DNA from: Albidovulum aestuarii
GTDB taxonomy: Bacteria > Pseudomonadota > Alphaproteobacteria > Rhodobacterales > Rhodobacteraceae
Reading direction: 5' to 3'
Assembly (NCBI RefSeq): GCF_029961185.1
Contig: NZ_JASBQQ010000008.1
Location: 62,001 to 126,000 of the forward strand
Length of the DNA: 64,000 nt
Shown: positions 1 to 64,000 of the stretch, piece after piece
Position numbering within the stretch: the first letter of the stretch is position 1
How the letters are laid out: each line of letters begins with the position of its first letter
Notes under the pieces: generated by a model
Database searches by the model: none
Told to the model about the DNA's origin: nothing
The model's input: only the letters and a program-made list of their open reading frames with translations
Translations under genes and position numbers: made by a program

Positions 1-1
1 A

Positions 2-1459
2 TTCATCGAGATGCAGACGGCGCTGGTATCGGTGCCCGCGATCGGCAAAGCGATCCTCGGCGAGGCGGAATACGCCAACCTCACCGGGTGGCTGAAGCCG
101 GGCGAGCATGCGATCGTGATCGTCGGTCGGGGCCTTTATAGCTTCAAGGGTTCGGGTTATGTGCGCGGCGGGATCTTCGACCGGATCGTGCTGATCCAAG
201 GCGATATCTCCGTCCGGTTCCGTGACCGCATGCACAAACGCCTGATGGCGGTGGCGGCGGATGGCGCACCGGTCTTTGCTGAGACCGACATCTTCAAGAT
301 CCCCGCCGATGCGGGCTTCGATCCGACGCAACCCTTCCGCATCCAGCTTCTGGTGCAGCGCGAGGTTGGGGCGATCGAAAAGCTCTTCACGACGTTCGAC
401 CTCGGCTACCAACTGCCGCAATCCTACCTGCGCCCTGTTGCGGTTGCGCCGGTGGCCGAACCCTCTGCCGCCGAGGGGATTGCCGGGCAGGAGGAAAGCG
501 CGGCGCAGGCCGAATTGTGGAAGAGGATCTGGCTGGGATCGCAGACCGAGATCGCGGTTCTCGGCGCGATGCTTTTCGTCCTGACGGCGGTTTTCTTCTT
601 CCAGACCTGGGCCACACGGAATGCGCGGGCCTTCTTCTGGTTCCGCATCGCCTATCTGACGGCTACCCTCGTCTTCCTCGGCTGGTACGCCAACGCGCAA
701 CTGTCGGTCGTAAACCTGATGGCCCTGTTCGGCGCGCTGGTATCGGGGTTCAGCTGGCAGGCCTTCCTGCTCGACCCGCTGACCTTCATCCTGTGGTTCT
801 CGGTCGCTGCGGCGCTGCTTTTCTGGGGGCGGGGCGCCTATTGCGGCTGGCTTTGTCCCTTCGGCGCGCTGCAAGAGCTCATGAACCGCGCGGCCAAGGC
901 CCTGCACATCCCGCAATGGACCCTGCCCTGGGGTCTACACGAACGGCTATGGCCGCTTAAATACATGATTTTCCTTGGTCTTTTCGGCGTATCGCTGATG
1001 AGCATCGAACAGGCCGAGCATCTGGCCGAGGTGGAGCCCTTCAAGACCGCGATCATTCTGAAATTCGTCCGCGCCTGGCCCTTTGTCGCCTATGCGGCGG
1101 CGCTCTTGATCGCGGGGCTTTTCGTCGAGCGGTTCTATTGCCGCTATCTCTGCCCGCTCGGCGCGGCTTTGGCAATTCCGGCGCGGCTGAGGATGTTCGA
1201 CTGGCTCAAGCGGTATCACGAATGCGGTCACCCCTGTCAGACCTGCGCCAATGAATGCCCGGTGCAGGCCATTCACCCGACCGGCGAGATCAATCCGAAC
1301 GAATGCGTGAACTGCCTGCATTGCCAGCTTTTGTACCAGTCCACGACCAAGTGCCCGGTCGTCATCAGGAAAGCGAAGCGGCGCGACAGCGTTGCCGCCT
1401 CGCCTGCCCCTGATCTCGGGCATCACCCCAACTCACCCAAACCACAGGCTTCCAGTTGA
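2..1459 (+). CDS. nosR: NosR, membrane flavoprotein/iron-sulfur protein for N2O reduction (5' partial)
   Basis: NosR feeds electrons to nitrous oxide reductase NosZ and is needed for nos expression and activity. The frame is open from base 2, so the start codon and most of the periplasmic FMN-binding domain lie upstream of the window. What remains carries several membrane helices, the two CX3CP motifs typical of NosR/NapH proteins (CGWLCP near 842-859 and CRYLCP near 1139-1156), and a cysteine-rich C-terminal ferredoxin-like domain (about 1221-1370). The nosZ ribosome binding site overlaps the stop codon, so the two are likely co-transcribed. The flavin is expected to be attached by the ApbE-like NosX encoded at the end of this operon. 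Assignment is very secure from motifs and context. Confidence 0.96.
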
Positions 1460-1473
1460 AAGGAGTCCATACC

Positions 1474-3396
1474 ATGACAGAACAACTGAAATCAGGCTTC
1501 AGCCGCCGGGCATTGCTTGGCGCAACAGCGGGCGGCGCGGCAATCGCCGGAGGGCTTGGCGGACGTCTCGCGCTGACCGGCGGCGCCATTGGCGCGGCCA
1601 CGCTGGCCGGCACCAAAACCGCGAACGCGGCCGAGGCGGCCAATGTCGCACCGGGCCAGCTTGACGAATATTACGGTTTCTGGTCGTCGGGCCAGACCGG
1701 CGAGATGCGCATTCTCGGCATTCCGTCGATGCGTGAACTGATGCGGGTTCCGGTCTTCAACATCTGCTCGGCCACCGGCTGGGGGATCACCAATGAATCG
1801 AAGAAGATCCTGACCGAGGGCCTGACCGAGAAGACCAAGAAGTACCTCGCCGCGAACGGGCTGGAATTCCCGCGAAACGGCGACCTGCACCACGTCCACA
1901 TGTCCTTCACCGAAGGCAAATATGACGGGCGGTTCCTGTTCATGAACGACAAGGCCAACACGCGGGTCGCCCGTGTGCGTGGCGACGTCATGAAATGCGA
2001 CAAGATCATCGAGATCCCGAATGCCAAGGGCATCCACGGTCTGCGCCCGCAGAAATGGCCGCGCACCAACTATGTCTTCGCGAATGGCGAGGATGAGGTG
2101 CCGATGGTCAATGATGGTCAGGTTCTGGACGATCCGGCGCAGTACGTGAACTTCTACACCGCGATCAACGCCGACGACATGACCATCGCCTGGCAGGTGA
2201 TGGTGACGGGCAACCTCGACAACACCGACGCGGACTATGACGGCAAATATGCCTTCTCGACGTCGTACAACTCGGAAATGGGGATGACCCTTGCCGACAT
2301 GACCGCGGCCGAGATGGACCATGTCGTGGTCTTCAACATCGCCGAGATCGAGAAAGGGATCGAGGCAGGAGACTATCAGGAACTGAACGGCGTCAAGGTG
2401 ATCGACGGCCGCAAGGGGTCGGAGAAAAACTACACCCGCTACATTCCGATCCCGAACAACCCGCATGGCTGCAACATGGCGCCCGACAAGATCCACCTCT
2501 GCATCGGCGGCAAGCTGTCGCCGACGGTTTCGGTGATCGACGTGCGCAAGCTGGACGACGTGTTCTACAACGGCGCCGAGCCGCGGTCGGCCGTCGTGGC
2601 CGAGCCGGAACTGGGTCTCGGGCCCCTACACACCTGCTTTGACGGTCAGGGCAATTGCTACACCACGCTCTTCCTCGACAGCCAGGTTGTGAAGTGGAAC
2701 CTCGACAAGGCGGTTGCGGGCGAGGACCCGATCCTGTCGAAGACCGATGTTCATTACCAGCCGGGCCACAACTCCACCGCCGAGGGCGAGACGCTCGACG
2801 CGGCGGCGAAATACTACATCTCGATGAACAAGTTCTCGAAGGACCGGTTCCTGAACGTCGGTCCGCTGAAGCCCGAGAACGAGCAGCTCTTCGTCATCGA
2901 CGGCGATACGCTGACACTTGCCCATGACGGTCCGACCTTCGCCGAACCGCATGACTCGATCCTCGTCCATGCGAGCAAGGTCAACCCGCTGAATGCGTGG
3001 AACCGGCAGGATCCGATGTGGGCGGATGCCCGCATGCAGGCCGAGGCGGATGGCGTCGATCTCGATGACTGGCAGGACACGGTCATCCGCGACGGCGACA
3101 AGGTCCGGGTCTACATGTCGAGCCAGGCGCCCGAATTCGCGTTGCAGAGCTTCACCGTGAAGGAAGGCGACGAGGTGACGGTCTATGTCACCAACCTCGA
3201 CGACATCGACGATCTGACCCACGGCTTCACCATGGGCAACCACGGTGTCGCGATGGAGGTCGCGCCGCAGGCAACCGCCTCCGTCACCTTCGTCGCGGGG
3301 CAGCCGGGTGTCTACTGGTACTATTGCCAGTGGTTCTGCCACGCGCTCCATATGGAGATGCGGGGCCGGATGTTCGTCGAGCCGCGGGCGACCTGA
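1474..3396 (+). CDS. nosZ: Nitrous oxide reductase NosZ (Tat-exported, clade I)
   Basis: This enzyme reduces N2O to N2 in the periplasm, the last step of denitrification. The 640-residue protein starts at the ATG 1474, behind the AAGGAG at 1459-1464; an in-frame TTG at 1456 is less likely. It opens with a twin-arginine signal (SRRALLG, residues 10-16), as expected for clade I enzymes, which are exported folded. The seven-bladed propeller carries CuZ histidines, seen in DLHHVHMSF (137-145). The C-terminal cupredoxin domain has the CuA motif [12 protein letters not shown] with Cys618, Cys622, His626 and Met629. Length and all metal sites look intact, so the enzyme should be functional. Confidence 0.98.
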
Positions 3397-3398
3397 TC

Positions 3399-4727
3399 AT
3401 GCTGAATCGCCTTGTCCCGATCCTGATGCTGCTTGCCGCGCCCCTCTGGGCCGCGGAGGTGCAGGTCATGCCGGGGCAGGGCACATTGCAAAACGCTATC
3501 GCCGGGGCATCCCCCGGCGATGTGCTGCGCCTGAGCGATGGCACCTATGCCGGGGCCTTGGTGATCGACAAGTCCCTGACGCTGACCGGTCCCGCCGGGG
3601 CCGTGATCGACGGAGAGGGTCAGGGCTCGGTGATCACCGTCACCGCAGATGATGTCGTGATCCGGGGCGTGACGGTTACCGGGTCGGGGCTACTGAACGC
3701 CGAGATTGATTCCGGCATCAAGATCGTCAAGGGCGCTGACCGAGCGGTGATCGAAGGCAATCAGATCGTCGGGAACCTGCATGGCGTCGACGTGCATGGC
3801 GGTCTCGACAGCGTGGTGCGCGGCAATACGATCGTCGGGCTGCGGCTGGAGCGGATGAACGACCGTGGCAACGGTGTCTATGTCTGGAATGCGCCGGGCA
3901 CGGTGGTCGAGGACAACGACATAAGCGACGGTCGCGATGGCATCTTTTCCAACGCGTCACGCAAGGGCATCTACCGCAACAACCTGTTCCGCGATCTGCG
4001 GTTCGCGGTGCACTACATGTACACCAATGACAGCGAGGTGACCGGCAATGTCTCGGTCGGCAATCACCTTGGATATGCGATCATGTTCTCGAACCGGGTC
4101 GTGGTGAAAGACAACCTGTCTTTGGGCGACCGCGAACATGGCGTGATGCTGAATTATGCGAACAACGCTGATGTCAGTGGCAACCTTGTGCGTGGCGGCA
4201 CGAACAAGTGCCTCTTCATCTACAATGCCCACAAGAACCTGATCTACGACAACCGTTTCGAGGGCTGCGGTATCGGTATCCACTTTACCGCCGGGTCGGA
4301 ACGCAATGTGCTGACCGGAAATGCCTTCATCACCAACCGTGAGCAGGTGAAATACGTTGGCACGAAACACGTCGAATGGAGTTTCGAGGGGCGTGGCAAC
4401 CATTGGTCGGACCATCCCGGCTTTGACCTGAACGGCGATGGTATCGCCGATGGTGTGTTCCGTCCGAACGACCTGATGGACCATATACTCTGGTCGCAGC
4501 CCGCAGCGGCGCTGCTGACCGGTTCGCCCGCCGTGCAGCTTGTCCGGTGGAGCCAGAAGAGCTTTCCCGCCACGCTGCCCGGCGGCGTGCTTGATTCCCA
4601 CCCAATGATGGCCGCGAGGGCCATCGCCGTCCCGCCAGCAATCGCGGCCATGGAAGAAGCGGTCGCCGGACGCTGGGCGGAAGGAAATTATGATGACATC
4701 GACACTGAACATCTCGGATCTCACTAA
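3399..4727 (+). CDS. nosD: NosD, periplasmic beta-helix copper maturation protein
   Basis: NosD works with the NosFY ABC transporter to build the CuZ cluster of NosZ in the periplasm. The 442-residue product begins with a Sec signal peptide (cleavage likely after PLWAA) and then consists of right-handed beta-helix repeats of CASH/PbH1 type, seen as recurring G-N-x-I/V turns. The start chosen is the ATG at 3399, two bases after the nosZ stop; an upstream extension would run inside nosZ. Its 3' end overlaps nosF by 38 bases, which suggests translational coupling. Confidence 0.95.
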   Translation: MLNRLVPILMLLAAPLWAAEVQVMPGQGTLQNAIAGASPGDVLRLSDGTYAGALVIDKSLTLTGPAGAVIDGEGQGSVITVTADDVVIRGVTVTGSGLLNAEIDSGIKIVKGADRAVIEGNQIVGNLHGVDVHGGLDSVVRGNTIVGLRLERMNDRGNGVYVWNAPGTVVEDNDISDGRDGIFSNASRKGIYRNNLFRDLRFAVHYMYTNDSEVTGNVSVGNHLGYAIMFSNRVVVKDNLSLGDREHGVMLNYANNADVSGNLVRGGTNKCLFIYNAHKNLIYDNRFEGCGIGIHFTAGSERNVLTGNAFITNREQVKYVGTKHVEWSFEGRGNHWSDHPGFDLNGDGIADGVFRPNDLMDHILWSQPAAALLTGSPAVQLVRWSQKSFPATLPGGVLDSHPMMAARAIAVPPAIAAMEEAVAGRWAEGNYDDIDTEHLGSH

Positions 4728-5589
4728 GACCTTTACCGGGGTCAAGGCGCTCGACGCCGTGTCGCTGACGGTCGCGCCCGGCAGCCGCGTGGCTCTGCTC
4801 GGCCATAATGGCGCTGGCAAGTCGACGATGATGAAGATCATCCTCGGGCTTTTGCCCTTCGATGCCGGAACGGTGACGGTCTGCGGTGCCGCGCCGGGCT
4901 CTGCCGAGGCACGGCGGCAGGTGGCCTATCTGCCCGAGAACGCCGCCTTTCACCCTGCGCTGACCGGAGAGGAGCAGATCGGCCATTACCTGGCGTTGCG
5001 CGGTGAGAGCCCGAAGACGGCGCGCGCGCTGCTTGAGCGCGTTGGCCTGCATGATGCGGCGCGCCGCCGGATCGGCACATATTCGAAAGGCATGCGCCAG
5101 CGTGTCGGCCTTGCGCAGGCGCTGATCGGCAAACCGAAACTTCTGGTTCTGGACGAGCCGACATCGGGGTTGGACCCGGTGTCGCGCCGCGATTTCTACG
5201 CGCTGCTTGACGGGCTCGCGGCAGAGGGGGCGGCGGTTCTGCTGTCGTCCCACGCGCTGACCGAGGTGGAGGCCCGGACCGACCAGATCGTCATCCTTTC
5301 GAACGGTCGCATGGCTGCAAGCGGAACGCTTTCCGAACTGCGCCGCGCCGCAGCACTTCCGGTGACGATGCATGTCACGGCGCGGAACGGCTACGGGTCG
5401 GAAATTGCCGATGCCCTGCCCGGCGCGATCCGCGTCGGAGCCGACCTGCACCTGTCCTGCGGGCAGGACGAGAAACTGGACATTCTGGCCTGTGTCACGG
5501 GTCTCGGCGACAAGGTCGCCGATATCGAGATGATGCCGCCCAGCCTTGAGGACATCTACAGCCACTTCAGCCGGAGGGACGGGCAATGA
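4690..5589 (+). CDS. nosF: NosF, ABC transporter ATPase for CuZ assembly
   Basis: Cytoplasmic ATPase of the NosDFY complex. The 299-residue protein has a Walker A motif GHNGAGKST (38-46), the signature YSKGMRQRVGLAQ and Walker B LLVLDEPTSGLDP, followed by a helper domain typical of ABC-2 ATPases. It starts inside the end of nosD and its stop overlaps the nosY start (ATGA at 5586-5589), so NosF and NosY are probably made in equal amounts. NosDFY is thought to act as a mechanochemical machine on NosZ maturation rather than as a plain importer (family knowledge). Confidence 0.96.
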   Translation: MMTSTLNISDLTKTFTGVKALDAVSLTVAPGSRVALLGHNGAGKSTMMKIILGLLPFDAGTVTVCGAAPGSAEARRQVAYLPENAAFHPALTGEEQIGHYLALRGESPKTARALLERVGLHDAARRRIGTYSKGMRQRVGLAQALIGKPKLLVLDEPTSGLDPVSRRDFYALLDGLAAEGAAVLLSSHALTEVEARTDQIVILSNGRMAASGTLSELRRAAALPVTMHVTARNGYGSEIADALPGAIRVGADLHLSCGQDEKLDILACVTGLGDKVADIEMMPPSLEDIYSHFSRRDGQ

Positions 5590-6407
5590 ACCGCATCCTC
5601 GCCACCGCCAAGACCGAGTTTCGCATCGCGCTGCGCAACCGGTGGGTGGCCATCGCCATCGGCCTGATGGCGCTTTTCGCGCTGGTTCTGTCGGCGGCGG
5701 GCTCCGCGCCGACGGGCGGGCTGGGTGTCGACCGGCTGTCGGTCACCGTCGCGTCGCTGACCTCGCTTTCGGTCTATCTGGTGCCGCTGATCGCGCTTCT
5801 GATGTCCTTTGACGCCGTCGCCGGTGAGGTCGAGCGCGGCACCCTGCCCTTGTTGCTGACCTATCCCGGCGCGCGGGCAGAGATCCTCTTCGGCAAGCTT
5901 CTGGCCCATCTTGCCGTGCTCTCGCTCGCTGTAGTCGTGGGGTACGGAATTGCCGGTGCGGTCGCGTTCTGGGCCGATCCGGCGTCGGCTGCGGGCTTGC
6001 CTGCGCTTTTGCGGCTGACCTGGACCTCGATCCTGCTCGGCGCCACCTTCCTGGGCGCGGGCTATGCCCTGTCGTCACTGGCCCGGCGTCCGTCCGGCGC
6101 GGCGGGGCTGGCGATGGGGCTCTGGCTGGGTGCGGTCGTGCTTTATGATCTCGGCCTGCTCGCGGCGGTCGTTGCCGATGGCGGCGGCCGGTTCACCACG
6201 GAGTTCTTCCCGATCGCGCTTCTGGCCAACCCCGCCGATGCGCTCCGGCTCTTTAACCTCGCCGCCTCTGATGCGGCGGCTGCCGCTGCCGGTGTCGCCG
6301 GTGCCGCCGGTTCGGTCCCGCTTTGGCAATCGGCGTTGTCCGTAGCCCTTTGGCCGGCCTTGGCGCTGGCTTTGGCAACCGCTGCTTTTCGCCGGGTGAC
6401 GCCATGA
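5586..6407 (+). CDS. nosY: NosY, ABC-2 type permease of the NosDFY complex
   Basis: Membrane subunit partnering NosF. The 273-residue protein has about six hydrophobic helices separated by short basic loops, with the N-terminal cytoplasmic stretch TAKTEFRIALRNRW common in ABC-2 permeases. It overlaps nosF at the start and nosL at the end, both by the four bases ATGA, so this part of the operon is translationally coupled. Assignment rests on position between nosF and nosL as much as on sequence. Confidence 0.95.
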   Translation: MNRILATAKTEFRIALRNRWVAIAIGLMALFALVLSAAGSAPTGGLGVDRLSVTVASLTSLSVYLVPLIALLMSFDAVAGEVERGTLPLLLTYPGARAEILFGKLLAHLAVLSLAVVVGYGIAGAVAFWADPASAAGLPALLRLTWTSILLGATFLGAGYALSSLARRPSGAAGLAMGLWLGAVVLYDLGLLAAVVADGGGRFTTEFFPIALLANPADALRLFNLAASDAAAAAAGVAGAAGSVPLWQSALSVALWPALALALATAAFRRVTP

Positions 6408-6967
6408 AACGCGCACTGGTTTTCGCCCTTCTCCTTGCCGCTTGCCAGGAAGAGGCACAGGATATCTCGCCCGTGGCCCTGACCGAAAGCGCGGTCGGCC
6501 ATTATTGCCAGATGGATATTCTGGAACATCCCGGGCCCAAGGCGCAGGTGCATCTGGACGGGCAGCCGGGCATGCCGCTCTTCTTCAGCCAGGTCCGCGA
6601 CGCCGTGGCCTATGCCCGTCTGCCCGAGCAGGACGGTGTGATCCTTGCGATCTATGTCAACGACATGGGGGCCCCTGGCGCGACATGGCAGGATCCGGGC
6701 AGGGTCAACTGGATCGATGCGGCGACGGCCCACTATGTCGTCGGTTCCAGCGTCGAAGGCGGTATGGGCGCGCCGGAGCTTGTACCCTTCGCCGATCCGG
6801 ACAAGGCCGCAGCCTTTGCGGCTGAAAGCGGGGGTACCGTCCTTCTCTTGTCCGAAGTGCCCGATAGCGCCGTTATCGCCCCGGCCGATCTTGTCGGCGA
6901 AAGCGACGATGACGACGCCGATTTCAATGCCCGACTGAAGGCGTTGTCCGAAAGGATCGAGGGATGA
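6404..6967 (+). CDS. nosL: NosL, outer-membrane copper chaperone lipoprotein
   Basis: NosL delivers Cu(I) for NosZ metal centres. The 187-residue protein starts at ATG 6404 (overlapping nosY) with a short lipoprotein signal ending in the lipobox LLAAC, Cys14 being the lipidated residue. The conserved NosL stretch ESAVGHYCQMDILEHPGPKA holds the Cys and Met pair expected to bind Cu(I). The C-terminus is rich in Asp (SDDDDADF). The next gene, nosX, starts within its stop codon. Confidence 0.95.
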   Translation: MKRALVFALLLAACQEEAQDISPVALTESAVGHYCQMDILEHPGPKAQVHLDGQPGMPLFFSQVRDAVAYARLPEQDGVILAIYVNDMGAPGATWQDPGRVNWIDAATAHYVVGSSVEGGMGAPELVPFADPDKAAAFAAESGGTVLLLSEVPDSAVIAPADLVGESDDDDADFNARLKALSERIEG

Positions 6968-7887
6968 GCCCCATGCTGAACCGCCGCCGCTTCCTGTCCA
7001 TCTCCGCCGCCGCGTTGGGGGTTGCGCCCATTGCGCGCGCCGGTGAAGCACCGGTATATCTCTGGTCCGGCATCGCGCTGGGCGCGCGGGCGACGATCCG
7101 CCTCTCGCACCCGGATGCGGCGGCAATTACCGAACGCATCGCTGCCGAGATCGACCGGCTGGAGGATGTGTTCAGCCTTTATCGGACCGACAGTAGCCTG
7201 ATGCGCCTGAACGTGGCCGGTCGGCTTGATCTGCCGTCGCCGGAACTTTTGGAATGCCTGACGCTGGCAGGCGCTGTGCATCAGGCCACAGGCGGGCTCT
7301 TCGACCCGACGGTACAGCCGCTCTGGTCGATCTGGGCCAAACGCGCGGCGGCGGGCGCGCGGCCAAGTACCGCCGAACTGGCGACGCTGCGCGCGCGCGG
7401 TGGCTGGCCCGACCTGCGACTTTCCGCATCGGCCATATCTCTGCCTTCGGGTGGCGCGCTGACCCTGAACGGGATCGCGCAGGGCTATATCGCCGACCGG
7501 GTCGCCGCGCTGCTTGCGGCAGAGGGATTGACCGATATCCTGATCGACACGGGAGAGCACCACGCCCTCGGCGGTCATCCTGACGGTGGCGATTGGCTGG
7601 TCAGGCTGGCTGAGGGCGGTCAGGTCGGGCTGCGGTCCCGCGCCCTTGCCACCTCCGCGCCGCTTGGCACGGTGTTCGACGCCGCGGGTGCGAAGGGCCA
7701 CATCCTGCATCCGGCAACCGGTGAACCCGCAGAGACGCGCTGGCGCTCGGTGTCGATCTCGGCCCCATCGGCGGCTTTGGCGGACGCGCTTTCGACAGCC
7801 GCCTGTCTGGCAGGAAGCCGTGCTGAGATCGACGCCTTCGCTGGTGCTTTCGCGGGTGCCCGCTGTGAAGCGGCCGTTCCGGTCTGA
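6964..7887 (+). CDS. nosX: NosX, ApbE-family flavin transferase for NosR
   Basis: NosX is a periplasmic ApbE-type FAD:protein FMN transferase that attaches FMN covalently to NosR. The 307-residue protein has a Tat signal (NRRRFLSIS near residues 6-14) and the ApbE fold: a LEDVFSLYRTDSSLMRLN region, GGLFDPTVQPLW, LNGIAQGYIADRVAALL and a late DALSTAACLAG segment. It is the last recognisable nos gene; no nosC was seen inside the window. The following bases hold a pseudogene on the other strand, so the operon probably ends here, although I see no strong terminator. Confidence 0.93.
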   Translation: MSPMLNRRRFLSISAAALGVAPIARAGEAPVYLWSGIALGARATIRLSHPDAAAITERIAAEIDRLEDVFSLYRTDSSLMRLNVAGRLDLPSPELLECLTLAGAVHQATGGLFDPTVQPLWSIWAKRAAAGARPSTAELATLRARGGWPDLRLSASAISLPSGGALTLNGIAQGYIADRVAALLAAEGLTDILIDTGEHHALGGHPDGGDWLVRLAEGGQVGLRSRALATSAPLGTVFDAAGAKGHILHPATGEPAETRWRSVSISAPSAALADALSTAACLAGSRAEIDAFAGAFAGARCEAAVPV

Positions 7888-7895
7888 AGACAGGT

Positions 7896-8243
7896 TCACG
7901 TTGCGAGGATCGAGCGGTCCGTCCCGGATCCCAGGAGACCCTCGTTTAACCGGGACAGGCCGCCGGACAGGAGAAAGAGTGGCGCCTGAACCAAATGGTA
8001 GATGTCCGGTTTGCCGAGAAACTGAGTCTCGGCCAGCCGGTTTCCGGCACCAAGCTGCGGCTATCAGCCGCCGCGTTCATGGTCGATCAGGTGACGGTTC
8101 GCAAAGATCCAGAGCCTGTGGTACCAGACTTCGTCCTCGGAGCGGCGGTCGAGCTTGATCAGTGGCGCCATTGCACCGATCGCCTCGGTCACCGGCCACC
8201 AGTAGCGAGCCGGATTGTCGACGCGCCCATCGAAATCGAGCGT
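7896..8243 (-). pseudogene. 3' remnant of an AGE-family sugar epimerase/isomerase, interrupted by two adjacent stop codons
   Basis: The minus strand encodes a C-terminal fragment with the N-acylglucosamine 2-epimerase signature: LDFDGRVDNPARYWWPVTEA, then WYHRLWIFANRHLIDHERGG. At that point the frame meets TGA TAG and then continues without a shift as PQLGAGNRLAETQFLGKPDI and onward to a natural stop at 7896-7898. Family members usually carry Trp-Tyr after ...ERGG, so TGG TAT seems to have become TGA TAG. The N-terminal two-thirds of the gene is missing; upstream lies the intact PLP-enzyme gene. This is a decayed carbohydrate gene stranded beside the nos operon. Confidence 0.75.
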
Positions 8244-8343
8244 ATCTCGGGTGTCGGTTGGCTTATCATTCGCGAATTCATGATGGCATGACGGCAGGTC
8301 AGAGCGCGGTGCCTTATGCTGTGAAGACATTGATACTCCTTGC

Positions 8344-9501
8344 CTATGCGCCGCTCTTGCTCAGGGCCTCCTCCAGATCGGCCCAAAGATCATCGGGGCT
8401 TTCCAGCCCCAGGCTAAAGCGCACCAGCCGCGGCGAGACGCCGAAGCGCTGGAGAGAATTCTGATCGCCCTTCTGCGACAGGGCGGCCTGTGCGGGCATC
8501 ACGAGGCTTTCGAAGCCGCCCCAGGACACGCCAATGCGGAAATGTTTCAGGGCATCCACGAGACGTGGGATGTCGACGCTGTCATCGAATTCGACCGACA
8601 GAAGGCCCGAGCGCCCGGTCAGGCCCGGCACGGAATTCGGCCCCGGCGAATGCACCGCTGTCACACAGCGCAGCCCGGTCAGTCGTTCGAGGAAAGTATT
8701 CGCCGTCGACTGGTGGCGAAGCATTCGGACTTCCAGCGTGCGAAGCCCGCGTGTCAGCAGCCACGCCTCGAAGGGTGCGAGCTTACCGCCCAGAAGGGAA
8801 AGGCTCAGGTCGCGGATCTGGGCGATCAGATCGGACGATCCGACCACGACCCCGGCGACCGTATCGGAATGGCCCGATATGTATTTCGACGCCGAATGCA
8901 GGACGATGTCGATGCCCTGCGTCAGGGGGCGCTGGAATACCGGCGTCGCCCAGGAATTGTCGGTGACGGTAAGGACGCCGTGGCGTTTTGCATGTTTAGC
9001 CACCAAGGGCAGGTTCATCGGGCGGAACACGACCGATGAAGGGCTTTCGAGATAGGCTAGCCGCGCGCCCTTCAGCAGGTCGGGGTCATGTTCGAACGCA
9101 TCGGTGGAATGATAGGTGATCTCGACGCCGAAGGGGCGAAGGAGGCGTTCAAACAGGCGGTAGGCATCGGGATAGACATGCTCGACGCAGGCGATGCGAT
9201 CCCCGGGTCGAACAAAGGCCAGAACGGTCGATGAAATCGCCGCCATGCCCGAGGCGAAGCCGACCGCCGCGTCGCCGCCTTCGGCCTTTGTCATCAGGTC
9301 CTCGAACACGGAAACTGTCGGGTTCTGAATCCGTGTGTAGATCGGTTGCGACGTCGCACCGGACATCCGGTCGGCAAAGTCCTGATAGGTATCGAATGCA
9401 AAGAGCGAGGTCTGCACGATCGGCGGCGTCACTGACCCCTCCAAGCCGCCCGTGACCATGGCCAGCAGGGTCGCCAGATCCGGTTGCCCTGTGCCACTCA
9501 T
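8344..9501 (-). CDS. Cys/Met metabolism PLP-dependent enzyme (cystathionine gamma-lyase/synthase family)
   Basis: Fold-type I PLP enzyme of the trans-sulfuration family, 385 residues. Visible motifs are YTRIQNPT (phosphate and substrate contacts, Tyr55 and Arg57), the cofactor Asp181 in VTDNSWATP and the Schiff-base lysine Lys206 in SASKYISGH. The family covers cystathionine beta- and gamma-lyases, gamma-synthase and methionine gamma-lyase; the exact substrate cannot be read from sequence. An amidase gene lies only 6 bases upstream in the same direction, so the pair is probably one operon, which hints at breakdown of an amide-linked or amidated sulfur amino acid compound (inference). Confidence 0.85.
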   Translation of the reverse strand: MSGTGQPDLATLLAMVTGGLEGSVTPPIVQTSLFAFDTYQDFADRMSGATSQPIYTRIQNPTVSVFEDLMTKAEGGDAAVGFASGMAAISSTVLAFVRPGDRIACVEHVYPDAYRLFERLLRPFGVEITYHSTDAFEHDPDLLKGARLAYLESPSSVVFRPMNLPLVAKHAKRHGVLTVTDNSWATPVFQRPLTQGIDIVLHSASKYISGHSDTVAGVVVGSSDLIAQIRDLSLSLLGGKLAPFEAWLLTRGLRTLEVRMLRHQSTANTFLERLTGLRCVTAVHSPGPNSVPGLTGRSGLLSVEFDDSVDIPRLVDALKHFRIGVSWGGFESLVMPAQAALSQKGDQNSLQRFGVSPRLVRFSLGLESPDDLWADLEEALSKSGA

Positions 9502-9507
9502 CGCTGG

Positions 9508-10836
9508 CTATCTCAGGGCAGATTCGGCTGCCGCACCGATGCGCAGGAGCCTTTCTTCGCCGAAGGGCCGGCCCATCAGCATGATCCCCGTGGAGGGCAG
9601 ACCCGTCGGCAGGGTCAGCGCCGAAAGCCCCATAAGGTTGCCCATGCGGGTATTGCGGAGCGTCAGCAGGTTTTCGGTGACGAAATATTTCTCGTCCGTT
9701 GTCAGACGTTCGACATTCGGCGGCAGGTTCGGGGCGGTCGGGACCAGCACCGCGTCGTAAGGCGCGGTCGCTTCGGCCCAGATCGCCCGTATCCGGTCGA
9801 GTTTTTGCCAGGCGGCGACATAGTCCGCGCCGGAGAACTCGGCACCAAGACGGAAGCGGTCTCGGATGGGTCCGAACATCTTTTCGGGATGCGCCTCGAT
9901 CGCATGTTTCCAGGTGCCGTAGGCCTCGGTCGTGAAGAGGATGCCCGAAAGCGCCATGGCCTCGGTCAGTTCCGGGATCGTGCCGCGCGTGACGGTGGCG
10001 CCCGCATCGGTCAGCCGTTCAATGGCATGTTTGAACCCGGCGAGCGGTTCGGGGCGGATATCGTCGAAGGCAAGGGTTTCGAGGATCAGGAAGCGGGTGC
10101 CCCTGAGGCTGGCGCCGCGCAGGTCGGCCGGTTTGGTGCCTGCCATCGCTGCGAGCAGAAGGGCGGCATCCTCGACGGTTCGGCAAAGCGGCCCGACGGT
10201 GTCGAACCGCGCACAGAGCGGCACGACGCCTTTCAGCGAGAGGCGGCCCGAAGTGGTCTTGAGCCCGACGAGATCGTTCCAGACCGAAGGCACCCGGACT
10301 GATCCGCCTGTATCAGACCCGATCCCGGCCGCCGCCAGCCCGAAGGCGACGGAGGCAGCGGCACCGGAGGAGGAGCCGCCGGGTGCCAGTGCGGGATCGT
10401 TGGCGTTGGGCGGGGTCGCGGTCATCGGGTTGAGGCCGAGGCCGGAGAAGGCGAGTTCAGTCATATGGGTCTTGCCGAGGCAGACGAGGCCCTGATGGGT
10501 GGCGTTGGCCAGCACTTCGGCATCGGCGCCGGGGATGCGGCCCTCCAGAAGCCGCGACCCGGATTCGGTCGCCACCCCGGCCGTGTCGAAGAGGTCCTTC
10601 CACGATATCGGAACGCCGTCGAGCAGCGACAGGCGCTGCCCTGCCTTGGCGCGTTTTGATGCGGCGGCGGCCTCTTCCAGCGCGCGGGCCTCTGTCAGCC
10701 TTGCATAGATGCGGTCGCGGTATTCGTTGGCGCGGATCGCGTCGAGATGGGCGGCGGTGAGTTCCTCGGGGTCGATCTCGCCCCGCCCGATCGCGCGCCC
10801 CAGATCGCCCGCGCTCATCTCCCTCCATTCCGCCAT
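9508..10836 (-). CDS. Amidase signature family hydrolase
   Basis: Serine hydrolase of the amidase signature superfamily, 442 residues. The catalytic triad is visible: Lys80 in GVPISWKDLFDTAG, cis-Ser155 in PGGSSSG and nucleophile Ser179 in DTGGSVRVP, with the usual 24-residue spacing between the serines. It resembles GatA and allophanate- or indoleacetamide-type amidases. There is no gatB or gatC nearby, so tRNA amidotransferase function is unlikely. It is the first gene of a two-gene unit with the PLP enzyme downstream. Substrate unknown. Confidence 0.88.
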   Translation of the reverse strand: MAEWREMSAGDLGRAIGRGEIDPEELTAAHLDAIRANEYRDRIYARLTEARALEEAAAASKRAKAGQRLSLLDGVPISWKDLFDTAGVATESGSRLLEGRIPGADAEVLANATHQGLVCLGKTHMTELAFSGLGLNPMTATPPNANDPALAPGGSSSGAAASVAFGLAAAGIGSDTGGSVRVPSVWNDLVGLKTTSGRLSLKGVVPLCARFDTVGPLCRTVEDAALLLAAMAGTKPADLRGASLRGTRFLILETLAFDDIRPEPLAGFKHAIERLTDAGATVTRGTIPELTEAMALSGILFTTEAYGTWKHAIEAHPEKMFGPIRDRFRLGAEFSGADYVAAWQKLDRIRAIWAEATAPYDAVLVPTAPNLPPNVERLTTDEKYFVTENLLTLRNTRMGNLMGLSALTLPTGLPSTGIMLMGRPFGEERLLRIGAAAESALR

Positions 10837-10916
10837 TCGTGCCTCCCGAATTGATGGGTTGACGGTAGCGCCCGCGCTGCGTCTTGACCAGCGTCCGGAG
10901 CGGCTAAGGGCAGAGA

Positions 10917-12044
10917 TCAGAGGTCGTGGTGAAACTCTTCGATCAGGCTGTGAACGACCGCCCGCATGGCGGCGGGCCCGTCATCCCCGGCCTCAACCGC
11001 ATCGGCGTGAACGATGCGCTGTCGGTCGGCGCTGGTGCCGGTGTCGAGGAGGTCGCGCAGGGCCTCGATCTCGGCTGTGCAACCCAGTACCCCGGCATCC
11101 TCGGCAACAACCTCGATCAACTCGTCCATTAGGGTCGGGAAGCCGACCACTTCCAGCCGCCCGAAATCGATCAGGCCACCGGTTATCCCGTATCTCTGGG
11201 CGCGCCACCGGTTTTCCTCCAGAAGGAAGTTGTCGTAGTGACGCCAGCGCTGGTTCCTTCGCATCAGTCGCCAGAGCATCCGCGTCAGGCATTGCGTCAG
11301 TGCTGCCAATGACAGAGTCATCTCAAGCCGGGGCTGCACGTCGCAGATGCGGCTTTCGATGGTCGGGAAACGTGCCGACGGGCGCAGGTCCCACCAGATT
11401 TTTGAGGAATCCTCGATCAGCTTCATGCGCACCAGCGCATCGACCGTACGCTTGTATTCCGCCCAGCTTGAAAATTTGGGCGGCAGGCCGGTGCGGGGCA
11501 GGTTGTCGAAGACGGTCAGCCGGTAGCTGGCAAGCCCGGTATCGTCGCCCTGCCAGAAGGGGGAAGAGGCCGACATCGCCAGAAGATGCGGCAGGAAATA
11601 GGAAAGCTGATTGACGAGGTCGATTCGCATATCCTCGGCCGGGATGCCGACATGGACATGCATGCCACAGATCAGCATCCGCCGCGCCACACCGCCAAGG
11701 TCGCGGCGCAGGTCGTTGTAACGCTCCTTGTCGGTATGGTGCTGGTCCTTCCAGTCCGAGAACGGGTGGCAGGAGGCCGCGATGGGCGCAAGCCCGTGCT
11801 TGGCGGCATGGCGCGAGACACAGGCGCGGAGCTTGCGCAACTCGTCCCGCGCCTGTCCGACATCCTTGCAGACCCGGGTCCCGACCTCGATCTGGCATTG
11901 CAGAAACTCCGGGCTGACCTGGTCCGCCATCTCGGCCTTGCAGGCGTCCATCAGCGCCTCGGGCGCGACGGCGAGCGCCAGCGTATCCCGGTCGACGAGC
12001 AGGTATTCCTCTTCGACCCCGATGGTGAAATCAGGCTCTGACAT
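10917..12044 (-). CDS. YbdK-type carboxylate-amine ligase (glutamate-cysteine ligase family 2)
   Basis: ATP-dependent carboxylate-amine ligase of the GCS2 family, 375 residues. The N-terminus [14 protein letters not shown] contains the acidic Mg-ATP binding signature, and [10 protein letters not shown] and the [15 protein letters not shown] region follow the family pattern. I chose the ATG at 12044, behind a G-rich ribosome binding site; further in-frame ATG codons lie at 12059 and 12122. The E. coli relative has weak gamma-glutamylcysteine ligase activity, so the true product is uncertain. It is divergent from the cysteine-cluster gene across 159 bases. Confidence 0.87.
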
Positions 12045-12203
12045 CGCCGCGCCCCCCATTGTTTTTGTCAGTTGAGCAGAGGTCGCCGCTTTGGGCAAGT
12101 TTTCAGGGCTTGCGGTTTTCATGGCCCCAACCTAAATGCCGCGCCGGCGCATCGCCCGGTGGCAAAGGGCCGACCGGACCGGCGCCTGCCATGAGCCCAA
12201 TGA

Positions 12204-12617
12204 TTGTCCCCCTCAGATATCGACTGCACGACCTGCGGCGCCTGCTGTTTCGGCACCCATGACCGCTATATCGCCCTGATGCCCGAAGACCGGGCACGGG
12301 CGATCCCCGAAAACCTCACCAATGACAGTGACAGCCGCCGTTTCATGAAGATGTGCGAAGGGCACTGTGCCCAGCTTGCGCGCACAGATGACGCGCGCCT
12401 TGTCTGTGGCATCTACGATATCCGCCCCGAAGCCTGCCGCGCCTTTCGGGCAGGTAGCTTTGAATGCATGAAGGCGCGCCAGCATCGCGGTGCCTTGGCC
12501 GAGGCGGTGCGCAACCCCGCGCCGATCCGCCCGAAAATAATCGGGCCGGAGACAGAACTGCCCCCGGCCCATGTGATCGCAATACTGCCTAAGGGGCGGA
12601 TGAAGCCCCCGGCCTGA
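12204..12617 (+). CDS. YkgJ-family cysteine cluster protein
   Basis: Small 137-residue protein with the N-terminal CTTCGACC cluster and further cysteines in CEGHCAQL, VCGIYDIRPEACRAF and FECMKARQ, the arrangement of the UPF0153/YkgJ family thought to bind Zn or an Fe-S cluster. The only usable start before the cluster is the TTG at 12204, directly after an in-frame TGA; an ATG at 12191 is in another frame. It converges with mmsA, three bases apart. Function unknown. Confidence 0.78.
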   Translation: MSPSDIDCTTCGACCFGTHDRYIALMPEDRARAIPENLTNDSDSRRFMKMCEGHCAQLARTDDARLVCGIYDIRPEACRAFRAGSFECMKARQHRGALAEAVRNPAPIRPKIIGPETELPPAHVIAILPKGRMKPPA

Positions 12618-12620
12618 CGG

Positions 12621-14120
12621 TCAGTCCATTGCCTTGAAGTTGAACTCGCCGCCTTCCTTGATGCCGGACGGCCAACGGGCCGTCACGGTCTTGGTGCGGG
12701 TGTAGAACTTGAAGCTGTCCGGCCCGTGCTGGTTCAGGTCGCCGAACATCGACTTCTTCCAGCCGCCGAAGGTGTGGTAGGCCAGCGGCACCGGGATCGG
12801 CACGTTGATGCCAACCATGCCGATATTGATGCGGTGCGCAAAGTCGCGCGCCGTGTCGCCGTCGCGGGTGAAGATCGCGGTGCCGTTGCCGTATTCATGG
12901 TCCATCGCCATGCCGATGGCCTCTTCATAGGTCTTGGCGCGGACCACCGACAGAACCGGTCCGAAGATCTCGGTCTTGTAGATGTCCATGTCGGTCGTGA
13001 CCTTGTCGAAGAGGTGCGGGCCGACGAAGAAGCCGTTTTCATAGCCCTGAAGCGAGAAGTCGCGATTATCGACAACCAGTTCCGCGCCCTGTTCGACGCC
13101 GGAATTGATCAGGCCGAGGATACGCTTCTTCGCCTCGCCGGTGACGACCGGGCCGAAGTCCACGTCATTGCCGTCGGTATAGGGCGCAACGCGCAGCTTT
13201 TCGATCCGGGGAACCAGCTTTTCGATCAGCTTGTCGGCGGTGGCATCACCGACGGGCACCGCGACGGACACCGCCATGCAGCGTTCGCCTGCGGCGCCGA
13301 AGCCCGCACCGACCAGCGCGTCGGCAGCCTGATCCATGTCGGCATCCGGCATGACGATCATGTGGTTCTTGGCGCCGCCGAAGCACTGGGCGCGTTTGCC
13401 GTTCGCGGTGGCGCGGCTGTAGATGTAGTGCGCGATGGGGGTAGAGCCGACGAAGCTGACGCCCTGAATGGTCTCGCTGTCGAGCAGCGTATCGACCGCC
13501 TCCTTGTCGCCGTTGACGACCTGGAAGACGCCCTTCGGCAGGCCTGCCTCAACGAACAGCTCGGCCAGCATCAGCGGAACCGAGGGGTCACGCTCGGACG
13601 GTTTCAGCACGACGGCGTTGCCGCAGGCCAGCGCGGGGCCGACGTGCCACAGGGGCATCATCGCGGGGAAGTTGAACGGCATAATCGCGGCGACGACGCC
13701 AAGGGGCTGGCGCATCGAATACATGTCGATGCCGGGGCCCGCGTCATCGGTATAGTCGCCCTTCAGCATCTGCGGCGCGCCGATGCAGTATTCGATCACT
13801 TCCAGACCGCGCTGCAGGTCGCCCTTGGCGTCGGGAATGGTCTTGCCGTGTTCGCGGCTCAGCGCCTCGGCCAGCTTGTCCATGTCGCGGTTCATCAGGC
13901 CGACCATGGCCATCATCACCCGGCCGCGTTTCTGCGGGTTGGTGGCGCCCCAGGCGATCTGGGCGGCGGCGGCATTGGCGATGGCCGCTTCAGTCTCGGC
14001 AGCCGAGGCCATCGGGCATTTGGATTGAACCTCGCCGGTGGCGGGGTTGAAGACATCGGCGAAACGGCCAGACGTGCCCTTGACGTGTTCGCCGTTTATC
14101 CAGTGTGACAGTTCTTTCAT
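12621..14120 (-). CDS. mmsA: CoA-acylating methylmalonate-semialdehyde dehydrogenase
   Basis: MmsA converts methylmalonate semialdehyde to propionyl-CoA and malonate semialdehyde to acetyl-CoA with NAD and CoA, in valine, thymine and inositol breakdown. The 499-residue protein starts at ATG 14120 behind a GGGAGG site. The catalytic cysteine is Cys281 in GAAGERCMAVSV. The position of the usual ALDH general-base Glu is occupied by FGGAKNH, which is the mark of the CoA-dependent MmsA branch. A LysR regulator is divergent and separated by 102 bases that include a clear dyad. The frame extends upstream to 15020, but that part is antisense to lysR and is not coding. Confidence 0.95.
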   Translation of the reverse strand: MKELSHWINGEHVKGTSGRFADVFNPATGEVQSKCPMASAAETEAAIANAAAAQIAWGATNPQKRGRVMMAMVGLMNRDMDKLAEALSREHGKTIPDAKGDLQRGLEVIEYCIGAPQMLKGDYTDDAGPGIDMYSMRQPLGVVAAIMPFNFPAMMPLWHVGPALACGNAVVLKPSERDPSVPLMLAELFVEAGLPKGVFQVVNGDKEAVDTLLDSETIQGVSFVGSTPIAHYIYSRATANGKRAQCFGGAKNHMIVMPDADMDQAADALVGAGFGAAGERCMAVSVAVPVGDATADKLIEKLVPRIEKLRVAPYTDGNDVDFGPVVTGEAKKRILGLINSGVEQGAELVVDNRDFSLQGYENGFFVGPHLFDKVTTDMDIYKTEIFGPVLSVVRAKTYEEAIGMAMDHEYGNGTAIFTRDGDTARDFAHRINIGMVGINVPIPVPLAYHTFGGWKKSMFGDLNQHGPDSFKFYTRTKTVTARWPSGIKEGGEFNFKAMD

Positions 14121-14197
14121 GACAAGCCTCCCGAAAATTTCCTGCGCACAATACCCTTGCAATTTTGCTGGATAAAGGGGCAGTTTCCCAAAGGTGT

Positions 14198-14213
14198 TTT
14201 GCATTATTGCAAA
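14198..14213. promoter_or_regulatory. Inverted repeat in the mmsA-lysR intergenic region, candidate LysR operator
   Basis: TTTGCA-TTAT-TGCAAA is a perfect dyad with 6-base arms, 9 bases before the lysR start and 77 bases before mmsA. A second TTGCAATTTTGC stretch lies near 14158-14169. The position fits autoregulation of the divergent LysR gene; binding is inferred. Confidence 0.5.
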
Positions 14214-14222
14214 GGCGAACGC

Positions 14223-15116
14223 ATGGCCGACTGGGACGATCTGAGGATATTCCTTGCCGTGGCACGGGCTGAAAGCCTTTCTGGCGCCGGGAAACTGTTG
14301 AAGCTGGACCCGGCCACGGTCGGCCGCCGTATCGGTCGGCTGGAAGAGGGAATGGCGGTCCGACTTTTTACCCGTTCCGCGCAGGGCTATACGCTGACGG
14401 TCGAGGGGCAGCGTCTGCTGGCCCACGCCGCCCGCGCCGAACAGGCTGTGGCCGAGGCGATGGAGGAGGTGGGCAGCGAGGGCAGCGGCCTGACCGGGCA
14501 GGTCCGCATCGGCGCGCCCGATGGCAGTGCCAACTACCTCTTGCCGCAGATCGTCGCGGGCATCTGCGCCGATCATCCGGGTCTGGAGGTGCAGATCGTC
14601 GCCCAGCCGCGCGTCTTCAACCTGTCGAAACGCGAGGCCGACATGGCCATCGCCGTCAGCCCCCCGGCCTCGGGCCACCTCACGGTGCAGAAGCTGACCG
14701 ATTACAAGCTGCATCTGGCCGCGTCGCGCGACTACCTTGATCGCCACCCGCCGATCCGCTCGCTTGACGATCTGAAACAACACCGCACCATCGGCTATAT
14801 CCAGGACCTCGTCTTCGACAAGGAGTTGGACTACCAGTCCGAGGCGGGGATGGAGGCGGTGACGCTCGCCTCCAACTCCGTCTCGGTGCAGTTCAACTGG
14901 GTCCGGACGGGGGCCGGGATTGCCGTTGTCCATGATTTCGCAATGTCCGCCGCGCCCGGTCTGGTGAAGATTTTGCCGGATCAGGTCTCGCTCACCCGGA
15001 CATTTTATCTGATCCGCCATCCCGATGACCGCCGCGTCGAGCGGCTGAACCGATTTGCCGAGCTTCTGGCCCAGGGCGTACGACGCGAAGTGTCGCGGCT
15101 TGAAGCCTTGGCTTGA
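14223..15116 (+). CDS. LysR-type regulator, probably of mmsA
   Basis: A 297-residue LysR-family transcription factor. The winged helix-turn-helix occupies residues 1-60 (WDDLRIFLAVARAESLSGAG and DPATVGRRIGRLE), and the rest is the periplasmic-binding-like effector domain. The ATG at 14223 fits the typical LysR N-terminus and follows a GCGAAC stretch; an upstream TTG extension would be unusual. It is divergent from mmsA, the usual arrangement of a LysR regulator and its target. The inducer is presumably a valine or propionate pathway intermediate (inference). Confidence 0.85.
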   Translation: MADWDDLRIFLAVARAESLSGAGKLLKLDPATVGRRIGRLEEGMAVRLFTRSAQGYTLTVEGQRLLAHAARAEQAVAEAMEEVGSEGSGLTGQVRIGAPDGSANYLLPQIVAGICADHPGLEVQIVAQPRVFNLSKREADMAIAVSPPASGHLTVQKLTDYKLHLAASRDYLDRHPPIRSLDDLKQHRTIGYIQDLVFDKELDYQSEAGMEAVTLASNSVSVQFNWVRTGAGIAVVHDFAMSAAPGLVKILPDQVSLTRTFYLIRHPDDRRVERLNRFAELLAQGVRREVSRLEALA

Positions 15117-15174
15117 CAGAAACGCAGATCAGGGGGACGCTGGGGGAAAGTCGCTTTTGATCAGGAGGTTGCCC

Positions 15175-15609
15175 ATGCAGGTTCACCAGATTCTGCGGTC
15201 CAAGCCAAAGCAGAGCATCATCACGGTGAAACCGGGGACGAGTATCGCAGACGCGGCACGGCTTCTGGCCGAACGAAGGATCGGCGCGGTCGTGGTGTCG
15301 GAGGACGGCAAGACGCCGATGGGCATCCTGTCGGAACGCGACATCGTGCGCGACCTTGGGCGGCGCGGGTCGGGCTGCCTGACCGATACAGTCGATGCGC
15401 TGATGACCCGCAACCTTATTTCCTGTGGACCCACGGACAGCGCTGACAGCGTGCTGGAGAAGATGACCGCCGGGCGCTTCCGCCATATGCCGGTGATGGA
15501 GGGTTCGGAGATGACCGGTATTATTTCCATCGGCGATGTGGTCGCGGCCCGCATGTCTGAACTGGCGATGGAAAAGGATGCCCTTGAAGGCATGATCATG
15601 GGGAACTGA
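15175..15609 (+). CDS. CBS-domain pair protein
   Basis: A 144-residue stand-alone protein made of two CBS motifs (about residues 10-65 and 75-135; GAVVVSEDGKTPMGILSERD and RHMPVMEGSEMTGIISIGDV). CBS pairs bind adenine nucleotides and act as energy or redox sensors; proteins of this size are common next to metabolic genes with no fixed target. A strong AGGAGG lies at 15163-15168, seven bases before the ATG. It lies between lysR and coaD in the same direction. Confidence 0.88.
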   Translation: MQVHQILRSKPKQSIITVKPGTSIADAARLLAERRIGAVVVSEDGKTPMGILSERDIVRDLGRRGSGCLTDTVDALMTRNLISCGPTDSADSVLEKMTAGRFRHMPVMEGSEMTGIISIGDVVAARMSELAMEKDALEGMIMGN

Positions 15610-15686
15610 ACGCCGAGAGGCTTGCATTCTGACGCGCAATATTGTTGCGTGCGCGCGGATGGAGCGTGTCAGAAAGGGACGGACCC

Positions 15687-16184
15687 ATGCGCATCGGCCT
15701 TTATCCCGGCACGTTCGACCCTATCACTCTGGGCCATACCGATATCATCCAGCGCGCCATGGCGCTTGTTGACCGGCTGGTGATCGGCGTCGCGATCAAC
15801 CGCGACAAGGGGCCCCTGTTTTCGCTGGAAGAACGCGTCGCCATGGTCGAGGCGGAATGCGCAGAAATCGTCGCGAAAACGGGCGGCGAGATCGTCGTGC
15901 ATCCGTTCGAGAACCTCCTGATCGACTGCGCCCGCGATGTGGGCGCGACGGTCATCGTCCGGGGCCTGCGCGCGGTCGCGGATTTCGAGTACGAGTTTCA
16001 GATGGTTGGCATGAACCGGGCAATGGATGCCTCGGTCGAAACCGTGTTCCTGATGGCCGATGCGCGGCGTCAGGCGATTGCCTCGAAGCTGGTGAAGGAA
16101 ATTGCGCGGCTGGGCGGCGATGTCGCGAAGTTCGTGACCCCGCCAGTGCGCGACGCGCTGCTGGCGAAATACGGTCGGACCTGA
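15687..16184 (+). CDS. coaD: Phosphopantetheine adenylyltransferase
   Basis: CoaD transfers AMP from ATP to 4'-phosphopantetheine, the fourth step of coenzyme A synthesis, in the cytoplasm. The 165-residue protein has the nucleotidyltransferase start YPGTFDPITLGHTDII with the TxGH motif, the conserved RGLRAVADFEYEFQM loop and the ISSK-like motif in the form IASKLVKEIARLGGDV. Length and motifs are standard. Start at ATG 15687 behind AAGGGACGG. Confidence 0.96.
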   Translation: MRIGLYPGTFDPITLGHTDIIQRAMALVDRLVIGVAINRDKGPLFSLEERVAMVEAECAEIVAKTGGEIVVHPFENLLIDCARDVGATVIVRGLRAVADFEYEFQMVGMNRAMDASVETVFLMADARRQAIASKLVKEIARLGGDVAKFVTPPVRDALLAKYGRT

Positions 16185-16332
16185 ACCGGTTCTCCTCTGG
16201 CAGAATGAACATTCCCGATAATCGGTTAAGTTGTGCTATCCTTCCCGGTAGATAGCAGCCTGCCGTATTTGCATTGTTGGTGTCGATTTTCAGACGGGCG
16301 GGCTCCGCATATTGTGACGGAGTATTTGAACC

Positions 16333-18609
16333 ATGTCTTTCATCGCGGTGATCCGGGATTTCCTTTGGTCTGTTCTCGTACGCATCGACGTCTTCATTGA
16401 TCGTGTACTCGGGCCGATCTGGCGGCCGCTTCGCTACCTTTGGTCCATCATCAAGCCAAGCCGGTTCAGCGCGTTCACTCTTCTGGCCGGGGGCGCACTG
16501 CTCGTGGCCACGCCGCAGGGGCGCGAACTTGCGATGCGGTTCGACGATGACGATGTTTCGACGGTTCAGGCGATGGCGGTCTTTCTTGCCTGCGTCGGCT
16601 GGTTCGCCTTTCAAGCCTGGTACTGGGCGCGCATCGCGTTTTATTTTGAGCAGGGTTATGGCCACCGGCAGGGCGACAAGGGGCGGAAATGGGCACCGCG
16701 TTTTTATGCCGGTGCGGCGTTTGGCTTTGCCGCGTGGTCGCTTTACATAGCCGGCCGCGGCGGGCTGGAAAACGCCACCACCCTCGCACTGATCACGGTG
16801 GCGGTGGGGCTTGCCTTCGTGGTGTTTCTCGTGATCCGGGTGCCTTTGGCGGAAAGGCTCGGCCTTGGCGGATCTCTGAAGTCGGATCCGGGCGACGGCC
16901 AGCCGACGACCTTCGCCGATCTTTCGCCCGTGTCGAAAGCCTGGCTGACCGGCTCGATACTCTTTTCGCTGGTCATGCTGGGCCTCATCATCTGGAACCC
17001 GGTCGGTATTGGCCAGTGGTTCGGCGCGGCCTCCATCGCCTTCCTCGCCTTTGGTCATATCGTGCCTGTGGGCAGTGCATTGATCATCCGGTCGCGGGAA
17101 ACCGGTGCGCCGATCATCGTAAGTTTTCTTGTGTTCGCCGGGGCGATCAGCGCGTGGTCGGACAACCATGCGGTTGCGGTCGCAAAAGATGACGGCGCAC
17201 CGGGATTCGAGGATCGGCTCAGCGTAGACGACGCGGTCGATGCCTGGTTGGCGGTGAATGGCGGGACGGGGCCGACCGGCGCGCCGGGCGCGGGGGATAC
17301 CGCGCGGCCGGTGATCTTCGTTGCAACGGCGGGCGGTGGCTTGCGGGCCGCCTACTGGACAGCTGTGGTGATGGGAGAGTTGCAAAAGACGTGCCCGGGC
17401 GTGGAACGGCACGTTTTCTCGATCAGCGGCGTGTCGGGCGGCAGCGTTGGCGCGGCGGTCTACGCGACTGCCCTGCACAACGGCATGGCCCCACCGGTAT
17501 CCGAGCTATGCGGCGCGGCTGACGCCTCGGCCGGGGACATTCGCGGCCAGATCCTCGGCACGCTGTCGGATGAGTTCCTTGGCCCCACCGTGGCGGCGAT
17601 GTTCTATCCCGATCTGGTGCAAAGGTTCATTCCCTGGGGGTTCCTGCCCGACCGGGGTGGCGCGCTAGCCGATGCCTGGAACGTGGCCTGGCACAAGGCC
17701 TGCGGGTCAGGTGCGAGCTGTAGTGCTAGTGACCTCGACGCGCCGTTCCTGAAGGTGGCGGGTACGCCCGGCGCGGGCGGGGGCTGGCAGCCCATCCTCC
17801 TCTTGAACGGCACGCATCAGGAAACCGGCAAACGGCTGATCGCAAGCAATATCAAGGTGACGTCGGATGTCTTCCTCGACGCGTTCGACCTGCATGCGAT
17901 GGTGCAGCACGATGTGTCGATGGGGATGGCCGCGCTCAACAGCGCGCGGTTCACCTATGTCAGCCCGGCAGGTCGTCTGGTCCGCGCTGGTGATGGGGAA
18001 GGGATGGGTCATGTGCTCGATGGCGGCTATTTTGAGAATTACGGCGCGGTGACCAGCGCCGAAATTGCGCGCGCAGCGGTCAAGGCCTTTGAAAAGCGCG
18101 GCGTGGCGATCCGGCCGATCCTGATCCAGATTTCAAGCGATCCCGACCTGCCGGCGCGCGACCAGCCGGGTGGTGCCGCGGCTGATATTGAGTTTCTCGG
18201 TTATCGCGCGGATCTCGCATCTGAAAAACCCGGCGGTATTGCCAACGAGGTGCTTGGCCCGCTCTGGGGCATTCTCAACACCCGCACGGCGCGAGGCGTT
18301 CTGGCGAACAAGACTATCGCCGATGTCGTCGACAGTCTGAAATCCGAACCGCACCGCTTCCCGGCCGCGATGGACCCGGTTTTCGTGCATTTCTCCATGT
18401 GCGCCTGGACCGATGGCCGCAAGCCGCCACTTGGCTGGGCGATGTCGCAGCGCACCCGGAAGGATCTGGAGGAGATGATCGGCGGGCGCTGCGGCGAGAA
18501 TGACAACGCGGCGTCGATGGCGGCGGTGGTGGAGGCGCTGAAGACGCCTCTGCCGGTTGGTTGCGTGCCGGACACGCCGTCCGGCGCGCTCTTCTGCCGG
18601 TCGCCCTGA
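16333..18609 (+). CDS. Membrane-anchored patatin-like serine hydrolase
   Basis: A 758-residue protein with two parts. Residues 1 to about 290 hold roughly seven hydrophobic helices (for example FSAFTLLAGGALLVA, AVFLACVGWFAFQAWYWA, ALITVAVGLAFVVFLVI). The rest is a patatin-like phospholipase domain with the oxyanion loop FVATAGGGLRAAYW, nucleophile Ser368 in GVSGGS and catalytic Asp563 in DGGYFENYG. Such enzymes are lipid acyl hydrolases; the substrate is unknown. A weak GGAG site precedes ATG 16333. No partner gene is obvious: coaD lies upstream and an amino acid ABC operon converges from downstream. Confidence 0.8.
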   Translation: MSFIAVIRDFLWSVLVRIDVFIDRVLGPIWRPLRYLWSIIKPSRFSAFTLLAGGALLVATPQGRELAMRFDDDDVSTVQAMAVFLACVGWFAFQAWYWARIAFYFEQGYGHRQGDKGRKWAPRFYAGAAFGFAAWSLYIAGRGGLENATTLALITVAVGLAFVVFLVIRVPLAERLGLGGSLKSDPGDGQPTTFADLSPVSKAWLTGSILFSLVMLGLIIWNPVGIGQWFGAASIAFLAFGHIVPVGSALIIRSRETGAPIIVSFLVFAGAISAWSDNHAVAVAKDDGAPGFEDRLSVDDAVDAWLAVNGGTGPTGAPGAGDTARPVIFVATAGGGLRAAYWTAVVMGELQKTCPGVERHVFSISGVSGGSVGAAVYATALHNGMAPPVSELCGAADASAGDIRGQILGTLSDEFLGPTVAAMFYPDLVQRFIPWGFLPDRGGALADAWNVAWHKACGSGASCSASDLDAPFLKVAGTPGAGGGWQPILLLNGTHQETGKRLIASNIKVTSDVFLDAFDLHAMVQHDVSMGMAALNSARFTYVSPAGRLVRAGDGEGMGHVLDGGYFENYGAVTSAEIARAAVKAFEKRGVAIRPILIQISSDPDLPARDQPGGAAADIEFLGYRADLASEKPGGIANEVLGPLWGILNTRTARGVLANKTIADVVDSLKSEPHRFPAAMDPVFVHFSMCAWTDGRKPPLGWAMSQRTRKDLEEMIGGRCGENDNAASMAAVVEALKTPLPVGCVPDTPSGALFCRSP

Positions 18610-18630
18610 CGGCGGTGGTTTGCCCGACGC

Positions 18631-19410
18631 TCAGTGTCCCTTAACCGGCACCCGTTGTTCAAGCTTGCGGAATCCGTATGCGAGGATACCCGCGATGACC
18701 ATGTAGACAACGGCGAGCAGCAGGAGAGGTTCATAGACGATGAACGTATCCTGCCGGACCCGAGACGCGACCGCGTAACTTTCAACGATGGCAATGGTCG
18801 CGACCAGCGGGGTTGCCTTGAGCTGCAGGATCGTCTCGCCTCCAAGCGTCGGCAGCGCATTCTGGATCGCCTGCGGCAGCCAGATGCGCCGGAACATGGT
18901 GAACCGGGGCATACCGAAGGCCTGTGCCGCCTCGATCTGGCCACGCGCCACGCCGGAGAAAGCGCCACGCATCACCTCGCCTTCATAGCCCGCATAGGAC
19001 AATGTCAGCGCAAGGACGGCATAGGGCCATGCCTGCCTGAGATAGGGCCAAAGCTCGCTTTCCCGGATCCACGGATATTGCGGGAAGAGCGAGCCGAGCC
19101 CGTAATAGAGGAGCCATATTTGCAGCAGGAGCGGCGTGCCGCGAATGATCGTGCAGAAGGTGCGGGCGGGCGCGGCGAGGTACCATGGCCCGATTGCCTG
19201 AGCGAGGCCAAGGGGTATCGCCAGAAGAAAGCCGAGGACGGAAGTGACGGCCAGAATCCAGATCGTGCGCCAGATGCCTTCGGCCGCAAGCGGCGCGTAT
19301 TTCGGGATCCAGTCCCAGCGCAGGGCGTAGGCGCACCAGAGGACGAGTGCGGCGAAGACCGCCATCATCGCGATCCGGTGCGGCACGAGAAGAGAGCGCA
19401 GTGTGATCAT
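18631..19410 (-). CDS. Polar amino acid ABC transporter permease (HisM type)
   Basis: Inner-membrane permease of the HisMQ family, 259 residues, with several hydrophobic helices and the EAA-like loop GVARGQIEAAQAFGMPRFTM. The ATG at 19410 overlaps the stop of the preceding permease by four bases, so the two permeases are coupled. Fourth gene of the operon ATPase - binding protein - permease - permease. The substrate class is inferred as basic or polar amino acid, possibly a methylated arginine given the divergent regulator and hydrolase. Confidence 0.9.
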   Translation of the reverse strand: MITLRSLLVPHRIAMMAVFAALVLWCAYALRWDWIPKYAPLAAEGIWRTIWILAVTSVLGFLLAIPLGLAQAIGPWYLAAPARTFCTIIRGTPLLLQIWLLYYGLGSLFPQYPWIRESELWPYLRQAWPYAVLALTLSYAGYEGEVMRGAFSGVARGQIEAAQAFGMPRFTMFRRIWLPQAIQNALPTLGGETILQLKATPLVATIAIVESYAVASRVRQDTFIVYEPLLLLAVVYMVIAGILAYGFRKLEQRVPVKGH

Positions 19411-20132
19411 GCCCCTGCCCTCCGATGACCCGGCTGACCCTTGCGCGCCCATTTCTCGATCCGGGCGAAGACCCGACCCGACAAGAGCGTGACCATCAGG
19501 TAAAGCGCCCCTGCGGCGAGGAAGAAGGTGAAATAGGCCCGCGTCGAAGCGGCGGCCTGCCGCGTTTCCAGCGTCAGTTCGTTGAAGCCGACCACGGCGA
19601 GAAGCGCGGTATCCTTGGTCGCAATGAGCCAGAGATTGGCGAGACCCGGAATGGCGAAGGACATCATCGCCGGGATTGTCACCCGGCGCAGCATCTTCAG
19701 GGGCGGCATGCCGAAAGCGCGGGCGGCTTCGATCTGACCGATCGGAATGGCCTTGATCGCGCCCCGAAGTATTTCGGTCGCATAGGCGCCCTGCACGATG
19801 CCCAGCACCCAGATCCCGGCAGCAACGCCGCTGATCTCGACCCGGCCATAACCCATGGCTCCGGCCGCTTTGTTGATCAGGTCGGTGCCGACGTAATAGA
19901 GAATCAGGATCAGGACCAGTTCGGGCACCGCCCGCACCACGGTCGTGTAGACCGCAAGGATGTCACGCAGAACCGGCCCGCCATAGAGTTTCCCTATGGC
20001 GCCCCCGAGCCCGATCAAAAGGCCGAACCCGAAGGCACCTAACGCGATTTCCAGTGAGTGGAGAAGTCCGCGCAGCAGGTTTCCCCCCCAGCCCGGGGGG
20101 GAAAGAGACAGTAACTCTATGACCTGTTCCAC
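19407..20132 (-). CDS. Polar amino acid ABC transporter permease (HisQ type)
   Basis: Second permease of the importer, 241 residues, with the EAA-like loop IPIGQIEAARAFGMPPLKML and the segment YTTVVRAVPELVLILILYY found in HisQ/ArtQ proteins. It starts with GTG at 20132, six bases after the stop of the solute-binding protein gene, and overlaps the next permease. Together they form the heterodimeric channel. Confidence 0.9.
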   Translation of the reverse strand: MEQVIELLSLSPPGWGGNLLRGLLHSLEIALGAFGFGLLIGLGGAIGKLYGGPVLRDILAVYTTVVRAVPELVLILILYYVGTDLINKAAGAMGYGRVEISGVAAGIWVLGIVQGAYATEILRGAIKAIPIGQIEAARAFGMPPLKMLRRVTIPAMMSFAIPGLANLWLIATKDTALLAVVGFNELTLETRQAAASTRAYFTFFLAAGALYLMVTLLSGRVFARIEKWARKGQPGHRRAGA

Positions 20133-20138
20133 AGGCTA

Positions 20139-20912
20139 TCAGCCGCCATAGATGGAGGATGAGAAGTAGCCTTCGGTGATCTTGTCATAGGTGCCGTCGG
20201 CGCGGATCGCGGCGATGCCCGCGTTCAGCTTCTCGCGCAGCGCGTCATCGCCCTTGCGGACGCCGGCGCCCACGCCCGATCCGAGGATGGACGGATCATC
20301 GGCGACAGCGCCCTTGATTTCGCAGCAGGCGCCCGCATCGGAATTGATGAAGTCGTCCATCGCGATGCTGTCAGCCTGCGTGGCGTCGATCCGCCCCGAG
20401 GCGAGGTCCTGGTTGATCTCGTCCTGGGTCTGGTAGACGCGGATCTCGGCAGCGTCGGTGAAGTACTGCTGGGCATAGGTCTGGTGGATGGTCGATGCCT
20501 GTACGCCAAGGATCTTGCCGGCAAGACCTTCCGGCGTCGGTGCGATATCGGCGGATTTGTCGGCCACGATCACGGTCGGCGTGTTGTAGTACTTGTCCGA
20601 GAAGTCGATGGTCTGCATCCGCTCTTCGGTGATCGACATCGACGCCATGATCGCGTCGATCTGCTGGCCAGTCAGGGACGGAATGATACCGTCCCACGCG
20701 ACCGGCGTGATGACGCAGTTTAGTTCTGCCGCGGCGCAGACAGCATTGATGATCTCGACCTCCCAGCCGACCCAGTTGCCAGAGGCATCGAGCGAGGCGA
20801 AGGGCGGATAGGGTTCGGCCGCGATGCCGATCTTGACCTCCTGCGCCGCTGCGGCGCCGGTGAGCAGTGCAAGGGCGGCGATGCCCGCCGCGACTGTGGA
20901 TTTCAGTTTCAT
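20139..20912 (-). CDS. Periplasmic polar amino acid-binding protein
   Basis: Solute-binding protein of family 3, 257 residues. A Sec signal peptide (MKLKSTVAAGIAALALLTGA, cleavage likely after AAAQ or AAA) is followed by VKIGIAAEPYPPFASLDASG, the usual first strand with substrate contacts, and SITEERMQTIDFSDKYYNTP, typical of Lys/Arg/ornithine-binding proteins. A CC pair (GACCEIKG) is somewhat unusual. The start follows a GGGGAG site. The ligand is probably a basic amino acid, judging by the resemblance to LAO/ArtJ proteins. Confidence 0.9.
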   Translation of the reverse strand: MKLKSTVAAGIAALALLTGAAAAQEVKIGIAAEPYPPFASLDASGNWVGWEVEIINAVCAAAELNCVITPVAWDGIIPSLTGQQIDAIMASMSITEERMQTIDFSDKYYNTPTVIVADKSADIAPTPEGLAGKILGVQASTIHQTYAQQYFTDAAEIRVYQTQDEINQDLASGRIDATQADSIAMDDFINSDAGACCEIKGAVADDPSILGSGVGAGVRKGDDALREKLNAGIAAIRADGTYDKITEGYFSSSIYGG

Positions 20913-20947
20913 TGTATTCTCCCCGTACTGGTTGGTTGTTTCTGCCG

Positions 20948-21748
20948 TCAGGCGACAGATTTCAGGAATTGCTTCAGCCGCTCGGATTTTGGCGCGCCGA
21001 ACACTGCTTCGGGTGGGCCCTGCTCCTCAATCCGGCCTTCGAAAAGATAGATCACATGATCGGAAACTTCGCGCGCGAATTTCATCTCGTGCGTGACCAG
21101 AAGCATCGTGCGCCCCTCGGCCGCCAGATCGCGGATAACGGTCAGAACCTCGCCCACCAGTTCAGGGTCAAGCGCACTCGTCGGTTCATCGAAGAGCATC
21201 ACAGACGGATCGATGGCCAGCGCACGGGCAATCGCCGCCCGCTGCTGCTGACCGCCCGAAAGAAAAGCCGGATAAGTCGCAGCCTTTTCGGCAAGGCCAA
21301 CCCGCTCCAGCAGCGCCATGGCCCGGTCATGGGCCTCGGCCTTCGGCACGCCAAGGACATGGACTGGCACTTCGGTCACGTTCTCGATCAGCGTGCGGTG
21401 GGTCCAGAGGTTGAAGGCTTGAAACACCATGCCAAGGCGGGAGCGCACCCGTTCGATCTGCTTGCGGCTTGCGGGCGAGCCGTCGGCGCGCATGGCGATT
21501 TCCTCGCCGCCGATCACAATGCGGCCGGAGGTCGGGGTTTCAAGGAAGTTGATGCAGCGCAGCATGGTCGACTTGCCCGAGCCCGAGCCGCCGATGATCG
21601 CGACGACATCACCTTTCTTCGCGGACATGTTCACGCCCTTCAGAACCTCGAGATTGCCGAAGGATTTGTGGAGGTCTTCGACACGGATTGCTTCCTCGGC
21701 CGACGCGGCGGCGGGGTCATTCCTGTCTGTTGCGATCGCTTCGGTCAT
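20948..21748 (-). CDS. Polar amino acid ABC transporter ATPase (HisP/GlnQ type)
   Basis: ATPase of the importer with Walker A IGGSGSGKSTMLR, signature LSGGQQQRAAIARALA and Walker B VMLFDEPTSALDPE. I chose ATG 21748, preceded by CGGAG, rather than the in-frame TTG at 21784; the protein is then 266 residues. It is the first gene of the minus-strand importer operon and is divergent from a TetR regulator; an inverted repeat lies in the shared promoter region. Confidence 0.92.
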   Translation of the reverse strand: MTEAIATDRNDPAAASAEEAIRVEDLHKSFGNLEVLKGVNMSAKKGDVVAIIGGSGSGKSTMLRCINFLETPTSGRIVIGGEEIAMRADGSPASRKQIERVRSRLGMVFQAFNLWTHRTLIENVTEVPVHVLGVPKAEAHDRAMALLERVGLAEKAATYPAFLSGGQQQRAAIARALAIDPSVMLFDEPTSALDPELVGEVLTVIRDLAAEGRTMLLVTHEMKFAREVSDHVIYLFEGRIEEQGPPEAVFGAPKSERLKQFLKSVA

Positions 21749-21789
21749 TCCATGCTCCGAGAATCTTGTTGTAGTAACGGTCAAAACGA

Positions 21790-21813
21790 GTAATTCTGCA
21801 AGCGTATAATTAC
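21790..21813. promoter_or_regulatory. Inverted repeat GTAATT-N12-AATTAC, candidate TetR operator overlapping a -10 box
   Basis: The 24-base dyad has perfect 6-base arms and sits between the importer ATPase gene and tetR. A consensus -10 hexamer TATAAT (21805-21810) reading toward tetR lies across its right half, so a bound repressor would cover the promoter. TetR proteins typically bind such sites and repress both divergent units; this is inferred from position. Confidence 0.55.
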
Positions 21814-21828
21814 AGAGGCCGGAAATTC

Positions 21829-22470
21829 GTGCCCAAAGACCGCCGCCGCTTCACCCGAGAAGACCCCGACAGCCGCAAGGATGCGCTGATCCGCGCCACC
21901 CTGTCGCTAATGGCCGCGCGCGGGCCTTCGGCCGTGACGGTCCGGGCTATCGCCGAGGAAGCGGGGGTGACGCAAGGCATGATCCGGCACTACTTTTCGT
22001 CCAAGCAGGATCTGATGAACGCGGCCTATCAGGCCCATATGCAGACCCAGACCGAGATGTCGCAGGCGACCCACGACAGCGGTGGCGGCACTGCCCGGCA
22101 GCGTCTGGCGCGCCTGATCCATGCCTCGGTCACACCGCCCGTCGCCGAGCCGATGGCGCTGTCGCTCTGGGCCGGTTTCATCCATATGGTGCGTCGCGAT
22201 TCGGCCATGCGCGTCACCCATGAAAAAACCTACCTGCACTACCGCGATCTGTTGCAGGTGATGATCACCGCCGCCATTGCAGAAACCGGGCGCAAGGTCT
22301 CCACTGACGAAGCGCGCAGCCTTGCGATCGCATGCAATGCCGTGATCGACGGGCTATGGCTGGAGGGCGGTGCCTTGCCCGATGCTTTCGACAGTGACGA
22401 ACTGAGCCAGATCGGTCTGCGCTCGGTCGAGGCGATCATCGGCCTGTCCCTGACGGGCGAGCGGGCATGA
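21829..22470 (+). CDS. TetR/AcrR-family regulator (BetI-like)
   Basis: A 213-residue repressor. The N-terminal helix-turn-helix is clear (ATLSLMAARGPSAVTVRAIA, EEAGVTQGMIRHYFSSKQDL); the C-terminal ligand domain, with WAGFIHMVRRDSAMR, resembles BetI-type regulators. The start is GTG 21829. It is divergent from the amino acid importer and its stop overlaps an in-frame ATG of the dimethylargininase-like gene downstream (ATGA at 22467-22470). The ligand is therefore likely to be the transported amino acid. Confidence 0.88.
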   Translation: MPKDRRRFTREDPDSRKDALIRATLSLMAARGPSAVTVRAIAEEAGVTQGMIRHYFSSKQDLMNAAYQAHMQTQTEMSQATHDSGGGTARQRLARLIHASVTPPVAEPMALSLWAGFIHMVRRDSAMRVTHEKTYLHYRDLLQVMITAAIAETGRKVSTDEARSLAIACNAVIDGLWLEGGALPDAFDSDELSQIGLRSVEAIIGLSLTGERA

Positions 22471-22505
22471 ACACGGTTGAGATACCCAACAAACGAGAGA
22501 CAGAG

Positions 22506-23294
22506 ATGAGCATCAAGGACACGTCCTGGCAATTCAGCCGGGCCATTACCCGCCAACCCGGCAAAAGCATCGTGGCCGGATTGCGTGCGGTCGATACCGG
22601 CGCGCCGGATCTTTCGCTGATGCTGCAGCACCATGCCGATTACGTCGCTGCGCTGCGGGAGACCGGCGCCGATGTGACCGTTCTTCCCCCGCTTGAGGAT
22701 TACCCTGATGCGGTTTTCGTCGAGGATACGGCGCTCTGTCTGCCCGAGGGGGCGGTCCTGATGCGCCCCGGTGCGCCATCGCGCCTTGGCGAGGTGGCCG
22801 CGATGGCCCCGTCGCTTCGACCGATGTTCGACGACATTCGCCAGATTGAAGGCCCCGGCACGATTGAGGGCGGCGATATCCTGACAACCGGGCGCGAGGT
22901 GCTGGTGGGTCAGTCGGCGCGGACCAATGCGGATGGCATCGCCGAGTTGGCCGAAATCCTTGCCGGTTGGGGTCGGCCTCTGCGCGAGGTCCGCGTTCCC
23001 GAGGGCGTTCTGCATTTCAAAACCGATTGCTCGCTTCTCGATGGCGAAACCATCCTCGCGACCGAACGGCTGGCGCGGTCGGGGTGTTTCGAAGGTTACA
23101 AGGTCATTCTGACGGCACCGGGCGAGGAGGCTGCCGCCAACGCCATCCGGTTCAATGATCTGGTGCTGATGGCCGCGGGGTTTCCCGGAACGGCAAAGAG
23201 CCTGCGCGATGCGGGATACACGGTGCGCGAGATCGGCAACAGCGAATGCGCCAAGCTGGATGGCGGTATGTCCTGCCTGTCGTTGCGGTTCTGA
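22506..23294 (+). CDS. Dimethylarginine dimethylaminohydrolase-like amidinotransferase-family enzyme
   Basis: Enzymes of this family hydrolyse NG,NG-dimethylarginine to citrulline and dimethylamine. The 262-residue protein (counting from ATG 22506) has the family's compact pentein layout: acidic pair Glu73-Asp74 in FVEDTAL, Glu121 in GTIEGGDIL, catalytic His170 in GVLHFKTDC and nucleophile Cys257 close to the C-terminus in GGMSCLSLRF. These match the DDAH triad Glu-His-Cys. An alternative ATG at 22467 overlaps the tetR stop and would add 13 residues. Context with a basic amino acid importer supports use of methylarginines as nutrient. Confidence 0.82.
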   Translation: MSIKDTSWQFSRAITRQPGKSIVAGLRAVDTGAPDLSLMLQHHADYVAALRETGADVTVLPPLEDYPDAVFVEDTALCLPEGAVLMRPGAPSRLGEVAAMAPSLRPMFDDIRQIEGPGTIEGGDILTTGREVLVGQSARTNADGIAELAEILAGWGRPLREVRVPEGVLHFKTDCSLLDGETILATERLARSGCFEGYKVILTAPGEEAAANAIRFNDLVLMAAGFPGTAKSLRDAGYTVREIGNSECAKLDGGMSCLSLRF

Positions 23295-23348
23295 AGCGTC
23301 GGCACGCCAGGTAAGTACCCGGCGCGGCAGACGGTTGGGTCGGAGCTG

Positions 23349-23807
23349 CTAGACCGGGATCGCTGTCGTCTGCCTGACCGTCCTCAGTGCGAAGGAGGAA
23401 TGCATCTGCGCCACTCCGGGCAGCCGGGCGAGGTATTGGCGGTGGATGCGGGCGAAATCCTCGGTATCCTCGGCGATCACTTTCAGTAGATAGTCTGCCG
23501 AGCCCGCCATCAGATGGCATTCGAGGATATCGGGCACCAGCGTGACCGCCTTTTCAAATGCCTCCAGCACCTCGTCGGCCTGCCCCGACAGCGTGATCTC
23601 GACAAAAACCGTCGTCGGCCGCCGCATCTTGCGGGCGTTCAGCAGGGCCACGAACCCGTCGATGTAACCCTCTTCCTCCAGCCTTTGCACACGGCGATGA
23701 CAGGCCGAAGGCGAGAGATTCACCCGCTCTGATAATTCCGCATTGGTGATCCGGCCCTGCTTCTGCAGGACCCCAAGTATGCGCCGGTCTGTCGCGTCGA
23801 GTTCCAT
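23349..23807 (-). CDS. Lrp/AsnC-family regulator of alanine dehydrogenase
   Basis: A 152-residue feast/famine regulator with an N-terminal helix-turn-helix (DRRILGVLQKQGRITNAELS, VNLSPSACHRRVQRLEEEGY) and a RAM ligand-binding domain. It is divergent from ald across 139 bases. In many alphaproteobacteria the Lrp-type gene beside ald activates it in response to alanine (AldR-type arrangement); the same is inferred here. Confidence 0.88.
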   Translation of the reverse strand: MELDATDRRILGVLQKQGRITNAELSERVNLSPSACHRRVQRLEEEGYIDGFVALLNARKMRRPTTVFVEITLSGQADEVLEAFEKAVTLVPDILECHLMAGSADYLLKVIAEDTEDFARIHRQYLARLPGVAQMHSSFALRTVRQTTAIPV

Positions 23808-23823
23808 ATCCGTGCAATCTTCT

Positions 23824-23850
23824 TCGAATAAACTGTCAGTTCCTCGAATA
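23824..23850. promoter_or_regulatory. TCGAATA direct repeat, candidate Lrp-type binding site
   Basis: TCGAATA occurs at 23824-23830 and again at 23844-23850, exactly 20 bases apart, so both copies face the same side of the helix. The repeats sit just upstream of the lrp-type gene in its divergent promoter region with ald. Lrp proteins bind phased AT-rich sites; the assignment is tentative. Confidence 0.35.
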
Positions 23851-23946
23851 TGTCGCGCGTTTCCCCGAAAAAGGCCAGCCGAATCTCAAAGCAATTTCAT
23901 ACCCGACGGGCGATAATCTGCGCAGTATTATTTCGGGAGGACCCCC

Positions 23947-25065
23947 ATGAAAATCGGATGCCCCAAGGAGATCAAGCCGCAGGAATTCCGCGTCGGCATG
24001 ACCCCGGCCGCCGCTCAGGAAGCCATCAACAACGGCCATAGCGTTGTGATCGAGACCAATGCCGGCGCTGGCGCCGGTTTCGCCGATGCCGACTATACCG
24101 CCGTCGGCGCCAAGATCCTCGGCACCGCGAAAGAGGTGTTCGACACCGCTGACATGATCGTCAAGGTCAAGGAACCGCAGGCAGTGGAGCGCAAGATGCT
24201 GCGCGAAGGCCAGACGCTTTTCACCTATCTCCACCTGGCACCCGATCCGGAGCAAACCAAGGACCTTCTGGCCTCGGGCTGCACCGCGATTGCCTATGAG
24301 ACCGTGACCGACCGCAATGGCGGCCTGCCGCTTCTCGCCCCGATGTCCGAGGTCGCGGGCCGTCTTGCGCCGCAGGTCGGCGCCTGGACGCTGCAGAAGG
24401 CCAATGGCGGCCGCGGCGTGTTGATGGGCGGCGTTCCGGGCGTGGGCCCGGCAAAGGTTCTGGTGATCGGCGGCGGCGTCGTCGGCACCCATGCGGCCAA
24501 GATCGCGGCAGGCATGGGCGCGGATGTGACCGTGCTCGACCGTTCGATCCCGCGCCTGCGCTATCTGGACGATGTCTTCGGCGGCACGTTCAAGAACTCC
24601 TACGCCTCGGCCGCGAACACGATCGAACTGGCCCGTCAGGCCGACATGATCATCGGCGCCGTGCTGATCCCGGGCGCCGCCGCGCCGAAACTGATCAGCC
24701 GCGCGCAACTGGCGGAACTGAAGCCCGGCGCGGCGCTTGTCGATGTCGCCATCGATCAGGGCGGCTGCTTCGAGACCTCGCGCGCCACGACACATCAGGA
24801 CCCAATCTATGAGGTCGATGGCATCATGCATTACTGCGTGGCCAACATGCCGGGCGCAGTTGCCCGCACTTCGACCATCGCGCTGGGTAACGCCACGATG
24901 CCGTTCATGATCGCGCTGGCGAACAAGGGCTGGAAACAGGCCTGCGCCGACGATGTGCATCTCTTGAACGGGCTCAACGTCCATGCGGGCAAGCTGACCT
25001 ATGCCGCCGTCGGCGAGGCGCTCGGTCTCGACACGATCGACCCGAAGGCCGCGCTCGCCGCCTGA
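23947..25065 (+). CDS. ald: Alanine dehydrogenase
   Basis: Ald interconverts L-alanine and pyruvate plus ammonia with NAD. The 372-residue protein starts MKIGCPKEIKPQEFRVGMTP, the conserved Ald/PNT N-terminus with Arg and Lys substrate contacts, and has the NAD motif VLVIGGGVVGTHAAKIAAGM and the late MPGAVARTSTIALGNATMPF signature. A GGGAGG site precedes ATG 23947. It is followed 22 bases later by a perfect intrinsic terminator, so it is monocistronic. Confidence 0.97.
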   Translation: MKIGCPKEIKPQEFRVGMTPAAAQEAINNGHSVVIETNAGAGAGFADADYTAVGAKILGTAKEVFDTADMIVKVKEPQAVERKMLREGQTLFTYLHLAPDPEQTKDLLASGCTAIAYETVTDRNGGLPLLAPMSEVAGRLAPQVGAWTLQKANGGRGVLMGGVPGVGPAKVLVIGGGVVGTHAAKIAAGMGADVTVLDRSIPRLRYLDDVFGGTFKNSYASAANTIELARQADMIIGAVLIPGAAAPKLISRAQLAELKPGAALVDVAIDQGGCFETSRATTHQDPIYEVDGIMHYCVANMPGAVARTSTIALGNATMPFMIALANKGWKQACADDVHLLNGLNVHAGKLTYAAVGEALGLDTIDPKAALAA

Positions 25066-25087
25066 CATTCGCCCTTTCGGCAAAGAG

Positions 25088-25122
25088 AAAGCCGGGCCAG
25101 TTTGACTGGCCCGGCTTTTTTT
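25088..25122 (+). terminator. Intrinsic terminator of ald
   Basis: A perfect 10-base stem GCCGGGCCAG/CTGGCCCGGC (13 pairs counting the flanking A and T bases) with loop TTTGA is followed by seven T. This is the clearest Rho-independent terminator in the window. Confidence 0.95.
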
Positions 25123-25144
25123 GTGAGTGGTGGCGGTGGCGCGA

Positions 25145-25351
25145 TCAGCCTTGACACTCAGGGTGTTCGATGAGGTCGCGGGGATCGTCGCAACCAGACC
25201 CGCCCGGAACGCGCGGCTTACGGCGCTTGTCGATGGTCGCCTGCTGGTCGCTGGTATAGAGCCCGGCCATGTCGTGCGAGGCTGCGAAGGTGGGGGTAAC
25301 GGCCGAAACCAAGAGTCCTGCGATGACTGCGAGTGTGGTGATCCTGTGCAT
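25145..25351 (-). CDS. Small secreted protein with a C-terminal cysteine pair
   Basis: A 68-residue protein starting at ATG 25351 with a good Sec signal peptide (TTLAVIAGLLVSAVTPTFAA) and a mature part of about 45 residues rich in charged residues and Pro/Gly, ending in GSGCDDPRDLIEHPECQG. The two cysteines could form a disulfide. A weak AGGGAA site precedes the start. I do not recognise the family. The ald terminator ends 22 bases beyond its stop on the facing side. Confidence 0.6.
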   Translation of the reverse strand: MHRITTLAVIAGLLVSAVTPTFAASHDMAGLYTSDQQATIDKRRKPRVPGGSGCDDPRDLIEHPECQG

Positions 25352-25494
25352 TGTATCATTCCCTGTTGAAGTGAACGGGATCACGCTATGCCCGACAACG
25401 GCGGTTCGCCTACGGACGCTAGTCGCCCAAATTGTCGCAAATTCCGCGACAATGGTCCCGGACCAAGGGGGGTCTGCAATCAGACCTAGGTCGG

Positions 25495-26337
25495 TCAGGC
25501 AGCTGCGCCGACCCCTGACAGGGCCTCAAGCCGCGCAAGGGTTGCCGGGCCCGCAATGCCGTCCACGGTCAGCCCCTGTTCCGCCTGAAACTCCTTCACA
25601 ACGCGCAGAGTCGCGGGACCGAAATCACCGTCCACCAGCAGGTGAAAACCCTGCCCCCGCAGCATCCGCTGCAGATCAGCGACAAGGTCGTTCTTCATGC
25701 CGACGCGCAGCGAAACCGGATCGACATCCTCTGGCGAAACCGAATTCTGGCCCGAGTACTTCTTGTATGCTCTGCGCATGAGCTTTGAATAATGCTCGAC
25801 CTGCCCGGGTCCGTTGTAGACCCGCGCGAACCCGCGCCAGTCATGGGCGGCAAGCTCATCGCGCAGCTTTTTCTTTTGTATGAAGGCCAGCATGACTGCG
25901 AGCTGCCCCTCAATTCCTTCCATTGCTTTCGTCGCAAGGGCTTTTGGAGTTCCGAACCCAAGCCAATCGGCGTTTTCACCGAGAACCTGCCCGACACCCC
26001 AGGAGCAGGCGGCATGGGCGGCCTGTTCGTTGATCGTGGCGGCGCGGGCCAGTTGGTTGTAGCGGGCTTGCTGGGTTTTTGCATAAGGCAGATCGCCCCA
26101 GCGTCGGGCCGCGAGCTTGCGGTTGACCGCTTCGCTCCGTTGCGCATCGGTAAGCCCGGGATAGCGGTAGAAAACGTGATACTCGTAAAGTATCAGCGGC
26201 ATATCCTTGCCGTCGATTGTGGTGAACGCCCTGCCCCCGCTTTCGACATCCACGACGGTCTGAAGGGCGGCTGGTTCGATCCCCTCGGACTGAGCCACTG
26301 CGGCAACCTTGCCCATAACATCATTCAAACTGGTCAT
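25495..26337 (-). CDS. N-acetylmuramidase with C-terminal peptidoglycan-binding domain
   Basis: A 280-residue putative peptidoglycan hydrolase. The N-terminal domain (about 1-190) resembles the N-acetylmuramidase family (PF11860 type) with a likely catalytic Glu in VVDVESGGRAF and the segment CSWGVGQVLG. The C-terminus (about 205-275) is a PG_binding_1 repeat (LRVGMKNDLVADLQRMLRG, DGDFGPATLRVVKEFQ). No signal peptide is visible from ATG 26337, which follows AAGGGA, so export would need a holin-like or other route. This is the layout of phage-type endolysins, yet no phage genes surround it. Confidence 0.8.
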   Translation of the reverse strand: MTSLNDVMGKVAAVAQSEGIEPAALQTVVDVESGGRAFTTIDGKDMPLILYEYHVFYRYPGLTDAQRSEAVNRKLAARRWGDLPYAKTQQARYNQLARAATINEQAAHAACSWGVGQVLGENADWLGFGTPKALATKAMEGIEGQLAVMLAFIQKKKLRDELAAHDWRGFARVYNGPGQVEHYSKLMRRAYKKYSGQNSVSPEDVDPVSLRVGMKNDLVADLQRMLRGQGFHLLVDGDFGPATLRVVKEFQAEQGLTVDGIAGPATLARLEALSGVGAAA

Positions 26338-26446
26338 TGCTGTATCCCTTTCAAAAAATGTCTTGGTTAATCCGCTCAGAATAGCCGATTTCCGTGATTT
26401 CAGCGTGAAAATCTGCGCAAAGGCCCCGAACCGGCGCCCAAATAGC

Positions 26447-26472
26447 AAAAGGCCCGCCTTATGGCGGGCCTT
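26447..26472 (-). terminator. Intrinsic terminator of mscL
   Basis: GGCCCGCC-TTAT-GGCGGGCC forms a perfect 8-base stem, flanked by A on the plus strand so that the minus-strand transcript ends in a short U run. It lies 23 bases past the mscL stop. Confidence 0.85.
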
Positions 26473-26494
26473 CTGGGTCAGCTTGTGTTGCGGA

Positions 26495-26890
26495 TTATTT
26501 CTTGACGAGAGCGTCGCGGATTTCCATCAGCAGGTCCTTCTCCGACGGACCGGGATCGGCAGCCGGGGCGGCCTCTTCCTTGGCCGTGGCCGCGTCCTTC
26601 ACCTTGTTGACCATCTTCACCAGCATGAACACGACCCATGCGATGATCAGGAAATTGATGATCGCGGTGATGAAGCTGCCGTAATTGAACGATGCCGCGT
26701 CTGCGCCGTCACCGAGAGCGATCTTCAGCCCCGAAAAGTCGATCCCGCCGGTGACCAGCGAGATGATCGGGTTGATCAGGTCATCCACCAGCGAGGTCAC
26801 GATGGCGGTAAACGCCGCGCCGATGATGATGCCGACGGCCATGTCCATGACATTGCCCTTGGCGATGAAATCCTTGAATTCCTGGATCAT
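26495..26890 (-). CDS. mscL: Large-conductance mechanosensitive channel MscL
   Basis: MscL opens a wide pore in the inner membrane under hypo-osmotic shock. The 131-residue protein has the conserved [20 protein letters not shown] start and the first helix [20 protein letters not shown], a second helix ([19 protein letters not shown]) and a charged C-terminal bundle ending in [13 protein letters not shown]. The start is ATG 26890 behind GGGGAC. Length is typical; assignment is secure. Confidence 0.97.
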
Positions 26891-27024
26891 TTCATTGTCC
26901 CCACATTGACGATACTCATGACCGCGCGTTTCCAGTTCTGCGCGTCGGTGCGCGGAAGCTAACACGAACTGCGGGAGTGGCACTCGCTTTTTTCACCGCA
27001 AAGGAATCTCCGGCGGCGATATGC

Positions 27025-28197
27025 TCAGGGTGTATTCGCGAGGGGAACGATACGGGGGGTATCGGCCTCCGGGGCGATTTCCTCGAAATCGAAATTGTCC
27101 AGTTTGGCGGCGCGCTTGCCGGCCCGCTCGGCGGCCATCGTAATCCCTTCGAGATCGCTGCGGGCCTGATGGAAATGGGTGGAGAGCTTGTCGACCCTCT
27201 CCACCACAAGTTCAACGTCGCGGTGCAATTGGCGGAGCGTCGTGCGGATCGCGCCCGCCTGTTCGCGCATGCGGGCGTCCTTCAAGACCGCGCGCATCGT
27301 GTTCAGGGTCGCCATGCAGGTCGTGGGCGAAACGATCCAGACCTTGGCATTGAAGCCCTCGCGCACTAGTTCGGGGAAGTTCGCATGCAGCTCGGCATAG
27401 ACCGCCTCGGAGGGCAGGAACATCAGCGCGCCGTCGGCGGTTTCGCCGTCGAGGATGTATTTCTCGGCAATCGCCTTGATGTGATTGCGGACGGCGATCC
27501 GCAACATCCTTTGCGCCTCGATCAACTGCGACTGGTGTTCGGCCCGGCGCAGCGCCTCATAAGCTTCCAGCGGGAATTTCGAGTCGATGACTATGGGGCC
27601 AGGCGGGTTCGGCAGGTGGATCAGGCAGTCGGCGCGTTTGCCGTTCGAGAGCGTCGCCTGCATGGTCACGGCGTCCGGCGGCATCGCCTTTCTGACGATG
27701 TCGTTCAGTTGAATTTCCCCGAAAGCGCCGCGTGTCTGCTTGTTCGACAGGATGTCCTGCAGCGACAGCACATCGCCCGACAGTTTCTCGATATTCGACT
27801 GCGCCTTGTCGATGGTCTCCAGCCGTTGCTGCAATTCCCCGAGCGACCGGGCGGTGCGGGTCGCCGTGCCCTGCAGGCTTTCGGTCATGCCGCGTGAGAC
27901 TTCGGCGAGGCGCTGCTCCATCAGTTGAAGCACCCGTGTCTGCGATGCAGCCTGCGCCTCGGAGACATGGGTGAGACCCCCCGTCAGCCGTTCCTGCCCG
28001 GCACTCAGGTTTTCGACCCGGTTGCCAAGTTGGGTCAGGTGATAGCCAAGGGGTTCGGTCATCCGTGCCGAGCGTGCGGCGGCACGGAGCGTGACGATCA
28101 GCAGGATGAAGAGCAAAAGCACCAGCGCCGCGCCGCCGAGCGCGGCGAGGACGACGGGATCGTCAAGCGTGTAGGTCTGGCCATTGAGCGTGATCAT
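27025..28197 (-). CDS. rmuC: RmuC-family DNA recombination protein
   Basis: RmuC proteins limit recombination at inverted repeats and carry a restriction-endonuclease-like core. The 390-residue protein has one N-terminal membrane helix (VVLAALGGAALVLLLFILLI), a long coiled coil (about 50-150) and the RmuC domain with IVIDSKFPLEAYEA and SPTTCMATLNTMRAVLKD. Its ATG overlaps the mutL stop (ATGA 28194-28197), so it is translationally coupled to mismatch repair. Confidence 0.92.
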   Translation of the reverse strand: MITLNGQTYTLDDPVVLAALGGAALVLLLFILLIVTLRAAARSARMTEPLGYHLTQLGNRVENLSAGQERLTGGLTHVSEAQAASQTRVLQLMEQRLAEVSRGMTESLQGTATRTARSLGELQQRLETIDKAQSNIEKLSGDVLSLQDILSNKQTRGAFGEIQLNDIVRKAMPPDAVTMQATLSNGKRADCLIHLPNPPGPIVIDSKFPLEAYEALRRAEHQSQLIEAQRMLRIAVRNHIKAIAEKYILDGETADGALMFLPSEAVYAELHANFPELVREGFNAKVWIVSPTTCMATLNTMRAVLKDARMREQAGAIRTTLRQLHRDVELVVERVDKLSTHFHQARSDLEGITMAAERAGKRAAKLDNFDFEEIAPEADTPRIVPLANTP

Positions 28198-30038
28198 GTG
28201 CGTCCGAATAGCCGTTCGATATCGCTGAGTTTCAGTTCGACATAGGTGGGTCGGCCGTGATTGCACTGGCCGGAAAGCGGTGTCTTCTCCATCTCGCGCA
28301 GCAGGGCGTTCATCTCATCAGGCCGCATGCGACGGCCGGAACGGATGGAGCCGTGGCAGGACATGCGGGACAGGACGGCGTCGATCCGACTTTGCAGGCG
28401 CTGGCTGTCGCCGAGATCGTGCAACTCGTCGAGGATGTCCTTCAGAAGCGCTGTTGCGTTGACCTCGCCCAGAACGGCCGGGGTTTCGCGCACCGCAATG
28501 GCACCGCCGCCGAAGGGCTCGATGGTGAGGCCCAACTGCGAGAGCGCCTCTGCATGGTCGAGCAGAAGTCTTGCGTCGCCTTCGGACAAGTCAACGATCT
28601 CGGGGATCAGAAGCGCCTGTGCGGCGACGCCGTTTTCCGCGCGCTGGCGTTTGAGACGTTCGTAGACGAGGCGTTCATGGGCGGCGTGCTGGTCGACGAT
28701 GACAAGACCGGTTTCGGTCTGGGCAATGATGTAGTTTTCATGCAGCTGTGCCCGCGCCGCGCCCAGCGGGCAGGCTTCGATGGCCTCCTCGTGCGCCTGC
28801 GGCTTCTCGTCGGCGGGAGGATCGAAACGGGCAGAGGCTTCGGCAAAGCCTGGGGCAAGCTGGGCCTGCGCGGTATAGGCGGCGCGAAGCGCGGTCTGCG
28901 ACGGCCGGTCCATCTGATAGATGCGTGGGCCAGCGGGTTCGGGCCGCATCGCGCCAAGGGTGAGGCTGGAGACGGTCGAAGACGCGCGGTATCCGGCCTC
29001 GGCCAGAGCGTGCCTGAGCGCTGAGACGATAAGCCCGCGCGCCACACCCGGTTCGCGGAAACGCACCTCGGCCTTGGCGGGATGCACGTTCACATCCACA
29101 CGCTCGGGATCGCAGATGAGGTTGAGGACCGCAGCCGGATGCCGGTCACGCGACAGTACGTCCATGTAACCCGCCCGAAGCGCGCCGATCAGCAGCTTGT
29201 CGCGGACCGGGCGGCCATTGACGAAAAGGAACTGCTCCACCGCGGCGCCGCGCGAATAGGTGGGCAAAGCGGCAAGGCCGGTCAGGCGAATGCCTTCGCG
29301 TTCGGCATCAATGGACAGGGCATTGTCGGCGAAATCCGAACCGATGAGTGCCCTGAGCCTTTGGCTCAGGGCTTCGAAGAGGTCGCCCTGTTCGGCATCG
29401 GCACGCAGCACGACGCGACCCTCGCCACCGCCCGTCACGTCCCGCAGGACGAAGCCGACGCCGGGTTCGGCCATCGCCAGCCGCTGGATGACATCCTTGA
29501 TCGCCTGCGCCTCGGCCCGGTCGGAGCGCAGGAACTTCAGCCGCGCGGGCGTCGCGTAGAAGAGGTCGCGCAACTCCACGACCGTGCCCTTCGTCAGCGC
29601 GGCGGGGCGCACGGGGGCTATGCGGCCGCCGGCGACCGCAATGGCGGCGGCCTCCGCGCCTTCTGCACGCGAGGTGATCTTCAGCCGCGCCACGGCGCCG
29701 AGCGACGGCAGAGCCTCGCCCCGGAACCCGAAGGAGCGGATGTTCAGGAGGTCCGATCCGTCGATCTTGGATGTCGCGTGGCGCGCGAGCGCCAGCGGAA
29801 GGTCTTCGGCGGTCATGCCGCAGCCGTCATCCGTGACGCGGATCAGAGTCTTGCCGCCATCGGCATAGGCAACCTCGATGCGCGCCGCGCCTGCATCGAG
29901 CGCGTTTTCCACCAGTTCCTTCACTGCGGAGGCCGGGCGCTCGACCACTTCGCCGGCCGCAATCCGGTTCACAGCCGCTTCGTCAAGCTGGCGGATTACG
30001 GACCGTTCAGGCGTTATTTTGGGGCTCTCGGCGTTCAT
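28194..30038 (-). CDS. mutL: DNA mismatch repair protein MutL with endonuclease motif
   Basis: MutL couples mismatch recognition by MutS to strand removal. The 614-residue protein has the GHKL ATPase N-terminus (NRIAAGEVVERPASAVKELV, DDGCGM, FGFRGEALPS). Its C-terminal domain carries the metal-binding endonuclease motif DQHAAHERLVYE (consensus DQHAx2Ex4E) and the partner motifs CHGSIRSG and CNHGRPT, as expected in organisms without MutH. A Pro/Gln-rich linker joins the domains. Start ATG 30038. Confidence 0.97.
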   Translation of the reverse strand: MNAESPKITPERSVIRQLDEAAVNRIAAGEVVERPASAVKELVENALDAGAARIEVAYADGGKTLIRVTDDGCGMTAEDLPLALARHATSKIDGSDLLNIRSFGFRGEALPSLGAVARLKITSRAEGAEAAAIAVAGGRIAPVRPAALTKGTVVELRDLFYATPARLKFLRSDRAEAQAIKDVIQRLAMAEPGVGFVLRDVTGGGEGRVVLRADAEQGDLFEALSQRLRALIGSDFADNALSIDAEREGIRLTGLAALPTYSRGAAVEQFLFVNGRPVRDKLLIGALRAGYMDVLSRDRHPAAVLNLICDPERVDVNVHPAKAEVRFREPGVARGLIVSALRHALAEAGYRASSTVSSLTLGAMRPEPAGPRIYQMDRPSQTALRAAYTAQAQLAPGFAEASARFDPPADEKPQAHEEAIEACPLGAARAQLHENYIIAQTETGLVIVDQHAAHERLVYERLKRQRAENGVAAQALLIPEIVDLSEGDARLLLDHAEALSQLGLTIEPFGGGAIAVRETPAVLGEVNATALLKDILDELHDLGDSQRLQSRIDAVLSRMSCHGSIRSGRRMRPDEMNALLREMEKTPLSGQCNHGRPTYVELKLSDIERLFGRT

Positions 30039-30104
30039 CCTACAAGAATTAGCATGGGCCGAAAGATTCGGCCATGGTTTGTTCCTGTCGCGACACAGGG
30101 AAAA

Positions 30105-30971
30105 TCAGGCGGGTCCAGCGGCGAGGCTGTCGCAGAGCGCATCCCACTGGGACCGGCTGATCCGTTCCTTCGCGGCGAGCAGCCAGTAGGTTTCGTGATG
30201 GGCCAGGCGGTCTTCGCTGACCGGTACCAGACGCCCGGATTGCAGATCGGCCTGACAGAGCGGTAGCGACCCCAGAACCACCCCCTGCCCCGCCCGCGCC
30301 GCCGCCAGCGCGGACGAAAACGTGTCGAAGCGCAGCAACGGCACCGGGGTGGTCGGCGTGCCGGTGCGGGCGGCCCAGTCGGTCCAACCGGGGCGCGGGC
30401 CGGAGACCGCGATGCGGGGCAGGTCATGCCACGATGTCCCGGCGCTCAGCAGCCCCGGCGCGGCAAGCGGCGCCATGACTTCGGGGTAAAGCGGCACCTT
30501 CAGGGCATGTGGCCAGTCGCCCGCGCCATAGCGGATACGGACCGTATCGTCGTCATGCGCGGTCTCGGCGCTGAGTACCATGGTGCGGAATGTGATCTGC
30601 CCGCCCGTCGCGGCCCGCAGCCGGCCAAGGCGCGGCGCGATCCAGAGGTCGATGACCGAGGTGCTGGCCGAAATCGTCAACCTGTCGCGGGCGACACCGA
30701 AGAGCGCTTCGGAGCTTTCGCGCAGGCTTTCCAGCGCCGTTCGAACATGGGGCAGCCACGCCTCGCCCTCGACCGTTAACGCGATGGAGCGTGCCTGCCG
30801 GACAAAGAGCCGCGTACTGAGGCGGCGTTCAAGATGGCCGATGCGCTGGCTGATTGCCGACTGCGTCAACCCGGTTTCTGCCGCCGCGCCCGTGAAACTG
30901 CCCGTGCGTGCCGCAGCTTCGAAGGCGCGGACCCATTCCAGCGGCAGATTGTCGAAGCTTCGATCATCCAT
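30105..30971 (-). CDS. LysR-type regulator (GcvA-like), likely regulator of tmpAB
   Basis: A 288-residue LysR-family protein with a typical DNA-binding N-terminus (LPLEWVRAFEAAARTGSFTG, GLTQSAISQRIGHLERRLST) and an effector domain resembling GcvA. It is divergent from the oxygenase pair at 31071, and the intergenic region contains the dyad ATAAAC-N11-GTTTAT, which has the T-N11-A geometry of LysR operators. Control of the neighbouring pair is inferred from this arrangement. Confidence 0.85.
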   Translation of the reverse strand: MDDRSFDNLPLEWVRAFEAAARTGSFTGAAAETGLTQSAISQRIGHLERRLSTRLFVRQARSIALTVEGEAWLPHVRTALESLRESSEALFGVARDRLTISASTSVIDLWIAPRLGRLRAATGGQITFRTMVLSAETAHDDDTVRIRYGAGDWPHALKVPLYPEVMAPLAAPGLLSAGTSWHDLPRIAVSGPRPGWTDWAARTGTPTTPVPLLRFDTFSSALAAARAGQGVVLGSLPLCQADLQSGRLVPVSEDRLAHHETYWLLAAKERISRSQWDALCDSLAAGPA

Positions 30972-30993
30972 TAGGAAAACGATACCTTAGATC

Positions 30994-32797
<1,804 letters not shown>

Positions 32798-32868
32798 CGG
32801 CCCGCACCCTTGTTGCGTCCGCGCCCGGCAGGCCTTATTGCCGGGAGGATCAGCAAAAGGGTTTCCGC

Positions 32869-33483
32869 ATGGCCTATCATCTTTATCAGGGCGACCTGCC
32901 CGACGGGCTGGACCTTGGCCCCGTTGTCGCGATCGATACCGAGACGATGGGCCTTGACCCGCGCCGCGACCGGCTCTGCGTCGTGCAGTTGTCGTCGGGC
33001 GACGGCGACGCGCATCTGGTGCAGATCGCCAAGGGGCAGAAAAGCGCGCCCAATCTGGAGCAGATGCTGGCCGATCCCGCCACGCTGAAGCTCTTTCATT
33101 TCGGGCGCTTCGACATCGCCGCCTTGAAGAACGCCTTCGGCGTCACCACCTCGCCGGTCTACTGCACCAAGATCGCCTCGAAGATGGTGCGCACCTTCAC
33201 CGACCGTCACGGGCTGAAATACCTGTTGCAGGAGCTTCTGGGGGTCGATGTGTCGAAACAACAGCAGACCTCGGATTGGGGCGCGCAGACGCTGACCGAA
33301 GCACAACAGGATTACGCGGCCTCGGACGTGCTCTATCTGCACCGGCTTAAGGCGGAACTGGACACCCGCCTTGCCCGCGAGGGCCGCACCGAGCTGGCCC
33401 AGGCCTGTTTCGACTTCCTGCCCACCCGCGCCATTCTGGACCTGATGGGCTGGGGCGACGAAGCCGACATTTACAGGCACTGA
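32869..33483 (+). CDS. rnd: Ribonuclease D-type 3'-5' exonuclease
   Basis: A 204-residue short RNase D homologue containing only the DEDDy exonuclease domain: AIDTETMGLDPRRD (motif I), HFGRFDIAAL (motif II) and YAASDVLYLHRL (motif III with Tyr and Asp). The HRDC domains of E. coli RNase D are absent, as usual in this lineage. It likely trims tRNA or structured RNA 3' ends. The start ATG 32869 follows AAAAGGG. It is followed after 3 bases by kdsD and the LPS transport genes. Confidence 0.9.
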   Translation: MAYHLYQGDLPDGLDLGPVVAIDTETMGLDPRRDRLCVVQLSSGDGDAHLVQIAKGQKSAPNLEQMLADPATLKLFHFGRFDIAALKNAFGVTTSPVYCTKIASKMVRTFTDRHGLKYLLQELLGVDVSKQQQTSDWGAQTLTEAQQDYAASDVLYLHRLKAELDTRLAREGRTELAQACFDFLPTRAILDLMGWGDEADIYRH

Positions 33484-33486
33484 CCC

Positions 33487-34455
33487 ATGACCGACGCCGA
33501 GACCTTTCTTGCCACCGCCCGCCGCGTCATCGAGATCGAGGCGCGGGGCCTGACCGCGTTGTCGGCAGCATTGGGCGACAGTTTCTCGGCCGCCGTCGAC
33601 CTGATCCTGAAGGCGAAGGGCCGCATCATCGTCTCGGGCATGGGCAAGTCGGGCCATGTCGGGCGCAAAATCGCGGCGACGCTGGCTTCGACCGGCACGC
33701 CCGCGCAATATGTCCACCCCGCCGAGGCAAGCCATGGCGATCTGGGCATGGTGACGGAAGGCGACGTGGCGCTTGTCCTGTCCAATTCCGGGGAAACGCC
33801 GGAGCTTTCCGATATCATCGCCCATACACGGCGGTTTGGCATTCCGCTGATCGGGGTGGCAGGCCGGGCAGGTTCGACCCTGCTTATTCAGGCCGATGTG
33901 GCGATCCTGCTGCCCGCCGCCGAAGAGGCCTGCGGCACAGGGATCGTGCCCACGACCTCGACCACGATGACGCTGGCGCTGGGGGATGCATTGGCCGTGG
34001 CGCTGATGGAGCATCGCCGCTTCACGCCCGAGCATTTCAAGACCTTCCATCCCGGCGGCAAGCTGGGCGCGCGGCTGCTGAAAGTCGCCGATCTGATGCA
34101 TGGCGACGACGCGTTGCCGCTGGTGGCCGAGACGACACCGATGAGCGATGCGCTCCTGGTGATGAGCCAGAAGGGCTTTGGCGTGGTCGGCGTGACCGAT
34201 GCGACCGGGCGGCTGACCGGCATCGTTACCGATGGCGACCTGCGCCGCCATATGGCGGGACTTCTGGACCACAATGCGGGCGAGGTGATGACCCGCGATC
34301 CCCAAACGGTCGACCCCGGCTCGGTCGCCGAAAAGGCGGTAGCGATCATGCGCGACCGTAAGATCACCTGCCTTTTTGTCGTTGCCCCTGATGGCGACGG
34401 ACGCGCGGCTGGTATCCTAAATATCCACGACTGCCTGCGCGCCGGCGTGGCCTGA
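33487..34455 (+). CDS. kdsD: Arabinose-5-phosphate isomerase KdsD (KpsF/GutQ family)
   Basis: It converts ribulose 5-phosphate to arabinose 5-phosphate, the first step toward Kdo for LPS. The 322-residue protein has a SIS domain (IIVSGMGKSGHVGRKIAATL, ASHGDLGMV, LSNSGETPELSDII) and two C-terminal CBS motifs. It lies in the run rnd-kdsD-lptC-lptA-lptB. The kdsB gene further on, at 44.3 kb, supplies a later Kdo step. Confidence 0.94.
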   Translation: MTDAETFLATARRVIEIEARGLTALSAALGDSFSAAVDLILKAKGRIIVSGMGKSGHVGRKIAATLASTGTPAQYVHPAEASHGDLGMVTEGDVALVLSNSGETPELSDIIAHTRRFGIPLIGVAGRAGSTLLIQADVAILLPAAEEACGTGIVPTTSTTMTLALGDALAVALMEHRRFTPEHFKTFHPGGKLGARLLKVADLMHGDDALPLVAETTPMSDALLVMSQKGFGVVGVTDATGRLTGIVTDGDLRRHMAGLLDHNAGEVMTRDPQTVDPGSVAEKAVAIMRDRKITCLFVVAPDGDGRAAGILNIHDCLRAGVA

Positions 34456-34459
34456 CACC

Positions 34460-35065
34460 ATGGCGACGCGGGACAATGTCTATTCCAGCGTGATCTTCTG
34501 GCTGAAGATTGCGCTGCCGCTTCTGGCGTTGGTGATCCTATCCACCCTCTTCCTGTTCTCGCGCAGGATCGATACCGAAGCCAGCCTGCCCTATGCCGAG
34601 GTCGATATCGACACGCTGGCGCGCGACCAAAGGCTCACCGCGCCGGAATATACCGCCGTCACCACCGATGGCGCGGCGCTGAGCGTCAGTGCGGACATTG
34701 CCCGACCGTCGCAGGGCGAGGGATCGGCCAGCGCCGAACAGCTGGTCGCGGCCTATGAGACCCGCGACGGCCTTCGCATCGACCTGACGGCGGCTGCCGG
34801 CGAACTGGACCGCGCGGCAGGAAGACTGCTGTTGTCAGGCGGTGTCGTGATTGTGACGTCGGAAGGTTACCGGATGATCACCGCCGGACTTGACGGCGCA
34901 CTGGACCGGACCGAACTTGTGTCGGACGGTGAGGTGGAGGCGGACGCCCCTTTTGGCAGGATTGAGGCCGGGGGTATGGAAATCAGCCATAGTGATGCCG
35001 GGATGCCTGGCTATGATCTGGTTTTCAACAAGGGCGTGAAGCTGATATACGAGCCGGTGAACTGA
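34460..35065 (+). CDS. lptC: LPS export protein LptC
   Basis: A bitopic inner-membrane component of the Lpt bridge that carries LPS to the outer membrane. The 201-residue protein has one N-terminal helix (IALPLLALVILSTLFLF) and a periplasmic beta-jellyroll domain. The sequence family is divergent, so position directly before lptA and lptB gives most of the support. Confidence 0.87.
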   Translation: MATRDNVYSSVIFWLKIALPLLALVILSTLFLFSRRIDTEASLPYAEVDIDTLARDQRLTAPEYTAVTTDGAALSVSADIARPSQGEGSASAEQLVAAYETRDGLRIDLTAAAGELDRAAGRLLLSGGVVIVTSEGYRMITAGLDGALDRTELVSDGEVEADAPFGRIEAGGMEISHSDAGMPGYDLVFNKGVKLIYEPVN

Positions 35066-35075
35066 AGGACCGAAA

Positions 35076-35576
35076 ATGCCGACCAACTTCCGCGCCCTGA
35101 CGGCCATATTGGCCATGGCGGCACTCATGCCGTTTTCCGCGTTTGCGCAGGGGGCGGCGATTACGTTTGGCGGCATTCGCGCCGATACCAGCCTGCCGGT
35201 GGAAGTAACGGCAGATCAGCTCAATGTCAGCCAGACCGACGGGACCGCGACCTTTACCGGCAATGTCCTGATCGGACAGGGCGACATGCGGTTGTCGGCG
35301 GATGAGGTGCTGGTCGAATACGGCGGACAGGACCGGACCCGGATCGAGCGGCTTCATGCCAAGGGCGGCGTGACGCTGGTCAACGGCGCGGAAGCAGCCG
35401 AGGCCCAGGAAGCGGTTTATTCCGTCACGGCCGGAGAGGTCGTCATGACCGGCAGTGTCCTTCTGACCCAGAACGGTAGCACGATTGCAGGCGAAAGGCT
35501 GGTCGTTGATCTTGCGTCGGGCACCGGCCGGATGGAAGGCCGGGTCAAGACCGTGCTGCAACCGGGGGCCAACTGA
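35076..35576 (+). CDS. lptA: LPS transport periplasmic protein LptA
   Basis: A periplasmic bridge protein with an OstA-like beta-jellyroll. The 166 residues begin with a Sec signal ([19 protein letters not shown]) followed by [20 protein letters not shown], the classic first strands of LptA. Its stop overlaps the lptB start (TGATG). Confidence 0.93.
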
Positions 35577-36337
35577 TGTCCCGACGCCCAGACCTGAAAG
35601 TCGCGGAGGGCAGCGCAGGCCTGCGCGTCGTGCATCTGCGCAAAAGCTATCGCCGCCGCCCGGTGATCCGCGACGTGTCGATCGAGCTCGCGCGGGGCGA
35701 AGTAGTAGCACTGCTCGGCCCTAACGGTTCGGGCAAGACAACCTGCTTTTACAATATTGCGGGGCTGATCGCGCCGGACAGCGGTCAGGTGCTGATCGAC
35801 GGGCGCGACGTGACCGGCCTGCCGATGTATCGCCGCGCGCGGCTGGGCATCGGCTATCTGCCGCAGGAGGTCTCGATCTTCCGCGGCCTGTCGGTGGAGG
35901 ACAATATCCTCGCTGTTCTGGAGATCACCGAAAGCGACATCCACAAGCGCCGCGAACGGCTTGAGGAACTGCTGTCGGAGTTTTCGATCACCCATCTGCG
36001 CCGCGCGCCGGCGCTGGCCCTGTCAGGCGGCGAGCGGCGGCGGGTGGAGATCGCGCGTTGTCTGGCGGCCAACCCGAAATACCTGCTTCTGGACGAGCCG
36101 TTCGCAGGCGTCGATCCGATCTCGGTCGGTGATATCCGCACCCTGGTTCACGATCTGAAGTCGCGCGGAATCGGTGTGCTGATCACCGATCACAATGTCC
36201 GCGAGACACTGGAGATCGTTGACCGCGCCTATATCCTGCATGACGGGACCGTTCTGATGAGCGGCACGGCCGACGAAGTCGTGCGCGATGAAAACGTTCG
36301 TCGTGTATATCTGGGGCAGAGTTTCCGCATCTCCTGA
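35576..36337 (+). CDS. lptB: LPS export ABC transporter ATPase LptB
   Basis: The cytoplasmic ATPase that powers the Lpt machine. 253 residues with Walker [20 protein letters not shown], signature [16 protein letters not shown], Walker [15 protein letters not shown] and the LptB-typical [17 protein letters not shown]. The next gene is hpf, without the rpoN gene that separates the two in many proteobacteria. Confidence 0.96.
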
Positions 36338-36672
36338 CCTGAGCCCCCGCGCTCGCCGTTCCGGCACTTCAGAAGGCGGCGTTTCACGATCTGGGCATGC
36401 GCGCAAAAAACAGCTTCTACCTCGCCTCACCATGAACCGATATCGGCCAGATAGGTCAAAGAGGGCGTTGACATCCCGTGCCGAATTGTCGCCAAATATA
36501 TCAAATGCATGCGCGTACCCTCATTGATCGGGCGATAGCGTCGGAAGGTTTTCAGACAGAACCAGCCGCCAGGCGTGCACAAGGCAAAATCGCAAAAAAT
36601 GTATCCAATTCAGTCGTCCTGAGCATTCAGGGCGAGAGGCAGAGAATCAACTCACCCAAAAAAGGAGGTGTC
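36338..36672 (+). promoter_or_regulatory. 335-base region between lptB and hpf with a possible promoter
   Basis: No convincing gene lies here; the open frame leading into hpf lacks a plausible start. A TTGACA at 36468-36473 is followed by AT-rich CAAATATATC (36493-36502), a possible promoter with long spacing. A strong AAAGGAGG lies at 36661-36667 just ahead of hpf. No intrinsic terminator is obvious after lptB. Confidence 0.35.
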
Positions 36673-37245
36673 ATGAGATACAGAATCAGTGGCAGGCAGA
36701 TCGACGTCGGCGATGCGCTTCAGACCCATGTGCGGTCGGAACTTGCAGAAACGGTCGAAAAATATTCTCAGCGCCCGACCGACGCGACGGTGATCTTCGC
36801 CCGCGATGCACATGAGTATTCCTGCGAAGCCACGGTGCACCTTTCGACCGGCCTGACCGCGTCCGCGAAGGGACAGGCGACGGAGATCTATTCGGCGTTC
36901 GAAGCATGCCGTGAAAAGATGGACAAGCAGCTTCGGCGTTATAAGCGGCGTCTGCGGGATCACCATCGTGACCGTACGGCCCCGGTTGAATTTGCGGGCG
37001 CACCCATGTATGTGCTCGCCGCGAATGGTGAAGCGGCGGATTCTGAGCCGGAAAGCCTGCAACCGATGATCATCGCCGAGATGGAGACTCAGATCCCGTC
37101 CCTTTCGGTTGGTGAGGCGGTCATGCAGATGGAACTTGCCGGGGCGCCGTTGTTGGTGTTTCGAAACGAAAAGAACGGCGGGGTCAGTGTGGTCCATCGC
37201 CGGGACGATGGGAATGTAGGCTGGATCGACACGTCGACTGGCTAG
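36673..37245 (+). CDS. hpf: Long-form ribosome hibernation promoting factor
   Basis: HPF binds the 30S subunit and causes 100S dimers in stationary phase. The 190-residue length and the presence of both the N-terminal beta-alpha domain (MRYRISGRQIDVGDALQTHV) and the C-terminal dimerisation domain (SVGEAVMQMELAGAPLLVFR, NVGWIDTSTG) mark the long form. The ATG at 36673 has a near-perfect ribosome binding site. ptsN follows after 37 bases, the usual partner. Confidence 0.95.
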   Translation: MRYRISGRQIDVGDALQTHVRSELAETVEKYSQRPTDATVIFARDAHEYSCEATVHLSTGLTASAKGQATEIYSAFEACREKMDKQLRRYKRRLRDHHRDRTAPVEFAGAPMYVLAANGEAADSEPESLQPMIIAEMETQIPSLSVGEAVMQMELAGAPLLVFRNEKNGGVSVVHRRDDGNVGWIDTSTG

Positions 37246-37282
37246 ACAAGGCGCAGCGACAGCGCAGGAACAGTTAGGGCAC

Positions 37283-37747
37283 ATGGAACTATCGAGCCTT
37301 TTGAAGCCGGCGGCGGTCCGGGTCCTCGGACACGCCACCAGCAAGAAGCGTCTGTTTCAGGATCTGGGTGACATCACCCAGTCCATCTACGGGCTGGATG
37401 CAACCGCCACCGTAGACGCGCTTCAGGAGCGTGAGAGCCTGGGCCCGACCGGTGTCGGTCATGGCGTTGCGCTGCCGCATGCCCGGCTCGAAGGGCTCGA
37501 TCATGTCGTTGGCGTCTTCCTGCGGCTGGAAAAGCCGCTGGATTTCGACGCTGTCGACCGCCAGCCGGTCGATCTGGTCTTTGCCCTCTTTGCGCCGAAG
37601 GATGCCGGCGTCGAACATCTGAAGGCACTCGCGCTCGTCTCTCGGACGATGCGCGAGTCCTCGATTTGCGCGAAACTGCGCGCAAACGCCGACCCAGCGG
37701 CCCTGCACGCCGTCCTGACCGAGGCACGGTCGAACCAAGCGGCCTGA
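37283..37747 (+). CDS. ptsN: Nitrogen PTS enzyme IIA (PtsN)
   Basis: EIIA-Ntr, a regulatory phosphoprotein of the nitrogen PTS. The 154-residue protein has the phosphorylation site His66 in GVGHGVALPHARLEGLD. No permease domain is present. It converges with the sulfotransferase gene, with three bases between stop codons. PtsN commonly influences K+ transport and nitrogen or carbon balance (family knowledge). Confidence 0.94.
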   Translation: MELSSLLKPAAVRVLGHATSKKRLFQDLGDITQSIYGLDATATVDALQERESLGPTGVGHGVALPHARLEGLDHVVGVFLRLEKPLDFDAVDRQPVDLVFALFAPKDAGVEHLKALALVSRTMRESSICAKLRANADPAALHAVLTEARSNQAA

Positions 37748-37750
37748 CGT

Positions 37751-39166
37751 TCAGTCGAGCGGTTTCCAGCGGGAGAACCCGAAAGTGACGTAGTCGCGCG
37801 GATAGGCATCCCGTGCTGCGTCCTCCAATTCATCGTCATGGATCGCGGCGAGCGGCACCGGTGCCAGCGGCTCTGTCCGTGGCGCCTGCGGCGGCGATTT
37901 GACCCCGGCGCCGCGACACAGGAACGCCAGATCCTGCTCCAGCCGGTCCTCGCGGCAGAGAAGGTCGGGCGGCGCGAACTGGGCAAATCCCTGAATGATC
38001 GTCCATTGGCTGGCCCAGAGCATGTCTTGCCGGTGCGGCATCTGCCCGTTCAGATTGACCTTCAGGAACCGCAGGAAGCCAAGCAGGGCAGCGCGGTAGT
38101 CGCTGGCACTCATCCCCGCCAGTTCCTCGTCTGGCGGCAGGGCCACATCGTATTGCGCCCGCAACGCCCGGCGCAGATCAGCCTGTCCGTCGCGATCGAG
38201 CACGGCGGCGAAGATGTCGTGGGCGCGGGTCAACGGATGCCGGATCACGGTGAAGCTGCGATGAGCCGGCGCCTTTCGCATCCACGCGCGAAGCGTCTTT
38301 TGCGTGAAGTCCTCGGCCAGACCGCCCTTGCCGAGGCGTGACAGCCAGTCGCGTATCGGCCCATCACCCAAGGGCTGGATCGGCATGTAAAGAAGCGGCG
38401 CGCCTGCCGCCGCGATAAAGCGCGGCACGCCGGGGCCGCGGCGCGGTTCGAAATTCGGTGTCCGGGCTAGGTTCGACCAGTCGATCCGCTGCAAAGCCGC
38501 TTCCATTTCGGGGAAATTGCGAACCTTGTCGGCCATCTCTTCCGGGTTCTGGCGCACGAGCGTGTCCGCGACGCTGTCGATCATTGCTTCAAACCCCAGA
38601 TGCTTGAGAAGCCCGTTGATCACCTCGGGGCGCAGTGAATCCTCATAGTCCATATAAAACGCGGTCTGACCGGTGATCTGAAGCGCGTTCTGGATGCGGA
38701 TCTGGAACTCTTGGCGATCTTGCAGAAAGGCCTCGAACTCCGCCGGTTTGAAGGGCGGCTTCCAGGCGATCTTGTCCTTCACATCGGTCAGCTGCCAGCG
38801 CTTGGTATTATAGGCGATCTTGAGGCTGATGTAGCAATCGACCGGATTGCGGGTCAGCACGATCTTGGCGCAGCGCGGGTCGTTCAGGATCGCATCGACC
38901 ACGCGCGGCTCGTGATCGAAGAAGAAGCGGAAGCCATTGAAGCCGTCGGCACTGCGTATGCGATGGAGCAGCGCCAGAGGGTCCTTCAGCCGGTCGGCCA
39001 TGGACATGCCGAAAAGCGCATTGAGCTTTGGCGAACCGACATAGTCGGGGTTGAACGCCTCGCCGTGGCAATGGAGGCCATCCACCTGGGTCAGCGTCGC
39101 CTCAAGCAGGTTCGATCCCGTCCGCATCTCTGCGAGGATCACGAAATAGTCGAATGCCTTGGTCAC
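37751..39166 (-). CDS. Tandem sulfotransferase-like protein
   Basis: A 471-residue cytoplasmic protein with two sulfotransferase-like halves. The first (about 1-245) is of NodH/Stf0 type: YFVILAEMRTGSNLLEATL has the PAPS phosphosulfate loop and KIVLTRNPVDCYISLKIAY the 3'-phosphate loop. The second (about 250-471) resembles the Sulfotransfer_2 family: RSFTVIRHPLTRAHDIFAAV keeps the 3'-phosphate loop, but its expected N-terminal PAPS loop reads LLYMPIQPLGDG and lacks the Lys/Gly-rich pattern. It ends the GT2-GT14-sulfotransferase operon and presumably sulfates the same polysaccharide or glycolipid. Confidence 0.75.
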   Translation of the reverse strand: MTKAFDYFVILAEMRTGSNLLEATLTQVDGLHCHGEAFNPDYVGSPKLNALFGMSMADRLKDPLALLHRIRSADGFNGFRFFFDHEPRVVDAILNDPRCAKIVLTRNPVDCYISLKIAYNTKRWQLTDVKDKIAWKPPFKPAEFEAFLQDRQEFQIRIQNALQITGQTAFYMDYEDSLRPEVINGLLKHLGFEAMIDSVADTLVRQNPEEMADKVRNFPEMEAALQRIDWSNLARTPNFEPRRGPGVPRFIAAAGAPLLYMPIQPLGDGPIRDWLSRLGKGGLAEDFTQKTLRAWMRKAPAHRSFTVIRHPLTRAHDIFAAVLDRDGQADLRRALRAQYDVALPPDEELAGMSASDYRAALLGFLRFLKVNLNGQMPHRQDMLWASQWTIIQGFAQFAPPDLLCREDRLEQDLAFLCRGAGVKSPPQAPRTEPLAPVPLAAIHDDELEDAARDAYPRDYVTFGFSRWKPLD

Positions 39167-39175
39167 ATACCCACC

Positions 39176-40873
39176 TTATCGCACGATATAGGGGCGACCA
39201 CGATCCCGGTCTGCTGGTTGCGGTTCGCCGACATTGGCGAAGTCGCCCATCACGGTCGGCTGCATGCCCTGGTTCTTGAGGTTCTGCAGGAACTGGCCGA
39301 ACCCGGTCAGATCGACCATGCGTGGTGCTTCCGTCAGGCGGCGGGTAGCACGGGGGCGTATCTCGTCAATGATGGCTTGCAGGGGTTCCATGGGATTTTC
39401 GATGAACTCCGCCATCGTCCAGACCCTGACACGGGCCTTCACATACATCGTGCCCAGGATATCCAGATGTTCTTTCTCGATCTTCTGAAGCCGCGCCGCC
39501 TCGCGCCGGATTTCGGAGAAGTTGCTGTTCTGGCGCATCAACGGAATGGCCCACGTCCCCGAGACGACCGAAATTTGCGCGTTGGGATCGGTCGCCATGA
39601 ACCAGTTGCAGTCCTGATTGTCCCGGGGGCCGAACTGAAAACACTGGTGTTCGCCGCGGGTGTTCCAGATCAGGTTGGTCAGGAAGGACTTCGGATTGTA
39701 GTCGCGGAGCGCCGCGCTGTCGGTCAGCGCGCCGTTGTAGATCTTCTCGCCGCCCGAGAACTCAACCCGCTCCGGGTCGAAGATGTGTCCATGGACGCGA
39801 CCGCCGATGGCCTTCGACAGCCAAATATCGAAGTTTTCGAACAAATCGGAAAAGCCGTGAAATACCGAATAGCGGGCGCAGGTCTTGCCGTTTTCGTGGT
39901 CCTGCACGGGATACCGGCTTTGCATGTAAAGCCCTGCCCGGCCGCGGACGCGCCGCTCGGCCGCCTTGGCGAAAAGCCGGTCGATCTTGCCGGGATTGGG
40001 TTCGGCCCGGGCCGCCTGTTCGGAGGACGGCGACAGGAACGCGCGATAGAGCCGGTCGGCCTTCGGCCAGATCTTCCGCGCCATGAAGCAGTCCGACCGG
40101 CGCAGAAGCTGCAGGTGATCGTCGTAGAACGTATGCGGCTTACCCTGATAGTCGAATTTCGACAGCGTCAGCGACCTGCTTTCTATCTGTGTCGAATAAA
40201 TCCGCGCCAGCGTCTGGAAATAGCTTTCGTCCGGGATCCACACGCGGCGGAAATACCGGTCATATGCCCTGCGCTTCGGGTCTTCGAGAATGGCCGACAA
40301 TGTCTGACGGGTCAGACACCACCATTGCGATCCGAGATGAGGGTCGAGACCTTCGGGAATGCGACGCTTGAACCGGAACCGGCGCTGTAGCCTGACATAG
40401 AAATCGAAGGCCATCCTCTGCTTTCGCCAGGAAAACGGAAAGCGCAGGGTGAACCGTTCCACATCGAGCCCGCCAATGGTCCAGCCAACATCAGCGGTGG
40501 TTACGCTTTCGATGAAATCCGTCGTCGGCCGCGCATCGAGATAGGCGATCAGTTCGGGCAGCGGGCGCAGCGGCAGACAGGCGCCGGAGGCTAGAAAAAC
40601 ATGCCGAACCGCCTTGTTCCGGGCCAGCATCTGTTCGGATGCCGCCTGTGTTGCGGCGACGAGCGACCAGGTTCCCCAGTCACAGGCGAACCGTTCCGAG
40701 AAACTGATCGTATCGATATCCGAGAGTGCCGCGACCAACTTGTCATAAGACCGGTGGCGCACCCGCTTGTCGACATGGATCACGACCGGGCAGCCGGCCT
40801 CGGCCATAAACCGCGCGACCTGCGCGGCACGATCCAGCGCTGTGTGGCACATCATGATGAAGCCAACCGTCAC
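39176..40873 (-). CDS. GT14-family (core-2/I-branching type) glycosyltransferase with C-terminal extension
   Basis: A 565-residue protein. The N-terminal half (MTVGFIMMCHTALDRAAQVA, VVIHVDKRVRHRSYDKLV, LASGACLPLRPLPELIAYLD, LGSQWWCLTRQ, WIPDESYFQTL) matches the GT14 branching N-acetylglucosaminyl/xylosyltransferase fold. The C-terminal half (about 300-565) is a separate domain of the type seen fused to bacterial GT14 enzymes. It lies between a GT2-type gene and the tandem sulfotransferase, with gaps of 9-10 bases, so the three form one operon. Donor and acceptor are unknown. Confidence 0.8.
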   Translation of the reverse strand: MTVGFIMMCHTALDRAAQVARFMAEAGCPVVIHVDKRVRHRSYDKLVAALSDIDTISFSERFACDWGTWSLVAATQAASEQMLARNKAVRHVFLASGACLPLRPLPELIAYLDARPTTDFIESVTTADVGWTIGGLDVERFTLRFPFSWRKQRMAFDFYVRLQRRFRFKRRIPEGLDPHLGSQWWCLTRQTLSAILEDPKRRAYDRYFRRVWIPDESYFQTLARIYSTQIESRSLTLSKFDYQGKPHTFYDDHLQLLRRSDCFMARKIWPKADRLYRAFLSPSSEQAARAEPNPGKIDRLFAKAAERRVRGRAGLYMQSRYPVQDHENGKTCARYSVFHGFSDLFENFDIWLSKAIGGRVHGHIFDPERVEFSGGEKIYNGALTDSAALRDYNPKSFLTNLIWNTRGEHQCFQFGPRDNQDCNWFMATDPNAQISVVSGTWAIPLMRQNSNFSEIRREAARLQKIEKEHLDILGTMYVKARVRVWTMAEFIENPMEPLQAIIDEIRPRATRRLTEAPRMVDLTGFGQFLQNLKNQGMQPTVMGDFANVGEPQPADRDRGRPYIVR

Positions 40874-40883
40874 GCGCCGATCC

Positions 40884-41894
40884 TCATGCCCAGTTGCCCT
40901 TCGACATCAGTCCGAGGATCTCAAGCTGCCGCCAGTTCACGTATTTCTCGGACCATTTGCACCAGAGATTGGTCTCACCCTTCAGTGACTCGGCATAGGC
41001 GAGGTATTCACGGCTGCCGGCGAAATGTTCCCGCCGCTCAAGCTCCTCCTCCACCTTTGCTTCGAAGGTCGAAAGGAACTTGGCGTGGAGAAGGCAGCCA
41101 GAGGCTTTCTCGCCCCCCCATTCGTCATAGATCTGGTTCAGGCCGCGCGGCAAGAGCATGTGGGTGGAACTGGCAAAACAATAGGACCAGTGCCACTTCA
41201 CCAGCGGGATCTTGTTCAGCGATGGTGCGTCCTCAGGCGCATCGGCGAACATGGTCCGTGCTCTCGGGCCGCCCTGTATCCAGAGGTTCTGGAAGCTCGG
41301 ATTCTTGGAAATCGTGTAGTTCCCCGCATCGAAATAGGCAGCGATCTCGAATGGGTTCTGGCCTTCGCGGTATCGTTCCGCACCGACCGGTCCCTTGGGA
41401 TACATGTCCAGCACCATGGCCGGGAAACTGCGAACATTGTAGGTGTCGAGCCAGTCGGTCAGCGCCTGAACCGGTCTGGTATCGCAGAACGGATAGACCA
41501 AGAACTCATCAACATCGAGCGCGAGGATCCAGTGCCCGCGCGCATAGCGGAACAATAGCCAGTTTAGCCAGTCCGCGCCGAACCGCGCGGCCTTATAACT
41601 GGCATTGGTCGACCAGAGCGACACATCCTCCTGCTCGGCGAGATATTCGCGCGAACCGTCGTTTGAGCCGTTGTCGATCATGAAAAAATGCCGGACCCCG
41701 AGGTCACGGTAATAGCGCAGGAAATACGGCAGGCGAACACATTCGTTGCGCAGGACCGCGACGGCGATCACGTCGCGGGCACCGATGGACGACGTCCGAT
41801 CCTTCAGCGCCAACAACTCACGGCGCTTGCGGAAGGCCCGAAAACGCAATTGCCTGCGTTTCAGCCGCAACCGGTATCGTTCCCAGATGCCCAA
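40884..41894 (-). CDS. GT2-like glycosyltransferase (Glyco_tranf_2_4 type)
   Basis: A 336-residue protein beginning with a basic N-terminus and then the pattern AVLRNECVRLPYFLRYYRDL, FFMIDNGSNDGSREYLAEQ, WILALDVDEFLVYP, typical of bacterial GT2-type family proteins with a DxD-like DVDEF motif. The start is the TTG at 41894, eight bases behind AGAGGA; no ATG is available upstream in frame. It is the first gene of the three-gene polysaccharide operon. The 251 bases before it hold no gene. Confidence 0.75.
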   Translation of the reverse strand: MGIWERYRLRLKRRQLRFRAFRKRRELLALKDRTSSIGARDVIAVAVLRNECVRLPYFLRYYRDLGVRHFFMIDNGSNDGSREYLAEQEDVSLWSTNASYKAARFGADWLNWLLFRYARGHWILALDVDEFLVYPFCDTRPVQALTDWLDTYNVRSFPAMVLDMYPKGPVGAERYREGQNPFEIAAYFDAGNYTISKNPSFQNLWIQGGPRARTMFADAPEDAPSLNKIPLVKWHWSYCFASSTHMLLPRGLNQIYDEWGGEKASGCLLHAKFLSTFEAKVEEELERREHFAGSREYLAYAESLKGETNLWCKWSEKYVNWRQLEILGLMSKGNWA

Positions 41895-42145
41895 TCCGAT
41901 CCTCTCGACGCCGCGCCCCCGCAGGCGGGTTAACTGATAAATGCAAGCTGCTTAAGACTGAGTTTCGCGCAACCGCGCCACGCACGGCTGTCCCAGTTTC
42001 TGCTGTGCTGCCTTTTCCCCATGTCCTGTCGGAAAAGAATACAGATCAGCTTGGCGCCGGTAAACTGCGGATTCATCGTTTCCGCGATAAGATTGGCGAG
42101 TGACTCCAAAAGGTTGTCGGAAACCTGATCAAGAGCCAGGTTGTC

Positions 42146-43132
42146 TTATTCCTTGTAGTCGCCGGACTGGTGCCAGCGCCACGCATCGGTAATCATCGTG
42201 GTCAGGTCCGAACGGGACGGCATCCAGCCAAGCTCCCGCACTGCCCGCTCGCTTCCGCAAACGAGGCTGACAGCGTCGCCCGCGCGGCGCTCACCATAGA
42301 TTACGGGCACTTCGCGGTTCGTGACGGCGCGCGACTGAGCGATAACTTCGCGTACCGTGAACCCCACGCCAGTGCCGAGACAAAAGGCGCGCGAACCGTG
42401 TCCGGCCTCCAGCCATTTCAATCCAGCCACATGCGCATCGACGAGATCGGCAACATGGACATAGTCGCGCACGCAAGTGCCGTCCCGGGTCGGGTAGTCG
42501 GTTCCGAAAACGGTCAGCGCCGGGCGCCGTCCGTCGATCGCGTCCAGCATCAGCGGAATGAGGTGGGTTTCCGGTCTGTGGAACTCGCCCAGTTCGCCAT
42601 CGGGGTCGGCGCCGGCAACATTGAAATACCGGAAAATCACCGAGTTCAGGCCGTGCGACGCACCGAAATCATCGAGCATCTGCTCGATGGCGAGTTTGGA
42701 TTTTCCGTAGGCATTCAGCGGATTCTGTGTCGTCTCTTCGTCCAGGATCACGCCGTCCTGATCGCCATACGTGGCACAGGTCGAGGAAAAGACGAAGTTC
42801 CGGCACCCGGCGGCCAGAGACGCCTCAATAAGGTTGAGCGCGCCGAGAACATTGACGCGCCAGTAGGTGCCGGGATCGCGCATCGCATCGCCGACAAGGC
42901 TGATCGCGGCGAAATGCAGGACGGCCTCGGGCTTCCAGCGGGCAAAGACCTCGTCAAGCCGCGCCCGGTCAGCAAGATCGCCTTCCTCCAGCGGGCCGAA
43001 TTTCACGGCGTCGCGCCATCCGGTCGCAAGATTGTCGAATGTGACAGGCGTATACCCTGCAAGTTTCAGTGCCTTGCAGGCATGAGACCCGATATAACCG
43101 GCGCCTCCAGTGACCAGAATATAACGGGTCAT
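42146..43132 (-). CDS. galE: UDP-glucose 4-epimerase
   Basis: GalE interconverts UDP-glucose and UDP-galactose for surface polysaccharides. The 328-residue SDR protein has the NAD motif VTGGAGYIGSHACKALKLAG, FSSTCATYGDQ and the catalytic YxxxK in NAYGKSKLAIEQ. It follows galU at a 6-base distance in the same direction, giving UDP-glucose supply and epimerisation in one operon. Confidence 0.94.
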   Translation of the reverse strand: MTRYILVTGGAGYIGSHACKALKLAGYTPVTFDNLATGWRDAVKFGPLEEGDLADRARLDEVFARWKPEAVLHFAAISLVGDAMRDPGTYWRVNVLGALNLIEASLAAGCRNFVFSSTCATYGDQDGVILDEETTQNPLNAYGKSKLAIEQMLDDFGASHGLNSVIFRYFNVAGADPDGELGEFHRPETHLIPLMLDAIDGRRPALTVFGTDYPTRDGTCVRDYVHVADLVDAHVAGLKWLEAGHGSRAFCLGTGVGFTVREVIAQSRAVTNREVPVIYGERRAGDAVSLVCGSERAVRELGWMPSRSDLTTMITDAWRWHQSGDYKE

Positions 43133-43138
43133 GCGTCC

Positions 43139-44032
43139 TTACTCGGCAGCCTTCCGAACCGCCGTCATCGAGATGAGGAACTGCTGGAATTCGTCGCGCA
43201 ATTCGTCGCGCGCAAGGCCGAATGCCACCGTGGCCTGAAGGAAACCGGCCTTGGACCCGCAGTCGAAGCGCTGGCCGCGGAAGCGGAAGCCGTAAACATT
43301 GTTCGATTTCCGGATTTCTTCGGCGATCGCATCAGTCAGTTGGACTTCGCCCCCGGCACCGGTTTTCAGTTTGTTCAGGTTCTGCATGATCTTGGGTGTC
43401 AGGATATAGCGACCGATCACAGCGAGGTTCGACGGCGCTTCCTTGGCCTTGGGTTTTTCGACCATGCCCTTGACCGAAACCATGGACCCCATGTCATCGC
43501 GCACATCGAGCACGCCATAGGAGGACGCCTTTTCCGGCGCGACCTCCATCGCCGCAACCATGTTGCCGCCAACCTCGGCATGTGCCTCGACCATTTGCTG
43601 AAGGCAGGGCTTTTCAGCCGCAATCACATCATCCGGCAGGATCACCGCAAAGGGTTCGTTGCCAACAAGACGGCGCGCGCACCAGACTGCGTGACCAAGG
43701 CCCAGCGCCTTGTGCTGGCGGATATAGGCGATCGCACCCGATTCCATGTTGGTCGTGCGCAGGACTTCCAGAAGGTCATCCTTGCCGGATTTCCGCAGAT
43801 GCGCCTCAAGCTCGTTCGCGTGATCGAAGTAATCCTCAAGCGCGCCCTTGCCGCGCGAGGTTACAAAGATGAATTCCTTGATCCCGGCAGCGCGGGCTTC
43901 GTCAATCGCATATTGGATCAACGGACGGTCGACGAGCGTCATGATTTCTTTCGGAATCGACTTTGTTGCCGGTAGAAATCGAGTTCCAAGACCGGCAACG
44001 GGGAAAATCGCCTTCGTGACCCTACGCTTCAT
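43139..44032 (-). CDS. galU: UTP-glucose-1-phosphate uridylyltransferase
   Basis: GalU makes UDP-glucose. The 297-residue protein shows the nucleotide-binding start KAIFPVAGLGTRFLPATKS and VDRPLIQYAIDEARAAGI, with FAVILPDDVI later. I used ATG 44032; a GTG three bases earlier is equally possible. It precedes galE. The 232-base region upstream contains no gene. Confidence 0.95.
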   Translation of the reverse strand: MKRRVTKAIFPVAGLGTRFLPATKSIPKEIMTLVDRPLIQYAIDEARAAGIKEFIFVTSRGKGALEDYFDHANELEAHLRKSGKDDLLEVLRTTNMESGAIAYIRQHKALGLGHAVWCARRLVGNEPFAVILPDDVIAAEKPCLQQMVEAHAEVGGNMVAAMEVAPEKASSYGVLDVRDDMGSMVSVKGMVEKPKAKEAPSNLAVIGRYILTPKIMQNLNKLKTGAGGEVQLTDAIAEEIRKSNNVYGFRFRGQRFDCGSKAGFLQATVAFGLARDELRDEFQQFLISMTAVRKAAE

Positions 44033-44264
44033 CACACACCATCCAATTTTTCACAGCGCTCAGCCTGTCGGCTGTCCCCTAAAGCGCTGCTGATTCATGC
44101 CCTGCTTTTGGTAATAGAGCAAGGATACGACATTTGTACGACCCGCGGTGACTAAATTTGGCTAACAGCGGGCTGATTTGGCAACGGTAGGCCTTCGTAT
44201 GCCTAGATTGTAGTCAGGTTTTCCCTAGCCACTCACGAATCTCCATGCAACCCGCACGGGTAAT

Positions 44265-45065
44265 TCAGTTCATGTTCATGTGTTTCAGCATCGCTTCGAT
44301 TCGTGGCACGTCTTCGGGATTATTGAGTTCCCAGAAATGACGGCCACGCGCCTCCACCTCGACGCAGAGAACCGGACGGCCCTGCTCCAGAAAGCGAAGT
44401 TGTTCCAGACCTTCGAGGGTTTCAAGCGGGCCGGTCGGCCAGCCGGGATAGGCGGCGAGCGCCGCGGGCCGGTAGGCATAGACACCGACATGGTGAAAGA
44501 CCGGCGTCGGTTCATCGTCCCGATATTGCCTGCCGGTAAAGGGGATCACTTCTTTCGAGAAATAGAGCGCCCGGTTGCCCTCGCCGAAAACCGCAGTGGT
44601 GCCCCCAACACGACCGTGGCGGCGATCCTCGATGAAACCGCTCAGCGCCTGTCCGTCGCAACGCAGCACCGGGGTCGCTATATCGGCTTCGAGATCTGCG
44701 CGCAGTCCGTCGATCAGCGACTCGACGAACCAATGCGGCGTCAACGGGGCATCTCCTTGAAGATTAACGACAATATCGTATCCACTTCCCAGAAGGTCAT
44801 GTGCCTCGGCGCAGCGTTCGGTCCCGTTACGGCAGGTCTCTGATGTCATCACGACCTCGGCGCCGAAACCCTCCGCGGCGGATCGGATGCGGTCGTCGTC
44901 CGTTGCGACCACGACGCGATCGACGCCGGAAACCTGCATCGCGGCTTCCCAGCTGCGCTGGATCAGGGTGCGGGCCTGCCCATCGGCGCCTGTCAAAGCA
45001 ACAAGTGGTTTTCCCGGATAGCGGGTGGACGCATAGCGCGCCGGTATGGCGATAAGGACGCTCAT
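44265..45065 (-). CDS. kdsB: CMP-Kdo synthetase
   Basis: KdsB activates Kdo with CTP for LPS or Kdo-containing capsule. The 266-residue protein has AIPARYASTRYPGKPLVALT, VVVATDDDRI, LQGDAPL and YFSKEVIPF. It overlaps the upstream cysQ by four bases (ATGA). With KpsM nearby, a capsule role besides LPS is possible, but kdsD and the lpt genes also need Kdo. Confidence 0.93.
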   Translation of the reverse strand: MSVLIAIPARYASTRYPGKPLVALTGADGQARTLIQRSWEAAMQVSGVDRVVVATDDDRIRSAAEGFGAEVVMTSETCRNGTERCAEAHDLLGSGYDIVVNLQGDAPLTPHWFVESLIDGLRADLEADIATPVLRCDGQALSGFIEDRRHGRVGGTTAVFGEGNRALYFSKEVIPFTGRQYRDDEPTPVFHHVGVYAYRPAALAAYPGWPTGPLETLEGLEQLRFLEQGRPVLCVEVEARGRHFWELNNPEDVPRIEAMLKHMNMN

Positions 45066-45859
45066 TCCTTCACCAGAAGAACGCCCGGAGCATAGGCTAT
45101 GAAAAAGGGATTCTCGAAACTCGGTTTGCCATAGGTGAACGGCAAATGATCTTCGAACCGCACCATCTCTCCGCCCGCGCCACGTAGGACGGCGTCACCC
45201 GCGGCCGTATCCCATTCCATCGTGCGCCCCAGACGCGGGTAGAGGTCCGCTTCACCGGTTGCGACAAGGCAGAATTTGAGGCTCGACCCGGCGCTGGTCA
45301 TGTCACGCACGGCATAGCGGCCGATATAGTCGTCGGTCGCCTGATCGCGATGGGATTTGGAAGCGACGACCATCAATGCCCGATTGTCGGGCACCGAAAC
45401 GCTGAGCGGAACCTGCTCGCCCGGCACTTCCTTGTCGAAATCTCCCTTTTCTTCGACCGAACGGCCGTCGGGGAGCGTGTAGAACAGCCTGCCCTTTGCC
45501 GGCGCATAGACAACGCCGCGCAGGGGCACACCATCTTCGACATAGGCGATGTTCACCGTGAAATCGCCACGCCGCTGGATGAATTCCTTGGTTCCGTCGA
45601 GCGGATCGACGATGAGGAAGGTCGAAACCGCCTGCCCATGGCTCGCCGCCTGTTCTTCGGTGACGATCGCGATGGAGGGGAATGCTTCGGCCAGCCCTTC
45701 GGAAATCAGCGCGTCGGCGGCCTCATCCGCCTCTGTCACAGGGCTTGCATCGGACTTGGAGCGCACCTCGAAATCCTCGGCACTGTAGACCGCCATGATC
45801 CGGTCGCCTGCTTCGAGCGCTAGACGGCGCATCACGCGGGTGAGGTGTTCATGATCCAA
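45062..45859 (-). CDS. cysQ: 3'(2'),5'-bisphosphate nucleotidase CysQ
   Basis: CysQ hydrolyses PAP and PAPS, keeping by-product PAP low. The 265-residue inositol-monophosphatase-fold protein has the metal motif VDPLDGTKEFIQRRGDFTVN and the late EWDTAAGDAVLRGAGG. It is coupled to kdsB. The nearby sulfotransferase gene makes PAP as product, so the two are a sensible functional pair (inference). Confidence 0.92.
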   Translation of the reverse strand: MDHEHLTRVMRRLALEAGDRIMAVYSAEDFEVRSKSDASPVTEADEAADALISEGLAEAFPSIAIVTEEQAASHGQAVSTFLIVDPLDGTKEFIQRRGDFTVNIAYVEDGVPLRGVVYAPAKGRLFYTLPDGRSVEEKGDFDKEVPGEQVPLSVSVPDNRALMVVASKSHRDQATDDYIGRYAVRDMTSAGSSLKFCLVATGEADLYPRLGRTMEWDTAAGDAVLRGAGGEMVRFEDHLPFTYGKPSFENPFFIAYAPGVLLVKE

Positions 45860-45987
45860 TGGTTTCTCCTGATACGCTCAGTTGATCGCGAATGCGGTTA
45901 ACCTTATGATCGCGCGCTAAAGGAACAGCAAGATTCCTATGCGAAAAACCTTGAGGCAGGGTATCACAAGCGGAAACGGCGCAAGCG

Positions 45988-46809
45988 ATGTTCAGGGTCG
46001 AGACAGAGAAATCGGGGCTGAACGCCGCCCTCACGATTCTTGAGCTGATCTATCACAGCACAGTTCAATCGGTCCGTCGAACCCACCGCAATGCGATGGT
46101 CGGCCTGATCATGAATTTATTTCAGACCGTCCTGCTCATCGCCGTCTTCTATGTGATGTTTACTTTTCTGGGCATGCGTGGAAACGCCATCCGGGGTGAT
46201 TTTGTCGTCTACCTGATGTCGGGAATCCTTGTTTTTATGGCGAACGCAAAGGCGATGGGGGCCGTGCTTTCTGCCGACGGGCCGACATCGGCGATGATGC
46301 TGCACGCGCCGATGAATTCCGCCGTGGCAATCTGTTCATCAGCCCTCGCGTCGCTCTACATTCAGGTCTTGTCCATAACGGTCGTGCTCGGCGTCTATCA
46401 TATGGCGTTCGGACCGATTGAAATTCACGATCCGGTTTCCTGCCTTGGCATATTGCTTCTGGCATGGCTGAACGGTGTATCGGTGGGGATGGTCGTTCTG
46501 GCGCTCCGACCGTGGTGGCCGGGTTTTGTCAACATCGCACGTACACTCTACATGCGTGTCAATATGTTCGCATCGGGCAAGATGTTCGTTGCAAACACGC
46601 TGAGCTTTTCGATGTTGAAGATGTTCGACTGGAACCCGCTCTTCCATCTCATCGATCAGGCGCGGGGATATGCGTTCATCAACTATTACCCGCAAAAAAC
46701 GTCTCTGGCCTATCCGCTTTACGTGACCCTCGCGCTTTTTGTTCTTGGCCTGATGGGAGAGTTCTATACCCGTCGTAAGGTTTCTTTCAGCTGGATGGCT
46801 GGGCGCTAG
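45988..46809 (+). CDS. KpsM-like ABC-2 polysaccharide export permease
   Basis: A 273-residue membrane protein of the ABC-2 family with about six helices and the KpsM/Wzm-like stretch MVGLIMNLFQTVLLIAVFYV near the first helix. Such permeases export capsular polysaccharide together with an ATPase such as KpsT, but no matching ATPase gene lies nearby. It is divergent from cysQ-kdsB and its stop overlaps that of alkB by four bases. Confidence 0.8.
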   Translation: MFRVETEKSGLNAALTILELIYHSTVQSVRRTHRNAMVGLIMNLFQTVLLIAVFYVMFTFLGMRGNAIRGDFVVYLMSGILVFMANAKAMGAVLSADGPTSAMMLHAPMNSAVAICSSALASLYIQVLSITVVLGVYHMAFGPIEIHDPVSCLGILLLAWLNGVSVGMVVLALRPWWPGFVNIARTLYMRVNMFASGKMFVANTLSFSMLKMFDWNPLFHLIDQARGYAFINYYPQKTSLAYPLYVTLALFVLGLMGEFYTRRKVSFSWMAGR

Positions 46810-47450
46810 TCGACAACCCTCAGCGTCAGATTGATCCGCCCTCCTTTCGGCAGGAGCGTTGAGGTGCCTGGCATGATCCGGTCTATGCCGTGATAGGCGA
46901 GCCGTGACTCACCCGTCAGGAGCAACACGTCGCCCGAACGCAGCAAGACACTTTCGGTCGGCCCGCCGCGTGTGGTGCCACCGATGCGGAACCGGGCATC
47001 ATCGCCAAGGCTGACCGACAGAACCGGCCAGCGAAAGTCCGCCTCGTCCCGATCCTGATGCAAACCCATCCGTGCGCCTTCGGCGTAGAAATTGACCAGA
47101 CAGCAATCGGGCATACGTTCCGATCCGACGAGACGGCGCCAGATGTCCAGCACATTGGCGGGGATCGGCGGCCAGTCGCTGCCTTCTGGATGCACGTCTG
47201 AGTAACGGTATCCTTTGCGGTCCGTGTACCAGCCATACTTCCCAGCCGAAGTCATCCGAACCGACATCGGCTTACCCCATGGCGTCAATGGCGAGAAAAG
47301 CGGTGCGGCCGCAACCACCCTGCGGATATCTTCGACAATCCGCACCTGCTCGGCCGTGTCGAGCAGGCCGGCAAATAGGGTTGCGCCGTTGACAACGGCA
47401 GTCGGAACGGACGCGCTGGCAGGCTTCGATTGTGCGGATTGGTTTTCCAC
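46806..47450 (-). CDS. alkB: AlkB-type DNA/RNA demethylase (Fe(II)/2-oxoglutarate dioxygenase)
   Basis: AlkB repairs 1-methyladenine and 3-methylcytosine by oxidative demethylation. The 214-residue protein has the iron triad His-x-Asp in [12 protein letters not shown] and the distal His in LAYHGIDRI, the 2-oxoglutarate Arg in [11 protein letters not shown] and [10 protein letters not shown]. The start is best placed at GTG 47450, seven bases after AGGGA; the frame continues upstream into the dnaK region but without a sensible N-terminus. It lies divergent to dnaK, 32 bases from the heat-shock promoter. Confidence 0.9.
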
Positions 47451-47482
47451 AAATTTTCCCTGTTTTTCCTTCGGCCAGAGCG

Positions 47483-47511
47483 CTTGCAGCGCCCCATGCC
47501 CCTCCTTATAT
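47483..47511 (+). promoter_or_regulatory. RpoH (sigma-32) heat-shock promoter of dnaK
   Basis: CTTG at 47483-47486 and CTTATAT at 47505-47511 are separated by 18 bases. This matches the alphaproteobacterial RpoH consensus (CTTG, then CYTATNT) and leaves a leader of about 100 bases before the dnaK ATG. Confidence 0.75.
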
Positions 47512-47619
47512 ACCCTGCGAAGCCGGTCAGGGTGCCATACCCGACCGAAATCTTGGGATCGGGGCCAGAGGCCGCAATCGGATCTGGCGCCACTTAATCG
47601 CCGAAGGAAAGGTATACAT

Positions 47620-49536
<1,917 letters not shown>

Positions 49537-49552
49537 CGCGACCGGAACCATA

Positions 49553-49585
49553 GGACCGGCCTGACCTTTACGGTCGGGCCGGTCC
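49553..49585 (+). other. Large hairpin between dnaK and dnaJ
   Basis: A 14-base stem (GGACCGGCCTGACC pairing with GGTCGGGCCGGTCC, one G-U wobble) encloses loop TTTAC, right after the dnaK stop. There is no T run, so it may be a partial attenuator or a 3'-end stabiliser that sets the DnaK to DnaJ ratio. Confidence 0.7.
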
Positions 49586-49609
49586 GCGCGTTCCCCGAAA
49601 GGGCGAAGA

Positions 49610-50755
49610 ATGGCGAAACGCGATTATTATGAGGTTCTGGGCGTCGCGCGCGGTGCATCCGCCGACGAGATCAAGAAGGCCTATCGCACGAAGGCCAAGG
49701 AACTCCATCCCGACCGCAACAAGGACAAACCCGAATCCGAGGCCCAGTTCAAGGAAGTGAACGAGGCCTATGACGTCCTGAAGGACGACACCCGCAAGGC
49801 GGCCTATGACCGCTTCGGTCACGCGGCCTTCGAAGGCGGCGGTCCGCGCGGTGGCGGCGGTCAGGGGTATGGCCAGCAGGGCGATTTCGCGTCGGCCTTC
49901 TCGGACGTGTTCGAAGACCTTTTCGGCGATTTCATGGGCGGTCGTGGCGGTGGCGGGCGGCAGCGTGCGCAGCGCGGTTCCGACCTGCGCTACAACATGC
50001 GGGTGACCCTGGAAGAGGCGTACAAAGGCGTTCAGAAATCGATCACCGTGCCGACTTCGGTTGCCTGCGGGTCGTGCAACGGGACCGGTGCTGAGGGCGG
50101 TGCGGAACCGCAGACCTGTCCGACCTGTTCCGGCATGGGCAAGGTCCGCGCGCAGCAGGGCTTCTTCACCGTCGAACGCACCTGCCCGACCTGCGGCGGG
50201 CTTGGTCAGACGATCAAGAACCCCTGCAAGTCGTGTCACGGCGCGGGGCGGACCGAAAAGGAACGCCAGCTTTCGGTCAACATCCCGGCAGGGGTGGAGA
50301 CCGGCACCCGCATTCGCCTCGCCGGCGAGGGCGAGGCAGGGATGCGCGGCGGGCCGTCGGGCGATCTTTACATCTTCATCGAGGTCCGCGAACACGCGCT
50401 TTTCCAGCGCGACGGGGTGAATCTCTACTGCCGTGTCCCTGTGTCGATGACGGCGGCCGCCCTTGGCGGTGATGTCGAGGTGCCGACAATTGACGGTGGA
50501 CGGTCCAAGGTGAAGGTTCCGTCCGGCACCCAGACCGGCAAGCAGATGCGCCTGCGCGGCAAGGGCATGCCCGCGCTGCGCGGCGGCGGTATCGGCGACA
50601 TGCTGATCGAGGTTGCGGTGGAAACGCCGGTGAACCTGACCGGCCGGCAAAAGGAATTGCTGCGCGAATTCGAACAGCTCAGCAAGGACAACAACCCCGA
50701 AGGGTCGTCCTTCTTCTCCAAGGTGAAGAACTTCTGGGACGGAATGAAAGGGTAA
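49610..50755 (+). CDS. dnaJ: Chaperone DnaJ (Hsp40)
   Basis: The 381-residue co-chaperone has the J domain (HPD in [10 protein letters not shown]), a Gly-rich linker, four zinc-finger CxxCxGxG repeats ([40 protein letters not shown]) and the C-terminal substrate domain. It stimulates DnaK. Start ATG 49610; its stop codon is part of a perfect hairpin. Confidence 0.99.
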
Positions 50756-50775
50756 GGTGGGCAAAGCCCACCTTA
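50753..50775 (+). terminator. Perfect hairpin at the dnaJ stop codon
   Basis: TAAGGTGGGC-AAA-GCCCACCTTA is a perfect 10-base stem-loop that includes the stop codon TAA. No long T run follows (CAACG), so it could act as a processing barrier or weak terminator of dnaKJ. Confidence 0.55.
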
Positions 50776-50822
50776 CAACGACCGTTAACCTTTCCTTCAC
50801 CATGCCGCGCGACTCTTGAGTT

Positions 50823-51611
50823 ATGTGCCCGAGTCGCGCCTTTCACGAAGCCCCGCTGCCGCTCTTTCCGGGCGACGAGGCGCCTGAAATTGCGCTGCCG
50901 CAGGGGCGACTGCCCTCTTACATCAAGGATCACCGGCAACGTTTGCGCGCCCGTTTCATGGAGGCCGGTGCGCAGGCCCTGCCCGATTACGAGCTACTCG
51001 AACTCGTTCTTTTCCGCGCCATTCCGCGGCAGGATGTAAAGCCGCTGGCCCGGCAGCTGCTGGACCAGTTCGGCGACTTCAACCGGGTCCTCTCCGCCCC
51101 GCCGCACCGGCTGTCCGAGGTCGACGGCGTCGGCGACACGGTCGTGCAGGAACTCAAGATCGTGGAGGCTGCTGCGCACCGGCTGGCCAGGGCGAAGGTG
51201 ATGAACCGGGCGGTGCTATCGTCCTGGGATGCGCTTCTTGATTATTGCCGCACCTCGATGGCGCATCGGGAAACCGAGCAGTTCCGCATTCTCTTTCTAG
51301 ACCGCAAGAACGTGCTGATCGCCGATGAGGAACAGGCCCGCGGCACCGTCGATCATGTCCCGGTTTATCCGCGTGAAGTCGTCAAGCGGGCGCTGGAACT
51401 GAACGCCAGCGCGCTGATCCTTGTCCATAACCACCCGTCAGGCGATCCGACCCCGTCCGAGCAGGACATAGCGGTGACCGGACAAATCCAGGATGCGGCC
51501 GGAATAATGGGGATCGTGCTGCACGATCACCTGATCATCGGAAAATCGCGGGAGATGAGCTTTCGCGCGGAAGGATTCCTCTGGGATTCAGATCAGAATC
51601 GCTCCTCGTGA
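50823..51611 (+). CDS. radC: RadC-family JAB/MPN domain protein
   Basis: A 262-residue protein with an N-terminal helix-hairpin-helix region (LSEVDGVGDTVVQELKIVE) and a C-terminal JAB1/MPN metallo-domain (ILVHNHPSGDPTPSEQD, the HxH...S...D zinc motif). RadC is named for a DNA-repair phenotype later traced to recG, so its actual role is unclear. The ribosome binding site is weak. Confidence 0.92.
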   Translation: MCPSRAFHEAPLPLFPGDEAPEIALPQGRLPSYIKDHRQRLRARFMEAGAQALPDYELLELVLFRAIPRQDVKPLARQLLDQFGDFNRVLSAPPHRLSEVDGVGDTVVQELKIVEAAAHRLARAKVMNRAVLSSWDALLDYCRTSMAHRETEQFRILFLDRKNVLIADEEQARGTVDHVPVYPREVVKRALELNASALILVHNHPSGDPTPSEQDIAVTGQIQDAAGIMGIVLHDHLIIGKSREMSFRAEGFLWDSDQNRSS

Positions 51612-51805
51612 CCCTTCCTTCCATACGCCCGAGTACTCGGCTTATCGGGCTGGAAGTCGCCGTCCGGAACCGTCACGATGGCACTCGGAACCCCACCACA
51701 ACGCAACGTTGCCGTACTTCACGACGCGGCGTCCTGCCCCGTTGCCCCCCCTCTCGTTCTGTGGCAAGACAGGCCAGTCACATACCAGACCGAAGAGTTC
51801 AGTAG

Positions 51806-52459
51806 ATGGCCGATTTCGCTGCACGTCGAACGATGATGGTGGACACTCAGGTGCGCCCCAATGACGTAACCAAATTCCCGATCATCGAGGCGATGCTGGC
51901 GGTGCCGCGCGAGACATTCGTGCCCTCCGCCCGGCGCGAGGCGGCCTATGTCGGCAATAATGTCGAACTCGGCGGCGGCCGGGTGATGCTTGAACCGCGC
52001 ACTCTGGCCAAAATGCTGGACGCGCTCGATATCCAGTCGGATGATCTGGTTCTCGATATCGGCTGCGGGCTTGGCTATTCGGCCGCGGTGATCGCGCATA
52101 TGGCCGAAGCCGTCGTTGCGGTCGAGGAGGATACCGGCCTTGCACAGCAGGCTGAACAGCGCCTCGCTGATGCGGGGGCGGACAATGCCGCGGTGATATC
52201 CGGACCGCTGGCCGCCGGATCGGCCAAGCATGGCCCCTACGACGTCATTACCATTCAGGGTGCGGCAGAGACCGTGCCTGCGGCAATTCTTGACCAGCTG
52301 AAGGAAGGCGGCCGCATTGCCTGCCTCTTCATGGACGGGGCGCTCGGGCTGTGCCGGATCGGCCACAAGAACGAAGGCCGTGTTACCTGGCGCTTTGCCT
52401 TCAACGCCTCCGCCCCGATTCTGCCGGGCTTCGAAACCGAACGCGCATTCACCTTGTGA
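51806..52459 (+). CDS. Protein-L-isoaspartate O-methyltransferase family protein
   Basis: A 217-residue SAM-dependent methyltransferase with the motif [16 protein letters not shown] and the PCMT-like N-terminus [20 protein letters not shown]. In alphaproteobacteria this paralogue sits directly upstream of tolC and of the polar organiser gene; the arrangement here is the same. Whether it repairs isoaspartate is not certain; some family members lack key substrate residues. Confidence 0.88.
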
Positions 52460-52517
52460 CCCGACCCGGCCAGACCATGTCGACGGGTTCGGGAAACGAA
52501 CCGAAAGTTGAAACAAG

Positions 52518-53876
52518 ATGAAACTTCCGTCATCCAGGGCGCTGATCGTTGCTTGCATATGCGCATTCGGACTTTCCGGCCCGGCCCGTTCCGAGACATT
52601 GGCCGATGCGCTGGTCTCGGCCTACAAGAACTCTAACCTGATCGAACAGAACCGCGCGGTCCTGCGCGCCGCCGATGAAGACGTCGCCTCGGCAGTTGCC
52701 GCTTTGCGTCCGGTTCTTGAATGGGTCGCCAGCACTTCGCTTGTGGATACGCCGCAGTTTCAGGGCATCTCCTCTTCGCTCGCCATTCAGGGCCGCGTCC
52801 TGCTGACGGATTTCGGCCGCTCAAACATTAACATCGACATCGCTGAACAGGCAGTTCTCGCCACGCGCCAGGCGCTGGTCAATGTCGAGCAGGACGTGCT
52901 TCTCGCGGCTGTTTCATCCTACTTCGGCGTTCGCAGCGCGATGGAGAACGTCGCGATCAATCAGAACTCGGTCCGCGTCCTTGATGAGACGCTGCGGGCC
53001 ACGCAAGACCAGTTCGACGTGGGCGAGGTGACGCGTACCGATGTCGCGCAGGCCGAGGCAAGGCTGGCAGCGGCACGGGCCTCGCTGGCGGCGGCGGAAG
53101 GTCAGCTTGCGGCGGCGCGCGAAGCGTACAAGGCGACGACGGGCAATTATCCGGGCGCGCTTGCCATCGCCCCGACCCCGCCGGCTTTGCCGCGCGCGCT
53201 TGATGATGCGCGCTCAATCGCGCAGCGCTCGCATCCGGCGATCCGGCAGGCGCAGCATCAGGCCGCCGGCGCCGATCTGGGTGTCGCCTTCGCCGCTGCC
53301 CAGCGTCTGCCCGTGGTCAACGGAACCGCCGGAATAGACCTGAACGAGAAATCGGCGAATACGACCGCAATCGGCATCGAGATGCGGCAAACGATTTTTT
53401 CAGGTGGCGCGCTATCGGCTGTTCACCGGAAGGCGATTGCCAACCGCGATGCCGCACGCTCGGCACTTTTGCAAACAAGCGTGATCGTCACGCAGAATGT
53501 CGGCAGCAGTTGGGCCGATATTGAAGTCGCCCGTGCGCAGATTACAGCGACCGAGCGCCAGATCGCCGCGGCGACGATTGCCTATGATGGGGTGCGCGAA
53601 GAGGCCAAGCTGGGCGCGCGCACGACGCTCGACGTTCTGGATGCCGAACAGGCGCTTCTCGATGCCCGGTCCAACAGGATCACGGCCGAGGCCAATCTGC
53701 AGGTAGCGATTTATTCGCTTTTGTCTTCTATGGGTCTTCTGACGGCAGAGTATCTGAACCTGGGCGTGCCGATCTACGACCCCGAAGCCTATTACAATGC
53801 GGTCAAATCCGCACCGGCCACCTCGGTGCAGGGCGAAAGCCTGGATCGCGTCCTGAAGGCAATCGGGAAGAACTGA
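52518..53876 (+). CDS. tolC: TolC-family outer membrane efflux protein
   Basis: A 452-residue outer-membrane channel component with a Sec signal peptide (LIVACICAFGLSGPARSE) and two repeats rich in alpha-helical coiled coil (for example QAEARLAAARASLAAAEGQL and GARTTLDVLDAEQALLDARS), the TolC helical barrel. No inner-membrane pump or membrane-fusion gene lies next to it, so it probably serves several export systems. Confidence 0.92.
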   Translation: MKLPSSRALIVACICAFGLSGPARSETLADALVSAYKNSNLIEQNRAVLRAADEDVASAVAALRPVLEWVASTSLVDTPQFQGISSSLAIQGRVLLTDFGRSNINIDIAEQAVLATRQALVNVEQDVLLAAVSSYFGVRSAMENVAINQNSVRVLDETLRATQDQFDVGEVTRTDVAQAEARLAAARASLAAAEGQLAAAREAYKATTGNYPGALAIAPTPPALPRALDDARSIAQRSHPAIRQAQHQAAGADLGVAFAAAQRLPVVNGTAGIDLNEKSANTTAIGIEMRQTIFSGGALSAVHRKAIANRDAARSALLQTSVIVTQNVGSSWADIEVARAQITATERQIAAATIAYDGVREEAKLGARTTLDVLDAEQALLDARSNRITAEANLQVAIYSLLSSMGLLTAEYLNLGVPIYDPEAYYNAVKSAPATSVQGESLDRVLKAIGKN

Positions 53877-53946
53877 TGGCATGACAACGGTTGTCCGAGC
53901 GGGCCGACAGGCCTAAAGTTGCGTTCGGGGGCGAGAAGGAAACAAC

Positions 53947-54960
53947 ATGTCAGAACCGTTGACGAATTTGGAAATCCAGGATGTGCTTTCTTCAATTCGA
54001 CGGCTGATCTCCGAGGACAAGCGTGACCCCGGTCGCCCCAACACTTCCCATACGTCTCCCGGCGGTACCGAAGGCTTGGAAAAGCAACCGGACGACAAGC
54101 TGATACTTACGTCAGCTCAACGGATTGACAGCGCAGAACGCAAGATACCAGCACCGAGTGGATCTGGCGGCGCCGCCCTCGAAGACACGATCGCCGAACT
54201 GGAGGCTGCCGTTGCAGGTATCGGCGGGGATTTTGAGCCCGACGGAAGCGAGGTCGTCCGCGAGTATTCCGATGCCGCGGATGCCGAACTCGAAAAGGCT
54301 TTCGAAGATGGATTCGAGGTCGATATCGGCGCGGAAGCCGGCGCTTCAGGACCTACTGCCCGGATGTCCTCACCCCCAGTGGCCGCCGATGACGAAGGGC
54401 AAACGGCGCCCCAGGTCCAGGACGAGCCGGAGGCGGTAGACTCCGATGAACCGGCCAATCAGACCGAAGAGGCGCAGACACAAGATTCCGAACGGTCAGC
54501 GGCCGGCAGTGACCCGAAGCCTGAGAACCCCGCGATTTTAGCCGAAGCCGCAAACGCGTCGACAGAGGCCGCTGAACTGGACTACGACCTATCCGACTCG
54601 AATCCGTTGCCGTCGGACACGACGCGATCTACGGCTGTCGGCACAACAGGCCGACGCATTCGACGTCGACTGAACCTGACTGCTCAGGACATGGTCACGG
54701 ACGCCGCCCCATGGGACCGGGCCGATGCTACAGCACGTGAGCCGGACGCCGAGGGCACGACACACGCAGGACCGGCCGCCGCGAGCAGCGGCGAATCTGC
54801 GTATACCGATGATCTCGAAATGGAGATACTGCGCGAACTTGTGACCGAGATTGTCCGGCAGGAATTCAAAGGTCCGATGGGAGAGCGCATGACGCGCAAT
54901 ATTCGGATGCTTGTCCGCCGTGAGGTCAACCGGGCCTTGGAAAGCCACAAAGTGCGCTAG
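53947..54960 (+). CDS. PopZ-like polar organising protein (DUF2497-type)
   Basis: A 337-residue protein with conserved ends and a long low-complexity middle. The N-terminus NLEIQDVLSSIRRLISED resembles the PopZ/DUF2497 motif (x-EIL-x-SIRR-x-I). Residues about 30-285 are acidic and disordered-looking, rich in Glu, Asp, Ala, Pro, Ser and Thr. The C-terminal helices LRELVTEIVRQEFKGPMGER and the final RRE/Arg-rich stretch correspond to the oligomerisation region. Order pcm-like, tolC, popZ-like matches Caulobacter, where valS follows; here an IS element lies instead. Inferred to organise a cell pole; not certain. Confidence 0.65.
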   Translation: MSEPLTNLEIQDVLSSIRRLISEDKRDPGRPNTSHTSPGGTEGLEKQPDDKLILTSAQRIDSAERKIPAPSGSGGAALEDTIAELEAAVAGIGGDFEPDGSEVVREYSDAADAELEKAFEDGFEVDIGAEAGASGPTARMSSPPVAADDEGQTAPQVQDEPEAVDSDEPANQTEEAQTQDSERSAAGSDPKPENPAILAEAANASTEAAELDYDLSDSNPLPSDTTRSTAVGTTGRRIRRRLNLTAQDMVTDAAPWDRADATAREPDAEGTTHAGPAAASSGESAYTDDLEMEILRELVTEIVRQEFKGPMGERMTRNIRMLVRREVNRALESHKVR

Positions 54961-54987
54961 TCCGCGTCAAGCTATATCCCTTTTCCT

Positions 54988-55002
54988 TGGGGCATTGCCC
55001 CA
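54988..55002 (+). terminator. Possible terminator after the PopZ-like gene
   Basis: TGGGGC-ATT-GCCCCA is a perfect 6-base stem 28 bases after the stop, followed by only a short T run (CATTTG). It is weak but is the only hairpin before the IS element. Confidence 0.4.
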
Positions 55003-55025
55003 CATTTGAGCAAAAGACAGGCAAT

Positions 55026-55876
55026 GTCCCTGTTGCACAGCGGGAACACAGCTGGCTTTGTGGTTAACGCTTGTGCCGATTGGATGATGCCTCTGTTTTG
55101 GGCCGATTAAGCAGCCAACACCGCGAATTGGGTAAATGGGCACAGTCCTGGCGTCAGCTGACCCTTGCGGATCATATTCGTCACCTCGATGCCCTCGAGT
55201 TTGGCCGAGGCTGTTGTGAAGGACTTGAAACTAAGCATCGGCAGGATCCGCTTTTTGATCGAGCGGTGAACTTGCTCGACCATATTGTTGAAATATTTGA
55301 TCCTCACCGTCTCAATCGGGATCCTGCAACCGAAGGACTTCAGCATGCGGTTGATGGCGTTGATCCCTGCAGTGTTGGCCGCGCTTAGGTCGATCACGAT
55401 TTTCGCGGCAGGCCGTTTACCTCAAAGGCTCTGGCGAAGAATCCAGTGGCCGCAGTCTTGATGCGACGCTTCGAAAGCATGAAATCAAGGGTCTTCCCGA
55501 GCTTGTCGACCGCCCGATAAAGGTAGACCCATTCGCCAGTCACGTTGATGTAGGTCGCATCCATGCGCCAGGACCGGTCGGCGGCCACTTTCCTGCGGCG
55601 CGCGTTGGCAGCAATCAGCGGAGAATAACCCTTTTTACCCAACGGTTGAGCGTCGCATGATCAACCCTAACGCCGCGCTCGGCCACGATCGCTTCCAGAT
55701 CACGGCACGAAACTGTGTAGCGCACGTCGAAGAAGACTGCGAACAGGATCACGTCCTTCGGGAACTGAGCGCCTTTGAACGATACCATGTTACGCCCTCC
55801 AGACGGTGCCCCAACCCACCGGGATCGTCGATCTTCCAGCACAAATCCATCAAGAACCAAGGCTTGCGACAGAACC
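55026..55876 (-). mobile_element. Degenerate IS6-family insertion sequence
   Basis: An element of about 850 bases. Its right end GGTTCTGTCGCA (reading inward, 55865-55876) is typical of IS6 terminal repeats; the left end is suggested by GTCCCTGTTGCAC at 55026-55038, with several mismatches. The interior encodes a broken IS6-type DDE transposase on the minus strand. No matching 8-base target duplication was seen. Edges are tentative to about 30 bases. Confidence 0.55.
55107..55788 (-). pseudogene. Frameshifted IS6-family transposase
   Basis: Three reading-frame pieces together give an almost complete transposase. Piece 1 (ATG 55788: MVSFKGAQFPKDVILFAVFF, ...HATLNRWVK) shifts at a T-run near 55632-55636. 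Piece 2 (YSPLIAANARRRK, RSWRMDATYINVTGEWVYLY with the first catalytic Asp) shifts at a short T-run near 55400-55403. Piece 3 (IDLSAANTAGINAIN, then NNMVEQVHRSIKKR with the catalytic Glu) runs to the end. The second break looks like a one-base deletion in GLPRK-IVID. The element should be immobile on its own. Confidence 0.85.
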
Positions 55877-56100
55877 CACCGTATCGCTGCTGACTCGGCC
55901 AAAGAACACGTCGTCAAGGAACCGCCGCGTTGCGATCGATGCAATCCTTTGCCCAGCGCAGGTATCGGTTGCAGCACTAGGTCGCGGCCGCCTAACCTGA
56001 AACAGAACCAACGTGACGAAAGGACCAGCGCGTTCTGGGGAACTCCGACGACGGACAGTGGCCTCGTTTCTCGATCGGTTCTCCCTCGCGATCATCACTC

Positions 56101-57138
56101 TTAACGGGCCAAGTAATAGGCGACGAGGCTCCCGATAAACGTGATAAGAACGAGTATCGAGTCCAAACCGACCGTCCCTACCTTCGGCTTTCTCCGGATA
56201 ATCAAACCGGTCAGATAGATAGCCGTTACGACAATGCCGAAGGCCAACGCCAGACTGACTGTGCGCGATGCGTCCTTAAGGATGGGTCCGGATCGAAACA
56301 GGATGTCCGCAGGAAAGACCAGAACCAGCATTATCAGGTTGCTGCCAAAGATATTCGAGATCGCCATTGTATAGGCCCCGATCCGGACGGCAGTGATGCT
56401 GGTCGTAAGCTCCGGTAACGATGTCGCCGCCGCAAGGAAGGTCACGCCCACAAAGCCAGAGCCGAGGCCGGATTGCTCTGCAATCCGCTCTGCGAAGACC
56501 ACGAGAAGAAGTCCGAAGACCAAGATTGCCAGGCTCGCCGCAACGGCCCACCAGACGAGGTTGCTGTTACTTTTGTCCTGAAGCCCGTAGGGCGCCGGGA
56601 AGGGCAACGGTTCGGGATCCGGCAGGTCCACGGGAACCCAATCGCTAGTGCCGTCGTAACGACGCAGAACCCAGATCGCACCGGAATAGGCGAAGGCGAT
56701 GAAAACGCTGCCGAGTCCAACTCCGAATACCGCGACCGTCTCACCAAGGTTCGTGATGACCAGCGCAGTCGAGAGCAGAAACACAAGCAACGTCGCCTCA
56801 AGTGCATGATTGGCCTTGCGCGGATAGTTGGTAATTGGCCCTCGAGCCCAGAAATCGGACATCGCGAGAATAGCTGTCTGCAAGGCTATGCCGCCAAAGA
56901 GGTTGTTCAGGACCAGATCGCGGGCTTGCTGAACGGCGGCCGTCAGTGTCGTTGCGACTTCCGGAAGCGACGTTGCCAGCGACAACACCAAAAGGCCCAT
57001 CAGCGACTTGGCAAGCGCGAACCGGTCGGCCAGCGTATCGACCAGATACGCAAGCCGCGCGCCCGCCACCCACACGACGCCGGCAGCGAAGAGAAAGAGC
57101 AGGATGCTTTCAATCAGAGACGTCGACGGAATATTCAT
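56101..57138 (-). CDS. CaCA-superfamily cation (Ca2+/H+ or Na+) exchanger
   Basis: A 345-residue membrane protein with about ten helices and the two inverted alpha-repeats of the Ca2+:cation antiporter superfamily, SLATSLPEVATTLTAAV and AAATSLPELTTSITAVR. I chose ATG 57138 behind AAAGGGA. Between the IS remnant and the exchanger lie 224 bases without a gene. An FNR-type dyad is 32 bases upstream of the start. Confidence 0.85.
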   Translation of the reverse strand: MNIPSTSLIESILLFLFAAGVVWVAGARLAYLVDTLADRFALAKSLMGLLVLSLATSLPEVATTLTAAVQQARDLVLNNLFGGIALQTAILAMSDFWARGPITNYPRKANHALEATLLVFLLSTALVITNLGETVAVFGVGLGSVFIAFAYSGAIWVLRRYDGTSDWVPVDLPDPEPLPFPAPYGLQDKSNSNLVWWAVAASLAILVFGLLLVVFAERIAEQSGLGSGFVGVTFLAAATSLPELTTSITAVRIGAYTMAISNIFGSNLIMLVLVFPADILFRSGPILKDASRTVSLALAFGIVVTAIYLTGLIIRRKPKVGTVGLDSILVLITFIGSLVAYYLAR

Positions 57139-57170
57139 TCCCTTTACTCGCGTAACGCGCGGCAATTCGA

Positions 57171-57184
57171 TTGATTGGCGTCAA
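57171..57184. promoter_or_regulatory. TTGAT-N4-GTCAA FNR/FixK-like dyad before the exchanger gene
   Basis: TTGATTGGCGTCAA differs from the FNR consensus TTGAT-N4-ATCAA by one base. Its centre is about 39 bases from the exchanger ATG, too near the start for a classical activator unless the leader is very short. Confidence 0.45.
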
Positions 57185-57627
57185 TCCCATTGATCTTCTG
57201 CGTGCTGGCAGATGGGGAGTAGGCGCTCCAAAGTCCCTCCCTTTTGCAATAAAGACGACGATGGGCCGGAAAGCCTAGCTCGTATGCCTCACGACAGTTG
57301 AAAGCGCCGACGATCTATTGAAGCAGGGCGCATCCGAGGCGCGCAGAAAAAATGCCCACGTGATCGGGATGCACACAGCGGAAGCGCTGTTGGTCTATCC
57401 GGGCATTGCACGCCCCTAATGCCGCATTCGCTGCGTTCAAAGAGGGCCAAAAAGAAAGAGGCCGCGAAGTATAGGATTGTACGATTCAGCGAAACATCGT
57501 GGATGATCTCTGTTGCGGAGAGGGAGGACGCATTCCTATGAAAAACCCGCATGGAAGTGATCCGGATCAGCCTGTGCCCACTGCATTGGATTAGACTTAC
57601 GGCTATCCACGAGCTGGAGGCAGTCGG
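57185..57627 (+). promoter_or_regulatory. Upstream region of the site-2 protease gene (no gene seen)
   Basis: Over 440 bases without a convincing coding frame; the minus-strand open frame at 57289-57552 has a composition unlike real genes here. It holds the FNR-type dyad at 57557-57570 near the downstream end and a GGAGG (57614-57618) as ribosome binding site of the next gene. Some stretches (for example 57430-57480) look like decayed sequence, possibly from the IS neighbourhood. Confidence 0.4.
57557..57570. promoter_or_regulatory. TGATCCGGATCA dyad, FNR/FixK-type site before the site-2 protease gene
   Basis: TGATC-CG-GATCA is a perfect palindrome (57558-57569) with the TGAT/ATCA half-sites of FNR/FixK proteins. 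Its centre lies about 64 bases before the ATG at 57628, as expected for a class II activation site with a leader of about 22 bases. Confidence 0.6.
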
Positions 57628-58809
57628 ATGTTTTCGCGTACGGTTCGGTTGATCGAGATTTTCGGCTTTCAGGTCAAGATCGACGCCAGCTGGCTATTTA
57701 TCGCCTTTCTGGTCGTCTGGTCACTGATGTCCGGCTACTTTCCGGCGCAGGTGCCCGGGCTGAGGCCGGGTGACTACCTCGTCCTTGCCATCATCGCGAT
57801 GGTCGCGCTCTTTGCCGGTCTGATCCTGCATGAACTGGCGCATTCGCTGGTGGCGCGCCGGTTCGGGCTGGGCATTGGCGGCATCACGCTGTTCATCTTC
57901 GGTGGCGTGGCCGAGCTGGACGAGGAACCGGTCGATCCGCGCTCAGAATTCTGGATCGCGATTGCCGGGCCGGCGATGTCCTTCGCGCTTGCTGGTATCG
58001 CCTATCTCTTACTCAAACTGTCGCAAGCTGCCGGCATCTCCGAACCCTTGCAGGCGGTGCTGGAATACCTTGCATTCATCAACCTCGTCCTGGCGCTCTT
58101 TAACCTGCTTCCGGCCTTCCCGCTGGATGGCGGGCGGGTGCTGCGGGCGGCGCTCTGGCACTGGTCGGGCGACCTCGTTCGCGCCACGCGCAGCGCGACG
58201 GGCGCTTCAGCGATCCTGGCCTATGCGTTGATCGCCGTTGGTTTCGTCTCGCTCTTTTCGGGGGCGATCATCGGCGGTTTCTGGCAGGCGCTGATCGGGC
58301 TTTTCCTGCTGTCAGCCGCGCGCGGGACCTATCAGCAACTGATGATCAAGACAGCGCTCAGGGACAAGACCGTCGCATCGATGATGAGCCGGAACATCCA
58401 TACCGCATCGCCTGAGGACACGCTCACCGATGTGGTCGACCGCATCATGCTACGCCATTCGGTGAGTTTCGTGCCAGTGACCGAGGGCGAGCATCTTTTG
58501 GGATTTGTCGATACTGCTTTGTTGCAAAAGATCGACCGGGACAACTGGGGCGACACCCATATCGCCGATATCTACGTGGGCAGCGATCCCACGAATACGA
58601 TCACGCCTGACGTTGCGACAGATGCGCTGATGGCACGCATGGCGTCGGGTGGGCGGCGCAAATTTCTGGTTGCCGAGGGCGGGCGGTTTATGGGAGTCAT
58701 CACGCTTGCCGACCTCATGGCCTATCTCGCAGTGTTGCAGGATCTTGGTCAGGTCCGCTCGACAGGAACTGCCGGGCAACTGTCCCGGCGGGCCGGTTCT
58801 CTGGATTGA
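57628..58809 (+). CDS. Site-2 protease family (M50) membrane metalloprotease with CBS pair
   Basis: A 393-residue intramembrane protease. His68-Glu69 and His72 in HELAHSLVARRFG form the zinc site, with Asp167 in LPAFPLDGGRVLRA as third ligand. A CBS pair follows (about 245-375; MMSRNIHTASPEDTLTDVVD, GRFMGVITLADLMAYLAV). Such fusions are thought to sense adenylates or redox state and release membrane-held regulators. First gene of a stress or low-oxygen cluster; it lies directly before the FixL-like kinase. Confidence 0.93.
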   Translation: MFSRTVRLIEIFGFQVKIDASWLFIAFLVVWSLMSGYFPAQVPGLRPGDYLVLAIIAMVALFAGLILHELAHSLVARRFGLGIGGITLFIFGGVAELDEEPVDPRSEFWIAIAGPAMSFALAGIAYLLLKLSQAAGISEPLQAVLEYLAFINLVLALFNLLPAFPLDGGRVLRAALWHWSGDLVRATRSATGASAILAYALIAVGFVSLFSGAIIGGFWQALIGLFLLSAARGTYQQLMIKTALRDKTVASMMSRNIHTASPEDTLTDVVDRIMLRHSVSFVPVTEGEHLLGFVDTALLQKIDRDNWGDTHIADIYVGSDPTNTITPDVATDALMARMASGGRRKFLVAEGGRFMGVITLADLMAYLAVLQDLGQVRSTGTAGQLSRRAGSLD

Positions 58810-58865
58810 CGGCGGGCGCTCCGGCGGACAAGCTGGGGCCGGGCGACAAGGGATACCACCCGGCC

Positions 58866-60401
58866 ATGACGCGTGAAACCGACGATTCCGTCCTGCTCGA
58901 AACACTTCTTAACGCGGCGGTCGATGCGATCATCGTGGCCGATGCTGATGGACGGATGATCCGGGTCAATCCGGCAGCCGCGACCATGTTCGGCTATGGC
59001 CCGGATGACATGACGGGCCGGTCAATAGACATGCTGGTGCCTGACACTGAGCGTGTCGATCACGGTCAAAAGATCGCCGACTATCTGGCCACCGGGCAGG
59101 CCCGCATCATCGGTATCGGCCGGGATGTTGAGGCGGTCCGAAAGGACGGCAGCATCTTTCCGGCCCATTTGACGGTTGGCCGCGGTACTATCGGCGATCA
59201 GCCGGTCTTCGTTGGTTCCCTACACGACCTGACTGCCCGACAGCAGGCGCAGCAGGCCGTCGAGGCCGCGCAGCGCATGGAGGCGCTCGCCCGGCTGACG
59301 GGCGGTATTGCACATGATTTCAACAATCTGCTCACGATCATCATCGGCAATCTCGAACTGCTCGAGGCGAAGCTTGCGGATGACAGCCAAAAGTCACTGC
59401 TGAACGAAGCACTGTCCGCGGCCGAAATTGGCACAAAGGTCATCGAAAAGTTGCTGGTTCATGGCCGTCGGGGCCCACTTCAACCCATACGGCTTGATGT
59501 GAATGCCGTCATCGGCGAAGTGACTGGGCTCCTGTCCCGCACCCTCTCGCCTCGCATCAAGCTCAGCACGGCGCTTGGGGCTGGTATCTGGCCAATTGAT
59601 GCCGATCCGGCACAGTTGCAGAACGCACTGATAAACCTTGTTGTCAATGCGCGGGATGCGATGCCTGACGGTGGTGAGATCGTCATCAGTTCATCGAATG
59701 TTGAAACGGATGAATTCATCGCAGCAGAAACCGGCGCGACACCGGGCCGCTACGCGCGCGTTTCGATCACGGACAACGGTCAGGGCATGACGTCAGACGT
59801 AAAACAGCGAGCTTTCGAGCCGTTCTTCACGACAAAGGCCGCCGGAAAAGGAACCGGTCTTGGACTTGCAACGGTCTACGGCTTTGTCCGCCAGTCGGGA
59901 GGGCATGTGACACTCTATAGCGAGGTTGGACTGGGTACGACCATCAGCCTGCACTTTCCGGCGGCCACTGGCAGCCCGGTTGCACCGGATGATGACCGTC
60001 CCGAAACCGTCGGGGCGCAGGATACCGGCCAAACCATTCTGGTCGTCGAGGATGACGAGGCCATTCTGCGCCTTTCGGTTAGCCGGATCGAGGCGCTCGG
60101 GTATCGCGCACTGCCTGCTGCGGACTCAAACGAAGCCATGGACATTCTCGCATCGAACCCCGAGATCGACGCGCTCTTTACCGATATCGTGATGCCGGGC
60201 GGAATGAACGGGCTTGACCTTGCCCGCAAAGTCCGGGCGGACCGGCCAGGCATCGCAATCCTGCTGACCTCAGGCTTTTCCGGCGACCTGATCCATCCTG
60301 GCAATGGCTTTTCGACGAATTTTCAGTTGCTGTCCAAACCCTACCGTCAGGAAGAGCTCGCGACCCGTCTGCGCATCCTTTTGTCAGGCCGCGTTTCATA
60401 G
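58866..60401 (+). CDS. FixL-like heme-PAS hybrid histidine kinase with receiver domain
   Basis: A 511-residue soluble kinase with an N-terminal PAS domain (about 10-125), a HisKA domain with His150 in GGIAHDFNN, an HATPase domain (NALINLVVNARDAMPDGG, TDNGQGM, GTGLGLATVYGF) and a C-terminal receiver with Asp440 in ALFTDIVMPGG. The PAS domain reads VDHGQKIADYLATG then IIGIGR then RKDGSIFPAHLTVG. In FixL the proximal heme His and distal Arg are 20 residues apart; here His66 and Arg86 have exactly that spacing. This indicates an oxygen-sensing heme PAS. A TTG at 58806, overlapping the protease stop, is an alternative start. Confidence 0.85.
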   Translation: MTRETDDSVLLETLLNAAVDAIIVADADGRMIRVNPAAATMFGYGPDDMTGRSIDMLVPDTERVDHGQKIADYLATGQARIIGIGRDVEAVRKDGSIFPAHLTVGRGTIGDQPVFVGSLHDLTARQQAQQAVEAAQRMEALARLTGGIAHDFNNLLTIIIGNLELLEAKLADDSQKSLLNEALSAAEIGTKVIEKLLVHGRRGPLQPIRLDVNAVIGEVTGLLSRTLSPRIKLSTALGAGIWPIDADPAQLQNALINLVVNARDAMPDGGEIVISSSNVETDEFIAAETGATPGRYARVSITDNGQGMTSDVKQRAFEPFFTTKAAGKGTGLGLATVYGFVRQSGGHVTLYSEVGLGTTISLHFPAATGSPVAPDDDRPETVGAQDTGQTILVVEDDEAILRLSVSRIEALGYRALPAADSNEAMDILASNPEIDALFTDIVMPGGMNGLDLARKVRADRPGIAILLTSGFSGDLIHPGNGFSTNFQLLSKPYRQEELATRLRILLSGRVS

Positions 60402-61133
60402 TCGTCCCGATACGGTCACCTCGGCGGCGAATGTATAGCCAACCCCGCGCACCGTCTTGATCAGTTTCGGCGTCCCCGGCTCGAGCTCGATCTTCTTGCG
60501 CAGGCGGGCTACCTGATTGTCGATGGTGCGGTCCAAGGGCGACCAGTCGGCGCCGTTAACAAGATCCATGATCTGTTCGCGCGAGAGGACTCGCCGGGGT
60601 CTTTCGAGAAAGACCTTGAGCAGGCGGAAATCGCCGCCCGTCAGTTCGATCGGAGCGCCCTTTGGGTCGAACAGCTCCAGCCGGTCCGGGACGGCTCGGA
60701 ACCCGGCGAAGGCATATTCGGGGCAGGCCTCATGACTGCTCTTGCCTGCCATATGCGGCGCATCACCACCGCTCCGCCTCAGCACACTGTGGACGCGGGC
60801 CAGAACCTCGCGCACATGGAACGGCTTGGTGATATAGTCGTCCGCTCCGATCTCCAGCCCGACGATCCGGTCAATTACGTCGCCGCGTCCGGTCACCATG
60901 ACGATCGGCACGTCCGAGTGTTTTCGGACTGCCTGCGCCACATCAAGGCCGCTCTGACCCTCAAGATTGATGTCGAGTGTCATGAGGTCGACGCCGCCGC
61001 CCTGGATAGCCTCCATGGCATCCTTGCCACCAGTGGCTTCGGTCACGTCATATCCGTCGCTTTCCAGGCACCGCCGCAGCAGAGTCCGTACAGCATCATC
61101 ATCATCAACGACGAGAATTCGACGGCTGACCAC
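60396..61133 (-). CDS. OmpR-family response regulator
   Basis: A 245-residue regulator with a receiver domain (VVDDDDAVRTLLR, phospho-acceptor Asp54 in MTLDINLEG, Lys103 in YITKPF) and a winged-helix DNA-binding domain (RPRRVLSREQIMDLVNG, LIKTVRGVGYTF). It converges with the kinase gene, overlapping it by six bases. The start is GTG 61133. It is a plausible phospho-partner of the kinase. The GATACA direct repeat about 100 bases upstream may be its target. FixJ, the classical FixL partner, belongs to another family. Confidence 0.9.
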   Translation of the reverse strand: MVSRRILVVDDDDAVRTLLRRCLESDGYDVTEATGGKDAMEAIQGGGVDLMTLDINLEGQSGLDVAQAVRKHSDVPIVMVTGRGDVIDRIVGLEIGADDYITKPFHVREVLARVHSVLRRSGGDAPHMAGKSSHEACPEYAFAGFRAVPDRLELFDPKGAPIELTGGDFRLLKVFLERPRRVLSREQIMDLVNGADWSPLDRTIDNQVARLRKKIELEPGTPKLIKTVRGVGYTFAAEVTVSGRL

Positions 61134-61231
61134 GCGATCCCCCTATCACCCCTGCTACGACTATCACGACCCGCTGCGGTACATATAACATTCAGCATTA
61201 TGAATTCAAACTTAGGCGGTTCTTCGCCCCG

Positions 61232-61247
61232 GATACATTTTGATACA
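61232..61247. promoter_or_regulatory. GATACA direct repeat with 10-base spacing, candidate OmpR-family site
   Basis: GATACA occurs at 61232-61237 and 61242-61247, one helical turn apart, between the response regulator gene and the FixK-like gene. Tandem repeats of this spacing are typical of OmpR/PhoB regulators. The stretch TTTTG-ATA-CAAAA (61238-61250) also forms a small dyad over the same bases. It lies about 67 bases before the FixK-like start. Confidence 0.5.
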
Positions 61248-61313
61248 AAACCGCCGACACGGCTGCGACATGGTGGTTTCAACCTGCTCCGGCATATTAT
61301 GGGGGCCATCAAA

Positions 61314-61991
61314 ATGACAGCACCAGCACGCAACATTCATTCCGTTCAGCAAACCCTGCGCCACATTCCCGCGGTTCTAAAACCAGAGGCAGAAAGATTG
61401 CCGCGGCGGCTGGGCGAAGGCCAGCATCTTTTCTTTGAATCGGACCCCGCTCGGTTTGTTTACGAAGTCGTCTCCGGTGTCGTCCGCCTGACCCGCCTGC
61501 ACAAGGACGGTCGGCGGCAGGTGATTGCCTTTGGATTTCCCGGCGATCTGGTCGGCCTGCCAAGCAATGGCCGGCATTCGACGGAATGCGACGCCGTGAC
61601 CGCGGCCGAGGTCGTTGCGCATCGCTGTGACCCCCTCGGGCGGCCCGACCGCGACCCTTCGCTTCATTCTGTGGTCATGGCGGCCGCACTGGACGAGATC
61701 AGCATGCTTCAGGATCATTTCCTGATGCTCGGCCGGCGGCTCGCCAGTGAGAAAGTCGCAGCGTTCCTCTGTCTGCTGCTCGACCGGATCGGTGAGGCTG
61801 TTGGTACTTATCGGATGATCCGCCTGCCGATGAACCGTTCCGACATCGCTGATTACCTCGGCCTGACACCAGAAACGATCAGCCGTTCAATCACCCAGTT
61901 TCGCGAAGCGAAGATCGTCGCACTGGAAGATGCCCATACGATGATAGTCCTTGATGTGTCGCGACTGCGGGACATGGCGGAAGGATCCTGA
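61314..61991 (+). CDS. FixK/Fnr-type transcription regulator without Fe-S cysteines
   Basis: A 225-residue Crp/Fnr-family regulator with an effector beta-roll (LFFESDPARFVYEVVSGVVR, KDGRRQVIAFGFPGDLVGLP) and a helix-turn-helix (RSDIADYLGLTPETISRSIT). The recognition helix contains Glu187-x-x-Ser190-Arg191, the E-x-x-S-R motif that reads TGAT half-sites in FNR and FixK. The cysteines (92, 105, 153) do not form FNR's N-terminal cluster, so it is not itself an oxygen sensor, like FixK. The start ATG 61314 follows a G-rich stretch; ATG 61299 is possible. Confidence 0.88.
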   Translation: MTAPARNIHSVQQTLRHIPAVLKPEAERLPRRLGEGQHLFFESDPARFVYEVVSGVVRLTRLHKDGRRQVIAFGFPGDLVGLPSNGRHSTECDAVTAAEVVAHRCDPLGRPDRDPSLHSVVMAAALDEISMLQDHFLMLGRRLASEKVAAFLCLLLDRIGEAVGTYRMIRLPMNRSDIADYLGLTPETISRSITQFREAKIVALEDAHTMIVLDVSRLRDMAEGS

Positions 61992-62040
61992 GCGGAACGC
62001 CGGAAAGCGGCCGGAACATCAGGCGCTCCAACCGCAGCGG

Positions 62041-62472
62041 CTAGGGTTCCGGCCAGAATTCGCGGATGGTCCTGGGAAGCCCGCCGCGGATATCCGCGAC
62101 CTCGCCGGCAGAAATCCGACCGTTCAAGAGGTGGAAAACCGCGCGGATGTCCTCGTGTCCTTCATAGTCCGCCACGCCGGAAATCTCGCGTTCGATCCGC
62201 CCAAGGAAATTCCCGATACTGCGATCCGCTATGGGAGTCGAAGAGGGTTTCCAACCCTCGTAACACATGCCGCGGATCAGGATCGGCATCTGCGCCGCGA
62301 ACTCGGCCGCCTCATCATGGCTCAGATGGTCGCGGATCGCCGAAATCGTCACCCGCAGAAGCCGCAGCGCGTCCCGCGCGCTGGCCCAGCTCAGCCGCTC
62401 GCGCAGCTCATTGATCCATTCATGGGTCAGCTGCACCGTGTGGTCGATGACCTCAAGTCCCTTGGCAGACAT
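62041..62472 (-). CDS. DUF2267 protein
   Basis: A 143-residue cytoplasmic protein resembling the DUF2267 family (ARDALRLLRVTISAIRDHLS, EAAEFAAQMPILIRGMCYEG). Members are often found beside Hsp20, CBS and universal-stress genes in low-oxygen or stress clusters; the function is unknown. It is 25 bases downstream of the polymer-forming membrane protein gene in the same direction, so both are probably one operon. Confidence 0.8.
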   Translation of the reverse strand: MSAKGLEVIDHTVQLTHEWINELRERLSWASARDALRLLRVTISAIRDHLSHDEAAEFAAQMPILIRGMCYEGWKPSSTPIADRSIGNFLGRIEREISGVADYEGHEDIRAVFHLLNGRISAGEVADIRGGLPRTIREFWPEP

Positions 62473-62497
62473 CTGTGTTTTCTCCTTCCAAGCTGGA

Positions 62498-63688
62498 TCA
62501 CGCGTTTTCGTCTGGCAACGGCGTTAGTGCCGCGTCGCGCACTGGCCCGACCGGGCCGATCAATCGTTCAAAAACCGCACTTGCCATCGCGCCGATGCCG
62601 AAAAGCACGAGCCCGAAATTGAGGACCCAGCCGAGCACCGGGATGAAGTTGAGGACCGCGGCAACGGTCAGCGTCAGCGCGAGCAGGCCAAGCTCGCCAA
62701 TCCGCTCCGGTGCATCCCCTGGCCCGAAGGCCCCGGCCAGTCGCATCGCCACCGCATAGGTGCCAAGGACGTACCCCAGCACCCAGAGTGCGATGATGGT
62801 CAGGATGACGATCGGCACCAGCGGCAAACCGATCACGGTCATTGCGCTGACCGGGACCATGCCGAACAGAATCGCCAATCCGACAACGCCGGTCAGAAGC
62901 GTCGTGCCCGGTCGGTCATCGGCGATCAGCTTCAGATGCGCGACCTGCCGGGGCAGGAAGGCCAGGCAGATCGCGCCAAGCCCGACAAAGAAGGCGAGCA
63001 TCAGAAGAAAGCCTGCAAACAGCGACATGAAACCCGACAGGGTCGGATATTCGCGCCCCTTCCAGGCCTCGCGAGCTTCGTCGAACATCTTCATCCGCTC
63101 CAGCGGCCGGTAGGTGACGCGGTCGGCATCGATCACATCCGGGGGAATGATGATTTCGGAAGGTGCGGAATAAATCAGCGTACCGCCGATCTTCGCGGCA
63201 TCACCGAAGCTGATGGTGTGACCGGTCAAGCGCACATCGCCCGTGACCGGCGCATCCATGATGATCTCGCCACCCGTCGCAATCAAGGCGCCCCGGACCG
63301 GCCCCTCGATCGTCAGTGTTCCACCCGCCATCCGCGCATTACCGCCGGTTTCGGCGTCGGGCGTCGTGCGCAGCGAAAAGCCGGCAGCGCTAAGATCGCC
63401 GCCCGTCGCGGCGCGGATCTTCACCGCTCCGCCCGCCGCATAAAGGTCACCGTGAGTTCGTGCGTCGACATCGACATCGAAACCGCTCACATGCAGGTCT
63501 TCGGCAACCTCTCCGTCGATGGTCAGCGAGGCCCCGCCCGCAAAGACATCACGCGCCGCATCCAGCGATCGCGCCGTCCCCGAACCACCGATGAAAAGAT
63601 CGCCACCATGGCTGTCGATCTCGGGCCCGGCCCCGGCGGGTGAGGCCAAGGCTGCCAAAACGGCAAAGACTGCAGCGCGAAACGTCAT
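62498..63688 (-). CDS. Secreted polymer-forming (bactofilin-like) repeat protein with C-terminal membrane domain
   Basis: A 396-residue protein with a Sec signal peptide (TFRAAVFAVLAALASPAGAG), a region of beta-helix repeats with alternating G-D/G-N turns (about 25-190; LHVSGFDVDVDARTHGDLYA, GGNARMAGGTLTIEGPVRGA) and four to five C-terminal membrane helices. The repeats resemble polymer-forming bactofilin-type sequence. GGAGG precedes ATG 63688. It is divergent from the Hsp20 gene; an FNR-type dyad lies between them. It may form an envelope scaffold made under stress (inference). Confidence 0.75.
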   Translation of the reverse strand: MTFRAAVFAVLAALASPAGAGPEIDSHGGDLFIGGSGTARSLDAARDVFAGGASLTIDGEVAEDLHVSGFDVDVDARTHGDLYAAGGAVKIRAATGGDLSAAGFSLRTTPDAETGGNARMAGGTLTIEGPVRGALIATGGEIIMDAPVTGDVRLTGHTISFGDAAKIGGTLIYSAPSEIIIPPDVIDADRVTYRPLERMKMFDEAREAWKGREYPTLSGFMSLFAGFLLMLAFFVGLGAICLAFLPRQVAHLKLIADDRPGTTLLTGVVGLAILFGMVPVSAMTVIGLPLVPIVILTIIALWVLGYVLGTYAVAMRLAGAFGPGDAPERIGELGLLALTLTVAAVLNFIPVLGWVLNFGLVLFGIGAMASAVFERLIGPVGPVRDAALTPLPDENA

Positions 63689-63744
63689 GATCGGTCCTCC
63701 GGGCTTTGCGGCTGGAAGAATAGGCCGCCCAGACACCTGCCCGA

Positions 63745-63758
63745 CTGATCGAGATCAG
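63745..63758. promoter_or_regulatory. CTGATC-GA-GATCAG dyad, FNR/FixK-type site between the bactofilin-like and Hsp20 genes
   Basis: A perfect inverted repeat with TGATC-N2-GATCA core, the same core as before the site-2 protease gene. The centre is about 63 bases from the ATG of the membrane protein gene and 87 from that of the Hsp20 gene, so one site could serve both. Confidence 0.6.
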
Positions 63759-63838
63759 GCCTGCCCCCCCTCACCCTCTCTAAGATTGAGCGTGCCGTCG
63801 GAATCAGGGCGGTCAAGATTTCCGTCAGGAGAGTCAGT

Positions 63839-64000
63839 ATGAAACAGCGAACCCTTCCCAGCCGTGTCGAAGCCACGCACGGCAACCCGTTCTTCAGATC
63901 CCTGCATGATGAGGTTGAACGTGTTTTCGACCGTTTTGGCAGCGGATTTCCGATATCCGCCCGAGACTTCTGGGAGCGCAGCGAAGACAGCCTGATGCCG
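63839..64000 (+). CDS. Small heat shock protein Hsp20 family (3' partial)
   Basis: The first 54 codons of a gene running off the window. The N-terminus GNPFFRSLHDEVERVFDRFG is typical of bacterial Hsp20/IbpA proteins (FFxLHxExxRxFDxF). The alpha-crystallin domain lies beyond the edge, so the assignment depends on the N-terminus and on the neighbouring DUF2267, CBS and sensor genes. AGGAGAG precedes the start. Confidence 0.7.
   Translation, partial: MKQRTLPSRVEATHGNPFFRSLHDEVERVFDRFGSGFPISARDFWERSEDSLMP

Follow-up and report, generated by a model that had tools for sequence, protein, structure and literature searches.

A probable hFixL-FxkR-FixK low-oxygen cascade in Albidovulum aestuarii (Rhodobacterales)

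In Albidovulum aestuarii, a hybrid histidine kinase with a FixL-like PAS domain lies beside an OmpR-type response regulator, and this locus raises the question of what the kinase senses and through which partners it acts. The locus was analysed within a 64,000-nucleotide stretch of contig NZ_JASBQQ010000008.1 (assembly GCF_029961185.1), referred to here as the window, and coordinates are given in it. The original prediction was that of an oxygen-sensing cascade with rewired partners. It did not include a FixK-type gene on the far side of the regulator, or the K-box-like repeat that precedes this gene. With kinase, regulator and FixK-type gene taken together as a triad, the locus very probably encodes an hFixL-FxkR-FixK cascade. 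According to the accessible parts of the published descriptions, a hybrid FixL acts through FxkR, a regulator that is not homologous to FixJ, and induces fixK at the K-box GTTACA-N4-GTTACA; the hFixL-FxkR pairing is known in Rhizobium leguminosarum/johnstonii, R. etli and Sinorhizobium meliloti (PMC7888657, PMC4999443, PMC7769827). Because the pairing of such a kinase with an OmpR-type regulator is already in print, the novelty claimed for the rewired partners does not hold, and a novel rewiring of FixL is rejected.

The kinase gene occupies 58866-60401 on the forward strand and encodes an hFixL-type protein of 511 residues, a designation based on the reading frame, the Pfam domains and the best match to a published hybrid FixL. 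Translation may also begin further upstream, at the in-frame TTG at 58806. Pfam places the domains in the order PAS, HisKA, HATPase_c and Response_reg. The kinase core is of the HDFNN type, and the HisKA match contains the predicted phospho-accepting His150 (motif AHDFNN, codon 59313-59315, forward strand). The core is fused to a receiver, as had been anticipated, with a Response_reg match at residues 391-502 that includes the predicted phospho-accepting Asp440 (codon 60183-60185, forward strand). No transmembrane segment is evident from the hydropathy of the window kinase, which reaches a maximum of 1.64 versus 2.45 in the S. meliloti FixL frame. The NCBIfam FixL model scores 146.3 bits, under its equivalog cut-off of 850. 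Upstream, at 57628-58809 on the same strand, lies a gene for an M50 metalloprotease with a CBS domain (Pfam Peptidase_M50 and CBS). It is separated from the kinase start by 56 bp, and the two genes probably form one operon; the M50/CBS gene group was found in 11 of the 15 compared loci. Further to the left, several frames on the reverse strand at 55107-55977 look by eye like broken pieces of an IS-type transposase, to the left of a Na/Ca exchanger gene.

The nature of the signal depends on the PAS domain, which covers residues 11-133 (58896-59264, forward strand) and was assigned to the FixL type by a PDB sequence search and a structural model. The seven best PDB sequences are all FixL (1dp6, E 1.7e-22; 1d06, E 2.5e-22), followed by DosP at E 1.4e-11, and 123 residues align with 1dp6 without a single gap. 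In sequence as well as in structural alignment, His66 (codon 59061-59063, forward strand) and Arg86 (59121-59123, forward strand) stand at the places of His200 and Arg220 of Bradyrhizobium FixL (BjFixL). These two residues are taken here to be the proximal haem ligand and the distal arginine, respectively; in PDB entry 1y28, BjFixL carries the R220A mutation. The histidine and arginine 20 residues apart, from which oxygen sensing had been proposed, are therefore borne out by the ungapped alignment to FixL haem domains, and the IIGIGR and RKDGSxFP signatures are both in the frame, the second as RKDGSIFP.

The AlphaFold2 model of the domain (pLDDT 89.4) retrieves FixL first in both Foldseek and VIA-align. 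The best VIA-align match has a Z-score of 19.6 and an rmsd of 1.4 Å over 135 residues; across the BjFixL entries, superposed over 104-136 residues, the rmsd is 1.3-1.6 Å, compared with 2.1 Å for S. meliloti 1d06. Model residues 20-136 correspond to residues 154-270 of BjFixL in 2cmn (117 of 117) with a constant offset of 134, so that His66 is paired with His200 and Arg86 with Arg220. A position of His66 outside the haem pocket, which would have spoken against haem binding, is thus not what the predicted structure gives. Residues I81, L102 and V104 are identical to S. meliloti FixL at the matching columns. Both His66 and Arg86 occur in all 19 kinases of loci with the same gene set, window included, although these are related proteins and not independent cases. 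Among the other kinases in the matches listed (two scans), 5 of 98 have both residues; since 71 of the 98 have no PAS match, the fairer comparison is 5 of 27. Rows L030 and L016 are not part of the final PAS alignment. Taken at the level of sequence and model, these results support a FixL-type PAS domain with haem residues. No haem spectra of an hFixL were found in the accessible parts of the open-licence literature searched.

It is also conceivable that the triad and its K-box-like site work as described while the PAS domain senses NO, CO, the redox state or no ligand at all. This is considered unlikely. FAD or FMN is bound by other PAS domains of related fold, as illustrated by NifL and LOV chains in the structural list, and Arg206 of BjFixL is replaced by Asp at residue 72, a difference that the original prediction did not include. 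This column also varies among the triad kinases, the rhizobial ones included; 2cmn is by its title a proximal-arginine mutant, at the same column. Against a different ligand stand the FixL histidine, arginine and distal pocket residues of the window PAS domain, as well as the structural list itself, which is headed by FixL entries at Z 17.9-19.6, while all others reach at most 17.4, and the one with that value is also a haem PAS. The relatives offer a further point in favour of other inputs. Position 66 is covered in 18 family relatives, a count that keeps L181, and is His in 16 of them, each with the Arg. The two exceptions are L176 (genome G118; also L190), with Ser and no Arg, and L186 (genome G217; also L191), with Thr and the following part of the PAS domain missing. 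Both retain the triad and a K-box-like site. Because the haem residues are gone in 2 of 18 relatives while the triad stays, a different signal may feed the circuit in some species.

The first putative partner of the kinase is the regulator at 60396-61133 on the reverse strand, whose gene faces that of the kinase in convergent orientation and shares 6 bp with its 3' end. It is an FxkR-type response regulator of 245 residues with Asp54 as the putative phosphorylation site, assigned from Pfam (Response_reg and Trans_reg_C), the match to a published FxkR and trees; the OmpR-type neighbour of the original prediction is confirmed in this way. It is probably the partner of the hybrid kinase. Beyond it, at 61314-61991 on the forward strand, lies the gene for a FixK-type Crp/Fnr regulator of 225 residues (Pfam cNMP_binding and HTH_Crp_2), whose best NCBIfam model is FixK at 139.8 bits, under the cut-off of 300. 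An N-terminal cysteine cluster is absent from this protein, which has cysteines only at positions 92, 105 and 153. The FixK-type gene is probably the target of the kinase and the OmpR-type regulator.

Searches with known proteins bear on the identity of these genes. Queries were taken from the pRL9 stretch of R. johnstonii 3841 with hfixL9, fixK9a, fixK9b and fxkR9, the names being assigned from published descriptions. In searches made in one direction, hFixL9 finds the window kinase first in the genome (424.6 bits, next 264.2), and FxkR9 finds the window regulator first (212.7 bits, next 156.8). S. meliloti FixL also has the window kinase as its best match in the genome. FixJ as a query scores highest against a protein that consists of a receiver only (91.1 bits); three long matches of this query show 28-31% identity at no more than 48.7 bits. 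A canonical FixLJ system is rejected, because no FixJ orthologue stands out in the genome searched with this query and the adjacent regulator is of the OmpR type.

Between the OmpR-type and FixK-type genes, at 61232-61247 on the forward strand, lies the direct repeat GATACA-N4-GATACA (GATACATTTTGATACA). Compared with the published GTTACA-N4-GTTACA, it has equal spacing and one mismatch per half, two in total. Within the window alone such a match is unremarkable: there are 2 matches at up to 2 mismatches versus 0.62 expected, and 12 of 100 window shuffles give as many. The weight of the repeat lies in its position and conservation. It is the sole GWTACA-N4-GWTACA in the 4.24 Mb genome (30 contigs), in which the reversed control has no match. 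Across the genus, the exact repeat occurs in 8 of 22 genomes, at the triad locus in 5 of them and in genomes without the kinase in the other 3; the reversed control has matches in 6 of 22, and 4 of the 9 triad genomes of the genus have a degenerate repeat only. All 19 regulator-FixK regions hold a site with up to 3 mismatches to GTTACA-N4-GTTACA, these regions having been picked by hand and counted without a chance control. A stricter count was made at 21 further family loci picked by the regulator alone, leaving out the window's own locus L167 as well as L181, which has the genome and position of L132, with expectations from first-order resampling. Within 400 bp, 12 loci have the exact GWTACA repeat versus 0.0 expected, 15 have it with up to one mismatch (expected 0.05), and 18 with up to two (expected 0.77); in 3 of the 21 a K-box-like site is missing. 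The repeat is proposed as a candidate K-box variant for the FxkR-type regulator.

The same arrangement recurs in relatives. Apart from the window's genome, 8 of 21 congeners have the kinase (E ≤ 1e-90), and the triad order holds in all 9 relatives fetched from the kinase matches, namely the 8 congeners and G033 of another genus. The regulator (E ≤ 1e-68) is found in 22 of 198 family genomes, the window's included. At 22 family loci besides the window's own, a kinase lies 3' of the regulator in 20, and a FixK-type gene lies 5' of it in 20. The loci without an adjacent kinase are L174, with none within 8 kb, and L177, with a kinase piece about 4.5 kb off; L179 and L188 have no FixK-type gene in the stretch examined. 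In Sulfitobacter sp. DSM 110093 an identical triad order is followed by stress-protein and cco assembly genes, and Tropicibacter oceani carries a regulator-FixK pair and a separate kinase on one plasmid. In Terrarubrum flagellatum (Hyphomicrobiales) the triad adjoins cco genes, and a metagenome-assembled Bosea genome has all three genes.

This distribution bears on the suspicion that a generic HDFNN hybrid kinase merely happens to neighbour an OmpR regulator to which it is unrelated, and owes its FixL-like PAS domain to shuffling. Such kinases are indeed abundant (at least 588 confirmed stretches; 80 loci among the matches listed), and the best NCBIfam model for the window kinase is a generic histidine-kinase subfamily, which scores under its cut-off. 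However, triad and repeat are conserved across genera, hFixL9 and FxkR9 each match these neighbours first, and the kinase and regulator trees are broadly alike. A chance neighbourhood is rejected because of the conservation of the triad across genera, and this account is very improbable indeed.

The genes that accompany the triad elsewhere show a pattern of their own. Universal stress proteins, Hsp20, CBS proteins and P-type ATPases recur at L119, L120, L121, L122, L141 and L143, and BON proteins, acetate kinase, phosphoketolase and PEP synthase are encoded at the same loci. At L133, such genes lie to the right of the FixK-type gene, Hsp20 being recognised by eye. This gene company presumably recalls the DosR hypoxia regulon of Mycobacterium tuberculosis. 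To the right of the window, at 12131-18622 of L133, frames judged by eye resemble a multihaem cytochrome and an Rnf/Nqr-type operon; these electron-transport frames begin about 5 kb past the FixK-type gene. In Aquabacterium and Rhodanobacter (L049 and L057), a related kinase lies beside OmpR and Crp-type genes and its PAS domain has the His and no Arg; these kinases may be remote relatives that bind a different ligand.

Whether the window triad shares its origin with the rhizobial one was approached with trees. Rhizobial kinases form a clade with Bosea (100/100), rhodobacterial kinases form another with Terrarubrum (99/99), and the branch uniting the two has a support of 46/58. For the regulators, a single group is recovered in 41% of bootstrap trees. 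In a quick tree, the window regulator joined the rhizobial FxkR clade with 87% SH-aLRT, with the plasmid row L144 inside; in the careful tree L144, a Rhizobium regulator, is labelled FxkR. Adding the S. meliloti FixL row to the kinase tree splits the triad rows, and the long FixL branch joins the rhizobial rows. The careful trees leave out this row, L003 and the long regulator rows L156 and L158-L161. The weak joining support means that the case for a common origin is carried less by the trees than by the gene set, the repeat and the best matches. If related kinase and OmpR families had instead given rise to the circuit independently in Rhodobacterales, with convergence on a K-box-like site, this would be compatible with this weakly supported sister relation to rhizobial hFixL/FxkR and with a window site that reads GATACA, not GTTACA. 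Such an independent origin is quite unlikely, given that three genes and an equally spaced repeat agree and that Terrarubrum, a member of the Hyphomicrobiales, groups with the rhodobacterial sequences in its regulator (92/74) as in its kinase.

In the accessible parts of a survey of 50 alphaproteobacterial genomes, Rhodobacterales appear with FnrN-type regulators only, and the origin of hFixL-FxkR-FixKf is placed in an ancestor of the Rhizobiaceae (PMC4999443). No report of the cascade in Rhodobacterales was found in the open-licence literature searched, in part among best-ranked matches only. Measured against that survey, the present distribution is an extension. By gene content the locus is a member of the published system, probably in an order where the earlier survey found none; the finding is a wider-than-reported occurrence of a low-oxygen switch known from root-nodule bacteria, not a new switch.

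Sites for the last component of the cascade were looked for as anaeroboxes. An anaerobox-like site (GTGATCCGGATCAG, 57557-57570) with 2 mismatches to TTGATN4ATCAA precedes the start codon of the M50/CBS gene by 71 bp and is weak in the window itself. At the same distance of -71 from the same gene, a better preserved site with 0-1 mismatches is present in the loci of five congeners, L124, L126, L128, L129 and L130, the start codon of L130 having been corrected by hand and L127 being left out of this comparison. In L132 the best anaerobox-like site is at -254. A second such site precedes the M50/CBS-kinase operon at 57171-57184. The genome has three sites with exact anaeroboxes, all on contigs other than the window's and beside genes that were read as open frames. 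In the 12 kb with ccoN, two FnrL-kind boxes lie upstream of ccoN, and no K-box was found upstream of it in the stretch searched. The recurring site at -71 suggests, as a sequence pattern, a feedback of FixK or FnrL on the sensor operon.

For the hFixL-FxkR-FixK cascade, the following course of events can be proposed. What the sequences themselves establish is the gene content and order, the pocket residues, the place of the repeat and the conservation of these features. In the PAS pocket, His66 would hold a haem, and O2 bound next to Arg86 would keep the kinase, which is predicted to be soluble, inactive. When O2 is low, it would autophosphorylate on His150, and the phosphoryl group would pass to Asp54 of the FxkR-type regulator, either directly or via Asp440 of the receiver; the fused receiver may alternatively act as a brake or provide a docking platform. 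Once phosphorylated, the regulator would bind the repeat at 61232-61247 and switch on the FixK-type gene. The targets of FixK would be anaeroboxes, and one of them may be the site ahead of the protease-kinase operon, which would close the loop.

In a wider and tentative reading, which is held as somewhat less than an even prospect, hFixL-FxkR-FixK would be a widespread alphaproteobacterial module for low-oxygen survival, often plasmid-borne, which rhizobia recruited for nodule control and whose input domain is replaceable, some triads being without haem residues. The company of the module comprises universal stress proteins, Hsp20, the M50/CBS protease, P-type ATPases, fermentative genes and cbb3 oxidase. 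The presence of the complete circuit, with its repeat conserved, in a number of genera beyond the Rhizobiaceae would revise the origin given in the accessible parts of the published survey (PMC4999443). It would also give non-symbiotic models for the role of the fused receiver and for the co-divergence of kinase, regulator and operator.

Of the known systems, FnrL shares with the FixK-type protein the Crp/Fnr family, control by low oxygen and the type of box. The genome has a true FnrL (453.6 bits; cut-off 300 for the NCBIfam Rhodobacter-type FnrL), which points to Rhodobacterales and adjoins a frame that reads by eye like hemN. The window FixK-type protein differs from it in having no N-terminal cysteine cluster, and the two are 32% identical.

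The FixL-FixJ systems of Bradyrhizobium and Sinorhizobium resemble the locus in the haem-type PAS domain with equal His/Arg spacing, and the window kinase has the residues of S. meliloti FixL at 81, 102 and 104. However, FixL is a membrane-bound kinase without a fused receiver, and FixJ is a LuxR-type regulator. The membrane location of FixL is also stated in the accessible part of the literature (PMC7888657).

The closest likeness is to the rhizobial cascade, in which a hybrid FixL and an OmpR-type FxkR likewise go with a FixK-type gene, and a K-box-type repeat lies in the stretch that separates the regulator gene from fixK. Relative to R. johnstonii, the kinase is 44% and the regulator 48-49% identical, and the haem residues are kept. 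The differences concern arrangement and detail. The window kinase is convergent with the regulator and preceded by the M50/CBS gene, whereas in the rhizobial cascade the kinase lies downstream of fixK. It has one PAS domain in 511 residues, in contrast to the two PAS matches in the 641 residues of R. johnstonii hFixL9, although a relative in S. meliloti LMB1 is also single-PAS. The operator reads GATACA-N4-GATACA in the window and GTTACA-N4-GTTACA in rhizobia.
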